DNA of 64,000 bases from Dysidea avara. Taxonomy: Eukaryota; Porifera; Demospongiae; Dictyoceratida; Dysideidae. Numbering within the stretch: position 1 is the stretch's first letter; each line of letters begins with the position of its first letter. Location: positions 13,795,682 to 13,859,681 of the forward strand of contig NC_089275.1 in assembly GCF_963678975.1 (NCBI RefSeq), read 5' to 3'. This document shows positions 1 to 64,000 of this stretch, piece by piece. The notes under the pieces are model-generated. The model saw nothing but the letters and a program-made list of their open reading frames with translations. It ran no database searches and was not told where the DNA came from. A program made the position numbers and the translations under genes.

Positions 1-12
1 GGTCAGATATGT

Positions 13-1335
13 ATGCAATTTGATCAGATTTTGTCTGGTTTTGGCATATTATCATAAGCTTTGTTAAACTAACAACATGGAATTATATGGTGACATTCTC
101 ATTAGTTCACAATGCACACTTTTCATTCTCATCATATGTAGTATTTTAAAATGAACAGGTAAAAGAGCATGAAAACACCTTGTATGAGTATTAATTATGT
201 ATTCAAAACATGATAAGGTTCATTACCAGTACACATCTCAACACTCTCATACCTGAGGTATTGAACCTCATGCCTACAATCAATGAAACTACAAGTCACA
301 TGATATCATTTCATCAATAACAACACACCATCTTTGTATCTTCAAAATGTACAAAATATTACTTATGTAAGCTATACAGTATTTTGTGTCCTGTGTGTCT
401 TTACCTACTATATATATACATAAAACAGTTATCAAGCATTTCGCCAATGCAATAAACAGTACTACTCCAACACACCTGGTACCCACTAAAACTAGTAACA
501 TCAAAGAGGTGAACATGTACATGTGTTGATTGTGTTCACTATCAATAGTTTTGTATTGGACAAAGGTGTACTTTCACTCTTGTGCACACACCTAAATTGT
601 CCTAAATGTATGAGATATTTATAAAGTCTGATCACTCACTTGTTCTTGTTCATATATATCAAAGCACTTTACTGACAAACATTTCTGACATCTACATCAA
701 TCCTAAATGATTTAACAGCTGGCCCATGTAACAAGAGTTATATTTAGGAGGAAATAAGGGACTAGGTGAACATGAACAGACTATAGTGTAATATAAACTA
801 GTGTATGGATCATAATATGATCTTCACACCACACCACACCTTTACTACACTACACACCAACACACTAGTAGGATAGTTGTGTCTTACTACATTGAATTGT
901 GTTTCTTACTAGTAACACTAACACTTCAACTTATTTCATAACTGACACACATACTATCTAACCCTATCAAGTGCATCTGCTTGTAATCTGATCAACATTT
1001 CTATTGCTTGAACTTGTCCCTCCATAGCAGCAAGATGTAAAACAGTCCTTCCGTCCTGTAATAATATACAAGTACATGATATGACTTCATCAATTACAAC
1101 ACACCATATTTGGATCATTCAAATAACCAAGTATATGTTATGTGTGAACAACAAATCAACTTCAACATTTGTACACTTAGCAAAGTCTCTTAATTCTCTG
1201 AATAATATTATGACCTTTTACACATACTCTATATAGATGTGGTTACACACCATGGTATTTAGTGTGGTAACTATTCAAACTTGACCACTACGTATACTCA
1301 ATACTCAAAATAATGTTTAAACTCATACAGTAATT
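13..1335. repeat. Tandem duplication unit A of the ankyrin gene
   Basis: This stretch matches 1822-3150 at an offset of about 1809 bases, with scattered substitutions and small indels. It contains one ankyrin exon at 963-1055 and its surrounding intron sequence. High similarity over intronic DNA shows a recent segmental tandem duplication rather than conserved coding sequence. Confidence 0.9.
963..1055 (-). CDS. Ankyrin-repeat exon (third visible, partial gene)
   Basis: Single-exon ankyrin repeat on the minus strand. The acceptor is TTACAG before 1055 and the donor GT lies at 962-961. The exon is 93 bp and phase 0, encoding 31 residues that start DGRTVLHLAAMEGQ and contain AIEMLIRLQADA, the helix-turn-helix pattern of an ankyrin repeat. 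It is 6 bp shorter than its sister exon at 2773-2871, which removes two residues from the hairpin loop. Ankyrin repeats bind other proteins; the partner cannot be read from the sequence. The gene runs on past the left edge, so this is not its end. Confidence 0.8.
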
Positions 1336-1821
1336 TTAATATCAATTTTGTCACTACTTAACCCTCTCACTGCCACAACCACCATATGGCGGTTTCGATT
1401 ATAAACGCACGTAGCATCACATTCTAAATGCTCTGAAACTTCAGTTGACCATTTTAGTAATTCCTGTGCTTATCCTGTAGTAGGCATGCCCTTAAGTGAA
1501 TGGGAACAAGGATAACCGGTCTCTCGCGCACTATTGCACGATTAGATGATGCAATTGCATACTTTTGGAATGTCAATAACAAGCATTGTAGACGATTCTT
1601 CAATGTGATAATAGCACTGCTAATAAAGAGAAACAGTAAGGAGAGGGATTATATAGGTTGGAGTCGCGTGTTGCTACTTTTGTACGCCTTGAAACAGTGA
1701 CCTCGTGCTTGTATGCCCATGCGCACTTGCTCAAATGCTGGAAAACCTGACTTAGTGATAATCGCTTAAATTATAAACAGGTTAGTGATATTTATTGTAT
1801 TATTATAAATAGTGCTAGCCT
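1336..1821. other. Spacer between duplication units
   Basis: Non-duplicated spacer with no recognisable gene. It begins near a TTAACCCTCTCACTGCC stretch that resembles a piggyBac end, but no matching right end was found. A 66-codon open frame at 1500-1700 has no recognisable content. Confidence 0.5.
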
Positions 1822-3150
1822 GTGCAATTTGATCAGATTTTGTCTGGTTTTGGCATATTATCATAAGCTTTGTTAAACTAACAACATGGAATTATATGGT
1901 GATGTTCTTATTAGTTCACAATGCACACTTTTCATTCTCATCATATGTAGCATTTTAAAATGAACAGATAAAAGAGCATGAAAACACCTTGCATGAGTAT
2001 TAATTATGTATTCAAAACATGATGAGGTTCATTACCAGTACACATCTCAACACTCTCATACCCAAGGTATTGAACCTCATGCCTACAATCAATGAAGCTA
2101 CAAGTCAAATGATATCATTTCATCAATAACAAGACACCATCTTTGTATCTTCAAAATGTACAAAATATTACTTATGTAAGCTATACAGTATTTGTGTCCT
2201 GTGTGTCTTTACCTACTATATATATATATACATCAAACAGTTATCAATCATTTTGCCAATACAATAAACAGTACTACTCCAACACACCTGGCACCCACTA
2301 AAACTAGTAACATCAAAGAGGTGAACATGTACATGTGTTGATTGTGTTCACTATCAATAGTTTTGTATTGGACAAAGGCGTATTTTCACTCTTGTGCACA
2401 AGCCTAAATTGTCCTAAATGTATGAGATATTTATATAGTCAGATCACTCACTTGTTCTTGTTCATATGTATCAAAGCACTTTACTGACAAACATTTCTGA
2501 CATTTAAATGGCTTTACATCAATCCTAAATGAGTTAACAGCTGGCCCATGTAACAAGAGTTATATTTAGGGGGAAATAAGGGACTAGGTGAACATGAACA
2601 GACTATAGTGTAACTAGTGCATGGATCACATGATCCTTCACACCACACCAGACCTCTACTACACTACACACCAACACACTGGTAGGATAGTTGTGTCTTA
2701 CTACATTGAATTGTGTTTCTTACTAGTAACACTAACACTTCAACTTATTTCATCACACACATACTAACTAACCTTATCATGTGCATTCACATCTGCTCCT
2801 AATCTGATCAGTGTTTCTATTGCTAGAACCCTGCCCCAAAAAGCAGCACGATGTAAAGCAGTCCTTCCCTCCTGTAATAATATACAAATAACATGATCTT
2901 CATCAATTATAACACACCATATTTGGATCATCCAAATAACCAAGTATATGTTATGTGTGAACAACAAAACAACTTCAACATAATCTGTAGAAATGTTTCT
3001 TAATTCTCTGTGGCTGAATAATATTATGATCTTTTAGACATACTATTTAGATGTGGTTAAACATTGTGTCATTTAGTGTGGTAACTATTCACATTCAACC
3101 ATGCACTACTCAAAAACAATGTTTTAGCTCATACAGTAATCATACAGTAC
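1822..3150. repeat. Tandem duplication unit B of the ankyrin gene
   Basis: Second copy of the 1.3 kb segment seen at 13-1335, in the same orientation. It carries the ankyrin exon 2773-2871. Similarity fades near 3145, where a composite repeat begins. Confidence 0.9.
2773..2871 (-). CDS. Ankyrin-repeat exon (second visible)
   Basis: A 99 bp phase-0 exon encoding exactly one 33-residue ankyrin repeat: EGRTALHRAAFWGRV, then AIETLIRLGADVNAHDK. The acceptor TTATTACAG precedes 2871 and the donor is AAG|GTTAGT at 2773/2772. It joins in frame to the exon at 5036-5140 upstream and to 963-1055 downstream, so the three exons form a continuous run of repeats. One repeat per symmetric exon is the arrangement expected from exon duplication. 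Confidence 0.85.
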
Positions 3151-3164
3151 GATAGTAACTGTAT

Positions 3165-3975
3165 AGTAGGGATCACAAAGGAGTAGGCATGGCCCACAAA
3201 ATAACATCATCCCCAAACCATGCAGCCTAAATTTTCTCTGATAACGATGAGGCAGTATTGGTGATGTAAAATTAATCCCAAACAAGCCTTCAGATCGACC
3301 CAAAACACTTTTAACAAGTTGCTACGGAATTTTAAAAAAGTTTTATTCGATGGAATTTTCTACTGACTGACTGAGTAAGTAACTGATTGACTGATGCCTT
3401 CAGACAAGCGTAACTTGATAATGACTAAGGCTACAGGCTTGATTTTTTCACTGCTCGATGTTACTTTGGCCCCAAAGATGCCTTTTGGCATACCGCAGTA
3501 CGTACAATACATTCTTCATGGACTTACCAGTGTCCTCCTTTGTGTCCCATTCATCTTTGCTGACAGGGAATGGTATCGATTTGGCGATAGCATGTGATGG
3601 CTTCCCTTCGAAACGTAAATTGTCCGTATTTTTCATAGTGGCTATTTTGATTGCAGATGTGCTTTTCAAACAGTTCTTGATTCGTATTGCTGCGTAATGG
3701 GTTGAACATGGCCGACAGTGAAGCGTAATGGACACTTCACTTTTCAGATGATAATTAATAAAATTGGGGCATTTCTTTGGTATGCGTGGATTGTAGAGGT
3801 GCTCTCAGAACAGGTCTAGATTCAAAATGCCGTGTAACGGGTTGAACATAGCTGACAATGAAGTGTAATTGATACTTCACTTTTCAGACAATAATTCATA
3901 TAGCTGGGGTGCGCTGTGCCATTTCAGATGCAGTATGAGTAGGTTCACCAGTTATAATAAAATTATTTACAAAAA
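3165..3975 (+). repeat. Composite dispersed repeat, copy 1 (body)
   Basis: Body of a repeat that recurs at 14004-14181 plus 15363-15780, 28877-30330 and 53930-54640 (those in the opposite orientation). Markers are a run of ACTGACTGACTG at 3362, the segment from TGATGCCTTCAGACAAG through TTGATTTTTTCACTG, and two related modules ending GGGTTGAACAT(A/G)GC near 3700 and 3840. Open frames here (3394-3735, both strands) are shadows inside the repeat. It is followed directly by a hairpin element. Confidence 0.8.
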
Positions 3976-3988
3976 AAGTTAACAAACA

Positions 3989-4275
3989 AGTACATGAAAG
4001 AAATTGGAATTTTCAACTAGAGTAGGGACCATAGCACATGGATAAAAAGTACTGAAACAAGTTGGAGTAGTCCATGATATTAAATCACAGTAAAACAATA
4101 AGAAGTGTTGTAGCTATCCCTACTGTGAATTTCCGTTATGGTATCTTGAACACAGTAGGGATATAACACTTCTTATTGTTTTACTGCATGGACTACTCCA
4201 ACCTGTTTCAGTACTTTTTATCGATGTGTTATGGTCCCTACTCTTCTTGAAAATTCCAAATTTTTTCATGTACTT
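3989..4275. repeat. Foldback hairpin MITE (hairpin type A)
   Basis: Long imperfect inverted repeat. The left arm AAGTACATGAAAGAAATTGG returns as its complement ending at 4275, and the arms run through TAGGGACCATAGCACAT and GGAGTAGTCCATGATATTAA to a centre near 4130. The same hairpin occurs at 13728-14003. In both places it abuts the same composite-repeat body. Confidence 0.9.
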
Positions 4276-4469
4276 TTTCAATATGAATTGTGGCACTACT
4301 CAAGTCTGGCTACTGTTGAAGATGTTTCATTAACAAATTAAATATGGTAATAGTTTATAAACCAGCAATGTAAATTTATCAGAAGTGCAAACATCATTAT
4401 GTATAACTGTATACAGAATATTAAGTCTGTCAATATTTAGTTGCTTAATTTTCCTATCACCTTGAACAA

Positions 4470-5240
4470 TTATTTAAGCCTGACACCTACCAAAACCAAT
4501 AATATCAAAGAGTGCGAACATGTACATGTGTTCGCTATCAATATTTTTGTAACATGTGTTATTATGTTTACACATCCACACTAAATGTATGAGATATGTT
4601 TAAAGCTTCATTACTTGTTCTTATTCATATAATACACTGTATTGACAAACAGTTCTGGCATTACCATCACTCCATATTGGTTTGACAGCTGGCGTATGTA
4701 ACAAAAGTTATTTAGAGACATGAACTGACTATAGTGTAGTATATAAACTTAATAAACTGTAGTGAACTGTTAACTAAACTATTTTCACATTATTATGGTG
4801 ATTAAATTTACAGCACTTAGACTTTAACACCTCTAATTCTATAATACACATAAAAGTTCATTGCAACTTGTTTCATCACATGAATTTACAAATTTATTTC
4901 CCAATTATGTTAAAATATCTAAAACCATCATTGTTCCATCACCTACTACTGGTAAACATCACACATTCACTACATGTACAACCCTCACTACTACTATCAG
5001 TCACACACTGACACTACATCATAAAATGTACTAACCCAGTCAGTAGTGTTCACATCAATGTATCTGGTGTGTATTAATCTCTCCACAGTAACAACATCAC
5101 CGGCTCCAGCTGCTGTTAGTAGTTGATCACATTCTGACTTCTGTAATAATAACATCATGACAACACAAACATCAAAAAGCTCACATGACAACAAGCACTA
5201 CACATATAATATTTTCTGTGTACATATCATTAAAGTAGTA
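4470..5240. repeat. Older, diverged duplication unit of the ankyrin gene
   Basis: Intronic sequence around 4490-4720 (CAAAGAG..GAACATGTACATGTG and later AACAGCTGGC.TATGTAAC) is related to units A and B but more diverged. This marks a third, older copy that holds the exon 5036-5140. Confidence 0.7.
5036..5140 (-). CDS. Ankyrin-repeat exon (first visible)
   Basis: A 105 bp phase-0 exon of 35 residues containing CDQLLTAAGAGDVVTVERLI and ending DVNTTDW, typical of a first or capping ankyrin repeat. The acceptor is TTATTACAG before 5140 and the donor TGG|GTTAGT lies at 5036/5035. In the spliced product it precedes EGRTALHRAA of exon 2773-2871, giving the usual DVN-x-D-x-x-GRT junction between repeats. 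The exons further upstream are not visible; a DNA transposon begins 230 bp upstream and probably sits in the preceding intron. Confidence 0.8.
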
Positions 5241-5371
5241 GTATGGAAATCCACTAGAACTGATACCAACAAAAACCAATTATAGCTGCTAGTGTAAGGA
5301 TGATATTGAATTTTATAGCCTAGTAGGAGACATACAACAAAGATTACTGAAGCAAGGGAGATCATCACCTG

Positions 5372-5400
5372 CACTGAAAAAACAAATAGGTAGAATTGAC
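5372..5400 (+). repeat. Left terminal inverted repeat of the CACTG transposon
   Basis: CACTGAAAAAACAAATAGGT followed by a GAATTGACC word. The first 15 bases are identical to the complement of the right end; beyond that the similarity continues with mismatches. Confidence 0.8.
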
Positions 5401-5700
5401 CTCACTGGGTCACTTTACCCAGGCACAATAGAGGTTAAAAAGACCGTAAAGTGGTTAATATAACTAACAGGGGTAGAAATAACTAGTTTAGTTAAATCAA
5501 CCTTAGATGGTTGAATATACCAACAGCATCACCTGTTGAATCAACTCAGAGTGGTTAGTTTGACTATTAAAGGTCATATTATACTACTGCAAAGTTAAAG
5601 TGACATAACAAAAGTCATTTTGACAATTGTGTAGCTGCTAAATCAACCACTGTATGGTAATTTTGTCTCAGCATATAATTTTCAATCAAATTTGCACAAA
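5401..5700. repeat. Left subterminal repeat region
   Basis: Dense in short related words such as GGTTAATATAAC, AAATCAACC, GGTTGAATATACC and AGTTTGACTATT in both orientations. Such arrays near CACTA ends are known transposase-binding regions in plant elements; that role here is inferred. Confidence 0.55.
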
Positions 5701-5948
5701 GTTTAAAGCTGTGCAAGCATATAATACAAGTGAAGGGTTAATTAATAGGTGCAAAGTAATGATTAATATAATAACACAGTCCATCCATACATGTGTGTGC
5801 ATGGTTTACATCATAACACAATAATTCAATCAACGATAGTTGTTCACAAGTAATTTGGTCTGCAAATAATGTTCAGAAAAGCACAAAAGTCCAGTACTTT
5901 AATATCTGAACAGCAACAAAGTAATTGCAGGAACTAAAATGTCTATTA

Positions 5949-6542
5949 TTAATTTGTCCAAACTCTGGATGCAGTCCTATCTGTCTCTAAAACCAAATAA
6001 GTGTAATTGGTTGACAGATACCCTGGCTTCAGAATTAATTTTGGAAATAACAAGCTGCAATATTTCCCACTTTCATCTTGAACTAGTCTAGTGCTGCCAT
6101 GTCTGCTAAATGGGCCACACTCAAGCTGGTCAGAAATCAGAGCAATATCATCTTTACACATTCATTATTGGTGCCTATTAGCCATTCTAAGTGTGCAGCA
6201 CTTAGAATGCACAAGTGAATTCAACAGTTTAAATACTTAATTGCTTAGTTTCTAAAGAAACTTCATGTCTTATTGCACATGCATGTATACATGCATGTGC
6301 AATAAGACATGAAGTTGTATATTTAGCGTTGAACCAAGACTTGAAACATGTTCAGGATAATGTACATTTGGGGACATAATATGATGATGCACCATACATG
6401 TTATGAATTTCAAATGGTGATCTTTGATTAAAACCATTGTGAATGGGTAAAATAAACTGCAACTGTTATTTGCTTGAATCTTGCATAGGTTAAAATGCAG
6501 AAAGGCAGTCATTAAACTTTTACAGTTAAAACTACCTTGCAT
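5949..6542 (-). pseudogene. Decayed second copy of the transposase 3' end
   Basis: Minus-strand frames here repeat pieces of the transposase at 6817-8700. The stretch DQLECGPFSRHGS..LVQDE parallels NQLECGPLESNGLVQDE, and HYPEHVSSLGSTLNI parallels HYPEQMLSLGPMLNT. The order of the pieces is the same, but frames are broken and a 58 bp palindrome lies inside. This is a partial internal duplication of the transposase, not an independent gene. Confidence 0.75.
6259..6316. repeat. Perfect 58 bp palindrome
   Basis: Arms of 29 bases with no loop, centred between 6287 and 6288 (CATGTA|TACATG) and containing CTTATTGCACATGCATG. It lies within the decayed transposase copy and could extrude as a cruciform. 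Confidence 0.95.
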
Positions 6543-6816
6543 GTGTGGCGGAATTTGCCATTATGTAAAAAAGTTGAATAATAAGTTGATGTGGTCAGTT
6601 TTACTACCATCATGCTGTAAATGCCAATAAAGGGTTAAAGTGAAAGACACCAGCTAAATGCTTTTTACCCAATTGTATAACCAATTACATATTTATAATT
6701 ATAAAGTGGCAAATAGTAAATACCACTAAAGAGTTGGAGTTACAAGATGTCAGCTAAATCAACCCTGTTTTAACTAATAGTTAATGGTGTAAACAAATTC
6801 AATTATTAATGTGATT

Positions 6817-8700
6817 TCACAATGCATACTTCAAAGATATGTAACTCACTCCATCACTAAGTGTGTGTGCATGGTAAACATTACAGCATAATAAATTACA
6901 ATACAAAAGTTGCTCAAATGTTGCTTTCACTGCATATGCATGATGATGAGTGCAGAAGTACAATGTCTGGCACTTATTAACCTGAAAGATAACAATGTTG
7001 TTGCTGACCACCAAAATGTCCATTATTTCTCCAAATACTGGATCTAGTCCATCTGTGTCAATTATCAAATAGGCATTGTTTGGTTTATAAAGAATACCTT
7101 CCATTTTAATCCACTTTGGTCGACAAATTGTTACTTCTGGTTTAATTTGAGGAATTATATGTTGTAACTGTTCCTTTAAATTCTCATTTTCATCTTGAAC
7201 AAGCCCGTTGCTCTCAAGTGGACCACACTCTAACTGGTTCACAATCAAATTCCCTGAAGCCATTTCATAGCACATCCAATTTTGGTGTCGATTAGCCAAG
7301 CTGAGGGCTATGTTTTTAAAATTTGAAAGTTGAGAAGCTTGTTTGTAAAAACGAAGTTTTGCTTCATATCGCATAGTCCATGTATTTAGCATTGGACCAA
7401 GACTTAACATTTGCTCTGGATAATGAATTAAAAAGTGCATCTTGGGAATGTAAGATGATGCACTGTACAACTGCACAAATTTTAAGTGGTGATCTCTGAT
7501 CAATAATTTCAATGACGAACAAAAATTTTCAGTGATAACAGGGGATAGAACAATGTCAAAAATTTTTCTCAAAAGCCTGAAGCAATTCCAGTGCTCCTCA
7601 TCTTCTGGTGTTTTATCAGCAACTAGAAATGGCATTATCCGTACAAGTAGTAACATTTGTGATGCAGATGCACGGATTTTTTTCTCAGTCTTAAGCGTAG
7701 TACTAAGGATAGGAAGTGGCTTGTCCTTTTCTGAGTATCCAAAATTAAAGTTGATTAATCTTTCATTGAACTTTTGCAGTGTAAACATATGATTAGATGT
7801 GTAATACAATAGCATGAGCTTAATCTCATGTGGTGCCAATCCCTCCAATAATTAAATCATGCATTAAGTCATGAGGCAGTCCATATCCAAACATGGAATA
7901 TTGCTTCACATCCATTAAAGAAGATCTTTTATTGACTCCATAAGTTTTAGAAAAATGGCCACCGATATCATTTTGTAGACGTTTTAACTGTCTCTTATGG
8001 ATTAATTCATCTCTTTTTTATATGCTTCAGAATAGAAATTGAAAGATAAAGATGTTTGTGTTACTAAGCAAGTATGACAACAGCGATATGAAAATGAAAA
8101 TGACTTTTTAAACCCACCAAGATCATTACTCGCTAAATTGTCTGCTAAAAAAACCAACAGAGCTCCTTTAAAGACTTGATTCACTCCATCAATGGGCATC
8201 ACAATTCCTTCTGTTGCTAGAATATTAAGATCATGTATAAAAGGCTTCATTATAGTATGAATCCCATGTGCCTCAATAACAGGAATAGTAGCAACAATTG
8301 CTAGTTGTGTTAGCTTCAATTTTGACCGATATTTTGGATGTATATTGCCAAGTGTATATGACACTACACCCACTTTGTTTGATTTAACATGTGACCCCAG
8401 TGGGTTGCACACTTCTAGCTCATCAAAGTGTGCAACTATCTGTAGAGCACAAGGATCTTGAGAAAACAATGGGTGGGTTTTAAATCTAGTACCATCACAA
8501 AAATCTTTAATTTTGTCACCATTAAGCCGTTCAGGCAATTGCTGTACTTGTTCTCGAACTGATAAATCATGTAGCATAGCTTTAAGTGATGCTAACAATG
8601 GAACATATTGATAGGAGTCTTGCTTTTCAACCAGCCGTCTCTTAGATCCAGAAAATTGGGGAACATAATGTGGATCACCAACTAAAATCTCTTCTGGTTT
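6817..8700 (-). pseudogene. Transposase catalytic exon (exon 3), broken by two frameshifts
   Basis: The large 3' exon of the transposase. The acceptor TATATTGTAG precedes 8700 and the frame opens KPEEILVGDPHY. Family landmarks, in order, are: YVPLLASLKAML; ELEVCNPLGSHVKSNKVG with YTLGNIHPKYRS; LADNLASNDLGGF; a C-x-x-C-type RCCHTC; LPHDLMHD; and, after a break, EGLAPHEIKLMLLYY, SASQMLLLVRIMPF, IHYPEQMLSLGP, WTMRYEAKL and SLANRHQNWMCYE. These match by memory the animal EnSpm/CACTA transposases. Frame 1 ends at a stop at 8002 in an A-rich run; a middle frame carries on to about 7850, where a second shift falls inside the MHD..LEG motif. The last frame ends at 6817. The catalytic aspartates and glutamate cannot be assigned surely. 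Confidence 0.8.
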
Positions 8701-9308
8701 CTACAATATAATCATATGAAATTATAATGGCAGCTCTTATGAATATCATACATGCAGTGGAGCCCATTAATGCGTACACTGGAAAATGAAGAACTTAATC
8801 TTACATCAAATCCAGATACTTAGGCAACAGAGCTCAACATTCCAACCATAATTTGTTAGTAATTTCAGAGACCTTGCACTTCTAGTCATGAGTTGATAAT
8901 GTTTACATACAAGGATGACAACTGCCAGGATATAGTGTGTATAAACAGGCTATGCTGGGTTCATCTTTGATCAAATTAATACCTTTGTGGTGATAAAGAC
9001 AGAACAGTTGATCATGAAAGCTTTGATATTTGTGGGTAAAGGTCAAGCTTTAATGTTTAAGGCAGTAGCCACAATGCTTTCCCTGGATGCATTTTACTTA
9101 AACTCTGTAAAAATTAGGAACTCTTGGGGTACACCATGTTATAGGAGCAGTTTGCATATACTAACTGTATTGACTTCATAACATTTTATTATTGAAATTT
9201 TAACAGCACTATATCGATGCTACACATTAGTTACATGCCATCTGGCATGTGGAAACAAGGGGATTTATTTATTAACATCTATATAAGCATGCATGTTGTC
9301 AAACATAC
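8701..9308 (-). other. Transposase intron 2
   Basis: 608 bp between donor GTG|GTATGTTT at 9309/9308 and acceptor TTGTAG at 8702-8701. Both borders are phase 0. The open frame on the opposite strand at 8987-9181 has no recognisable content. Confidence 0.7.
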
Positions 9309-9640
9309 CACTAAATGAAACTGATTCAAATAATATGCATTTTGCTGGTACTCAGTTGCTAAACCACTGAATGGCTCCTCAATATCATTGAAAACCTCAT
9401 CCATAGCATTAATATCACATGGGTTAAATCCTATATCAGCAAGTTTACTCCTTAGGGCAGCCTTTACATATTCCATTGTGGAGGTAAATAGCCCTCTAAA
9501 TCCCTCTACTACATCGTCAATTGCAGCTTGTGATAGTCGGTGATGTTCTTTTAACTTTAACAGCAGAAGTGCACTTGAACGTTTGATAGCTTCTCGGTCA
9601 TGTCCCGTTAAAAACTCTATGTCAGCTGTCAGTTCCACTC
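9309..9640 (-). CDS. Transposase exon 2
   Basis: A 332 bp exon between acceptor TTGCAATTAG (before 9640) and donor GTATGT. It joins the phase-1 end of exon 1 to give GVELTADIEFLTGHDREAI, a helical segment rich in leucine and lysine (SSALLLLKLKEHHRLSQAAID) without a known catalytic motif. It ends phase 0 at HLV. In related transposases this region links the zinc fingers to the catalytic core; its precise role is not known to me. Confidence 0.75.
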
Positions 9641-9697
9641 CTAATTGCAATGGAAAATTTAAAATGGTGTAGTTATCAAATTAATTGTTATACATAC

Positions 9698-10049
9698 CTT
9701 GGTCATTAATGTTAGTGAGAGGTTCATCAAAAGATCTTGAAGTGGAATCTGCCGCAACATCTTGTGCTTGTGTCTTTCCTTGATTTGAAGTCGATTCCAC
9801 GATGTCATCATTATCAGCGTTACAGCTTCCTCGTTTATCAATATATTCACGGTGATGGCGATAAATATGGGAATATAATCCAGAAAATGTTCTCGAGGTA
9901 GTTGAACAGCCATCCAATCCGCACGTCACACAGAAGTTTGGCTCATTAGAATGATATGCACGGATATGTGAAAGGATATCTTTCACTGTAAAATGATTAA
10001 ATGAGCACAATGGACATTTGAAATTGGTGCCGTTTCTGCATAGCGCCAT
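9698..10049 (-). CDS. Transposase exon 1: zinc-finger N-terminus
   Basis: Starts at ATG 10049 and reads MALCRNGTNFKCPLCSFNHF. Two C2H2-like fingers are visible: C12-x2-C15-x12-H28-x4-H33 and C43-x4-C48-x12-H61-x3-H65. A polar, serine-rich tail follows (ADSTSRSFDEPL). The donor AAG|GTATGT lies at 9698/9697 and leaves phase 1. The fingers probably bind the transposon ends. The start lies 306 bp from the divergent SAM-gene start, so the two genes likely share a promoter region. Confidence 0.8.
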
Positions 10050-10355
10050 CGTTCTGAGTAGCTAGCTATCGATTTAACTTGGTTTGCACAGTCCAATATT
10101 GCATGCATACAGTATTCTACAACTTGCTTCAAATTGGGTGAAGATAAACTTCGAAACCAACGTATGTCTCTGGAGACGAGTGGATTTCACGAATAGCTAC
10201 TATATACAGTCGTCTTTGCTCATCTTCAGACCACATTTGCGCATGCGCGACGTATGACACTTAATTTTTGTGCGATGCACGGTGTAGAAAGTGTTATTTC
10301 ACTCTTAGTCAGCAGAAGTTTTCGATTGCTTCTTTCCGCTCAGTTCTTTGTCGAT
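10050..10355. promoter_or_regulatory. Divergent promoter region of the two transposon genes
   Basis: The only space between the transposase ATG (10049, minus) and the SAM-gene ATG (10356, plus). It is richer in CpG than its surroundings (GCGCATGCGCGACG near 10240), as expected for a shared 5' region. No certain TATA box was identified. An upstream in-frame extension of the SAM reading frame to 10254 exists but starts within this region. Confidence 0.5.
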
Positions 10356-12675
10356 ATGGCTGGTCAAGAGCTACTTCCAAGCCAAGAGTTAGATTACCGT
10401 GACTACCATGGACCATTGGAATACAGTGCGGATGAAGATGATGATGAAACTCAGGTGAGCTAGCTAGGCTGAAGCCTCGTCTTAGCGGCCGCACGTGGCG
10501 ATAGTTCGAACATTCAGTGGTGGCATAGATACATATATATATATATATATATATATAGTTTGTGATATGCATGTGTTTGATTTTGATTCTGTCTAGGTTG
10601 AAGAAGTTACTGAGGTGATGACAAAAGAGGATGTTGCGATTTTCTTACGAGATAAACTGAGGATTCCTCAAAACTACTGCAACATCTTTAAAGATGGATA
10701 AGCTTTGCTGATAACTAGATCGTTTAATTACAGAATGGTTTAATAGATAACTACATAGATGGAAGGGAATTTCTTTCCTTAACTGAAGAAGAGGTGAAAG
10801 TGATGATACCACCAATTGGCCTTGCTAAAAGGATTGTTCGGTACTTACCATCATCGAAGGTATGCTTATATCCTACAGATTTAGCATATACGTATTATTT
10901 AATGCATTGCAGTTATCAACGCCTATATTGGAAGCTGCAACTACCTCTGGTGGAAGTGATCACAGCGGTCACACTGATGTGCAAGTTGGGACCAATGTGT
11001 CAAGGAGCACCTCTTCTTCTTCTACACGCACTGGGGGGTCCAGTAACTGCTACTGTTGTATCTTTAGTGATTCCAGATAATTGGAGGCCTGAAGTAATGA
11101 AGTCCATCAAAAACAAGTGCATTACAGATAGCACTAGGAATGAAATTGTACGAGTTTTGGCAAATTCATTGTTTTCTGTGTCACAAAAACCAAGTAGACA
11201 ACAATGTGATGAGGTTGCAAAAAAACTCATTTTGAAGTTCCCATCAACGAAAGATGAATTAGGAAATGGATATGTAAGTTTTATTGCTGTAATGTGATTT
11301 TGATTTAATTTGATACTTTCAGCAATCTTGGAGTGACAGGCTTGTTGAGAGAATAAGAAATGTGATCAAACGCGATCGTAGAAAGGGAGTGGAAGTAGAA
11401 GAATCCCCAGTTGCAAAAAGGCCAAAAAAACAAGTAGTATTATTAAGCCGCTACCCAGTAACTACAACAGCAACTACCATGCTGTGCAGTGCTGATCACC
11501 ACAATGATGGCAGCATCGATGACCATGTACAGAGTATGAAAACCGAAATGGAAAAGGAAAGGCCGCGGGATACCTTGCTCAGTGAACTGATGAAGCTGAC
11601 CTATCCAACTCGCAGAGATTTTATTCTCAATGATATCACCTGTGTTTCTGAGATATATGAGAAGTACCCAGCTTTGAAACGACCATCCATGGTTAGTAAA
11701 ATGTTTTACTCTAGCTTGCTCATTGAAATATTTCCCTAGGTGGTACAAGAAATGGGGCTTATTATGAATATTGCAGACATTAAATCATCTTTTATTTCCA
11801 CATGGACAGAATATGTTCCAGCTATTTTACAATATGCGAAGAATAGCAGGAAAAAGGTTCTTTCTACTTTAATGAAAAACATGGTTTATGATGATGAAGG
11901 TTAGTTAACTGGTTCATGACAATAGGGTTAATTCATATCTTTTTGAACTATAGATGATGTATCAATACAAGTGGCAGCATTGAATGTACTAGCTGCTGTG
12001 CTGGGAAAAGGAGATGACCCTTTGTGTTACTTGTATGAGGAGCATAGTGTAAGTCAATAACTTAAGTGAATATGTTGCATGAGCAATCAGCCAATCGACA
12101 CCTCAGTCAACTCTTAGGATAAAACACCCAATTTATCTTTTCATTGCCTATCAACAAATCTCTTACCAGTGGAAGTGTGAAGTGTTTGAACAAGATATAC
12201 TCACATTTGCATTTTTTTGTCACACGTTATAACTAAGTCATTTAGTGTGCAAGCCCACACACTAGGTTACAGCTACTATAGTCTCTTAGTTCAAATAATA
12301 TTACTGTTTGTTGCATGTTTAAATTCTCTGTTCTCTTTTAATATATAGGCAACACAGAGTTCTACAAGTATATGCAGAAAAGCTCCACCACGAAGTCAGC
12401 CTTGGTTTGCTGCTGTAATAAGCGACTCTTCAACCAAGTATTCAATAGTATGTGAACAGAAGGAGGTTTCTAAAATCACTACAATTGAAACTGCTTTATT
12501 TGTGTTTTCATTATACTACTGCCTTCATCTAAAATACCCTGATGGAGCAAAGTGGATATATTTCTTTTTTCAATATTTCATATTGCAACAGCCAGATCGT
12601 GCGGCGAAATCTGCAACATATTTGAGTGTCACTTCAGACATAAAACGTACGCTGCTGTTGAGTAAGACAAATTAA
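10356..12675 (+). CDS. SAM-domain protein carried by the transposon (eight exons)
   Basis: Exons by splice sites and phase: 10356-10454, 10597-10692, 10734-10859, 10913-11273, 11323-11691, 11740-11899, 11954-12048 and 12349-12675 (TAA), about 543 residues. Exon 1 is acidic (SADEDDDETQ). Exons 2-3 (residues 34-107) form a SAM domain: VAIFLRDKLRIPQNYCNIF, NYIDGREFLSLTEEEVKVMI, IGLAKRIVRYL. A serine-rich linker and a region resembling SAMD3-like proteins follow (IPDNWRPEV, ILKFPSTKDELGNGY then QSWSDRL; ELMKLTYPTRRDFI; YCLHLKYPDG). SAM domains mediate protein or RNA contacts. Defects: a G6 run at 11033-11038 shifts the frame by one base, and intron 2 begins GA instead of GT. All other junctions stay in phase, so decay is recent or the breaks are sequencing errors. 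Confidence 0.8.
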
Positions 12676-12889
12676 CTGACAATCTTTTCTTTACAATGTA
12701 ATAATGATAATGTAATTATTTTGGTTTAATGTATATAGTAACAGCTTGTGATCGTTTACATGTAAAGTTACACAATATTATTATTAAGTGATTGATTGTA
12801 ATCTCTGGTTGAAGCAGCTGTTGAACCTGTAAAATCAATACAATGTAGTGCATGTAAAATTAAACATGTAAGTAAAAATAACTTTTGAC
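12676..12889. other. 3' flank of the SAM gene
   Basis: AT-rich sequence after the TAA with no clear AATAAA; AATAATGATAATG near 12700 is the nearest candidate. No other gene is seen. Confidence 0.4.
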
Positions 12890-13483
12890 AGTAATTCAAA
12901 CTGGTTGTCAACTGTTCATAATTACCTGATAGCGGGTAAAATGACCTGCAGTTATTCAGGTTATTATTCCATATAATGACCCAAGTCAGTTTGGTCAAAT
13001 CACTCCTTTGAAGGAAAACTGACCAATGTGTAGTACTTCTGACCACTGTCATTAATAGGTCAAGTTGACCATTCGATTAAAGTTAAAACAACTGGTTCCA
13101 TAAAAGGCAAAATGACCAAACTTTTTCAATGGTTGTTGCTACCCAAAAAATGGTAGTTTGAATTGTAGGTAAAATTACCCAGGGTTAGTGGGTAATTTCC
13201 ACTATAGTCTGGTCTATTCAACCTAGATGTTACAGTGAATTTAATCCATAAAGAACCAATCAAAGTGACCTTTCCCAAGTTGAATTGACCAGTATGAAGT
13301 CGTAGTTTCAACTGTGTTTAATTCAGGTTATTTTGATATGATTTATAATGGGTTGATCTGACCACTTCATTAAAGTTAAAACAACTGATATGATCAATGT
13401 GAAATTGACTGTATGTATCAATGGTTATTACAACCAAAAACTTGGGTTGTTTGAATTGCAGCAAAACAACCCATCACTGGTGG
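12890..13483. repeat. Right subterminal repeat region
   Basis: Many short related words in both orientations: GGTCAAGTTGACCATTC, TTGAATTGACCAG, AAAGTTAAAACAACTG (twice, near 13080 and 13370) and AATTACCCAGGGTTAGTGGG. It mirrors the smaller array at 5401-5700. Confidence 0.65.
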
Positions 13484-13512
13484 GTCATTTTTACCCTTTT
13501 GTTTTTTCAGTG
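13484..13512 (-). repeat. Right terminal inverted repeat of the CACTG transposon
   Basis: Reading inward on the minus strand it starts CACTGAAAAAACAAA and continues AGGGTAAAAATGACC, the partner of 5372-5400. Confidence 0.8.
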
Positions 13513-13727
13513 TGATGTGTAATTTTAATCCTGATTTTAGTCTCTATATACACTAGCAATGTCTAATATAGGGATTAAGTTTACATATCCCCTTGTTTCA
13601 GCACTTTGTAATGATACCTGCTAGCTTGTAAAATTTTCATACATGTCAGTTAACTTTTGTAACTTATTATTAATCACTACTGAACTGTGCCATCAAAGAT
13701 AAGTAGGGCATAATTATGATTTATTAC

Positions 13728-14003
13728 AAGTACAGAAAAAATTGGAATTTTCAACTAAAGTAGGGACCATAGCACATCGATAAATAGTACTGAAATAAGC
13801 TGGAGTAGTCCACGATATTAAATTACAGTAAAACAATAAAAAGTGTTATATCCCTACTGTGCATTTCCATTATGGTATCTTGAGCACAGTAGGAATATAA
13901 CACTTCTTACTGTGATTTAATATCATGCACTACTCCAACTTGTTTCTGTGCTTTTTATCTATGTACCATGGTCCCTACTCTAGTTGAGAATTTCTAGTTT
14001 TTG
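13728..14003. repeat. Foldback hairpin MITE (type A), second copy
   Basis: Same hairpin as 3989-4275: TTGGAATTTTCAACTAAAG, then TAGGGACCATAGCACATCG, with the arms returning through CATGGTCCCTACTCTAGTTG. Again it is followed immediately by the composite-repeat body (GACTGATGAATCCATGCA). Confidence 0.9.
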
Positions 14004-14181
14004 TTAAACTTTTGTTTGTTAAATTTTCTGTAAAATGAAATTACTATGACTATGACTGATGAATCCATGCATTCTGCATCAAAAGAAATTTTACCACATG
14101 CCCCAGCTACCAATTATCACCTGAAAATGGATGCATCCATAATGCTTTGTTGTCACCTATGTTCAATCCATTACACAGCAT
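14004..14181 (-). repeat. Composite dispersed repeat, copy 2, first part
   Basis: GATGAATCCATGCATTCTGC, CATGCCCCAGCTACC and GTTCAATCCATTACACAGCA match 28900-29060. The copy is interrupted at 14182 by a hAT MITE and resumes at 15363. Confidence 0.8.
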
Positions 14182-15362
14182 TAGTGCTGGGAGGTATTGA
14201 AAAATAGCAAATGGTATACCTTCCATAAAAAGTATCACAGTATTACTAAATATCACAGTATTACTAAATATCACGGTATTAATGTAAAAGCCATTGGTAT
14301 TAAAGTAACTGCCAATTACCTCAACAAAAGCACCAAATACCCATGGTAGCTCAGCAAACCTCAGGTACAAATTATCACAAACAAACATGATTACATAGTT
14401 TGGTTAGCTGACTATATATATCAGCACCTACCTACAAACATTGTCACATGTCTGGTTACCTTCTAAAGGGCAATCGGAAACAATGGAAATGGAAACCGGA
14501 AACGGAATGTGGAAATGGAAAAAATAAATGGTAAAATTGCCATATAAATGTATCCTAGAGTAAAACCCTTGTTTAGTGGCCACCTCTTAATTAAAGACCT
14601 CCTTCTTATAAAGACCACCTCTGTACAAAGACCACACTGTAATTAGATCTCAAAGGTGGTTAAGGACCACTATGTGGTCACCTTTGATAAAGACCACCTC
14701 ATTACATGGTAGTATAGCTTCAAACATGTATTTCATGACTCATATTAATGTCATCTCTTTGCCCACACTTCACTCAAGTCATATACCATCATTGCTTAGT
14801 TTGTACCAGCATAGATAATAAATACTATGGTACCAGAATGTGTCATACAAAAATATTCTACGCAAGTAACCCCAATGTAGCTAGTACACTACAACCTACT
14901 GAATCAACGAAGATCCTAGTCTTTTTAGCTGTTGTGATAAAGTGGTCTGACATAGAATGTTTGGAACCTAGCTATTATTGCAATGTGAAGAGATGGTCTT
15001 TGTAAAGAGGTGATATTTATAAAAGGTGACCTTAGCCATCTTTGAGAACTAATTATAATGTGGTCTTTGTACAGAGGTGGTCTTTATAATACAGTGGTCT
15101 TTAAGGCGTGGACACTAAACAGAGGTTTTACTCTAGGGTACTTTTATTTGATGATTTTGACCATTTCCGTTTTCCATTTCCACTTTCTGTTTCCGGTTTC
15201 CATTTCCACTGTTTCCAATTGCCCCCTTCTAAATATGGAGCCCACAAAGAGGCCAGAGTGCCCAGACGATATGGCGGTATAAAAAAAAAACAGGCGGTAT
15301 CAAAACTGGTATGACTTAAATATCACAGATTACTAACAATACCGGTATATTGCCCAACTCTA
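14182..15362. mobile_element. hAT-type MITE with 8-bp target duplication
   Basis: The ends TAGTGCTGGG and CCCAACTCTA are imperfect inverted repeats of the hAT kind, and the flanks CACAGCAT (14174-14181 and 15363-15370) are identical 8-bp target duplications. No transposase is encoded. The interior carries short repeats ATCACAGTATTACTAA at 14234 onward and is itself interrupted by a foldback element at 14468-15224. Confidence 0.85.
14468..15224. mobile_element. Mutator-like foldback element, 9-bp target duplication
   Basis: The inverted ends GGGCAATCGGAAACAATGG and CCACTGTTTCCAATTGCCC are flanked by the identical 9-mers CCTTCTAAA (14459-14467, 15225-15233). Long arms contain GAAACCGGAAACGG and GACCACCTCTGTACAAAGAC. 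The 9-bp duplication and arms continuing far inward fit Mutator-type foldbacks. It sits inside the hAT MITE, so it is the younger insertion. Confidence 0.85.
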
Positions 15363-15780
15363 CACAGCATTAAGAATAATAAATGTTTGGAAACACCTCT
15401 GTGATCAAAGTAGCCACTATAAAAATATGGATGATTTCTGTAACAAAGGGAAGCCATCATGTGCTACAGCCAAATCAAAACCTTTCGCTGTCAGCCTGCA
15501 AGATGAATGGAACACAAAGGAGGACACTGGTACAGTAAATCCATGAAAAATGTGAAGGCATTGGTCAGTCAGTCATTCAGGTAGTCAGTGAGTCAGTCAG
15601 TCAGTAAAAAAAATTGTTTCATAATTATAATAAAAAATTGTAGCAACTTGTTGAAATTATTTCTGGTCGATCTGAAGGCTTTTCTGGACTTAGTTTCACC
15701 TAACCAGTACTATTTCATCATCATCAGGGAAAAGTGAGGCTGGTATTGAGTGATGTTTGTCATGGACCACTTCTACAACT
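15363..15780 (-). repeat. Composite dispersed repeat, copy 2, second part
   Basis: Continues the copy broken at 14181. GGAAGCCATCATGTGCTAC, AACACAAAGGAGGACACTGG, the CAGTCAGTCAGT run at 15590 and GATCTGAAGGCTTTTCTGG match the other copies. Confidence 0.8.
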
Positions 15781-16780
15781 TTGTGGTCTCTACTTTGCAG
15801 TACTATCATACTGTATTATTTAAATTCACAACAATCATTCCTCCATGTTGGGCTACAAAAACACAAAACCAGTACAGTTACAATTGCAACACAATAGTAC
15901 ACCACATGTGACTGAATTTCAGAAAAAAAAACATTCCAAATCGCATAATAGAAGTTTTGAGATAAACGGTTGTAAAGAATTCAAGTCAGCAAAGATCGCC
16001 GAGGATGGCAAGCATGTGTATGAAATTTACAGAAGATGTGCATCAATCTGTTACCTTTCAAAATACTTTCTGAATCAGTACTTGTAACACTGCTTGTAGA
16101 ATTTCCCACCAAATTAGATAGAAGATTCAAGCTGTTGCATGGACGAATGAAGCAGTATCATGACTATTACAAAGGGGAGGAGGGTAAGGGATGGTAGGGT
16201 GGGTAAAAGATAGATTTCAAAATGGAGGCAGACCATGATTGAAGTCTATACATGAGATTACAGGGCTGTGCTGGCATCTTATTGGCTGATATGCAGCAAA
16301 ATCAACAGAAAATCATTTGGCCAACATTATCAGGCCATCCACCAGTAAACCACTGATTCTTGCTAAGCCAGGCCCTTCACAAGGTCTGAAACCACCATTT
16401 GAGTTCTCTACACCACCCAGAAAAGATGTCTGTTAAAACCACCCTCGAGTAGTTTGAATAGTAGCGAGGGACAAATCTGGTAGTATGATTATAGTGTATC
16501 TATCCACTGGTGGTGTTAGTTTGATTTTGCCTGATGTGCAATTTGGAACATAAAATCTGGTCACATATTATATTATGTGTGGGAGGATCAAAGTGCCACC
16601 ACTACTGTATTTTCAATACAGTATCAATTAACTGCACAATTGTACTGTATGAGCTATACAGTACAGGTTATGCAGTTAATACAGTGAACAATCGAGCAAG
16701 TACAATACATTTAGGCAAACACAGTATACATGTAGTTATGCAGAAAATTTGTGTAAGGAATGTTACAAAAACAATCCCAT
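15781..16780. other. No recognisable gene
   Basis: Short open frames at 15845-16087 and 16534-16797 have no recognisable domains or splice context. A G-rich stretch (GGGGAGGAGGGTAAGGG near 16175) is the only compositional feature. Confidence 0.4.
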
Positions 16781-17050
16781 TCAGACAGCATGATTGATTA
16801 CACGTGTGACATTGTAAATCACTAAAACTAGCCAAACTGGTTCTACCAGCTTGTTCAACAACTAGAAACGTATTACATGAACACTCACTGATAGCCTGAT
16901 TGCCAAAAGTCAAAAGTAACAACCCCACACAGACAGCATAAAGGATCACATGTGTGACTCTGTAAAATGCTAAAACTAGCCAAACTATAATCCTACCAGT
17001 TCATTCTATGGCTGCAAATAGATTGTATGACAGCTTACTGACAGTGTCAC
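16781..17050. repeat. Two diverged tandem copies of a ~125 bp unit
   Basis: CAGACAGCATGATTGAT...CACGTGTGACATTGTAAATC at 16781-16910 recurs as CAGACAGCATAAAGGATCAC...TGTGTGACTCTGTAAAATG at 16929-17050. Each is followed by CTAAAACTAGCCAAACT and ends in a CTTACTGACAG-like word. Confidence 0.7.
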
Positions 17051-18229
17051 CAGAAGTGATTTGGGTACTCAAGCCAATTGCTCCAAACAAGACAACCAGG
17101 AAGTACAATATAATTCTTAAAACACTGCCTATACTTGTGTGTAAGCAAAATACAGCACTCGGGGGTGTCTCAAGGCAAATACATATTCGACTTCACCTCA
17201 TTACCACTGTATTAGCCTCTCGATACCCTCTCATGCTGTATTATCTGTACACATGTGTGGCAGTGCTTTAACTATAACATACAAAAACAACAATAACACA
17301 AACACAGTAAAAGCACATGAAATATTAGTTAAAATGTACAAAGTGTAACTTGGAGTAATTTAAAAGTTTGAGAGTTGTTTCCTTAAGAACATTTGATAAT
17401 GAATTCCACCAATGGGTGGCCTGGTAGCGACATACAAATAATTATATTAGGCTACAAAGTGTATGACAAAATGCACACCCCAGATACCAGCAAGCAAAGT
17501 GTATGGCTGTTTCAAATTACTATTACATTCAGCTTTTTTCTGCTCATTAACAGCCTTACATATGGAGGACAATATGCAACAGCTTGTCTACATAATACAC
17601 TCACTTCAACTGTAACAAATGGGCATTGTACAAAAATTATTGATGAGTTTGCTATCAGTGTACCTACCACTGATAACAAAACCACAGAAGTCATTGTTTA
17701 TACAACTTCATAATTATGTGCTAAAAATAAGACAAATTGAAATCCTTGATGCAAAATTGCGTCTTACGGTTTGCTAAAATAAATGTGTTGGGCTGACTAA
17801 CATCTAGCTGCGAAAAATCAAGCATGTAATAATTTATCCATTGTTGAGTAGTATAGGTTTCAGTAACGGTACAACAAGAATTTTGATGAAATAGTAAATT
17901 TGTTAGCTTGTAGTTCATAAAAATAATGTCCATTAATATCTTTAAAAGTATATAATATTTTTTTAGATATGATTTCTTAATTTTTGTCAACATTTAATAT
18001 GTCAAAGCTGATAAAGTCAAGATTCATCAACTTATCCTTTCATCAAAATTTCCTGTCATGTGATAGCTAGTCAGTCACAGTCAGTAATAAATTCTTGTTT
18101 CCCTTAAATGTAGAGCTGTCTTTCAAAAGAAAACAAGCACTGAAAATGCATTATCTGGTAAACTGGATATATCCATGCTTCTTTAAAAAATCATCATCAT
18201 CATTTTACTCACCATAAACTTTAGTTTAA
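17051..18229. other. No recognisable gene
   Basis: Unique AT-rich sequence. Frames at 17008-17271 and 17393-17713 are short and show no domain. Confidence 0.4.
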
Positions 18230-18249
18230 ATGATCAAGGGCAGATTTAA

Positions 18250-18292
18250 GGGGGGAGGGGTTAAGGGGGCTGTAGCCCCCCCCCCCCCCTTT
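18250..18292. repeat. G-run / C-run inverted pair
   Basis: GGGGGGAGGGGTTAAGGGGG is followed by GCTGTAG and then 14 C. The tract could form a hairpin or a G-quadruplex. Similar G/C runs occur at the start of the MITE at 42173. Confidence 0.7.
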
Positions 18293-19146
18293 CCTTTCTA
18301 AGTTAGTACTTGGCCAATAAAACCCTAAATCTTCTGTGTATCAAAAGCAGACTTATTTCAGGAAAAGCAGACTTATTTCAGGAATAGCAGACTTATTTCA
18401 GGAACTATGCATCACTGCCAACATAAATAATGTCTATGTAACTATACCTATTGTTCAACTCTGTTCCAGGAGTGTATAGCTTCCTTTTCCTCAAGAGTTC
18501 TTCAAAAAAGGTTTCGATTGTGGGCTGCATCTTTAGTTACAAAGGTTTTAATTGTGGGTTTTGTTTTATTCAGATGATTAGCAGTGTTTTCCACTATGGG
18601 TATAAGATGTGATTAGTGTGGTTTTTATATTTCAAAATGAATTTATTACATTATTCAAAAAGTGTTATTTGGTTTAATTGGTTAGAGTTATCAGCTTCAG
18701 TATAACATGTATGTAGTTACCAACTCAGCCATTTAGCAAACTGTAGTCTTTTGGTATTTTACAAATTTATAAGGAAGTTTTGTCTATGAATGTAAAATCT
18801 GTACCAGTTACCTTCTGATATGACCCCATACTGTGGGTTGTGGTGCTGGTATTTGTAGCTAGTTCTATAGATCAGTCTTCATAACCCAGCAGATCTAGAA
18901 ATAAGTTGACTATCACAACAACAAATTCAGAAACTCCATACATGCAAATAATATTATAGTTGCACTTTGCTAAGGATTTCCAGTGGACTAGCTAATAGCT
19001 ACTAGTACCCTTCACTGCATTCTGCTTTTCAGTACACTTTATTGGTGTTAAGGCTAACAAAGTGTCACTAGGCTAAGGAGCATGCATACTAATAATTGTG
19101 ATGTTCAACACCACTACTAATTAGCTATACATGTTTCTGCCTCTGT

Positions 19147-19407
19147 TTAGCTATACATGTTCCTTCCACACATTATCCCACAAAGGCTTCCCCTATTGTC
19201 TGGCTTTGTTTGATCATGGAAGTATTTAGAAACAGTATCCTTCATGCAGACTGCAAAATCATCACAGTCAAACTTGTGTAGTTTATAGTCATAGTCACCC
19301 AATGTTGATGAATCCCAGATGGTATTTAGAAGATGATAGTCTAGTTTTACATAAAGAGAGTCTTCCTTGAATCTGTTGATGTTGAGGCTGGGGTAAGCAT
19401 TTTCCAC
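19147..19407 (-). pseudogene. Fragment with a DCDDFA motif (lectin-associated protease-like C-terminal domain?)
   Basis: An 86-codon minus frame holding NINRFKEDSLYVKLDYHLL, HKFDCDDFAVCMKDTVSKYF and GSLCGIMCGRN. From memory, the F-D-C-D-D-F-A motif followed by a GI.WG-like strand is the signature of the cysteine-protease-like C-terminal domain of Marasmius-type agglutinins and related proteins. If so, C and D of the motif would be active-site or metal residues, and the later histidine strand is missing here. Upstream of 19407 a related-looking frame is shifted. It lies inside a transposable element, so it may be captured and decayed. No introns could be assigned. Confidence 0.4.
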
Positions 19408-19836
19408 AATCTTTCAGCTTCATTATGTGTGAAATAATCTATACTCCAACCTTCCAGTGGGATCCAACAACATCATTTTTCTCAGTAAAATAGACAATTG
19501 AGGCTGTTGAAGAGAAGCTGATGCATTTTGGTATATAGCTAGCTATATCTAAATGCTTGGTAGCTACAAATGAAAAGATTATCATGCATGCATGATAGCT
19601 ACTCAATGCATATTGCAATTAGTCTTGATTTAATGGAAAAGTGTTTCGATTAAACTGAAATTCCATTATTTTCCACTGAAAAGCTGCTAAAAACACTCTC
19701 AGATTCACCTTTAGAAGGCCTAATTTTCAAAATTTCATGGGTGGCATGCCCTCAGACCCCAGCACACTTTGCATGCTAGTGTGCTTTTCCCACTAATGTA
19801 GTCATTGTTCTAAATAGCTAATTTGACCATGGATAC

Positions 19837-21193
19837 CAGTGGTGTAGCCAGGAAAATTTTTTACCCAGGCAAAGTTTATACATTAACCTAATCGAGAGGG
19901 TCTGCTTCTGACTCAACTGATTTACAAATACTTTCAAGTATGGATGGTACAGCATTTGTAGGTTGACTATCTGGATGGATGGAAAAAGACTCTGAGCATT
20001 TTTCTACATGCCATAAGTAATGCTCCAGCTTAGTTAATGCTACAGTATAGCTCCCATGCTCAATTATTAGACTACTTTAATTGCATTCAACACAACTTAC
20101 TTTGGAGGTATTTGAGTGGTCAGGTTATCCATGGACTGCAATGGAGGTCGTAGTCTTGCACACTATACTTTTTATTGATTTGATGTGATGTTCAAGTCAG
20201 AGATTATCTCTTTCATGTGATGCTCAACTGCATGTGCTAAGCATGTCAAGCTAGGGAGTCTGGGGGCATGCTCCCTCAAGGAAAATTTTGAAAAATATAT
20301 GCTTTGAGAGGCTACATTATTGATTGTAACTGCTAATGCATGATACGCATGATCAATTAGCTCAATACAATACCATGCAGTTTACCCATTGGAACTTTTG
20401 AAAAGTAATGCAAAGGCAATTAACATAAATGTAAATGATTTAGACCAAGCAGTGTAATGAGAACAGTGACTATAATCTGTACTGAATGCTTTAAGTATAT
20501 TATGATGACAGAGAGGAAGAGACGTCTTGTTTTGTAAAGACAAAATACAACTTAAGTACAGGGGTCTAGACTCAGGGGTACCAAGGACTGGATGGATAGT
20601 ACAGGAGCCCTGGAAAGACTCGCACTATTAAATTACAATGCAAAAATAAAAGTTATAGCATGCAGAAAAATTCAGTTTAGGCAAACCATCTATCCCAGTT
20701 CGGGGAGGCTCTAGAATTAAAAATTCTGTATGAGCAGGAGACAGCAATGCGAACAACCTACTCAAACGGGGATCTTATGGTATCGGTGGATATAGTGTCA
20801 TTATTCAGAGCCTCCCGTAGTGAGGAAATGATTGAAAACAGTTCTCCGTCAATCAATGGCCAGTCAAGTTGAGGTCTGATCACAGGTTGTGAGGAGAAAT
20901 CTCTTTGAGCTACCATCATCAGGCCTGTTCAAACACCATCCTCTATTAGAGTATCTCGATCCTTTTACAACTGAATTCAACTGAGTAGCTGAAAAGTGAT
21001 CACCGTGTCACCATGGGCTCCAGCCCTGCTTAGTACTACAGCCATAGATTCTATTATGTGTGGCACAGTAATGCTGTCTAGTAATGTTTGAGTAGAAAAT
21101 CCAGGGTGCCAAAACTCAGGCCTGCTCAGCCTGTTGTTGAGCATTTTTACCAAGGCAGCTGCCTCGGTTGCCTCAATGGTAGCTACGCCACTG
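19837..21193. mobile_element. Nested element, ends CAGTGGTGTAGCC / GCTACGCCACTG
   Basis: Inverted ends CAGTGG(T/C)GTAGC are flanked by GATAC on both sides (19832-19836, 21194-21198). The ends resemble hAT-type CAGTGGCGTAGCC. It carries no recognisable transposase but holds one copy of the CTCTATTAGAG motif at 20941. Confidence 0.6.
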
Positions 21194-21401
21194 GATACTA
21201 CATGAATCTTACCACTAGAAGGCTTGGTATCTTCTAATGTCTGGCTAGTTACCTATGTCCCTGTCGAGCTTAGCCCAAACCTTTCAAAAAATCCTAGATC
21301 CGCCCCTGATGATCCTGTCACATCCAATGAACCCAGAACTTTACAATGCACCTTGAAGGTCTAAAAGAACTAACTCTTCATCTTCCTTGTTTACATAATA
21401 G

Positions 21402-22277
21402 CAAGAGTATATAATGGGGAGGGAGAGTATCGAACTATGCTATATGCTGTGAAAAATGAGCCGTAAAGTCCTATGGCATCATTCAAATGACTCAGTGATT
21501 TGTGTTGATTGGTGACTAATTATAAGAACAGTGGGTGCACTTTGTAAATGTGACTACTGAGTTAAAAAACAGTGTACTCGAGAAAAGCATGGCACATTAC
21601 GCAGAGGAACTCACCGTGCAAAGATAAAAACAGAAGCAGCTAACCTGGAAAACAAACATCAAGGTTTCATCATGGTAGAGCGAGGTCAATATTTTGATAT
21701 TTCATCATGGTAGAGATTTCATCATGGTTGCCATCCTATGCCTTGTCTCAACAGTTTTACTAGTTACAATGACACATCTAGATGGAATTTCAGCCATTGT
21801 GGTTCCATACGGACCACCCGTTAAAACATTTAAGGTGTTAAATCCAAGGGGTAGTCACCTCCATACCACCAATTGATGCGCTTGTGACCAGGATCAGGAT
21901 TTAATCAAGTGATCAAGGGGTATTTTGCAGTAAATCAAGCAATCAAGGCATCTGCAAAAGTAGCGATCAAGCACCTTTGAAAGCTATCTTTGGGCAACAC
22001 GAGAATTTACTAAGCTTTTATGGTTGACGATCAACAATCAATGCTCTTGGAAAGATGAAATCAAGTGATCAAGGCAATATTTTGGCGATCAAACTTCTTA
22101 ATCCCAGTCGCGAGCACATCAATTGGCGGTATCGAAGTGACTATCCCTTGTAAATCTGAGCAATCAACAGCGGTCAGGTTTACGAGAAGAAACGAAGGTA
22201 TGCGGGTTACTTTATGGGCTCATTTTTCACAGCCTATAGCGCAGTTCGATACTCTCCCTCCCCATTATACACTCTTG
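21402..22277. mobile_element. 876 bp element with ~70 bp inverted ends
   Basis: CAAGAGTATATAATGGGGAG...GAGAGTATCGAACT and ATGCTGTGAAAAATGAGCC at the left return as complements at 22205-22277. ATAATAG (21395-21401, 22278-22284) flanks both sides. The interior 21880-22110 is rich in ATCAAG words and carries no gene. Confidence 0.75.
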
Positions 22278-22284
22278 ATAATAG

Positions 22285-22699
22285 TAGAGTGGCAGAGTGT
22301 AATAGTTGTACAATTTTTGATACAATTATAAAACTTTCCATATTTATAAGTTGAACTCTTTGTGACATATATTTTTTTGATATAGAGCCATTGTATATTG
22401 ACCTTGGTTGATCTTTACAGCCATTTTTGTATTGAAAATTCATCGTTTTTGTCTTTATCTCCCTGAGGCATAATTTTGCATAGTTCCAATTAAAGGTGCT
22501 ACTAAAACAAACTACTCAGCTTTTAGTTGAAGTCAATATGTGATTGCATTCCAAAGTTATCATCATTTACATTAGCCCATGAATTTCTATGAAATACTTG
22601 CCAATTAGTAATTTACACCCCAAGGGCAAAGAATTTTATGACTTATAAAAATGATCATAACTTAGTAGTCAAATGAGATACTAAATTCAAACAAAAGTC
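22285..22699. other. No recognisable gene
   Basis: AT-rich unique sequence; the related phrase TCTCCCTGAGGCATAA near 22460 and CTCAGGGAGATAAAG near 24170 suggest older repeats on both sides of the foldback. Confidence 0.35.
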
Positions 22700-22708
22700 A
22701 GTATAGTT

Positions 22709-24103
22709 GGGACCAGGGGCGGTGGAGCAGGCAAAAAAGTGAGGGGGCCAGGCCAGCTGTAAGTTGAAGAATAAAAAAAAAAAAAAAGATCACAGCCTGC
22801 TACTCTCCACCAATTATATCTCCTTATTTATAACTACACATACGTAGCTAAGTCGTTTGCTACACTGCTTCTCTGAATACTGTGACTGCTCTATTAGAGT
22901 ATCCAGATCCTGACTGTTCTATTAGAGTATCTCAATCTTTTCTTGCAAACAGTGTCCCAAAAAAGTGCCTGCCCCCTCCCCCCGTCTCCACCGCCTATGG
23001 TTGGGACATTGGAAACAGTGGAAATTGAAAACTGAAACTGAAAAACTGAAACTGAAAAACTAAAATTGGTCAAAACTCCATATTAACAGGTACCTCTTAA
23101 CAAAGACCACCTTTATAATAAGACCACCTCTATAATAAGATCGCCTCTAAAATAAGACCACCTCATTATAGTAGTTATGTTAAGTAGATCCAAAAATATG
23201 GGTAAAGTGTACTCATAACGTGATAAAGTATCAATCAATCAGACAGTACTTGAAAGTTAAACTGACAGCTGCAGGGTTGTACAAAAGGATATACTATCTT
23301 ACCATGCCAAGACCTAAAGTCCATGGTCATGTCACAAATGAAAATGGAGCAATTTCATGCATAATTTACTCCACTGATACTGAATTTGATAATGGATTCC
23401 TCATAAATTGTGCATGATTTAGGAGTTGCATAGTTACAAAATTAATATTAATGATCTTGGACTTTGTGTGTACTTGATAATAGTTAGGCACTCGTAATAA
23501 GCATCTTCAGAGATTTAAAAACCAGAGATGACATCAGTAATTACCGAGGCGCAGGTAATTATTGACATCACCTCAGGTTTTAAATCCTCGAAGATGCCTA
23601 TCACGAGTGTCTAACTATTACCAAGGCACAACATCCAAGATCATTAATTTACCTATGTAACTCTTAAATCATGCACAATTCATGAGAAATCCATTATCAA
23701 ATCCAGTATCAGCAGAGTAAATTATGCATGCAATTACCCCATTTTCATTGTGACATGACCATGGACTTTAGGTCTTGGCATGGTAAGATAGTATATCCTT
23801 ATGTACAATCCTGCAGCTGTCATTTTAACTTTTAAGAACTGTTTGATTGATTGATACTTTATTACATTATGAGTACAGCTAATGGCCTTTTTGTTAGACC
23901 TACTTGACATAACTACTGTAATGAGGTGGTCTTATTAGAGGTGGTATTATTATATAGGTGGTCTTATTACAGAGGTGGTCTTTGTTAAGAGGCACCCATT
24001 AATATGAAGTTTTGACCAATTTTAGTTTTTCAGTTTTTCAGTTTCAGTTTTCAGTTTCAGTGTTTCAGTTTCAGTTTTCAATTTCCACTGTTTCCAATGT
24101 CCC
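22709..24103. mobile_element. Mutator-like foldback with ~545 bp arms and 9-bp target duplication
   Basis: The ends GGGACATTGGAAACAGTGG and CCACTGTTTCCAATGTCCC are flanked by the identical 9-mers AGTATAGTT (22700-22708, 24104-24112). After removing a MITE inserted at 22714-22999, the arms pair over almost their full length, meeting near 23555. Subterminal GAAACTGAAAAACTG and GACCACCTCTATAATAAG words relate it to 14468-15224. A 65-codon frame at 23220-23417 (MPRPKVHGHV...) lies in the left arm; the mirror copy has a one-base deletion. Confidence 0.9.
22714..22999. mobile_element. hAT-type MITE inserted five bases into the foldback
   Basis: The ends CAGGGGCGGTGGAG and CTCCACCGCCTATG are flanked by GTTGGGAC on both sides (22706-22713, 23000-23007), an 8-bp duplication made from the foldback's own terminus. 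It carries two tandem copies of the CTCTATTAGAG motif (22882-22938). The element at 42173-42515 is a relative. Confidence 0.9.
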
Positions 24104-24112
24104 AGTATAGTT

Positions 24113-24880
<768 letters not shown>

Positions 24881-24939
24881 TTCTTTTTGAACTTTATAAG
24901 GCCTCATAACCAGTGACTCTGGGGTTTATTTTTTACTCA

Positions 24940-27195
24940 CATTTCTTCTTTTCTATACAGACACATGATGGTTATTGAAGACAGACTTATCAAATGTCTT
25001 CTGTCCATACCCTGGACCTGGCTGAAGCAGATGATATTGATGTATTGTGGAAACATGTTTTCTTTGCTGTTGTGCAAGATTCTGTAACTCAAGTTTGCTG
25101 GTGGCGTAAAAAAAACGAAAAATTGGTTGTCTGAATCCACAATACAGTTAATAAGACTGAAGAGATTATGCTACAAGAAACTTAAGAAATTTTTCTCATC
25201 TTACCGCCAACACCAGTACAATCTGTTGCAAAATAAGGTGCGTGCTGCCACAAGATTTGACTTCAAAGCATTTGTTGATTTGATCACTGATTGTCTTCAT
25301 CAAAGAACTAATAAGCTCTTCTGGAACTGGATCAACAAGATTAGAGCATGTCGTAATCCCATACTTGCTATCAATTATAAAGATCAGGTGGTAACCTCAG
25401 ATTCTGCAAAGGCTAACTTATTTAATCAATACTTTGTGTCTGTTTTCACTAAGGAAGATGTTTCTAATGTACCAAAACTGCACCTTCCTACGGTTGCTGG
25501 GTTTACTTTGATCATTTATCAGTGTCTCTTTCTGATGTATGTGCTGAATTGTCTGCATTGGATACTAGCAAAGATTGTGGGCCTGATGGCATTTGTCCTC
25601 ATCTGCTGAAGGATGGTGTTGCAGAATTTGCTATCCCTCTTGTTGCTTTATTTAACAAATCATTAGCCGATGGTATCCTTCCTCTTGATTGGGTCTGTGC
25701 AAACATCACCCCTGTTTTTAAAAAAGGTACTAAACATCTTGTTAGCAATTATCGACCAATCAGTTTAACTTGTGTTATCATGAAAGTGCTGGAGAGGATT
25801 ATTTTCAACAAATTTTATGAGTTGTTGGAATCTCATCAAGTTCTTTGTGATGCTCAGTTTGAGTTTCTTAAAAAGTGCTCCACTACCTCATTGCTGCTGT
25901 TTGCTGTTAATGATTGGGCATCCAACCTAAATAATCGTCTTTGTACCTACTGTATTTCCATTGATTTTGCTAAGGTTTTGACTCTGTGCCTCATCAACGC
26001 CTTTTACTGAAGCTTACGGTGTTGGCAAATCTATGCTAAAGTGGTTCTCATCATTTCTTACTACTAGGCAGCAATGTGTAGTGATCAATGGTTGTGCTTC
26101 GGATTGGTCCAATGTCCTATCTGCAGTTCCGCAAGGCTCTATCCTAGGCCCTTTGCTCTTTATCTTATATATCAATGATCTCCCATCAGTTGTCTCATCT
26201 TCTACGAAGATTTTTGCAGACAACGTTGCAATTTACTGCCCAGTGGGTTCCACAGCTGACTGTAAAAATTTACAAAAAGATCTGGATTTAATGTCATCTT
26301 GGTGTTCCACATGGCAAATGAGGCTGAATCCTTCGAAATGTGTATTTCTAATAAACGTTCTCCTATCCATCATTCCTACTACCTGAAAAACCATCTTCTT
26401 CAGTGTTCGTCATCTGTCAAGTATCTAGGAGTTATTGTAGACTCTAAACTATCTTGGAATAAACATGTCTCGCATGTTTCATTGAAAGCTTCTTGAACTT
26501 TAAATTTGTTGGGTCGTAACATGTACACATGTAATTCTTCTGCCAAGAGGAAGGCATTCAGAGCACTTGTCCCACCAGTTTTAAATTATGCAAGTACCAT
26601 TTGGAATCCTCACACTCAGAAAAACATTTCTGCTCTGGAGAAAATCCAAAATCGTGGGGCTCGTTGGGTGTGTGGCAGCAGGTACAACTGTCATAGTCTC
26701 ACATGGTCAAAGTCATCTAGTGAATGTTGTCACAAGCTTCACTGGCCATTTCTTTCTACTCATCGGAAGTATCTTACCATATTACCATTTATGATATTTA
26801 TCACTGCCACATTTCCTTACCTTCTTCAAGCTCCTTTTCATTTACCAATTCTTGTACAAGATCTCACTCCCTTTCGTTTCAGCGTAAGCGGTCATCAATA
26901 AACTCTTATAGGTTTTCATTTTTGTTAATGGTATATTTTTATGGAATTCTGTCCCGCATGATATTCTCTCTCTTCCTCATCAGTCTCACTTTAGACGAGA
27001 GTTGCATAAATTTTTTATAACACTTTTTTTCTACAGTATTTAGTTATTTGTTCTGTATTGTATTAATGTCCTTGTAATGTTTGTTGTTCTCTGTTTTTGT
27101 ATCTTGTGTTTTGTAGGTGTTATATACTCCTATAGGCATTTGCCTTTTGTAATTACCTTACCCTTATGGTTAAACAAATTTTTTTTTTAAAATGT
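24940..27195 (+). pseudogene. Decayed LINE (Jockey/CR1-like reverse transcriptase)
   Basis: Plus-strand fragments in the order of a LINE ORF2: a lysine-rich segment (25127-25500), then from 25522 SKDCGPDGICPHLLKDGVA and FKKGTKHLVSNYRPISLTC, then AVPQGSILGPLLFILYINDL at 26126, then KIFADNVAIY, RLNPSKC and SVKYLGVIVDSKLSWNKHV. These are the thumb and palm blocks of non-LTR reverse transcriptases. The catalytic FADD reads FADN, and frames break near 25510, 26000, 26370 and 26495. The 3' part ends ACCCTTATGG, T-rich sequence and TGTATTG repeats near 27195, as in LINE tails. The first part (about 25000-25110) contains DDIDVLWKHVF in another frame. Non-functional. Confidence 0.85.
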
Positions 27196-27374
27196 ATTGT
27201 ATTGCATGATTTCAATATTATTGTACTACTCTAATAGAGTGCATGCACATTTTTAAGGACTTCTAATAGAACATACATAGTATTTTATACAAAAATCTAG
27301 TACTTCTATTGGTAGATCTATGAAATTATAAACATTTATTTATAAGCAGATATACACTAGAATTTGCAGTAATC

Positions 27375-27447
27375 AGCCAAGATAGCAGTGGTTCAGATGA
27401 GGATGTAGGTGTTAGGTATGGAGAACCCTGGTTCAAACTCAGGTAAG
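27375..27447 (+). ncRNA. tRNA-like head, possible SINE
   Basis: TAGCAGTGGTTCAGATGAG (A-box-like, 27383) and GGTTCAAACTC (B-box-like, 27430-27440) are spaced as in an internal Pol III promoter, within a roughly 70 base stretch starting GCCAAGATAGCAG. No cloverleaf was confirmed, so a tRNA-derived SINE head is more likely than a functional tRNA. A CAG|GTAAGT immediately after gives an alternative reading as an exon. Confidence 0.35.
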
Positions 27448-28096
27448 TTTTATTTGACATATTTTGTGTATGTAACCTTTTACCCTGTGGTGACTGTTCT
27501 ATTAGAGTATCTCAATCACATGAATTTACAGTTGTTTAATTTTGGTTTATATTTTTTTTGTAGCTGTAACTCTATTGCTATTTAAACTATGCATATGCAC
27601 TGCTACAATGATCAGCCTATGTACACACAAATTTTCAAGTTATTCCCATACTTGGTTTATTCTGTAGCCATGACAGAAGTTTGATCTTTTTACATGAATA
27701 AAAAGCTTATAACTCCTTCTTGGTTATTCATCAGATTCACAGCAAACTAGGCACATGAATTCACTTTTATAATTATGCCCTTCATTTGTGCCAAAGGAAA
27801 TTACGTGTTCATGTTTTATAGCAATTTTTGTAAAGTGTGTGAAAACAAATCGAGGCCCCTGTACAGCATAAGAAGCAAAAATTTAAGAAATTAAATCAAA
27901 AGTTTGAACACCCATCGCACAAATGGTTATTGGGAATTTAATCAAATTTGCTGTGTGGCCTACCTCAAATGAGCTCAGCATGGCAGATGAAACTGACACT
28001 ATGCTTCACGAATTGTTGAGTGTTGTTTTGAAATGAGGTATAGTCATCATTAAAAACAGAACAATAGTGAAGTGACCCTGCGAAGAGATATTTGGG
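27448..28096. other. No recognisable gene
   Basis: AT-rich; contains one CTCTATTAGAG motif copy at 27490. Confidence 0.4.
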
Positions 28097-28414
28097 TTGC
28101 TAGTTAGAAAAGTCACTCTGGAATTTCAAGAAGAAAGAAAAGATGATAGTGATTCACAAGACGAAAAGTTTATTGGCATTCACAAGGTGTCCATTGATGC
28201 ACTCATTAGTGTTTGTAAATTGTTTAACTGTAAACATTGTTGTATATATTTTGAAAGTTCAGATTCTGCATCCAGTTCAGCAGCCCAGTCCCATAGAAGA
28301 ATGTGTTTTCATTGTATAATGGAAACTGATACAAGGAAACATCACCTACCTCATAAACTTGTTACCCTTGAAGGAAGCAGCTACGGAATGATCAGCACTT
28401 GGAGAATGATTTAA
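28097..28414 (+). CDS. Unrecognised open frame
   Basis: 105 codons, polar and cysteine/histidine-containing (FNCKHCCIYFESSD, MCFHCIMETDTRKHHLPHKL). I do not recognise a domain; the C-x-x-C-like pairs could suggest a metal-binding exon but spacing fits no family I know. No clear splice borders or neighbours support it. Confidence 0.2.
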   Translation: MLVRKVTLEFQEERKDDSDSQDEKFIGIHKVSIDALISVCKLFNCKHCCIYFESSDSASSSAAQSHRRMCFHCIMETDTRKHHLPHKLVTLEGSSYGMISTWRMI

Positions 28415-28620
28415 TAGGTACAGTTCACCAACTACGTATATTTGTGATATTTTATAATCTCTGATACCGATGGTGCAGGTCTCTTTAAAACTTTAAATGT
28501 TAACTCAATTCTCTGTATGTTAACTCATTAACTTTAACACATGTACTTCAAGATGCACACTGATCATAAAATTTATTGCTGCTGGAAGTCTATACACAAT
28601 ATTGTTATAAATCTACAAAT

Positions 28621-28876
28621 TTAAGGAAAAATTAGAAATTTTAAGTTCGATTAGGGATCATAGAGACAAAAAAGAGTTGGGAAACAAGGGAGGTTGCCTA
28701 CACCTGCAGATATACTAGTGAACATTTAACCCCTAATTCAGTCTTAATCTTGGGTATGCTTTGGATTAGGGATTAAATATTCGCTAGTATATCTGCAGGT
28801 GTAGGCTACCACCCTTGTTTCCCAATTTTTTTCTATGATCCCTAATCAAACATAAAATTTCTAATTTTTCCTTTAA
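28621..28876. repeat. Foldback hairpin MITE (hairpin type B)
   Basis: TTAAGGAAAAATTAGAAATT returns as its complement ending at 28876; the arms include GCAGATATACTAGTGAACAT. Outer ends are related to hairpin type A (AATT.GAA.TTT, TAGGGA.CATAG) but the inner arms differ. It abuts the composite-repeat body just as type A does. Confidence 0.9.
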
Positions 28877-30330
28877 GTTGTTTGTTTGTAACATTGTTAG
28901 ACTGATGAACCCACGCATACTGCATCAAAAGAAAGGATGGCACCAGAATTAATGTTTCGTCAGAACGCATGCCCCAGCTAGCAAAAACTGCTTCAAAAGT
29001 GCAGTGACCATTATGCTTCGCTTTCAGCTATGTTCAGCCCGTTACACAGCACTACAAACAAAAAATAAACAGTAGAAGAAGTGCCTCTGCAACAATCCAG
29101 TCACCATGAAAATATGACAATTTGCACAACCCCAACTATGAAATACTGCCTTGAAAGTGCAGCGGCCATTACGCTTCGCTTCCAGCTATGTTCAGCCCGT
29201 TACACAGCATTACAAACGAAGAACAGTGTTAGAATCATCTACAATCAGTCCAGTCACCACGTAAAATATGGACGGTTCCCATTTACAAACATACTCTAGG
29301 GAAGCCATGCATCACGTTATTGCAAATCGACACCTTGGGCTGTCAGCTAAATGAGATGGGACACAAAGGAGGACAAAGTTAAGTCCATGATGCGTGCATT
29401 GTAAGTACTGCAGTATGCTAAAAGGCACGTCTTGGGATGAAGCAACACCAAACAGTGAAAAAATCAAGCCCATAGCCTTGGCCGTTATTGAGCTACACTT
29501 GCCTGAAGGCATCAGGCAGGCAGTTAATCAGTAGAAAATTTCATTGATTTTTTGTAACAATTTATTGGAAGCTTTTAGGATCGGACCGAAGGAACTTTTG
29601 GCTTGGTTATACTTAACCATGTAATATGTGACCCAGTCTGAGAAAACCGGTCTTATCACCCATGTCAGCTGATTCAATTTTTCACCCAGGACACAAAACT
29701 ACATGAATAAACCATCTAATTCCACAATCAAAATCAGCTAGACTTGAGTGGTCTGATTTTGCTGGTTGCTTTTCCCAAGCCCAGTGGCGATCCGTACGTG
29801 TATTGTGGAGCCTTAATGGAGCTCTGATCAGCCTGGGGATGACTGTATGTGCCTGTACAGCTCTGTGGTGTTGAATAAGTACCTCTGCTTTGAATTTTTT
29901 TTCATTTTAGCCAATTTTGAGACCTCAATGGCCTAAAACTTGGCCTCATTCATCCCTACTCCTTCCTTTTCAATTTTTGAACACCATCTTGCCCACCTTC
30001 TAGGCCTCCACCTCCCATTCCTTTTGCAGCTCGTCTGATACAGTCAACCTCGGTTAAAAACTATCTAAAATAGCTGGAAACTTAGTTGTTGGCTACTCGC
30101 ACAGTGGATGCTCTGGAAAGTAAGGAATTGGTGTAAAATGTGCAAAAATTTGGTACACATAGCTTCAACCATTGGTGAGTTAAAGCACACTAAAACTGAT
30201 ATTTCTAGATACCTTTAAATAGGCGATAAGACCGGTTTTCCCAGACTGGGTCACATAATATTACCAATTTGCCAGAATGAAGTTGTGAAGGTGGTTTTTT
30301 GAGTGAATTTTTTTTGGCTACAAAAACACA
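28877..30330 (-). repeat. Composite dispersed repeat, copy 3
   Basis: Most complete copy: GATGAACCCACGCATACTGC, two modules containing TTCAGCCCGTTACACAGC (29035, 29190), AGGGAAGCCATGCATCACG and a TGCCTGAAGGCATCAGGCAGG turn at 29500, then the 3' part resuming at 30256. A separate element interrupts it at 29627-30255. Confidence 0.8.
29627..30255. mobile_element. MITE with TGTGACCCAGTCTG ends
   Basis: TGTGACCCAGTCTGAGAAAA and the inverted end TTTTCCCAGACTGGGTCACA bound 629 bp; both arms include AACCGGTCTTATC. TAATA flanks both sides (29622-29626, 30256-30260). No coding capacity. It interrupts composite repeat copy 3. Confidence 0.85.
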
Positions 30331-30365
30331 AATCTCCAAGATCTCTAATATATATATATATATAC

Positions 30366-30990
30366 CCATCCAAAAACAGCTTATAGCTGTAAAAAAAGTG
30401 CGCGTCCAAGTAAAGCAGAGTTAACTGCTACAAAAAGTAATGATATCATAATGCGGCCATGTGCGAGGTGTGCAAGTTGTAAAATTAATATTAGCTAATC
30501 AGATAATACAATGTTATTGTTAAAGTGTTAATGAGAACTATGTGATGCTGCTAGTTTTTAAGTGTGTGAGCATCTTCATAAATGCCACATAAATTTAATT
30601 CTCATTAAAGCAATGTGTATAGATTCTCTGATAGTAATAAATAGTTTGAGTTTGGCCGCCTTTCCTGTATACAGCAATGCTACGAACAAAGGAAAGGTGG
30701 CCAAACTCAAACTATTTATTACTATCAGAGAATCTATGCACATTGCTTTATTGAGAATTAAATTTATGTGGCATTTATGAAGATGCTCACACACTTAAAA
30801 ACTAGCAGCATCACATAGTTCTCATTAACACTTTAACAATAACATTGTATTATCTGATTAGCTAATATTAATTTTACAACTTGCACACCTCGCACATGGC
30901 CGCATTATGATATCATTACTTTTTGTCGCAGTTAACTCTGCTTTACTTGGACGCGCACTTTTTTTACAGCTATAAGCTGTTTTTGGATGG
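30366..30990. repeat. 625 bp near-perfect palindrome (foldback)
   Basis: CCATCCAAAAACAGCTTATA returns as its complement ending at 30990, with arms of about 300 bases and a short spacer near 30677. The same peptide frame appears on both strands (30562-30780 and 30576-30794) only because the arms are complementary. Ends relate it to 24627-24880 and 39587-39909. Confidence 0.9.
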
Positions 30991-31116
30991 AATTTCAATA
31001 CTTTTTGTTAGAATAAGCAATGCACTGTTGATAATAGTAGGTGAGTTTCCATGGTTTTGACAGAAACCCCAGATTACAGTGACAGAATATTAAAATATAA
31101 CTGTCATTTTAGTGGC

Positions 31117-31307
31117 CAGGGCCGCCCACATTGGGGGTAACTGGGGTATTTTTCCCCCTGCCACAGCCCGAAAGGGGCCACTTGAATACCTGTTTAAAGA
31201 AAGATCGATATACTCTAATAGAGCAGTCAGGATCTAGACCCTTCCTTGCCCCTGGGCGCCTCTTTAACTCTTTTCCCTGGGCCCTCTAATTTCTCTGGAC
31301 GGCCCTG
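31117..31307. mobile_element. hAT-type MITE, CAGGGCCGYCCA ends
   Basis: CAGGGCCGCCCA and TGGACGGCCCTG are flanked by TTAGTGGC on both sides (31109-31116, 31308-31315). It is 191 bp, GC-richer than its surroundings, and has one CTCTAATAGAG motif at its centre (31203-31230). Confidence 0.9.
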
Positions 31308-31689
31308 TTAGTGGCATGCAACTGCAGTCAACTAACACCCATTTTAACTAGTAAACCCTTAACAACACTTTGCCTTTCATCTTGTACTGAATTGAAATGA
31401 TCAAGATACTCTATTAGAGCAGTCACAAAACAACTGTAACACAGCAATCAATATTTAGCATAGTTACAACTTCTGCTTAGCATCGGATTGTATAGTTTAA
31501 ATTACTAGCTACTTACAGACTTTACAATATAAAAATATGGCACTTGTAGAAATGTGACTGTTCTATTAGAGTATCTCGATCTACTTCAAGCATTGACTAA
31601 TTCAAGTGAAGAAGCTACGCCCTTGCCAAGAGATCTTGTGAAATGAAATGAGAATAGTAAAGAAAAGGCAAGTATGTACAGAGACAATA

Positions 31690-32851
31690 GAGGGGCGCGT
31701 AATTTTTTTTTATAATTTTTTTTCCCGGGCTAGATGTAATGCCCTTTCCTACCACCCCCAGCACAAGAGACAAACGTGCTGGACAAGAACTGAAAAGCGG
31801 GACATCTAAAAGTCCCTAGGGCCATTTGTTAGGCCCATTTCCGGGGAAGCATCTGGTGATCTAAACGAGATGGAGCGGCTTCCACGGATGCACATCGTCG
31901 CTGACCTCAACAGGGAGAAAGACAGGGTACAGCGAATCCACGCCAAAGTACTACTGTATGATAAAGCACTACGTTTGGAAAGGAGCTCAGCAAGCCGGCG
32001 ATAAAATGTGATGGCTTCCTTCCCCATGCCCCCAGTTGTGGCAAACACCAATGGAGTAAAAGATGCAAACTCCACCTCACGGACACGGTCACCATACTCC
32101 CTCTTCTTCTGCATCTCATGACGCCTATACACAGATGGTATCGAAACATTGCGGTAGCTTTGTGCGTTTGGGTGAAAAACCCTTACATCGAAAAAGGCAC
32201 TTTGCCGCCACCCCCAAAATCCGCGTGCATGAATGTCAGCCCTGGCATCATCTTGGCAGTTAGCTGATCGAGGGGTAAGTTCTTCGCCACTCAGGGATTG
32301 AAGTGGTGGCTCAATTGCAACATTAGTACAAACATTTGAAAGTAATTCAGCAGTTGTATCACGCAGGTCATTGTGGCGAACAAAAGTCAAACCACCATGT
32401 CGACAGATCATTGCATGATCAGCAGTGAAAGGCGAGCCACACACACAGTGGCTAGGAGTATTCAGTAAAGTCCATCCATAACGCAGGTGAAGAGCATCCC
32501 AGAACTCCTGCTTTGTCAGATGGTAACCCTGGTCTTGCAGTGGTAAAGCCAGAAGCCAAGAAGAGGCTCCAGGTTCACTATTCAGATCAATAGCTCTTTG
32601 AAGCTGTGAAGAGAGACCATTTCTGATCTCAAGAGCCCGTTTCTTAGAAGCCTCACGCCGGTGTTGGTGAACCTGAGCCTTGATGGATCGAGTATCTGGG
32701 GGATGAGCATGTGCTACCTGACTAATAATCAAGTCTTTTAATGGTGCAGTAATTTGCAGGGAAGCATCAAACTGAGATTCACAGAAAGCTGTAGGGTCAC
32801 CCATACCGAGCCCACCGAAACGACATGGCAGAGAGAGAGGGGTGCGTAATT
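31690..32851 (-). mobile_element. 5'-truncated non-LTR retroelement with 15-bp target duplication
   Basis: GAGGGGYGCGTAATT flanks both sides (31690-31704, 32837-32851, one mismatch). On the minus strand the element ends in an A-rich tail (31705-31723). It is GC-richer than its surroundings. Only the C-terminal part of the protein remains. Confidence 0.8.
31806..32836 (-). pseudogene. C-terminal part of a reverse-transcriptase protein with zinc knuckle and nuclease-like region
   Basis: The minus frame opens within LSLPCRFGGLGMGDP, upstream part lost. In order: a helical segment, PLQDQGYHLTKQEFWDALHL, RYGW, then CVCGSPFTADHAMIC, a C-x-C-x7-H-x3-C knuckle close to the CCHC of retroelements that carry a restriction-like endonuclease. 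Then RADIHARGFWGWRQSAFFDV, whose D..(F)DVRV pattern is a PD-(D/E)XK nuclease candidate, and FASFTPLVFATTGGMG near the end. The frame is intact to its stop at 31806. The family is known to me from many marine invertebrates; the exact clade is uncertain. Confidence 0.7.
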
Positions 32852-34140
32852 ATATCCTGTTGTAAATAAACGCCTTTAAAATTTATATTACTACTAATGG
32901 GCATTCCAGCCCGATTTTTAAATTTTGGAAAAACAGGCTTTTTATATGTTCAATAGATAGAGTATTGATTGCCGATCTCAGAAATATATAGTTTGTTGGG
33001 TTGGAATTAGTTACTTTGGCATGCACAGTGCTTAAAAACTAAAAAAAGGTACATTTTTTCTCCAGGGCTCCCCATACATTTTAAAGGAAAAAATGGCACA
33101 ATTGAATCAGGAAGCCATCTAGCAATCTGGACTATCTTGAAACTGCAGTTGCTTCTAGCTGCAAGTTTGTACATGTAATGAGAGTAACTTCAGGTCCTAT
33201 TGGATCTCAGCGATCTTTGTATACTTTGTGGTGAGCAAATATGCTTCACCTATTGCACACTTCTCAATACAATGGTGTATACCCATATAGGCAACAAGTT
33301 GGTAAAAACATCAAGTTAACAACTTATAAAGGTAAACAACTAAAGTGGAGGTGCCACAATGATGCAACAATACCTAAGGTGGAGTTGTGGTTCAATTATG
33401 GCATTGTTATGCCAACTTTGAAGTGGTTCATACTTTTGAGCTGATGACTCAGCCATCAGAAAATTGCTCTGGAGCTGAAAATCGCTAACCCGAGTGAAGT
33501 AACTACGCACTTTAAAGTAAGCACCAGTGACTACCTTCCACCCGACAATACGTTTTTTTTAGTTTTAAAGTATTCTACATATATTACAAGGCTTGAAAAG
33601 ATTACAAAACAACACAAAATGTACTTATATGTAACGCACATGATAAAACTAAGATTTTCATGATGATCAGCGTGTGGACAAACCCCACAGCGATTTTCAT
33701 CCTCATTGGAGCTCAGATGACGGAGCAATCCCAAGTTAAACACGAGTTGTCATTTTGTGCCAAGGTTCTATTGGGGAATATACGGAGAATTTTTTTAGTA
33801 AAAAATCTTGGATACTGGAATGCCTACTACTAAATAAACGCACCAGAATAGGCTTGTGTGGCTGTTGTCTCCAAGGTTGTCTCATTACTTGTCTTTTCGT
33901 GTTGAAGGGATCTAGTCGCAATTGGTGAGTTTAACTATACATGTATTTGTGTTGTAAAACTTAATTGTAAAAAGGCGATTAGCACATATCATGATAAACA
34001 TGTATTTGTCACAGTAGAGTCTCTCATGATTATTACGAGACATTGGACCAGGGTAAAAAATTTACTGCTATATTTAGAGGTTGTAGCATTTGTATATCTT
34101 AGTATCTTAATAAATAATCCCCCATGATCACTAATCACTA
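32852..34140. other. No recognisable gene
   Basis: Unique AT-rich sequence. Frames at 33241-33444 and 33531-33921 show no domain. Confidence 0.4.
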
Positions 34141-34250
34141 ATAGTACAGTGAAAACTGGTCATTATTCAGGCCGTAGGGACAAAATTTTCTGACCTTGCC
34201 TTTTAAAGAGGTGGCTGCATTATGTGGCCTTATAAAAAGGTAAGAAGCAT
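34141..34250. repeat. Partial MITE related to 35002-35180
   Basis: TACAGTGAAAACTGGTCATT and TATTCAGGCCGTAGGGAC resemble parts of the element at 35002-35180; no right end was found. Confidence 0.4.
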
Positions 34251-34674
34251 GCTGTTCTAACTGGCTATAGAGATGGATTTAGTGTATGACAGCGTATGAG
34301 ACAGTGAGTGCTGGCAGCAAGGGGGCAGCCAATCTGTTAAAGCACCAAAAGCACTGCTTCAGACATAGGCAGTTGACTGTCAGCCCCAAGTGTAAAAAGT
34401 TTCACTATTGGTCCTTATAAGCTCCTGATGAAGAAAGTGATGAAGTCGTTATCCATAGGATATATTTTTCAGAGTATCCATTTCAGTTCTACAATATAGT
34501 AGCCAAGCATAAGATGAACATAACACAGCATTCCAGTAGTTTAGTGGTGACCACAACACTGCCTGAGTTAAACTGTGGTGAGATTTGAGACTACCAGAAG
34601 CCCTGGAATGTCTTCAACACATGAAATACCAAATATCTAATGCCTGGCTTTCATCCACAGTGGACCTGTCTTGG

Positions 34675-34835
34675 TGGCCACTTGTACAGAAGGGAAACAG
34701 CTGCCACACAGTCTTGGAGCGAAACAGCTAGTTGCCACACCCCTTAATTATCAATTTGTAAAATTTTTAGCAAAATTGTGTGTACGAGCAAGTGCGATGT
34801 GGCAGTGCCGTGTATATGGTTGCTGCCTAGCAGTG
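34675..34835. repeat. Partial foldback related to 59944-60176
   Basis: AGCGAAACAGCTAGTTGCCA and ACACCCCTTAATTATCAATT, then GCAAAATTGTGTGTACGAGC, match one arm of the foldback at 59944-60176. Confidence 0.6.
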
Positions 34836-35001
34836 ACACATCACGAGTATTGAAGTCACAATGCGTTACTGTATCATCCATCTAAATACATCTCTGAATG
34901 TGTCATTTTGTGTAGAGAGCAATCTTCCACAAGAAGTGACCTGCAGGTTTCAGTGTATATTGTTAACCATTAATATTGTTCACAATATTGTGAACTATAT
35001 G

Positions 35002-35180
35002 TACAGTGAAACCTCACTTAGTGGCCACCTCTTTAATAAGACCACCTCATTATATTGGCCACCTCTAGTAGGTCCCAAAATAGCTAAGCATTACTTATGA
35101 CCTCATTAATAAGGCCACCTTGTTATTCAGGCCAAATTTTTTGGTCCCACAGCCTGCCATATTAATGATGTTTCATTGTA
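35002..35180. mobile_element. TA-flanked MITE
   Basis: TACAGTGAAACCTCACTTAG and ATGATGTTTCATTGTA form inverted ends bounded by TA dinucleotides, as in mariner-type MITEs. The interior GTGGCCACCTCTTTAATAAG phrase is shared with the Mutator-like foldbacks. Confidence 0.65.
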
Positions 35181-36540
35181 CTTTTGTGAATTTTTATTTT
35201 TCATAACTTTTCTTCAGGTTTACTGATGGGCACTATGAAGCATTGTTGACTGGTACGTGTATAATGTGGTGACTTGAAATACTAAAACAGTACGTAGCAT
35301 GTCTTGTATGTACATGTAATGTGTTGTAATGTGTCCACACATCCACACATCTTAGAAATAAATATAATTGTATTCTCTATAAATAGTCAGTTCCATTGTG
35401 CCACTGGGTCATAAGTTGGTTGAGTATGGATCATCCAGGGCACTTGAGTCACATTTTGTCCTGGCCAAGTGGATCTCATCCACTGACAGAATATACAGGA
35501 TCAGATCACGTGTATAAATTACGGTGGAACTTGTTTATTGCCACCTTCACTCATTCAGCAGGTAACAGTGTATAAATTCTCAATTGGAATTGACTTTTCA
35601 AGAGTGGTTGTCTTTCTATACTAGTGGCCATTAAGACAGGTTGTACTGATAGAGTGTACATATTAGAGATGCAACAATATCCTCCACTTAGTGTCGTTTG
35701 ATAGTGATGCAATGGAGACTATGTATTATTGCATTTAAATACTATACTATTATATTGCAACTCTAGCACGTATTTATAACAGGAATGTTTGTTAACTGTT
35801 TAGATATACTGGAGCCACACCCACTCATTTGGATTCTACAAATGGAGTCATACCAACTTGTTGTCATCATACTTACTCGTTACTCCCATTGTGTTTGGAT
35901 GAATATACATGCCGTCATGTGAGACTTGCTACCATGGCGGGCCACTGGAAAACATTTGCATAGCAGTTATATTACAGTCATTATTGTACACTTCTTACAT
36001 TATTGTTGTGAAAAGTGTTTAGTATTCATGTGTCTCCTCTGTATGTTGTAATTACATGTGTAATTTTGTGTGGGGTGCTATAAAATGCAATAATGCATGG
36101 TGACAATTGTATTAGGCGATTTTGCACACTTCGATTCCTTTTAAGCTAGCTACATGTGCTAATTACTCACAGCTTGTGTCAACAACTGGTAACTGCAGTT
36201 GTACTCTTGTGTCATTCTTTAAGCCGCGCCCTTAGAGGACAAATTATGTGGGGGCGACTAATTTCAAAAACGAAGGATGGTATGTAGCACCATAGATTAT
36301 ATCTATGGACTATAATCTATGGCAGCACACTTCTTGGTGGCTATATGTACTGATTAACTACATAGAGCGCCAGTTCATCAATACTCAGTGACCGCAGTTG
36401 TGCTCTGCGTCATTCTTTAAATTCCGAGTAAAATTCTTAGAGAGCAAATGACGTGGGGGCGACTAAATTCAAATTTCAAACTAGCCATTCTCGAAAACAA
36501 ATGTTTCAATCTGAACGAAACTTTTAGAACAGTTTAAAGA
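35181..36540. other. No gene; one ~80 bp phrase repeated
   Basis: GTCATTCTTTAAGCCGCGCC...TGTGGGGGCGACTAATTTCA (36210-36275) recurs as GTCATTCTTTAAATTCCGAG...GTGGGGGCGACTAAATTCA (36408-36475). Nothing else is recognisable. Confidence 0.5.
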
Positions 36541-36549
36541 CACATTGCC

Positions 36550-36941
36550 CTACATGCCAAGCGAGTATAGCGGAAAACAACGATCTAAGATTTGTATTTG
36601 GCCTCTAGGTCGACTGAGGACAACTGAAACTTCGTTTGGTGCTGAAATCACGACTGTAGGGTAATCATGTATGGTGAAATCGATGATATGAATCTTGAGG
36701 TGATTGAGTGAATACTGAAGCGATAACAGGGCGATCAATGTTCGGAATGCACAAAGGAACGCAAGGCATACACCTGCGGTTGTGTCTAACCGCATGCGAT
36801 AAAAAATAAAAAATAAATGAAACTTCCCCTTTGATGTCGGCAACCTCGATCACGAAACAATCGGCATGGATTTGCTTTACTGCTTGTGTGGTAGTTACTA
36901 GTGACACGATGAGTTCAACTCCAGAGTTTCAGAGGGATAGC
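36550..36941. other. Possible head-to-head gene starts (weak)
   Basis: A minus ATG at 36907 begins MSLVTTTQAVKQIHADCFVI with an 80-codon frame, and a plus ATG at 36909 reads MSSTPEFQRDS into a strong donor AGC|GTAAGT at 36941/36942. The stretch is richer in CpG and has better codon texture than its neighbours. No protein family is recognised and no downstream exons could be joined. Either start could be chance. Confidence 0.25.
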
Positions 36942-37099
36942 GTAAGTGACGGGTGGATTACAGGAAGGCCGAATTTGACAACGTTCATTCTTGTAAAATC
37001 CTCACGTAGTGGTCGCGTCATTTATTGTCTGCGACGCGCGTTTCTGCTTTACTGGCCGCGCGACTCACTACCGTGAGTCTTGATTAATATGCATGTGCA

Positions 37100-38092
37100 A
37101 TTCTTTAATTTTTTCGACCTGCCGGGTCACCCTTGAGGGTAAAATAATCCAAGAAACATAAGATATGGCCTTAATGCTCATTGCTATGTATATAATACTG
37201 TTGTACTCTTTTTCACTGTGTTCTGCAAATAATTCTGGACAAATGAGTAGACTAAGTGCATCTAGCTGCAGCTGTTACTTTAGTTACAGGTCTCTATCCC
37301 TCGAATAATTATTTTTGTGGGTGCCATAGGAACTTCAGGACAAGCTTTCAGCTGTTTTTTTGTTGCTCTTCACCCCACACTCATGCTGTCACCTTTTGTC
37401 ATGGCTATAAAGGTACACACTTTAAACCATTACATGCATAGTCTAAATAAGTTGATGTTATGCTACATATAGAACCAGGCCATGCAGTTAATACTATTCC
37501 ATTCTAACTAAATAGGTAATTAATCAAGCATGTATAGAATTTAGTTGATATTCACGCTATTGCTATTATTAGTTTAGCTAGATAATTAGATTTGTAAATA
37601 TCAGTTATAATTTAGCATGTTTTGTATGATTCATGAATTATGTTGTGATTGAGTAATTTTGTTGCTATGCACCACTAAGAAGTGTAACTAGAACAAACCA
37701 CTTTTAAATAGAAAATTACACGTAGAAGTATAATCTTCTCAACTGTTTTATAGTGTGTCTGTCATGTTTTCTTGTGTAAATTGTTTCGAGAAAGCTGCTC
37801 TTCATTTTCTAAGTATGGGCATGTTCCTTTTTCTTCAAAAGAATTCATTATTTCTGTTAACCTATAAAACCTATAATGCTGCTTTTTTTGTATTACCATC
37901 ATATAGTCCATTAGGGAAATTGTTCAAAATAAAAAATATATATGTTCTTTATCCCTTTTACTTTGAAATTTCAAATAGCGTCCTCAGCATAAAGCTTAGC
38001 TTCTTCAAAGTGTAATATTTACAAAGCGTTTATTGCACATGTGCAGGTTGCTATTGACACAAAACTGTTTGCTCACATGGGAAAAATGACAT
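37100..38092. other. No recognisable gene
   Basis: AT-rich unique sequence before a CA microsatellite. Confidence 0.4.
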
Positions 38093-38240
<148 letters not shown>

Positions 38241-39586
38241 ACACACTTTCTCTAAACCAACTGCAGTAACCAGGTGCATGTCCCACTGCAAGCCAAAAGC
38301 TGGCTGCGGGGCATGTGCCTAGTTAATAAGTTAAACACCCCAACATATGGGAACTAATAAAACCCTTAATAGTGCCCTCGCTGTGCTTGGGATACTACAA
38401 CCTTAGGCCTTCAGGGTTACTAAATTGCTTAGTTCCCTTGGTCTTGGTATCTAACTATCATTTAATCGTAGGCTTCCGTCAGATAGCCATTTACAATTAG
38501 TATAAAAATACTATTTTCCTTAAACAGGCAGATCAAAAAATGAAAGCACTGAAAATGCATTATCCAGTAAACATGCATAATATTTGATGCATGCCTCTTA
38601 AACAAATTCACATAGTGCAAGGACTGTCAAAGCTATTTATGTGGGTTTTAGGGCTAAGCTTCAAACTTGCTAGAATTGTTTTGTAGGCATTTTGGGATTG
38701 ATTATACACAACCAATCCCTAAAATTATGGGACTGGTAATGGTTAAAATATATTATTGTTTGAAAATTGGAAACAAAGGAAATCTTATTGATAACTACTA
38801 GTATCATACAAGTGTATATGTATTTACTGTACAACCAGGAGCTTATTAAGGCAGGAGCATGAAACTAATGAATTTAACCATGTAATACTTCTGTAGTACA
38901 ACTTTACCTTATTTGGAACACTTTAAATTCATAGGCCATCTGTTGGTGGTTTTGTTACATAAGCAATTAGTAGCAATGTAACTGTCCTTGTATTGTTAAA
39001 TGTAGTGATGGATTTTGCATGCGACAGTACATGAGACTGGAAAAAAGAAGGCATGTGCTGCTAACCAATCTGCTAGCAAACAGGCAGTGTTGATCCATGC
39101 ATGGCATCACGGATGGGAAATTTTAGGCTGGCTGGAAGCCCAAAGCATAAGAATTTTACTACTAGAAGAAGGTTGGTACGTGTACATGGAATCTTCTGCT
39201 AGTGGTCTGTAGTGGAATCTTCTGCTATTGACCTTATTGACATGCTCCCAAAGTGCCAGGCATGAAGAATAGCAAGAAATGATACTATTTCCTTATTATT
39301 TACTTGAAAAAATTCTGTCATTACTGAAATATCAACTGCAGCAAATATTTGCCAATCACTAACACTTCCATAGATGGTGCCCCTTCTTCTTCTTACTGAA
39401 GCCCACTAACGATTAATGATAATGCTCAGCAGGTGGCGTGATGGTAGCCTGTGTGATTGGTGACATTTCAACACTAATAGTGGTGTTCCATATTCGTAAG
39501 CCAATTTGAATTCAGCCACTGTTCCCACTTCGAAGTTTCATGCTCCTTTGCATCTTCAGTACTTATAAGCTCATGGTACATATTAT
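38241..39586. other. No recognisable gene
   Basis: AT-rich. Phrases such as CACTGAAAATGCATTATC(C/T)GG near 38550 recur near 18140, indicating an old dispersed repeat. Confidence 0.4.
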
Positions 39587-39909
39587 CTAATCCAAAACAG
39601 CCAAGCTGTAAAAAAAGAGTGCGGCCCTGAGAAAGGCTATGGTGAAAAAAATGTGAAATCCAAGGTGGCGGCCAAGAAATGGCTGTGATGGTAGGTTAAT
39701 GGTAAAAATTTTAATAACAACAATTCAGGTGAATTTAGTGCCGCTTGGTCTTGGCACAAAATTCACCTGAATTGTCATTATTAAAATTTTTACCATTAAC
39801 CTACCATCGCAGCCATTTCTTGGCCGCCACCTTGAATTTCACATCTATTTTCACCATTGCTTTTCTCAGGGCCGCACTCTTTTTTTACAGCTTGGCTGTT
39901 TTGGATTAG
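39587..39909. repeat. Foldback with CTAATCCAAAACAGCC ends
   Basis: CTAATCCAAAACAGCCAAGC returns as its complement ending GGATTAG at 39909. The arms pair through GTGCGGCCCTGAGAAAG and AATTCAGGTGAATTTAG to a short centre near 39745. Confidence 0.9.
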
Positions 39910-40014
39910 ATTTCACTTCTTTTTGTATTTGTATACCCCAAAGCCGGCCTATGGCCGGCTTTAGGGCTTTTAACCTATCATTTTTTTCTTTACTACAGGA
40001 AGAAGAAAAGATAA

Positions 40015-40590
40015 AGCATGGTGATTTCTTTGTAGCTGACCTCTCTGCAAGGTGATCCTTCTAGCTGATCTCTCTACCGTATGACTTGTTTGTAGCTGAA
40101 CTCTCTACAGGGTGATCTGTTTGTAGTTGAACTCTCTACAAGGTAATTTCTTCTAGCTGATCTTTCTACAGGGTGATTTGTTTGTAGCTGAATTCTTTAC
40201 AGGGCGATTTGTTTGTAGCTAAACTGCTGAACTCTCTACAATGTAACTTCTTCTAGCTGAACTGTCTACAGAATGACTTGTTTCTAACTGAACTCTCTAC
40301 AGTGTGATCTGTTCATAGCGGAACTTTCTACTGGATGATTTGTTTGCAGCTAAACTCTTTGCATGATTGTTTTTTGTAACTGAACTCTCTACAAGGTAAC
40401 TTCTTCTAGCTGATCTCTCTACAGGGCAATTTGTTTGTAGCTGAATTCTCTACAGGGTGATTTATTTGAGCTGAACTCTCTACATGATGGCTTCTTTGTA
40501 GCTGAACTCTCTATTAGGTACCTTCTTCTAGCTGATCTGACTACACGGTGACTTGTTTGTAGCTGAATTCCCTACAGAATAACTTGCAAT
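40015..40590. repeat. Minisatellite, 36-37 bp units
   Basis: About 16 units built on AGCTGAACTCTCTACAGGG followed by TGATTTGTTTGT, with an alternate unit reading TTCTTCTAGCTGATCTC. Related monomers in reverse orientation lie at 55150-55234 and 57278-57480. Confidence 0.9.
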
Positions 40591-40808
40591 GTAATATAAC
40601 TGAGTAAATTATAAAAGCAGCTGAATGTTTTATTAGCGTGACAGAGAAAACCATCACTAATAATTGATGAGAAAACATGCATGATTACAAACAAATTACA
40701 TATTATGCGTCCTCGGACAACATGCGACCACATGTCTGACCAACAGTGGACAGCAGTGGGCATGGCAAGGAAAAAAATTATATTGAAGTACAAAACTAAA
40801 GTTACAGC

Positions 40809-41262
40809 TTAAATTATATACAGATTAAAAACAGTCCGGGTTGATTGTCCATTCTTTAGAGTTCCTACCATAAAATATTCTCTGTGAAGCAGAAATTGAA
40901 GCACTGGCCATCTTGAACAAAAGATTTCTAGCACTTCCTTTGGAAAATAGGGATACTTGCTGGGTAAATTTATCACATCCTTAATTGCAGCAATAGAACT
41001 AGGTTGAAAATGGCCCAAAACACTGACTTCCACAGTTTTGTAGCAGTGAGGAATCTTCAAACGATCCAATTCAGCCAAAAGCTGTACATACTCAGGTTTA
41101 TAAAGTTTGCGGTTGTGTGCAGACTCCAAATGATGTATTGAGTCCAATGGACATGTAAGCTCTATAATGCCCATCGATGCAGAGTGTCTGTTATAGATGA
41201 CAACATCGGGTTTGTAAGGAGTGACTAAGACATTGGAGGGGATGGTTTCAGGAGGAGAGTCA
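40809..41262 (-). pseudogene. Remnant of a retroelement nuclease-like C-terminus
   Basis: The minus frame reads ETIPSNVLVTPYKPDVVIY (about 41240-41190) then MGIIELTCPLDSIHHLESA and DRLKIPHCYKTVEVSVLGHF. A P-D..E-L-T arrangement followed by an R/K-rich helix is the layout of a PD-(D/E)XK nuclease. I have seen this phrase at the ends of many invertebrate reverse-transcriptase proteins. The frame diverges after about 40920 and the upstream reverse transcriptase is absent. It differs from the 31806-32836 family. Confidence 0.6.
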
Positions 41263-41289
41263 TTAAAACGATGTCCCTGCAGGTCCGCA

Positions 41290-42145
41290 TAGACACTGTT
41301 CTATTAGAGTATCTCGATCTCGCATTTGCTGCACGTAGTTGCCTTTCGAATCATAACTCAGTGATTTGTACTCCGATTCCTCTGTACTACACCAAGGATT
41401 TTCTATGATGATTATTCCAGCTATATACTGATTTTCAGCTCGTTGCTCTATGCGGTTTGCCTGGTAGACACGAAAACTAATAGTTTTTTTATTCATAAAA
41501 ATCGATCGCGTAATTTTGACATAGGTTGGGTTTTGTGTCATATCTCCATGGTCTTTATCCCGATTCCTTTCAAACCACAAAAAGGCACTCCTACGATGGT
41601 TGCTCCATCTACATATCAATTTTCACCTGATTCCTCCAAGGAATTTACGCTGTAGTCGTGACAGACCTTCGACCTAAGTTTAGGAAAATAATCGGTCATA
41701 ACTCCGTGAATGTTCATCGGATTCCTACCAAAGTTGGTACGGATATTCGCCTTAATGAGCCCTTTAAGTGTGCCAAATTTCAGCCCAATCCGAGCACGCA
41801 TTCGTGTTTTATGGCGAATTTTGCGAAGTGTGCGAAATGAAGAAGAAAAAAACGAAGAAATTAAAACGAAATTTTGTTCGCTCGTATCTAGGAAATGGCC
41901 GAAGCGATTTTCTTCAAATGCGGTATGTAGACTCCCCTAACTGGGCGGCACGTCTCTAGCAAATTTGGTTCCAATTTTTTTTTTCTAGCAAATTTGGTTC
42001 CAATTGGATATGGGATCACAGAGCTACATAGGTGTGAAAATTGCGTTTTCTTTCTTCCTGTTAATATACTCACGGTGTGGCGCGCCGACTTCTTGGGCCG
42101 CACGACACACTACCGTGTGTCTTGATGTACATAAGCATAAAAAAA
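41290..42145 (+). repeat. Dispersed repeat of unknown type, with CGGTAGTGTGTC end
   Basis: Contains repeated phrases such as GATTCCT.CCAA (41560, 41630, 41720) and ends AAGAAGT..GCG / ACACACTACCGTGTGTCTTGA. The same sequence in reverse lies at 50580-50703 and 52565-52810, where a palindrome has been inserted. Phrases of the end also occur near 37060 and 53250. Short frames here are shadows. Confidence 0.7.
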
Positions 42146-42172
42146 TTGCACAGGACTAGTGTTATATTACTT

Positions 42173-42515
42173 CATAGGCGGCGGAAAGGGGGGGGGGCTA
42201 GGGGGCTGAAGCCCTCCCTCGGTCTGCTGGATATCACACCGAAATTATCTTTCTTGGAGTGGGGCTGAAAACCGTGATAAAGATCGAGATACTCTAATAG
42301 AGCAGTCACTCTAATAAAGTAGTCAGTGTGTAGCAAGCTATGTAAGGATTTTTATGTAGTTTATCAGCTAGAAATGGTAGCTGGTGAGGTGGAAAGCTCT
42401 TGTCAGTTGGTTGTGACCCTTTTTTTTTTTTTTTCTGGTCTCACCTTACCAAACTATAGAAATAAGTCTGGGTCAGCCCAGCCCCCCCTCATATCAACTA
42501 CTTCCTCCGCCGCTG
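42173..42515. mobile_element. hAT-type MITE related to 22714-22999
   Basis: CATAGGCGGCGGAAAGGGG and TCCTCCGCCGCTG inverted ends; TATTACTT and TATTAGCT flanks agree at 6 of 8 positions. One full and one partial CTCTAATAGAG motif lie at 42282-42328. Confidence 0.8.
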
Positions 42516-45500
42516 TATTAGCTTGAGTTGAGTCTGTTGGAATTTCCTACAACATTAGCCTATTATGCTCATTTGTACCTCACATTTTAAGTTAAAACAA
42601 CCAAAGATAGCTACAGTTAATATATAAATCGCAAAATTTCATTAAGAATACTTTTCCACAGAACAATATCTGCTATACCAACTTAAATAAACATTGTTAA
42701 CTTCACCTTGGAATTAAAACTTTAGTAATCACCACAACACTTACATTTCTTTATTTTACCATCACTACAAAAATGTATCGGATTTACGTAAATTTCCTTG
42801 TTTCATGGAAAGACGATCTTTCAAAGCCCTCTAACTTTCCATATATTTACATTGCACAGTAAACACATGTAAAGTTGTTAAGTTTTTTTAATGCATGTAA
42901 TGGAAGTTATTTAGCTAAGAATTTAATATTGGTGAATGTGCACCACTGAATGAGGCTGACTATGGCTACAACTTGCGAGCTAGACTGCTAGACGTCAAGC
43001 TGCCATGCCAGCAATTACTGGAACAGGACGCTCTGCATGGCCACTGTGACTTAGATCTAGTCTACCTATTAGGCTATTATCACCAGGTAGTTTAGTTGAA
43101 GTCATTATCGGTTGAAGTCATTATCGCTATCACAGAGTACGTGGCAGAGTAACTTTATAATATCTGCACTTGCAAAAGTGCATTATTGCGCTAATGCTTC
43201 TTGGAAATGTTTATTTATTATAGTTTACGGAAGTTGTAACTTGGCAAAGAAGTGACTGATGGTGACAACGGTAGTCTATGTCTACAGCTAGAGCAGTAAA
43301 CGCTCAGGTTTAACGCTGTAGTAGCATGATGGTGGAGTGCACGAATGGAGGAGAAAGATTGCTGCTTTCCAACAATAAATCTTGCTGTGGCCTTCAGACT
43401 ATTGTCACCTCTGTTTCCTGACTTCCAGTACCGCTGTGCCGTATTTTGACAACCAAGTACAATAGAGGCAAGCAGTAATTTGCCTGTGTTTGTTGTAGTT
43501 GATTTTATTGTAGCAACACCTCAAGCAACACGGATCACTAGACTTATGAACTAGGAGTTAACTGCAGTTTTAGCAAATGACTGAGGGTTATGTTTGAGGT
43601 AAGTTGTGTGTATGAGATTGCAGGTACTCCTTTGCATTTCTTTTAGGGATGAGATACAATTTAAGACAAAGAATGGGCTAACCACATGCGAACTTTTATA
43701 GTTTCAGGTTAGTGGTTATGATTAATGTGATTATTGGTTGTTAGTGTGGATTGTATGTCAAGAAGTGTGTCTCCTCTAAGTGTAAGTGATATGGAACTTT
43801 GTGTATCTGTATCCCCTAATTCAATCCTTGATTCAAAAACCTGTGTAAGATGTTAGTGTGGAATGTGTGTCTCCTCTAAGTGTAAATGATATGGCACTTT
43901 GTGTATCTGTATCCTGTAATCCAATTCTTGATCAAAATCTGTAGTAACACATACCCATGTAATATTACATGTAATGACACATACCCATGGCTCAAGTGTA
44001 TTATCAATTTTACTGGTTAGGCACTGGAGAATGAACACAGAAGGTAGAGCTTGTATGAGGTCCTTACAACCAACCAGAGTATTTTTATAGAAACAGTGTA
44101 TTTGTTCTGCTTGACCGTGGCATTGTTAGAGGTTTAGGGCAGAATAATTGTTTGAAATTTCTGATGCTAATGTATAGTTTTGCATGTATTCACCGTGCTG
44201 TGACATTTGGCTTGATTGCTTGTGGGTACAATGACATGAAAATAGCAGCTATCTATATTATAATCCAACAAAACATTTGCAAGGTGGCTTCAAAATCTGA
44301 GCCTTTGCATGCACATCATTGTTAACTACACATCAGATAAGTGTATCCTGTTGCCATTAGCCTACGCAAAAACATAGCACTACCGTGGTCCAGTGTTAAA
44401 GAGGCAGGTAATTTAAGCTGCCTTTGTATAGTACTACTGTATGCAGTTCTATGCTTATGTATTCATACTCAGTTTATGTTTCATTAAAATTTTCAATCCT
44501 GAGAAAACCAAAAGAACTTTAGAAATTGTACAAACTAGGTAGGTTTTCATGAAGATGGTCGCATTTACTAGGTTGACTGTGGTAGCGAGGTATTGCTATA
44601 ACAACATACTATCAAAATACAAGGACTCCTAATTCATCACTTCGTACAGCTGTAAAATATTTTGCACTGGTATTGTGATGTGTTTTTCTATTACCAGCAG
44701 TAGTTCACATGCGTATCTTCTTTTCAATAGCATTCTCTGAACCAGACACATGATCGTTCAGGTATTGATCGCTGCCCAGGACAAGCTGTTTTAGCATCTA
44801 GATCGATTATTTCTTGGTGAGTTTCTTGAAGGACAATTCTTTAATAGAGTAATATATTTATTGCTAGATATGACTAGTAGAAGGATACGACTTTAAGAGG
44901 TGGAATGTTGTTTGGAAAAAGATACAATACTAACAGGTATTTAATCGTACTGTACAATGTTTTGGCATTACATCTATTTTTTTCCATTTACAGTACACAG
45001 AAAACATTTGGGCAAGGAGTCTGCCATGGATAAAGTTTGTAATAAAGAATGTATTGATGAACACCCAAGACAGACATTTTTGTACTTTGATTATGTTGCA
45101 TTTTTGTGTATGGATGGATGACCTTTTGTTGATTTAAAACTGGAAGTATTTAAACCAATTAATATAGAATATAGGAGTGGGACGAGGGTAAAAAAATGTG
45201 AAATTTCCTCACATTTACTGTTGGGATAAATGACCTTTCATAGCCTTTAAGTGGTAAGGAAAGATCAAAAAGATGGCTGAATCTTTTCAGGAAAGTTGTG
45301 GAAATCTGATCATTCCTGATGAAAGGAAAGGTAAGATAATGTTGTGGAAATCTGACATTTCCATACCTTTCCACAGTCTCTTAAAGGTAAGGAAATCAAT
45401 TCTTTTTTGTAGTGGTACCTATTATGGAATTGGCAATGAAAAAATCGACCCAATGTGGATTAACTTGTAACTCAGGGGATGGAGCCTACCGATGGTCTAG

Positions 45501-46150
45501 TTTTAAATGGTGGGTTCAGTAGAGACCAAATTCCTTCCATTTGGGATATAGACGTGTCATAAATTTTGAGTGATTTTGGCTCATAGCTGTTCATAAAAAT
45601 GGGCAGGGGCATCTAGAATGTTGCCAGTGTTCTTTTGGGTTATTGGGTGAGGTACTCTGCAAACTTAAAAGGTGATTCGCTGTACTTCAATTTTCACTAA
45701 AACGGCACTTGGCGCGGGTCTGCAATAAAAAACCCAACCCACTGAAACTCACGTAACGAAGTCCAAGGTTGGTTTACAAACTCCCAGCCACCTTTTTGGA
45801 CCTTATTAAGTGGAGCTTTATAGTGTTCATGCGTCAACACAAGCTGATGTTCTCGCTCACGCTATGACATAGAAACTTGTAGCATCCATTTCCCCAAGAA
45901 TAGCTATGCATCCGATTTCAATAGTATAATAACCACCATGTAATGTACCATTCATGGAAACATTGAAGCGCACTAAACAGCATTGCTGATGCTGCCCATC
46001 GTTATTAAAAAAAACTGAAAAAATCATGGAAATTTAAAGTGTGCACTATGGAAACAGCAAGGGGAATCACTGCATCATTACCCTACGGTTTTGATGTAGA
46101 TTTGGGTAGGATTGATCACCCAGAGTTGGAGGAGAAACTATAGAGGTTGA
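42516..46150. other. Long stretch without recognisable genes
   Basis: Unique AT-rich sequence. A CpG- and GC-richer zone near 42950-43100 and 43300-43450 carries no assignable exon. A ~95 bp phrase is duplicated (see 43738-43940). A GTGGAAATCTGA phrase repeats near 45298 and 45344. Confidence 0.4.
43738..43940. repeat. Two tandem copies of a ~95 bp unit
   Basis: GTTAGTGTGGATTGTATG...GTGTCTCCTCTAAGTGTAA...TTTGTGTATCTGTATCC at 43740-43830 recurs at 43852-43935. Confidence 0.8.
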
Positions 46151-46154
46151 TTTT

Positions 46155-46627
46155 GTCACTGCCAACCCTACCTATTATGCTCATTATTATGCCCAGGTCC
46201 AAAAGAGCAGCCAAACATAATGTGGTTAATCACAGAATGTTGTTATGTATACACAATAGAGAATATCAACAGAAAACAACTGAGCTCAAAATTACGCTTT
46301 CAAAAAAGTTATGCTCTAGAGTTGGCTGTTTTATTAGGGTATATCAGCCTTTCCTGACTGCTGTATTAGATTAAGTAACTGCTCTATTAGAGTATATTGA
46401 TCTTATTTCTGCAAAGTGTAAATAATCAGCCAAGAAACAATAAAAATAATAACATTGTGCAATGCAGAAATGATGTATAGTATGTCCATATGTTTTGCTG
46501 TATTTCTGGTGTACGCATTTTGCATTTAAATTAAAACCTTAAAAATCATCCTATTATTCTGGCATAACGCTTGATGTTTTTGCTAGTCTATTATGCTTGA
46601 AATTATGCCAGCATAATGGCTCAAGCC
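46155..46627. mobile_element. hAT-like MITE of the TTATGC family
   Basis: TACCTATTATGCTCATTATT at the left and CATAATGGCTCAAGCCTA at the right belong to the family of 51294-51740 and 63757-63915. It holds two CTCTATTAGAG-type motifs (46320-46403). Confidence 0.55.
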
Positions 46628-46816
46628 TAGCCTACAAATACGGACATATTTTAGAAACCTTTCATGCTTTTAACTCTCTAAAGTTGCAAGCAGTTGTATG
46701 AATGCAGCATAAAGATGAGCTTTGTGTGACTCAAAATAGGCTATGAATGTACAGTAACTAGCAAATGACAAAGAAAATTACAACATGCAAAATAATCCAC
46801 ACTATACACACTACAT

Positions 46817-47553
46817 TTACAGTGGTCTCACATTGGCTCTGTGGTCAAATTTCACTGTTGATGATATTCTTAAATACAGAAATTTCTCCTTGGTAAACTT
46901 GGTGACATTATTTTCGGCCTCTTCTATCATGTATGAAACTGCACTGACAGGAATAAACCATTCAAACACTACAGAGGAGAATGGAGATGCTTTAGAAAAT
47001 GGAGAAATCACATAAGGCTCCACTCCACAATGTTGTGAAATGAACTGTTTCAACTCATCATACTCCTCCTTTGTGATGTCTGAGAATATTTTATCAACAA
47101 TTGCGATCATTTTGTCATATCCTTCTGGAAAAGTACCACCCTTTTGTGAAACCTGTTCACATATTTGTTGGAGTTTAAACTGACCGTACACTTTAGAATC
47201 AAACAATTGTAGTAAATTTAAACATTTTTCTGAATTTATTCTTTTCATAAGTACAGTCAACATGGAGTGATCATCCCATCTGTAGCAGTGACGTAGTCTA
47301 AATGCCAAAAGTGTATCAATGTCATTACAAGCACATATGCCTTCAATTTCACTATCACTAAACATCCTAACACCAGATTTGTCCTTCACTGTTAGTGTAG
47401 TTGACATGATTTTCAATGATTTCAAGCTATTAATTTCACATTTTTTCAACTCTTCTAAAATTTGTTCTAGAAGTATACTAAACTCTGCACTAGCTGCAGT
47501 GCATACCATATTTGAGATTTCTGCATCTGTCTTCTTGCGAGCAATTGACATAC
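46817..47553 (-). CDS. Terminal exon of a Death-domain-type gene: all-helical unknown domain
   Basis: The acceptor GATTCTTTAG precedes 47553 and the frame enters in phase 2 at MSIARKKTDAEI, running 245 residues to a TAA at 46817-46819. The start SAEFSILLEQILEELKKCEI matches a paralogous exon at 53.1 kb. The rest is predicted mostly helical (NDIDTLLAFRLRHCYRW, YDKMIAIVDKIFSDITKEEY) and ends with FEWFIPVSAVSYMIEEAENN and FLYLRISSTVKFD. I do not recognise a named domain; it resembles sponge multi-gene families I know only as uncharacterised. The incoming phase matches the Death-domain exon at 62.3 kb. A hAT element starts 73 bp upstream of the acceptor, inside the intron. Confidence 0.65.
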
Positions 47554-47817
47554 CTAAAGAATCCATAACAATCAATTAACATGAAGCACTATATCACAAT
47601 TATACTGTAAGGTGCTTATGTAGGCCAGCGTTGAAACCGGTCACTACTGCTGACCCGGATGACCCACTGACCCGGATAGCAATCCGGGTCAGACCCAGAT
47701 TTGACCCAGATGTGACCCGGATTAATTAAAGCCGAGGCGTGCGATAAGAGCTATGTTTCAGGTAGTCTTGAGCGAGTGAGACTACATTTTCAGTATTCAA
47801 TTCATGTTGAGTAAATG

Positions 47818-48646
47818 GGGAGTTTGTAAAAGACGGAATAAGGAATAGCGGAATAGCGGAATAACTCGCATCGCAACGAACAGGCATTTATATGGCTTAT
47901 GCAATGTTAGGGTGATTGTACTGTTACAGCTGTGAACTCATCCCTTGTAGATATCCTTACAATGTAGGGTGATTGCGTGTACTGTTACAGCTGTGAACTA
48001 CACTGCTTCGTCACTCATAGATGTCCTAGCGAAATGATTACTATGCACTCTTACTACTACTGTATGTAGCTAAGCTAGAATATACAGTAGTTAGCTATTA
48101 GTTTCGTTTTTGAGTCTTCATCCTTCCAGTGGAGGGATGAAACGAAACGACTGCCACACCCCCTTTGCTCATGACGTTGGTACCATACTTAACATACAGT
48201 ACCCGCTTACGAAGTGCAAAATTACATTTGATTATAGCTCTTACTAGCTACTACTGTATGTAAAGTATGGCACCAACGTCGCGAGCAAAAGGGGATGTGA
48301 CAGCCGTTTCGTTTCATCCCTCCACTGGAAGGATGAAGACTCAAAAACGAAACTAATAGCTAACTACTGTATATTCTAGCTTAGCTACATACAGTAGTAG
48401 TAAGAGTGCATAGTAATCATTTCGCTAGGACATCTATGAGTGACGAAGCAGTGTAGTTCACAGCTGTAACAGTACACGCAATCACCCTACATTGTAAGGA
48501 TATCTACGAGGGATGAGTTCACAGCTGTAACAGTACAATCACCCTAACCCGTCCTAACATTGTATAAGCCATATAAATGCCTGTTCGTGGTGATGCGAGT
48601 TATTCCGTTATTCCGCTATTCCTTATTCCGTCTTTTACAAACTCCC
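47818..48646. mobile_element. Mutator-like foldback, 829 bp, 9-bp target duplication
   Basis: GGGAGTTTGTAAAAGACGG and CCGTCTTTTACAAACTCCC are flanked by GAGTAAATG (47809-47817, 48647-48655). The arms of about 370 bases include repeated GGGTGATTG...TGTACTGTTACAGCTGTGAAC units and meet near 48215. It lies inside the hAT element. Confidence 0.93.
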
Positions 48647-48787
48647 GAGTAAATGAGTAGTTATGTGATAACTAAGCCCGTAAGTTTATAATTTAAAATC
48701 AATCAGTGAGTTTGGTTCCACGTAGCTACTGGTCACAAACAACCCATGGTGAAGAGACCACCGCGACAGTATTACCGCAATCCTACA

Positions 48788-49138
48788 TCAGTTAAACTGG
48801 CAAACTCTACAAGATCGACGTATAAATAAGACTAACCCTACATTTTCCACCAATAGTTTTTGCCATACATTTTTTGACTTCATGATAACATTTATTTTTA
48901 GATAAATAGAAACAGCTTTAATAATAACATACATTTTTATTGGATCAGTAACCTCTAAGCAAACTTTAGAAATAAAAATTTCCTTATAAGGATCTAGTAC
49001 AACAAGACATTGATATATATTCTTATATATTCCCGCATCTACGTCACGACAGTATTTTCTTTGTAAAACCATCATACCATACTCTTTTGCGCTGAATTTT
49101 TTTTCTGCTTGACTCTGAATGGTGTAGCTACCCAGCAA
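48788..49138 (-). CDS. Unrecognised frame inside the hAT element
   Basis: 116 codons on the minus strand: EKKFSAKEYGMMVLQRKYC, PYKEIFISKVCLEVTDPIKM, later KNVWQKLLVENVGLV. Composition is protein-like but no transposase motif is seen. It may be a captured exon or chance. Confidence 0.25.
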   Translation of the reverse strand: MLGSYTIQSQAEKKFSAKEYGMMVLQRKYCRDVDAGIYKNIYQCLVVLDPYKEIFISKVCLEVTDPIKMYVIIKAVSIYLKINVIMKSKNVWQKLLVENVGLVLFIRRSCRVCQFN

Positions 49139-50579
49139 ACTTGTAAAAGTTGTAAATAAACAAAGTGAATCTATTGTGATAAATTCTTACACATTTATTT
49201 CCCCTTTTTTGCAAATTTAATTACATCATACTTCTAATTAGATTATTCAATCACCATCCCATTTACACCACTAGTGCATAATTATGTAGAGAAGTGCTGC
49301 TAAAAATTTGGTGATGATACCTGCAACTATACAAGAGTTATAAGGTTATAAAGCAAGGAGTATAATTGTTTGGTTAAAGGAATGTGGGAAATGAAGGGCT
49401 AATCCTTCTATTCAAAATTAGTAAATAATCTACTTATTGTTCCACACCACTACTTGCCGTCTCCAGCCTTTCCAAACACTAGAGCTAACCATCAATTAAA
49501 ATTTTCTCCCTACCAATCAAGAACAGAAATCTATTGAAACTCCTTTTTCCCAAAGACCATCATTGAAAGGAATTCCTTACCCTATCCTGATCTTCATGAG
49601 ATTGACAGATACCATTTAGGTCGTACTTATTTACTTAATAATGTAATTGTACATTAGCGTGTTACTCTTAAGGGTTTTGCTAATCAATAAATAAATAAAT
49701 AATAAATACTGTGAGTTTACAGACAGTAATTGGGTGTGGCTTTGTGCATACCTAGTGTTACAATTTCCCAATATATTAAAGTTGGTGTGACTCACAAAAG
49801 TAATTATCCTGCTGCAAGACTAGACTATATACAACTCGTACAATAATTGATTAGTGGGCTTGGCTCCACATAAGCTTGCAGACAGCAATGGACACAATTT
49901 CATGTTACAGACTGTACTTACTAATAAATGGGCGTGTCTGAGCATATGTTTAATGCAATAAATGGGTGTGGCTCATGAAAGAACTATGCGACTAGCGTTT
50001 ATAAGTTTCCACACTGTCAAACGAACAATTTCGTTTCTCACGTGATCCAATCTGGGTCAGACCCGGATAATTTGTAAACCAGGTCGGACCCAGATGACCC
50101 GGAGAAAATGTGACCCGGTTGACCCAGATGACTCAATCTGGTTTCAATGCTAATGTAGGCTGTTGAATAGGGAAGAAGTCCACTCATATGGTTTGCCACA
50201 ATGACAACATATCAGGCTTTATAAAAGTAATGCAGTGTGCCTATCCATGAAAAACTCTAGCTTGCACTATTACCTATTTTTGAAGTATAATATATATCTC
50301 AGAAAAAGCATCAGTTAATTATTTAGCCAGTTAGCCTAAGGAGTTTCACTTCTTCTAAAGGCTAATTCATAACAATATCAGAATTGTTGTGTCTAACTGG
50401 CATGTTGTACCAGTTGAACTAATACTGTCAAGGCACAATGAAGGTAATACAGTGTATGAGAGTTCTATTAGCAGAAAAATTTAAGCATATAAGTTCCTAT
50501 TACATACTACCCATAATACATGATTTTGATAGTTTTATGAACTCAACTTGTTGACTTAATAGCAAAAGTACAGAACTAT

Positions 50580-50703
50580 CAAACAGCATGACAATATGTA
50601 TCAAGACACATGGTAGTGTGTCGTGTGGCCCAAGAAGCTGGCGTACAACGCCGTGAGTATATTGACAGGAAGAAAGAAAACGCGATTTTCTACTTGCGTA
50701 GCT
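50580..50703 (-). repeat. Dispersed repeat (41290-42145 family), first half
   Basis: CAAGACACATGGTAGTGTGTC, GGCCCAAGAAGCTGGCG and GACAGGAAGAAAGAAAACGC are the reverse of 42055-42130. The copy resumes at 52565. Confidence 0.75.
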
Positions 50704-52555
50704 AGGGTTACCAATATGAAAAATTGACACCTTCAAAATAATTTGCTAACTGCTGCTATATGTTGGACCAACTCTCACTTGAATAGAGCTGCTGTGGTGG
50801 TAAATTCTATCCTCTTCTTGGGGTGAAAATCGATCAAAATGATTAAAAATCATGAGATTACGAGCTGTAACTCCCGGAAACGATGACCTTTTTTACAATA
50901 CTGTACCTCAACCTTCCTATGTGAGCAAATATTCATCAACAAATATTGGTGGTTTGATTGGTGAAGCATGATTGCCATTGCAGCATCATTTAGGCAGGAT
51001 TTTGAGGTCCAAAAACGGGTTTTTTGTCCATGAAGACCAAATGAATGATAGCCAAAACTTCCTCACACCACAGTAGTAGTCACCCATCAACAAAGAAGTC
51101 ACACACCAACTGCAGTCTAATTCTGAGACTGTTAACCATCTGGGTGAGGCCAATATTGGGCAAAACTTTCCCAAAATGGCACCCTTTTCCCATCACTTGC
51201 TCTTTCAACTACTTAAAACCCAAATTCTTGGCGTAAAACAACTCTTACACTACATACATACAACAAATTGCCAAGAGCTTTGAGACCTTCGTCTAGGCTT
51301 GTGGGAATTATGCTCAAAATTTTCATCATTATTCTATTCCGAAATTCTTTTAAAAACTTATCATTATGCTTTTTATTATTCCCAAAAATACTCATTATTC
51401 CCAAAATTAATCCTGATTTTTGTAACTTTTTCTCCATTTTAGTAATTAAATTGTACAGCAAGACTTTGAAGCAGTAAAAAGTACTAAATCCAGCTGTATC
51501 AATTCATCAGAAAAGCTTTTTTTGCTATCAAGATGTTTGGTTACTAGTAGTATGAGTAATGAATTATTCCGCACTGATCGTTCTATTAGAGTAAGTGACT
51601 GCTCTATTAGAGTATCTCGATCTTAATTTATTTTTATGCCAATTATGCTCCAAAACTGCATCAAAATGCTGGAATAATGCTCTATTCTATTACCTCATCA
51701 TTATTCCCAAAATTATTCAGGCATAATTCCCGCATCCCTACCTTCGTCATTAGAAACTGTAAAAATATATTAATAAGCGTTTATTCTAATAAGTTTATGG
51801 TCACATGATTTCATCCTTATGGTGATTTAACTACCCTTGATCTCACACTTGATATCTTTTCTAGTGGTTTCAACAGAATATCTTACATGATTTAGGTATA
51901 CAGTACTATTTAGTCATAACCATACTCTATCACGTGGGTCTGAGTCATTAGAATAAACGCCTATTAATTTTTTTTACAGTTTGTAACGACGAAGGTCACA
52001 AAATCCTTGGTGATAAGTTGTATGCATGTAATGTAAGAGTTGTTTTACGCCAAGAATTTGGGTTTTAAGTAGTTAAAAGAGCAAGTGATGGGAAAAGGGT
52101 GCCATTTTGGGCAATTTTTGCCCAATACCGGTCTCACCCAGATGGTTAACAGTCTCAGAATTAAACCACAGTTGGTGTGTGACTTCTTTGTTGATGGGTG
52201 ACTACTACTGTGATGTGAGGAAGATTTGGATATTATTATTTTGGTCTTCATGGATGAAAACCCATTTTTGAACCTCAAAATCCTACCTAAATGATGCAGC
52301 AATGGCAATCATGCTTCACCAATCAAACCACCAATACTTTTGTGAAGATTTGCTCACAGTATTATAAAAAAGATCATTGTTTCCAGGGGTTACAGCTTGT
52401 AATCTCATGATTTTCACATATTTCAATCAATTTCCACCCCAAGAAGAGGATAGAATTTATCACCACTGTAGCTGTATTCAAGTGAGAGTTGGTCCAACAT
52501 ATAACAACAGTTAGCAAATTATTTTGAAGATGTCAATTTTTCACATTGGTATCCT
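50704..52555. mobile_element. Foldback with ~580 bp arms, inserted in a dispersed repeat
   Basis: AGGGTTACCAATATGAAAAA and the inverted end TTTCACATTGGTATCCT bound 1.85 kb. The flanks TGCGTAGCT and ACCGTAGCT agree at 7 of 9 positions. Arms pair through GTTGGACCAACTCTCACTTG, CACCCATCAACAAAGAAGTC and CTTGGCGTAAAACAACTCTT to a loop near 51795-51945. A hAT MITE interrupts the left arm. Frames at 51045-51236 and 52045-52308 are the two mirror arms, not genes. Confidence 0.85.
51294..51740. mobile_element. hAT-type MITE (TTATGC family) inserted in the foldback arm
   Basis: TAGGCTTGTGGGAATTATGC and ATAATTCCCGCATCCCTA ends; CCTTCGTC on both sides (51286-51293, 51741-51748). Two CTCTATTAGAG motifs in tandem at 51576-51623. 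Confidence 0.9.
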
Positions 52556-52564
52556 ACCGTAGCT

Positions 52565-52810
52565 CTGTGCTGCCTTAATGAAACAAGTCGATATTTGCTG
52601 TGGACATGCCTGCCAACTTCAATATTCCACACACCAAAATTGAGTGAAATGTTTCCGAGATATGCAACTTCGCTTAATTGCTTTTCTTTTTTTCGTAAGT
52701 TTACAACACCGCCATAAAATGTAAACTGCATATCCGATTGCCTTGGAATTCTGTACACAGAAGGACGCATCTTAGTACCATGTTTGACTGGAATACGATA
52801 AACAGGCAAA
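52565..52810 (-). repeat. Dispersed repeat (41290-42145 family), second half
   Basis: CTCTGTGCTGCCTTAATG, TCCGAGATATGCAACTTCG and GCCATAAAATGTAAACTGC are the diverged reverse of 41700-42030. Confidence 0.6.
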
Positions 52811-53028
52811 GAGTTATTAGCGATTATTCACAAAAAATAACACCTATATGTTGTCATACCTACAGGGTAAACCGCTCATGGAAAGGAGCTGAAAATTGTC
52901 ACCGTGGGTGAATAGGTTAGCTATTGAACCTCAAACATTTTGTGGTTTGAAAGAAATCAAGCTAAAAACCAGGAAGATACAACAAAAACACAACAATGTG
53001 TAACAATTATGTGATCAAGATTGGCTAA

Positions 53029-53198
53029 TAGCTAATTCCTTTTCAACAATTTCAAATTTTTGTTTTCATTTTTCATTAACTCTTCCAAGATTTCATTGAG
53101 AAGAACACCAAACTCAACACTGGCTTGCTCAGCTGTGCTAATTGTATTTGTGTATCCTGGATCAGATTTCCTGATAATTGTAGGAATTTTTACCAGAT
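53029..53198 (-). pseudogene. Paralogous helical exon, truncated
   Basis: The acceptor TTAGTTACAG precedes 53198. The frame enters in phase 2 and reads LVKIPTIIRKSDPGYTNT, then ASVEFGVLLNEILEELMKNE and NLKLLKRN before a stop. The EFGVLLNEILEEL block matches EFSILLEQILEEL of the exon at 46817-47553. The remaining 190 residues are missing. It is either a decayed duplicate exon or an alternative short terminal exon. Confidence 0.6.
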
Positions 53199-53362
53199 CT
53201 GTAACTAATAATAACATTACTTGGAATGATGTGTATAAACTGTGTCAAGGCACACGGTAGCATGTTGTACAACTCAAGAAGTTGGCACTCCACACCACAG
53301 GTAAAGTGACAGGAAAAAAAGCAAATAAACTACAATATAATAGTTATGTAGTGAGTGTAAGC

Positions 53363-53561
53363 TACTGTAATTTGCTTTATTTTTGTGCAAAATTTTTTAG
53401 TGATAAAAATTTTTGTTGTACAAATATTTTCACACCACTTATGTGAATGACTACTCTATTAGAGTAGTTCGATCTTGCATAAAAATTTTCGTGCAAGAAA
53501 ATTTCGTACAAGTGTTTGCATACGAAAATTATTTTACAACGAAAAAAAGCAAATTACTGTA
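53363..53561. mobile_element. TA-flanked MITE with central CTCTATTAGAG motif
   Basis: TACTGTAATTTGCTTT and AAAGCAAATTACTGTA ends; the arms include AAAAATTTTTGTTGTAC and its mirror. The motif sits at the centre (53447-53475). The second copy is 63091-63284. Confidence 0.85.
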
Positions 53562-53719
53562 CTCCAAATATGGATAGTTCTGAAGTAAAGTACAGTTACA
53601 CAGTTTTATGGATTTTAATTAATATCTATGTAGAAGTCACTGTAAGTTTTGTCCCTTTACATTTTGTTGTTTAGATATAATCCTCTATGGTATTTAGCAC
53701 ATTAATTTGTAGTTCACTT

Positions 53720-53928
53720 TTCAGGGGCGGTGGACATGCAGATATATTAGTGGACATCTACTCCCTACTCTTCAGTCTGTAACCATGACTGAACTAGGGT
53801 GTAGGAAACATCCCTCGTTCCACAACTTTTTACTTGTTTCCCTGCTTTTTTGTTCTTTGATCCCTAATCCAGCTTAAAACTCCTAATTTCCCTTCTACCT
53901 GTTTGTTTACCTTTTTAATAGGACACTT
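53720..53928. repeat. Half of a type B hairpin
   Basis: CATGCAGATATATTAGTGGACA and CTTTGATCCCTAATCC with TAAAACTCCTAATTTCCC match one side of 28621-28876; the partner arm is mostly gone. It still abuts the composite-repeat body. Confidence 0.65.
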
Positions 53929-54640
53929 ATGACTACTGAATCCACTGGAACCACATTAAAAGAAAGAATGGCATCAGGCATTCCATACATTAATTTTGCA
54001 TCTGAATGTGCACCCCAATAATTAATTACACACTGAAAAGTGAGGTGGCCATTATGCTTTGTTTGTAGTTATGCTCTGCTCGTTACAAAGTGTTACAAAT
54101 GAAGAACAGTATATGAAACTTCTCTGCAATGAATCCAGTCACTATGGAAAATGTGGGCGAAAAGCATGACACAACCAGAGGGAAGCTGTATCACGCCACT
54201 GCAAATTGACACCTTGTGTAGTCAGCGAAAAGAACTGGAACACAAAGGAGGACAAAGGTAGGTCCAAGATACGTGAACTGTACGTACTGCGGTTGGCAAA
54301 AAGGCACATCTCAGGATAAAGTGACATTGAACAGTGAAAAAATCAAACCCGTAGCCTTATCCATTGTCGAGTTATGCTTGGCTGAAGGCATCAGTTAGTT
54401 AGTTTCAGTTAAATAGGAAATTTTTAAAATTCCATACAAACTTGTTGGAAGGGTTTGGGGGTAACTCTGAAGGCATTTCTGGGCATGGCTATGTCTAATC
54501 AATACTGCCAAGCTGTTATGAAGGAAATTTCAGGCTGGTTTTAGGGTGATATTTTTGGGTTAGAAAGTCCAAAACTGCATGATCCTTAATATACAGTACT
54601 ACCGTACTGCATATGATGCTACTGTACTGTATGATAGCAT
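53929..54640 (-). repeat. Composite dispersed repeat, copy 4
   Basis: TGACTACTGAATCCACTGG, ACATTAAAAGAAAGAATGG, AGGGAAGCTGTATCACGCC, GAACTGTACGTACTGCGG and TGGCTGAAGGCATCAG match copies 1-3. Confidence 0.8.
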
Positions 54641-55139
54641 GCAATTCTTAGATATGGACATTACTGAGTTTTGGACATTAGTATATACCAGACTGCCTGG
54701 ATAAGAGAAGTTCCACTGTACTTTAATGATCTAGCTGCAATTACCTGTGGTCCTGTAGAAAACTACACATCACAAACCATGCCGCTTAGTTGCTTACTCA
54801 AGACAAGGAAGATCAAGATACTCTAATAATGCAGTAACAGTCAGGTGTACTACCTAGTTATGATATGGCAAAACAAGGTAGCAACAATTAATTTTTCTCA
54901 CTAGAACCTTATTTCATTAATTTGTATCATGCTGGTAATAATTAAAGGTGTTCATTCTCACCACAGTGATCCTTGATTTATTCTAAATGTAGGAGTATTG
55001 TACTAAAATTTAGTTGTGTTTTTAAAACTAGAAAGTTTTATTATCACCACAGTGTCAACTTTATGAAATTAAACTTAAATCTGCTACTTCTGTATTTGCT
55101 GTGTGCATACTGTACATGTAGCAAGTGCACGATCAAGAT

Positions 55140-55234
55140 ATTCTAATAGTACAGTCACCCTATTAGAGAATTCAGCTACTAAGATAAATTACTCTCTGAG
55201 CCTTCAACTAAGTTACAAGTTATCCTCTAGAGAG
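55140..55234 (-). repeat. Minisatellite monomers left of the LTR element
   Basis: ATTCAGCTACTAAGATAA and CCTCTAGAGAGTTCA are reverse-orientation relatives of the 40015-40590 unit. The tract resumes after the LTR element at 57278. Confidence 0.65.
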
Positions 55235-55239
55235 TTCAT

Positions 55240-55385
55240 TGTAGTGTTGATCAGACATGCATAATAGATGATTACAATAATAGTACAGATCACGTACATG
55301 TACATAATCTAAATAATATTATATAGATCATGTATGCAATAGTGTATGTACATAGTGCAAGTCCGTTATAGTTAGTTACACCACA
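55240..55385 (-). repeat. 3' LTR
   Basis: Minus strand starts TGTGGTGTAACTAACT and ends CAACACTACA. It matches 57136-57272 with scattered differences and one small indel. Confidence 0.85.
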
Positions 55386-55397
55386 TCTCCCTTTCTT

Positions 55398-56240
55398 AAG
55401 CTGCTGCCTTACTCTTTCAGGTAGCTGTATAGCAGTGCCATTCATTGATTGAGCAACAAGATATTGATGCTCTGGGCTGGAGCTCCCAGTAGTTAAGGAT
55501 TCTTGATTGTCCAGCACAACGTTTAAGTGTGTTCGGTTTCTCCACATTTCCCCATATGGGGTGTCAACACTGTACTGTATGACTGAGAAACATCTGCTTG
55601 TCCTATCATGGTCCAGTAACTGTTGGTCCTGATGTGATATAAACTTCAGTATTAGGAATGGGTGGTAAAGGATGAGAGCAGTGTCTTTATTATAGTCTGT
55701 TTCCTACTGTTGCTTGAACTGATTATTCATGTCTCAAAATGTTATAAGATGTGTCCATGTACAGGTAGGCTGTAGTTGTTCAGTAGTTATTGGCAGGGTA
55801 TTTTTAAGGTGTCTCCCCATAAGCAACTCAGCAGGTGATAAATTGCACCACGGGATTAGGGTATTGCAATATGTTAGCAAGACCATCTGAATGTCTCAGC
55901 AGAGTTTGTATGGCTTGTTCGACGTGTCCATTGTTCTGAGAAAATAACAGACTACTGGTTATGTGAAGTTACAGGACTTTGCAAATGCAGTAACTCAAAC
56001 GGTAGGTACTAAGGTACACTGTCACTCATGTCAGTCTCTGGTATTCCGTAATGAGAAATAACTTATCTCAAGGCATCTATGACCACTTCGGATGTAGTGG
56101 TTTTCAGTTTGATCACCTAAATAAATCTAGAAAAATAATCAACAATCATCAGATAACAATCTTCTGCCATGGATGATCTGGTAACTGAGATGGAATAAGA
56201 GGTTCTTTGCATGGAGCTAATTCTCTTACTTCAGAGAAAG
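55398..56240 (-). pseudogene. Gypsy integrase remnant
   Basis: Minus-strand pieces in several frames: VDYFSRFI, HYGIPETDMSD, SQNNGHVEQAIQT (holding the last catalytic glutamate) and LSPAELLMGRHLKNTLP, then near the LTR MWRNRTHLNVVLDNQESL. This is the core and C-terminal order of Ty3/gypsy integrase. Multiple frameshifts and stops make it non-functional. Confidence 0.8.
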
Positions 56241-57135
56241 GTTCTTGTTTAGTCGATTATTCTTACAGTAGGGTATAAGGGTAGTACAGGTTGGGTCAGA
56301 GCTTTGTCTTTGGGTCACTGTTATATTGCACCTGCACTTTGATGATGCAGAATGATCTGTCAGTGTGTCTAAAAAGGCAGTGTCAATGTGGCTCTCTTGA
56401 GACAATACTTAAACATTCTTAGACAAACAGCACTGGTTATAATGTCCTTTTTTGGGATGTCAGATGCAGGTGGCATCCTTGTTAGGACATCTGACACAGT
56501 AATGTGTGTATGTCTCTGCTGTTCTGCTGTCTACGCATGGTCAAGGTTTCTTCGAATTACGGCTGCTGAACTACAAACTGTCCAGTTCACTTCTGGATGA
56601 ATCAGTGCCTCTTTCAGTGTATACATGTTGCTGGGCTTGGACAGCTTTGTGTTGGCAGATTGTGCATTTAATGTTATTTAGAATCTAGCCATTCAGAAAG
56701 ATGGCAGTTATGAATTCCGATGACAAGTCTATTGTGAATCATCTCTCCATTGAGTAATTGCAGAATTCTACCAGGTTATAGGGTGTGATATTCTGCTGAT
56801 TCACTATCCAGTTAAATGCAACGATTAAAATAAGTCCTCTTAAAAATCACATTTTTTTGCCACCTTGGAGAACTAGTTGAAGTTCATATTACTGTTTTGT
56901 ACACTTTCTGTTCATCACTGGCAATATTAGTAGATACTAGCAGTTTTTTTGCCAATACAATAGTGGTGTGTGCTCAATTGTTTTGGATATGCTTCCTCTG
57001 TGGCCCAGAAGCAACACGAAACTGATCAAAAAGTGTTGTTTCCATCACGGCCAGTTTTTGGGAGTCTTAAAGTTCAAAGAATCTAGCAGTTGGAAATGGA
57101 TTTGTGCCATGAGTTCGTTCTCTACACTGTCACCA
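56241..57135 (-). other. Decayed internal region of the LTR element
   Basis: Upstream of the integrase remnant toward the 5' LTR. No reverse transcriptase, protease or gag motif could be recognised; frames on the plus strand (56388-57237) are shadows. Confidence 0.5.
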
Positions 57136-57272
57136 TGTAGTGGCAATCAGATATTCGTATTAGATGATTACAATAATAGTACAGATCACGTGCACATACA
57201 AAATACAGATCATATATACAATAGCATGTGTGTATAGTGCAAGTCAGTTATAGTTACAGTAGTCACACCACG
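57136..57272 (-). repeat. 5' LTR
   Basis: Minus strand reads CGTGGTGTGACTACTG to TTGCCACTACA, followed by TGGTGACAG. It is the partner of 55240-55385. Confidence 0.85.
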
Positions 57273-57277
57273 TTCAT

Positions 57278-57480
57278 CTACACAGCAAGTCGTTCTATAG
57301 AGAGTTCAGCTACATAACAAGTTAACCTGTAGAGAGTTCAGCTACAATTATGTCATCCTATAGAGAGTATTATTTAGTTACAAACAAGTCTGTAGAGCAT
57401 TCAGATACATACAAAGACACTCTATAGAAATGCAACTACAAAAAGTCAACCTGTTGAGAACTTTGTTTATATACAAGTCA
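57278..57480 (-). repeat. Minisatellite monomers right of the LTR element
   Basis: About six units with TATAGAGAGTTCAGCTACA, related in reverse to the 40015-40590 unit. Confidence 0.8.
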
Positions 57481-57577
57481 CTAAGTAAATAGCTTAGGTA
57501 CACACACATATGTACTGCAGCCACAGAGGTATTAAATTAAAGTATTTATAATTAAAATTCTGGGCAGTGTATTTTAC

Positions 57578-57633
57578 TTACTAATAACAAGAGTTCATAA
57601 TAATAAATATATTATGAATTCTTGCTAATAATC
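57578..57633. repeat. Short foldback, AACAAGAGTTCATAAT type
   Basis: ACTAATAACAAGAGTTCATA and TATGAATTCTTGCTAATAAT pair around a TAAATATA centre. A second copy lies at 60894-60951. Confidence 0.75.
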
Positions 57634-59943
57634 AGAGTTGATCTCAGTATTGTAGCATAGGCTCCCCTAGGCCTGCTAATAAAAATAAGTTTAGGAGAAG
57701 TTCCTAGATAATAACTAGCTTATAACAACTCCCTTAAGTGGTCCCAACTTCAAGCATAGCCTATCAGCAGTTGCATTAGCATCTTGCTCAAATAATGTTT
57801 CGATAGCTTAATGTTTAAGATTGCAGTGTGGCTACAATAAGTATGGCAGTCATACAATGATTATTCCAGAGTGGAAGAAATTTAAGGAAATGATGCATAA
57901 TGTGCATAATGCATTCTAGCACTTTATGTTGATAAAGACTAAGAACTCTATAATATCTGTTTACTATCAAGTGCGCCTGACTATTTTATTTGAGTAATGA
58001 CTGCAGCATTAGAGTAATTGCATGGCTGTGCTATTAGAGTAGCTGACTACTGTATTTGATCATGCATTCTACCACGACCATCTCAAAACCCATGCCAGAG
58101 TGGCATTAAAAAGATCAACCATGTTATTATAGTAAATGTATACGTAGTTTAATGCACTTAGTTGCTATAGTCTGCAAACTATAGTTTCACCTCTTTGTAA
58201 ACTGATTTCAGACACGTGCCTTATTTTCAGAAGTGGTCTCAGTCAAAACCAATGTAACTTCCTGTATCCACAACCGTTATCTTATTAAGTGTTTGAGTGG
58301 TCTATTCAGAGCATAATGTTTTCATCACGGTGAAGTGAGGTTGGCTTCACATTGTCTGTAGCTATTGGCGAAGATTATCAGGGGAACTACTTGAGGCATA
58401 GTAATAGGGAACTACTTGTGTGACAATTGTATAGCGAAAGTAATCAACCGATGTCTACCGATGTCTATTTTAATCACCATGTTATCAACCTATGTCTATT
58501 ATCAGCCAACACAATGTCTATTATCATCCTATAGAATCTGGATTAAAATACAGAACTTCGGAACAATACGAAGCCTCATGCTGCTTTGTTTTGTTCTTCT
58601 ACCAGCTAAAATCAACTTAAATTACGTTGGTGTGTTGGTTAATGACAAGTGGCTTGCGTATAGCTTGGTTTTGTTATGCCAGTCTGTTATTCTTGGCATG
58701 AAAATGATGTTAGTAGTGTACTTAACTTTATCCGTGTTGTTTCTTTTGTTCACACTGGGTGTGGTGGATGGGTGGTGTGTATAGCTAGGAAACATTATAT
58801 AGTTGTGTCTATTTTGTATGCACACATACTAAATACATGGTAAGTGGTGATTGCACCTCGGGGTGTGCACTGCTCGAATATGCCAAGTGCACACTGCCCC
58901 GGGGTGTTTCCACACCAATCAGCATGTTAATGTTCCATTATATTTTCTTTCACAAGTGCTACATCAGTTTGGCTTTTGTGTTATAACTCCTTGACTGTTA
59001 CTTGTATTCCCATTCTATATTAAACAGTACTATCAAACAGTACAGTAGCACTGTTTAGAGGGTTGCCCTCTAAAGGGACACGTGCTGCTAAATATGTGTG
59101 TCTAAAAACCATCATAGAAATATCATACAGGACAAAAATCACCATTAAGGAATAGTCTTACAATGTGCAAAAGAACTTTTCAGACATGTACTGACATACT
59201 GTCAGAATAATGTGAAAATTGAGTATACATCAAGTGATTTGACTGGAATTTTAACTTTCGTTTTTTCTGTGATTCTACCAACTTAGATGTTTGCCTCCGC
59301 CAAACTTTGGGGCCACCCATGTACTCTAGAACTGATTACTGCTCAACCACTTACTGACACTGATACTGCAGTATTTTAAAGGCTAGCTATTCATCATAGA
59401 AGCTTCTATGGAATCAATTCTGTTACAAGGGCTTCTGTAGGAAAGGAGTCATAAGGACTTCTGTCAAGGCCTTTCTATACTTGCTTTGATTATGTGGTCA
59501 AGCTTTGCTTATGTTGCCATGGTTTAGAATGTAATTGTAGTGGTTTTATCCTTAATTCAGTGTATAAATATAAGAGATGCATGGATATCTTCTCCATTCT
59601 AACTTAAAAACTGGTTGCACAGGTGATCATGAATACCACAAGTAGAAGTCTTAATGACAATCTATAAAGCTGAAATACTGTCTATGCGCATTCCTTCCTC
59701 ATAACACTGCTAACTCGACGACCTAAACATGTATCAACATGACACTTTCACAAAATTAAGAACACATCATTTAGTAACTCCAGGTTTGCTGTTACGAATC
59801 ACTACGTGTTCTTATTCATTCTCTATAGCACCATGAAGATGGGAATGCCAAACCAAATTCTTTTTATAAACCACATACATGACCACAAGTAAACACACAT
59901 GCCATTTAACTTATTTATAAACACTGTTTAGCTGACTACATAT
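57634..59943. other. No recognisable gene (intron-like)
   Basis: AT-rich. Contains two weak motif relatives at 58003-58056. A hydrophobic 122-codon frame at 58416-58784 has no family resemblance. Probably intron of the Death-domain gene if the exons at 46.8 and 62.3 kb belong together. Confidence 0.4.
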
Positions 59944-60176
59944 GGTACTGCCCAAGCACAACATTGCACTCGTTTGCCACATGCAACTTTGCTCAAGATT
60001 TTAGAAATTACTAATTAAGGGGGGTGGCAACTGTTTTGTTTGCGAGACAGCATGGCAGCTGTTTCGCTCACGAGAATCATGAGCGAAACAGTTGCCACCC
60101 CTTTAATTAGCGATTTTTAAAATCTCGAGCAAAGTTGCGTGTGCGAGCGAGTACAATGTTGTGATTGGGCAGTACC
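59944..60176. repeat. Foldback, 233 bp
   Basis: GGTACTGCCCAAGCACAACA returns as the complement ending GGGCAGTACC at 60176. Arms include GCAACTTTGCTCAAGATTTT and GGTGGCAACTGTTTTGTTTG; centre near 60060. One arm recurs at 34675-34835. Confidence 0.9.
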
Positions 60177-62295
60177 ACACCGGTATGTGCAGTTTGCTTA
60201 CAGGTCACATCATGTGCTTTATAATCCCAACTGCTATGTGCAGGTAATCTACATAGGTTTTTTTTTGATTCACCAGCCTTTTTGGGCACTTTTTTTTCAT
60301 TTTTCAAATCTTTTTGTGATACATTTTCCCTCTATTATGAGTTATCCTATTGCAAAGCTTGCACTCATCTCTCATTGGGTATTATATTGCGAACCTTTTT
60401 AAACACATTTATCTGTCATTGTGCACCTTCTTTTTTGAATGCTTTACTGTGTCACCAAGAGTTAGTAATACCTCTCTGATGTTGTTAACTGTTGGTTTTA
60501 CTGTGCAGCTCCTTACTGTGGTACAGGTAGGATATAGAGCAGGAGAATGCAGGTATCACTTATTTGAGTAGGCTATAAGCTCACTTGAAATACATGTGAT
60601 GTAAGGAATGTCACTATCACTAGCTGTACCCATATTCCAATAACTGCTTTATATATGCTTACTAAACATCTCAGCATGTAGTTTAATGCTTAACTTTGTG
60701 TCTCTGAAGTTAAGTTGTTATACTGATAAAGGGCAAAAAGTTCCGCATGCATAGGCAGGTACTATATGACTTACTTTTCCATTGTGTATGACTTTTTATA
60801 CTATCTTTCTCTTTGTGCACATATACATTTTCACAAACACTATTATACTATCACATTTTAGCGTTACTTTTGTACTTTCAATAAATGTCATTGAGTATTA
60901 GCAAGAGTTCATACTATTTGTATGGAGGAAATTATGAACTCTTGGTATTAGCTTTTAAGCAAGTTGATTTTAATATAGACACGATAAAGTGGGTGAGCAG
61001 GCTATACAGGCAATAATGTGACGTAGTATATGTACCTGTAGTGTGCCCAAAGCCATTTTGAATAAGTGTAGGATCCTTACCATCTCATTGCAAAGTTTAG
61101 TGCTTAGTGAGTTTGTCAAGAAGTTATTGACAGGACAGGTGTACTACGTACATAGCTTGTGTGTATTAAACACATTGTGTTACTTGCACACTCACATCGT
61201 ATCATTTCAACACTCATGTACAGTTAAAGTGACATCACTGTGCATGCTGCATACATGAATCGTACTGATTTGCAAGTTAATAGTTTTAATTTATTGCAAA
61301 AATGTGATGATGGTCCTGCATGTAGGGCAGGTACCAATGCTAGTCAGGTTATAAATACATTTTACCACTGCAGTATACAGGTGACTGAGACAAGTAGGCT
61401 GGCACAGCATAGTAAACTGCTAACCTCAGATTTCATCTTGGGCATACCTTTGTAGTCACCACAAACCAAAACACATAATTTATTACACGTCAATGCAGTC
61501 ATTTCTGGCCTCCCTCCTAATCCAATATAAACTCTGCTATACTTTGAAAGGACACTATTTCCAGACAAATTCAATTAAGGCCTGATACCTGGTGTATGTA
61601 ATTGACCAGAAACTGTCCAGTGTGCGGACATTATTTTGCACAGTGTCTTATCCCATTCAATAGTTTAAAGCAAGAAAACATTTACAGGTAGCTGGATACA
61701 GATGTTTTTATAACAAATTTCCGAAGCTCAAATTTTCATGCGCCATTATGCTTGCTTCGCTGGTCACAGTCACAAGGCTAGAGGCCAAACAAAGTAGCAC
61801 ATGGCCATTATTTAATTGCAAAATATCAAACTCACTGGTGGGATTGTGCTGTTTGTCAAACTAACAAATGCTTGCTTTCTTCTAACACCAGGAAACCATA
61901 CCAAGGTGTTAATTTTTTGTATCAACACTATCCTTTAAAGAGAATAGTTAGATACTACAAACTATATTGAGGCACTTAACAGACTATTACTTACCACCCA
62001 TCAAGTATGATCAGAAGAATATAGGGAGCATTTATACTCTGATGGTGAGTAAAACAATAGCAGTGGATACTGTTTGGCTTAATTAAGCTCACTTAAGATG
62101 CATATATAAAGTGTTAATGAAATAGGATTGATGTTCTGTACTTTCATGGCAGTTTGATTCACCACCGTGTAGAGGGGAATAGCTCATAATTTACATGTAA
62201 ATGGTATGTACATAATCCACACAACTGAAGTCTGGACAACTAAAGTTCTATTATAAGAAGCAGATCACAACTCCCTAGTCATGACATACACTAAC
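60177..62295. other. No recognisable gene (intron-like)
   Basis: AT-rich sequence with short frames only; includes the short foldback at 60894-60951. Confidence 0.4.
60894..60951. repeat. Short foldback, second copy
   Basis: AGTATTAGCAAGAGTTCATA and TTATGAACTCTTGGTATTAG pair around a CTATTTGTATGGAGGAAA loop. Confidence 0.8.
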
Positions 62296-62580
62296 CTTCC
62301 TTAGATATTTTGCTATGATGAACATTATCTGCTGCAGCATTCAATCCAATATTTTTTAATGCTGTAACTAGTTGATCCCAATTAGCATCAGTTTTCATCT
62401 CAAGCCACTTCTTGAACATTCTACTACACCGATCATCATCGCTTTGATGGTTGGTCTCTATCACATCCAGTACAGCAGTGTCACCATCCAGTAACTCCAC
62501 TCCAAGAGTATACCATCTGGTAGCTATTCCTCTGGCCTCTTGTCTCATTACATTGTTTAAATCTTTTAAATTTAGTTGAT
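62296..62580 (-). CDS. Death-domain exon
   Basis: A 285 bp exon between acceptor AATTTTACAG (before 62580) and donor GAAG|GTTAGT (62296/62295), phase 2 at both ends. The frame reads QLNLKDLNNVMRQEARGIAT, RWYTLGVELLDGDTAVLDVI, RCSRMFKKWLEMKTDANWDQ and LVTALKNIGLNAAADNV. The W-x-x-LG-x-x-L, C-x-x-M(F)-xx-WL and W-x-x-L-x-x-AL-xx-IG pattern is that of a six-helix Death domain of usual length. Death domains assemble signalling complexes in apoptosis and innate immunity. The outgoing phase fits the exons at 53.2 and 47.55 kb, so a Death domain followed by the helical domain is possible. The partner proteins are unknown. Confidence 0.8.
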
Positions 62581-63090
62581 CTGTAAAATTAACAGCACAG
62601 ATAAGGTTTATAGCAGTACAACATATATTCTGTGTTACACTGGTGGAATTTATCTTTTACTACCATTAGTACTTGCCCTACATGCAGGACCATCTCTGCA
62701 TTAAACATTTGAATGCCGGGAACAGAGACCAAGCATTAAACTCATGTAGCTATGTAGTATGTATGGTGATGTTAGGAACATGAGGTTCTTCATGACATCC
62801 TGCAGGTATACTGAATTAATGATGCAAAACACCAAAGTTGTTTGTCTGTGCATGGTTTTGACAGGAATGTAGCTCAATTATTCAGTGAGTCTTCCCTACT
62901 AGTGCCTTCAAGGTGCTATATTAAACAAAGCATCTGTACCTGCTTTACACGCAGGACAACTAATGTGACATTATAATACATTGGGAACCAAGCAGAAATA
63001 TTAGTGTGCTACATTGCTGTGTATAGTGTGCATGTTGATAGTGCTTTACAATGCATGTTCCTTATACCACCTTTTAAGTACATACATGTA
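62581..63090. other. No recognisable gene
   Basis: AT-rich, upstream of the Death-domain exon on the minus strand; no further exon could be assigned. Confidence 0.4.
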
Positions 63091-63284
63091 TACCGTAATT
63101 CGCTTTATTTTCAAGCAAAAATTTTCGTGATAAAAAATTTCATGCAAAAAATATTTTTGTATGATTTACGTGAATGACTGCTCTATTAGAGTAGTTCAAT
63201 CGTACGTAAAAAAAATTTAAGAAATTTTCGTACAAGTTGTTGCATACGAAAATTATTTTACAATGAAAAAAGCAAATTACAGTA
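63091..63284. mobile_element. TA-flanked MITE with central motif, second copy
   Basis: TACCGTAATTCGCTTT and AAAGCAAATTACAGTA ends, with the CTCTATTAGAG motif at 63174-63202. It matches 53363-53561 along its length. Confidence 0.85.
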
Positions 63285-63756
63285 GTGAAATAATCAACAT
63301 GCAGAGGTAGTTAAACTACATGCAAGTTAAAGCAATAATTGTATATGTACCTACATGACAGGCGGTGTACACATAGCATAGTTTCAGTTTCTACATGACA
63401 TTTATCTTACTGTCAACAAAGAGACTGTCAACAAAAAATAAACTAACTTGTGCATAATTTAAAGCAAACACAATTTGCAATTAGAGTTACTGGATGGCAA
63501 GCAAAGGTTTGGAACTTGCTGCTATACACTTTCAGTTTTAATGTTGTAGTCACACATATACATACATCTTGCCATACAAAACCCCAGGTGCTTAAACATC
63601 ATGATTAAATTTAAGTGTCCCATGGTAATGAATGTATGATCCTTTAAGCAAATTTCGGGTGAAAGGATATAAGCAGGATTAGTGAAATAGTTGTGCCAGG
63701 TCAAGCAATTGCACACACAGTACAGTTACTAAGTGTAAACTATGGTAGCTATCTGC
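63285..63756. other. No recognisable gene
   Basis: AT-rich; a 64-codon minus frame at 63522-63716 shows no domain. Confidence 0.35.
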
Positions 63757-63915
63757 ATGGTGTAGGCCTGCACCTATTATGCCGACATAATCTTGAGAAT
63801 AATAGGTCACCAATTTTGTGAGAATAATTCTGGAATTATAGGATAGTTACAGGAATCATTTTAGAATAATTGGACGACCACGGGAATAATCAGTGGAAAT
63901 AGGGAGCGTGTCTCT
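63757..63915. mobile_element. hAT-like MITE of the TTATGC family, partial
   Basis: TAGGCCTGCACCTATTATGC then GAATAATAGGTCACC and related AATAAT words match the left part of 51294-51740 and 46155-46627. No right end is visible. Confidence 0.5.
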
Positions 63916-64000
63916 TCTTGATTACCTACAAGAAAGAGTTAAGGTACTACAAATGATATAAAGCTGTAAGGAGTGCTGGCTGAAAGGAGCTGAAAAGCCT

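Follow-up and report, generated by a model that had tools for sequence, protein, structure and literature searches.

In the maize transposon Spm a binding motif occupies the subterminal regions, and in ProtoRAG, the RAG1-RAG2 transposon, a transposase of the same wider clade is accompanied by a dedicated partner protein. The element described here differs from Spm in having a 13-bp dyad as its repeated motif and a SAM domain in its second protein, and from ProtoRAG in that the latter has 5-bp duplications, a RAG2-like partner and convergent genes. It recalls maize En/Spm, which is of the CACTA type and needs two proteins to transpose, a DNA-binding one and another that stabilises it on the DNA, though the Spm proteins are produced by alternative splicing of one unit (both points from the portion of PMC1636069 used here), whereas here there are two divergent genes around a central CpG island. 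It also recalls SmTRC1 and the animal TRC elements, which belong to the CACTA superfamily, have a Transposase_21 region and make more than one protein; however, the SmTRC1 variants arise by splicing and the same portion of that source mentions no SAM domain (PMC1636069). Spongebob of Hydra has 2-bp duplications like those found here but CCC tips (PMC4298943, in the extract used). The fungal EnSpm elements with TET/JBP dioxygenase genes share with the present element an accessory gene and CAC..GTG tips, but the accessory gene is a different one and the duplications in the Puccinia families are of 3 bp (PMC12730594, in the sections used). No second gene is mentioned in the part of PMC2884549 that was available, and literature searches joining SAM or SAMD3 with transposon words, which covered titles and the beginnings of abstracts, retrieved no SAM-carrying transposon like this one.

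A complete element with two divergent genes

The window, i.e. the whole 64,000-nt stretch of Dysidea avara DNA that was analysed, contains a complete CACTG-ended element at positions 5372-13512, with both genes inside its tips (Table 1). The inverted CACTG ends described in an earlier note on this DNA align as 5372-5401 against 13483-13512 (87 % over 30 nt), the 30 nt consisting of a perfect 15-mer and one dyad site, and the 15-mer has no further exact match anywhere in the window. An Rfam search gave no match.

Table 1. Features of the element and its target site (positions in the window)
Feature	Position	Strand	Details
Target-site duplication TG, left	5370..5371		TG repeated at 13513-13514
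Left tip, perfect 15-bp terminal inverted repeat CACTGAAAAAACAAA	5372..5386	+	
Left subterminal array, 8 sites of dyad RGTYAAWTTRACY	5387..5567		6 of 7 spacings 18-25 bp
Decayed duplicate of transposase 3' end	5772..6456	-	two stretches, 67-68 % identical to parts of 6842-7525
Transposase gene	6817..10049	-	exons 10049-9698, 9640-9309, 8700 to ~6817
Gap between starts, 306 bp	10050..10355		CpG island; presumed NRF1-like palindrome at 10238-10249
SAM-domain gene, exons 1-4	10356..12675 (whole gene)	+	10356-10454, 10597-10693, 10747-10859, 10913-11273 (2-nt gap near 11046)
SAM-domain gene, exons 5-8	within 10356..12675	+	11323-11691, 11740-11899, 11954-12048, 12349-12675
SAM domain (PF00536), exons 2-3	10597..10859	+	splice donor at 10694 differs from C3 copy
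Right subterminal array, 14 dyad sites by matrix	12869..13497		
Right tip, perfect 15-bp terminal inverted repeat	13498..13512	-	
Target-site duplication TG, right	13513..13514		

The gene on the minus strand encodes the zinc-finger EnSpm-type transposase that the same note had claimed, its N-terminus showing C2H2-finger-like matches (best E 1.7e-6) that lie below Pfam's cut-offs. A match to Transposase_21 (PF02992) was obtained at E 0.0034, with 17.1 bits against a cut-off of 28.6. CACTA/EnSpm DDE transposases have C(2)C and H(3-4)H motifs between the second D and the E (PMC12730594, in the sections used), and here the order D, D, C(2)C, H(3)H, E was found as HFDE, ADNL, CHTC, HDLMH and RYEAK, the catalytic residues having been picked by eye and not by profile. 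NCBIfam matches were far below the cut-offs, and PDB searches produced nothing credible. Relatives of the transposase were found neither in bacterial and archaeal contigs nor in phage records, and relatives of its exon 3 were not found in viral contigs.

On the plus strand lies the SAM-domain gene, with the eight exons originally proposed. Its product matches PF00536 (SAM_1) at 30.8 bits (cut-off 23) when other copies are used to infer the exon 2-3 junction; the first gene model, with a GG donor after exon 2, scored 19.6 bits and was replaced, the junction being moved after comparison with the C3 copy and family 2. Outside the SAM domain the protein retains a basic conserved region, and this part gave no credible match in Pfam or in the PDB; a fold predicted for an 80-residue stretch of the protein (mean pLDDT 46) was too poor to use. 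Searches of viral contigs and of bacterial and archaeal ones found no relatives of the SAM protein. Neither gene is intact in the window copy: the transposase has frameshifts near 8013 and 7849, and the SAM gene lacks the splice donor at 10694 and has a 2-nt gap near 11046; all four lesions are absent from the C3 copy, and the SAM gene is damaged in both family-1 copies.

The start codons at 10049 (-) and 10356 (+) are separated by 306 bp, as first described. CpG o/e is 1.23 over this gap versus 0.38 for the window, and family 2 also has a CpG island over the gap, which helps the inference that the two genes share a promoter. Of the loci checked, those of family 1 alone have the palindrome in the gap, which we take to be NRF1-like, and it was dropped as a general feature.

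Other copies and the association of the two genes

A tip-to-tip copy with both genes is present on contig C3 at an unrelated site (~99 % identical; 8214 versus 8141 nt; unrelated flanks), and the pair recurs in other families. Hence, the element is real and its two genes are co-mobilised, as had been supposed. Family 2, with eleven copies, has a transposase 50 % identical to that of the window and the same divergent SAM gene; the CACTG tip was found in all 11 copies aligned, with differing flanks. Families 1 and 2 agree in both intron positions compared, at the exon 2-3 and the exon 4-5 junction.

The CAC..GTG tips characteristic of CACTA/EnSpm elements take the form CACTG..CAGTG in families 1 and 2, and family 3 begins CACAG. 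The target-site duplication, expected to be 2-3 bp in this superfamily, is 2 bp at all seven insertions for which both tips were read (TG, AG, TT, TG, TG, TG and CA). Families 1 and 2 have 13 insertions, and the seven do not include L041, which has lost its right tip, or the copies on C1, C13 and C4 (three on the last), of which the left tip alone entered the analysis; a doubtful family-3 right tip, with 3 mismatches, no adjoining dyad and unmatched flanks, was also left out. Chapaev elements generate 4-bp and Transib/ProtoRAG elements 5-bp duplications; judged by eye, the seven insertions fit neither pattern, none matching at 4 bp and one matching at 5 bp (C3, inside an AGG repeat).

In the same genome, a transposase match lies within 15 kb of 24 of 33 SAM-like loci when later searches are included, and 23 of these pairs are divergent, the exception being C1:54240031. 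In the first tally 21 of 30 SAM loci were beside a transposase (20 divergent) versus 0.32 expected, with a maximum of 3 in 2000 trials. Of the nine remaining SAM loci, three lead into the tip or right end of a transposon. A SAM gene fixed in the host without ends, the second of two results that the earlier note would have counted against itself, was shown for none of the 33, though five may be of this kind (C6:29021101, C14:1717751, C14:3124788, C15:2316976 and C15:12580844).

No SAM match was found within 15 kb of 43 of 64 transposase loci, two of which were paired later; a family-3 relative with an intact left tip (L049, C9:5990121) is among the transposase loci in this class. The first of those two results, copies of the CACTG ends that lack the SAM gene, was in fact encountered, 39 of 42 right-end matches having no SAM match within 15 kb. 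None of the 39 has a transposase match either and 31 match the last 90 nt only, and for these reasons we read them as probable internally deleted copies, one of which was examined in part.

Subterminal dyads and the role of the SAM protein

The subterminal word arrays reported for both ends, a further feature by which CACTA/EnSpm elements are recognised, consist of one 13-bp dyad, RGTYAAWTTRACY, which is present in three families. A dyad matrix detected 22 sites in the outer 500 + 700 nt versus a mean of 0.62 (maximum 3) in 200 dinucleotide shuffles, a count that is circular in that the matrix was trained on these very sites. An untrained count of paired half-sites gave 19 at a gap of 5, and no other gap from 0 to 15 gave more than 3. 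Five ends, representing three families, were examined, and in each of them the outermost dyad starts at nt 18 counted from the tip.

The best explanation overall, and one we consider highly probable, is a two-gene CACTA/EnSpm DNA transposon. Transcription would proceed both ways out of the central CpG island, and the transposase, a DDE enzyme with a finger-like N-terminus, would cut at the CACTG tips. The SAM protein would assemble on the dyad arrays via its conserved basic region and SAM-mediated self-association and bring the two ends together for the transposase; it may also protect or regulate the element. This would be a division of labour like that of TnpA and TnpD in maize Spm, although no relationship of the SAM protein to these is known. 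That the SAM protein binds the ends and pairs them is a candidate role that we propose tentatively, by analogy.

Alternatively, the transposase may bind the dyads as a dimer using two finger-like motifs, with the SAM protein oligomerising the transposase and making no contact with DNA. In families 2 and 3 the N-terminal region with the C2H2-like matches shows 48-56 % identity, the dyad is conserved together with it, and a half-site of ~6 bp would suit two fingers. However, the strongly constrained basic region of the SAM protein would then need another role, and we regard this arrangement as possible but rather unlikely.

An anti-silencing or regulatory role of the SAM protein, exerted at the central promoter or through host chromatin and with no share in pairing the ends, is improbable. 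Genes of this kind are carried by other DNA transposons, among them TET/JBP genes in fungal EnSpm elements and other lineages and the Vandal proteins (PMC12730594, in the sections used), and the centre of this element is CpG-rich while most of it is CpG-poor. Yet the 306-bp gap includes no scoring dyad site, and 22 of the 26 scoring sites in the element fall at its ends.

Selection on the SAM gene and its wider relevance

When families 2 and 3 were compared, Ka/Ks was 0.104 for the SAM gene (Ks 0.87; 225 codons in four blocks, excluding the first and last exons, which were not found in family 3) and 0.144 for the transposase (Ks 0.68; 411 codons). The longest frame at L047 (488 aa) is not a homologue (25 %) and a 411-aa frame was used instead. 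Purifying selection on the SAM gene indicates an integral second gene and not a passenger, and we are confident that the gene is a selected part of the transposon. The term 'cargo' used in the earlier note undersells a gene under such selection.

Many host proteins have SAM domains, and plant CACTA elements capture pieces of host genes, so a host SAM gene captured once and useless to the transposon might be envisaged; this is very improbable, given a pairing that spans families with 50 % identical transposases, the low Ka/Ks and the two shared intron positions. That the genes are chance neighbours or parts of nested elements can practically be dismissed, for although the transposase 3'-end duplicate inside the left end indicates that the ends have undergone rearrangement, the C3 copy is tip-to-tip and 2-bp duplications flank every insertion read.

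Animal SAMD3-like proteins presumably share with the SAM protein an N-terminal SAM domain followed by a similar conserved region. It is conceivable, if doubtful, that where animals have multi-copy SAMD3-like genes these belong to CACTA transposons, live or dead, as their second genes, and that the single-copy vertebrate SAMD3 is a domesticated transposon accessory protein whose ancestor assembled on the ends of such elements, in parallel to RAG.

The element is thus a CACTA transposon whose second gene is dedicated and under selection and accompanies the transposase even across families that are only about half identical in transposase. For the question of how CACTA ends pair it provides a defined candidate site and a testable protein, and it offers a direct test of the origin of SAMD3-like genes. 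Where annotations treat such genes as SAM-domain genes of the host, they would have to be re-examined.

Boundaries and copies of the element

The matched inverted CACTG ends proposed in the earlier note proved to be perfect 15-bp tips, each followed at equal distance by a dyad (a 13-bp palindromic subterminal site with two half-sites and a gap of 5). The window spans C4:13795682–13859681 of the assembly (550.8 Mb, 108 contigs). Another copy, on contig C3, carries both genes tip to tip. It is 8214 nt long, approximately 99 % identical to the window copy (64 substitutions) and has unrelated flanks; the two make up family 1. As the search scores only the best candidates, match and locus counts are lower bounds.

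Family 2 (reference copy L041, which has lost its right tip) has at least 11 copies, on C1, C4 (three), C5, C7, C8, C11 (two), C12 and C13, which align to L041 at 97–99 %. All 11 listed open with the CACTG tip of family 1, have different flanks and include a divergent SAM gene, more distant (6.9 kb) in the copy at C4:42.9M and crossed by an internal deletion in that on C12. Family 3 (L047, L048 and L049) has the left tip CACAG, and the SAM query did not detect a SAM gene in L049 among the matches listed. L047 (C6:37.07 Mb) and L048 (36.90 Mb) have an identical left flank; they are one insertion copied by segmental duplication and were counted once. A further tip (L056, L057 and L059), common to two SAM loci and a short end on C10, is that of a fourth family.

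Target-site duplications of 2 bp flank all seven insertions for which both tips were read, two of family 1 and five of family 2. The candidate right tip of family 3 is doubtful (three mismatches, dyad absent beside it, flanks unmatched) and was kept out of the count.

Features of the window and of related loci (positions without a contig are those of the window)
Feature	Position	Strand	Details
Element, family 1	5372–13512		enclosed by inverted ends
Transposase gene	starts 10049	minus	three exons
Transposase frameshifts	near 7849 and 8013
SAM-domain gene	starts 10356	plus	eight exons
SAM gene damage	10694; near 11046		donor lost; 2-nt gap
Decayed duplicate of transposase 3′ end	5772–6607		then three dyad sites, 6444–6607
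Perfect 58-bp palindrome	6259–6316		C3 copy approximately 60 nt longer here
Exact palindrome between genes	10238–10249		sole exact match within window
Separate inverted-repeat element	13736–14002		just beyond right tip; 96-nt arms, 83 % complementary
Exons with agglutinin/lectin C-terminal domain and Death domain	19147–19413 and 62291–62656
Reverse-transcriptase fragment	25468–26010		PF00078, under cut-off
Ankyrin-type exons	within window
Target-site duplication	window		TG
Target-site duplication	C3 (family 1)		AG
Target-site duplication	C12 (family 2)		TT
Target-site duplication	C5, C8, C7 (family 2)		TG each
Target-site duplication	C11:11.89M (family 2)		CA
Unpaired SAM locus	C5:18571301		ends in dyad array and new tip shared with C15:12627811
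Unpaired SAM locus	C15:12627811		ends in dyad array and new tip shared with C5:18571301
Unpaired SAM locus	C9:3566726		continues into right end
Unpaired SAM locus	C15:14032658		fragment of window's family, 93–96 %
Unpaired SAM locus	C6:29021101		related transposase 51 kb away
Unpaired SAM locus	C15:12580844		array absent in 1.2 kb downstream
Unpaired SAM loci	C14:1717751, C14:3124788, C15:2316976

The two divergent genes

The reading of the minus-strand gene as a zinc-finger EnSpm-type transposase holds, with C2H2-like matches in exon 1 and a Transposase_21 match in exon 3, all under Pfam cut-offs. The motif order HFDE, ADNL, CHTC, HDLMH and RYEAK corresponds to D, D, C(2)C, H(3)H, E and, with catalytic residues assigned by reading, agrees with that given for the EnSpm-Mirage-Chapaev-Transib clade (PMC12730594). 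In C3, the region frameshifted in the window copy lies in an uninterrupted reading frame of 626 residues.

The eight-exon SAM-domain gene was likewise confirmed, with SAM_1 scoring above its cut-off of 23 both in family 1 (30.8 bits) and in family 2 (24.1) when the exon 2–3 junction was set by comparison with C3 and family 2; five of its seven introns are then approximately 50 nt. The first model, with another junction, scored only 19.6 bits and was replaced. Beyond the SAM domain, conservation extends to a basic region and to the C-terminus of the protein, for which Pfam and PDB searches gave no credible match; motifs such as KPSR and DR are retained in the three families aligned. The C3 gene is free of the window copy's lesions but carries a 5-nt insertion near 11782.

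The 306 bp between the divergent starts, also as previously described, have a CpG observed/expected ratio of 1.23 versus 0.38 window-wide, matched in 1.3 % of 1249 sliding windows, and the CpG island spans the 5′ ends of both genes; the ratio is 0.91–1.1 at the corresponding place in L041. The two genes presumably use a shared promoter. The palindrome at 10238–10249, which we take to be an NRF1-like motif, does not occur in any of the three joined loci that were checked in families 2 and 3.

The SAM query gave at least 69 matches in at least 30 loci, and the transposase exon-3 query at least 103 in at least 64. A transposase exon-3 match lies within 15 kb at 21 of the 30 SAM loci listed (20 divergent), where random positions on the same contigs gave 0.32 expected and a maximum of 3 in 2000 trials. 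With transposase C-terminal (at least 119 matches) and family-2 SAM (at least 78) queries added, 24 of 33 listed loci were paired, 23 divergently, the sole exception among the matches listed being C1:54240031; the other nine are in the table. The C3 copy and the divergent pairs in other families bear out the claim that the SAM gene moves together with the transposase. The pairing claim is limited by transposase loci without a SAM match within 15 kb (43 of the 64 listed, two later paired by the family-2 SAM query), many of them short or distant matches. Separately, a SAM fragment of the window's family at C15:14032569–14038131 (L003 and L004) is interrupted by approximately 5 kb of other DNA, and its pieces overlap by 5 nt, which resembles the target duplication of another mobile element.

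Between families 2 and 3, Ks is 0.87, Ka 0.091 and their ratio 0.104 for the SAM gene (225 codons in four blocks), and 0.68, 0.097 and 0.144 for the transposase (411 codons). Families 1 and 2 share 50 % identity over 625 transposase codons (Ks 2.7) and 43 % over 266 SAM codons (synonymous sites of the SAM gene saturated). Both genes show similar divergence and similar constraint, a claim of agreement of distances alone. Two genes lie between the tips, have moved together, are paired across families and are under selection where measured.

Subterminal dyads and ends without genes

The subterminal word arrays noted earlier at both ends resolve into one palindrome, RGTYAAWTTRACY. A trained matrix found 41 sites: 22 lie within the outer 500+700 nt (shuffled ends, mean 0.62), 4 more in the interior of the element and 15 in the window outside it. 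This count is circular, as the matrix was trained on the same sites. An untrained test of relaxed half-site pairs at gaps of 0 to 15 found 19 pairs with a gap of 5, and no other gap had more than 3; three control stretches gave none at gap 5. The family-2 ends gave 7 and 8 pairs at gap 5 (shuffle maxima 3 and 4), and the family-3 left end 5 (shuffle maximum 4). The outermost dyad starts at nt 18 from the tip in all five ends examined, and one dyad is found at the ends of three families. In the window's left array six of seven spacings are 18–25 bp, approximately two helical turns; the right array is less regular. The duplicate and dyad sites at 5772–6607 indicate that a second left end may have been gained long ago.

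The right-end query gave at least 42 matches, 31 covering only approximately the last 90 nt; one of these, on C10 (L057, partly read), shows a dyad array as well as the new tip seen at the SAM loci on C5 and C15. Whether both genes are always present had been asked: among the matches listed, the window and C3 have both within 15 kb, and the other right ends have no transposase match, with a SAM match only at C9. We infer that gene-less right ends are internally deleted copies.

A possible role for the SAM protein

Spm cannot do without either TNPA or TNPD; TNPD interacts with TNPA, whose binding to DNA it stabilises (PMC1636069). Here, the DDE transposase would cut at the tips, and the SAM protein would be its end-binding, self-associating partner. 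The dyad suggests binding by a dimer. SAM domains are able to form larger assemblies, which would suit a dyad array. It is almost as plausible that the dyads are bound by the transposase fingers and that the SAM protein acts as a bridge. The titles and abstract openings listed by literature searches that joined SAM or SAMD3 with transposons describe no such element, though it may be known in subscription papers or Repbase. On this evidence, this is an EnSpm element with an accessory SAM gene.
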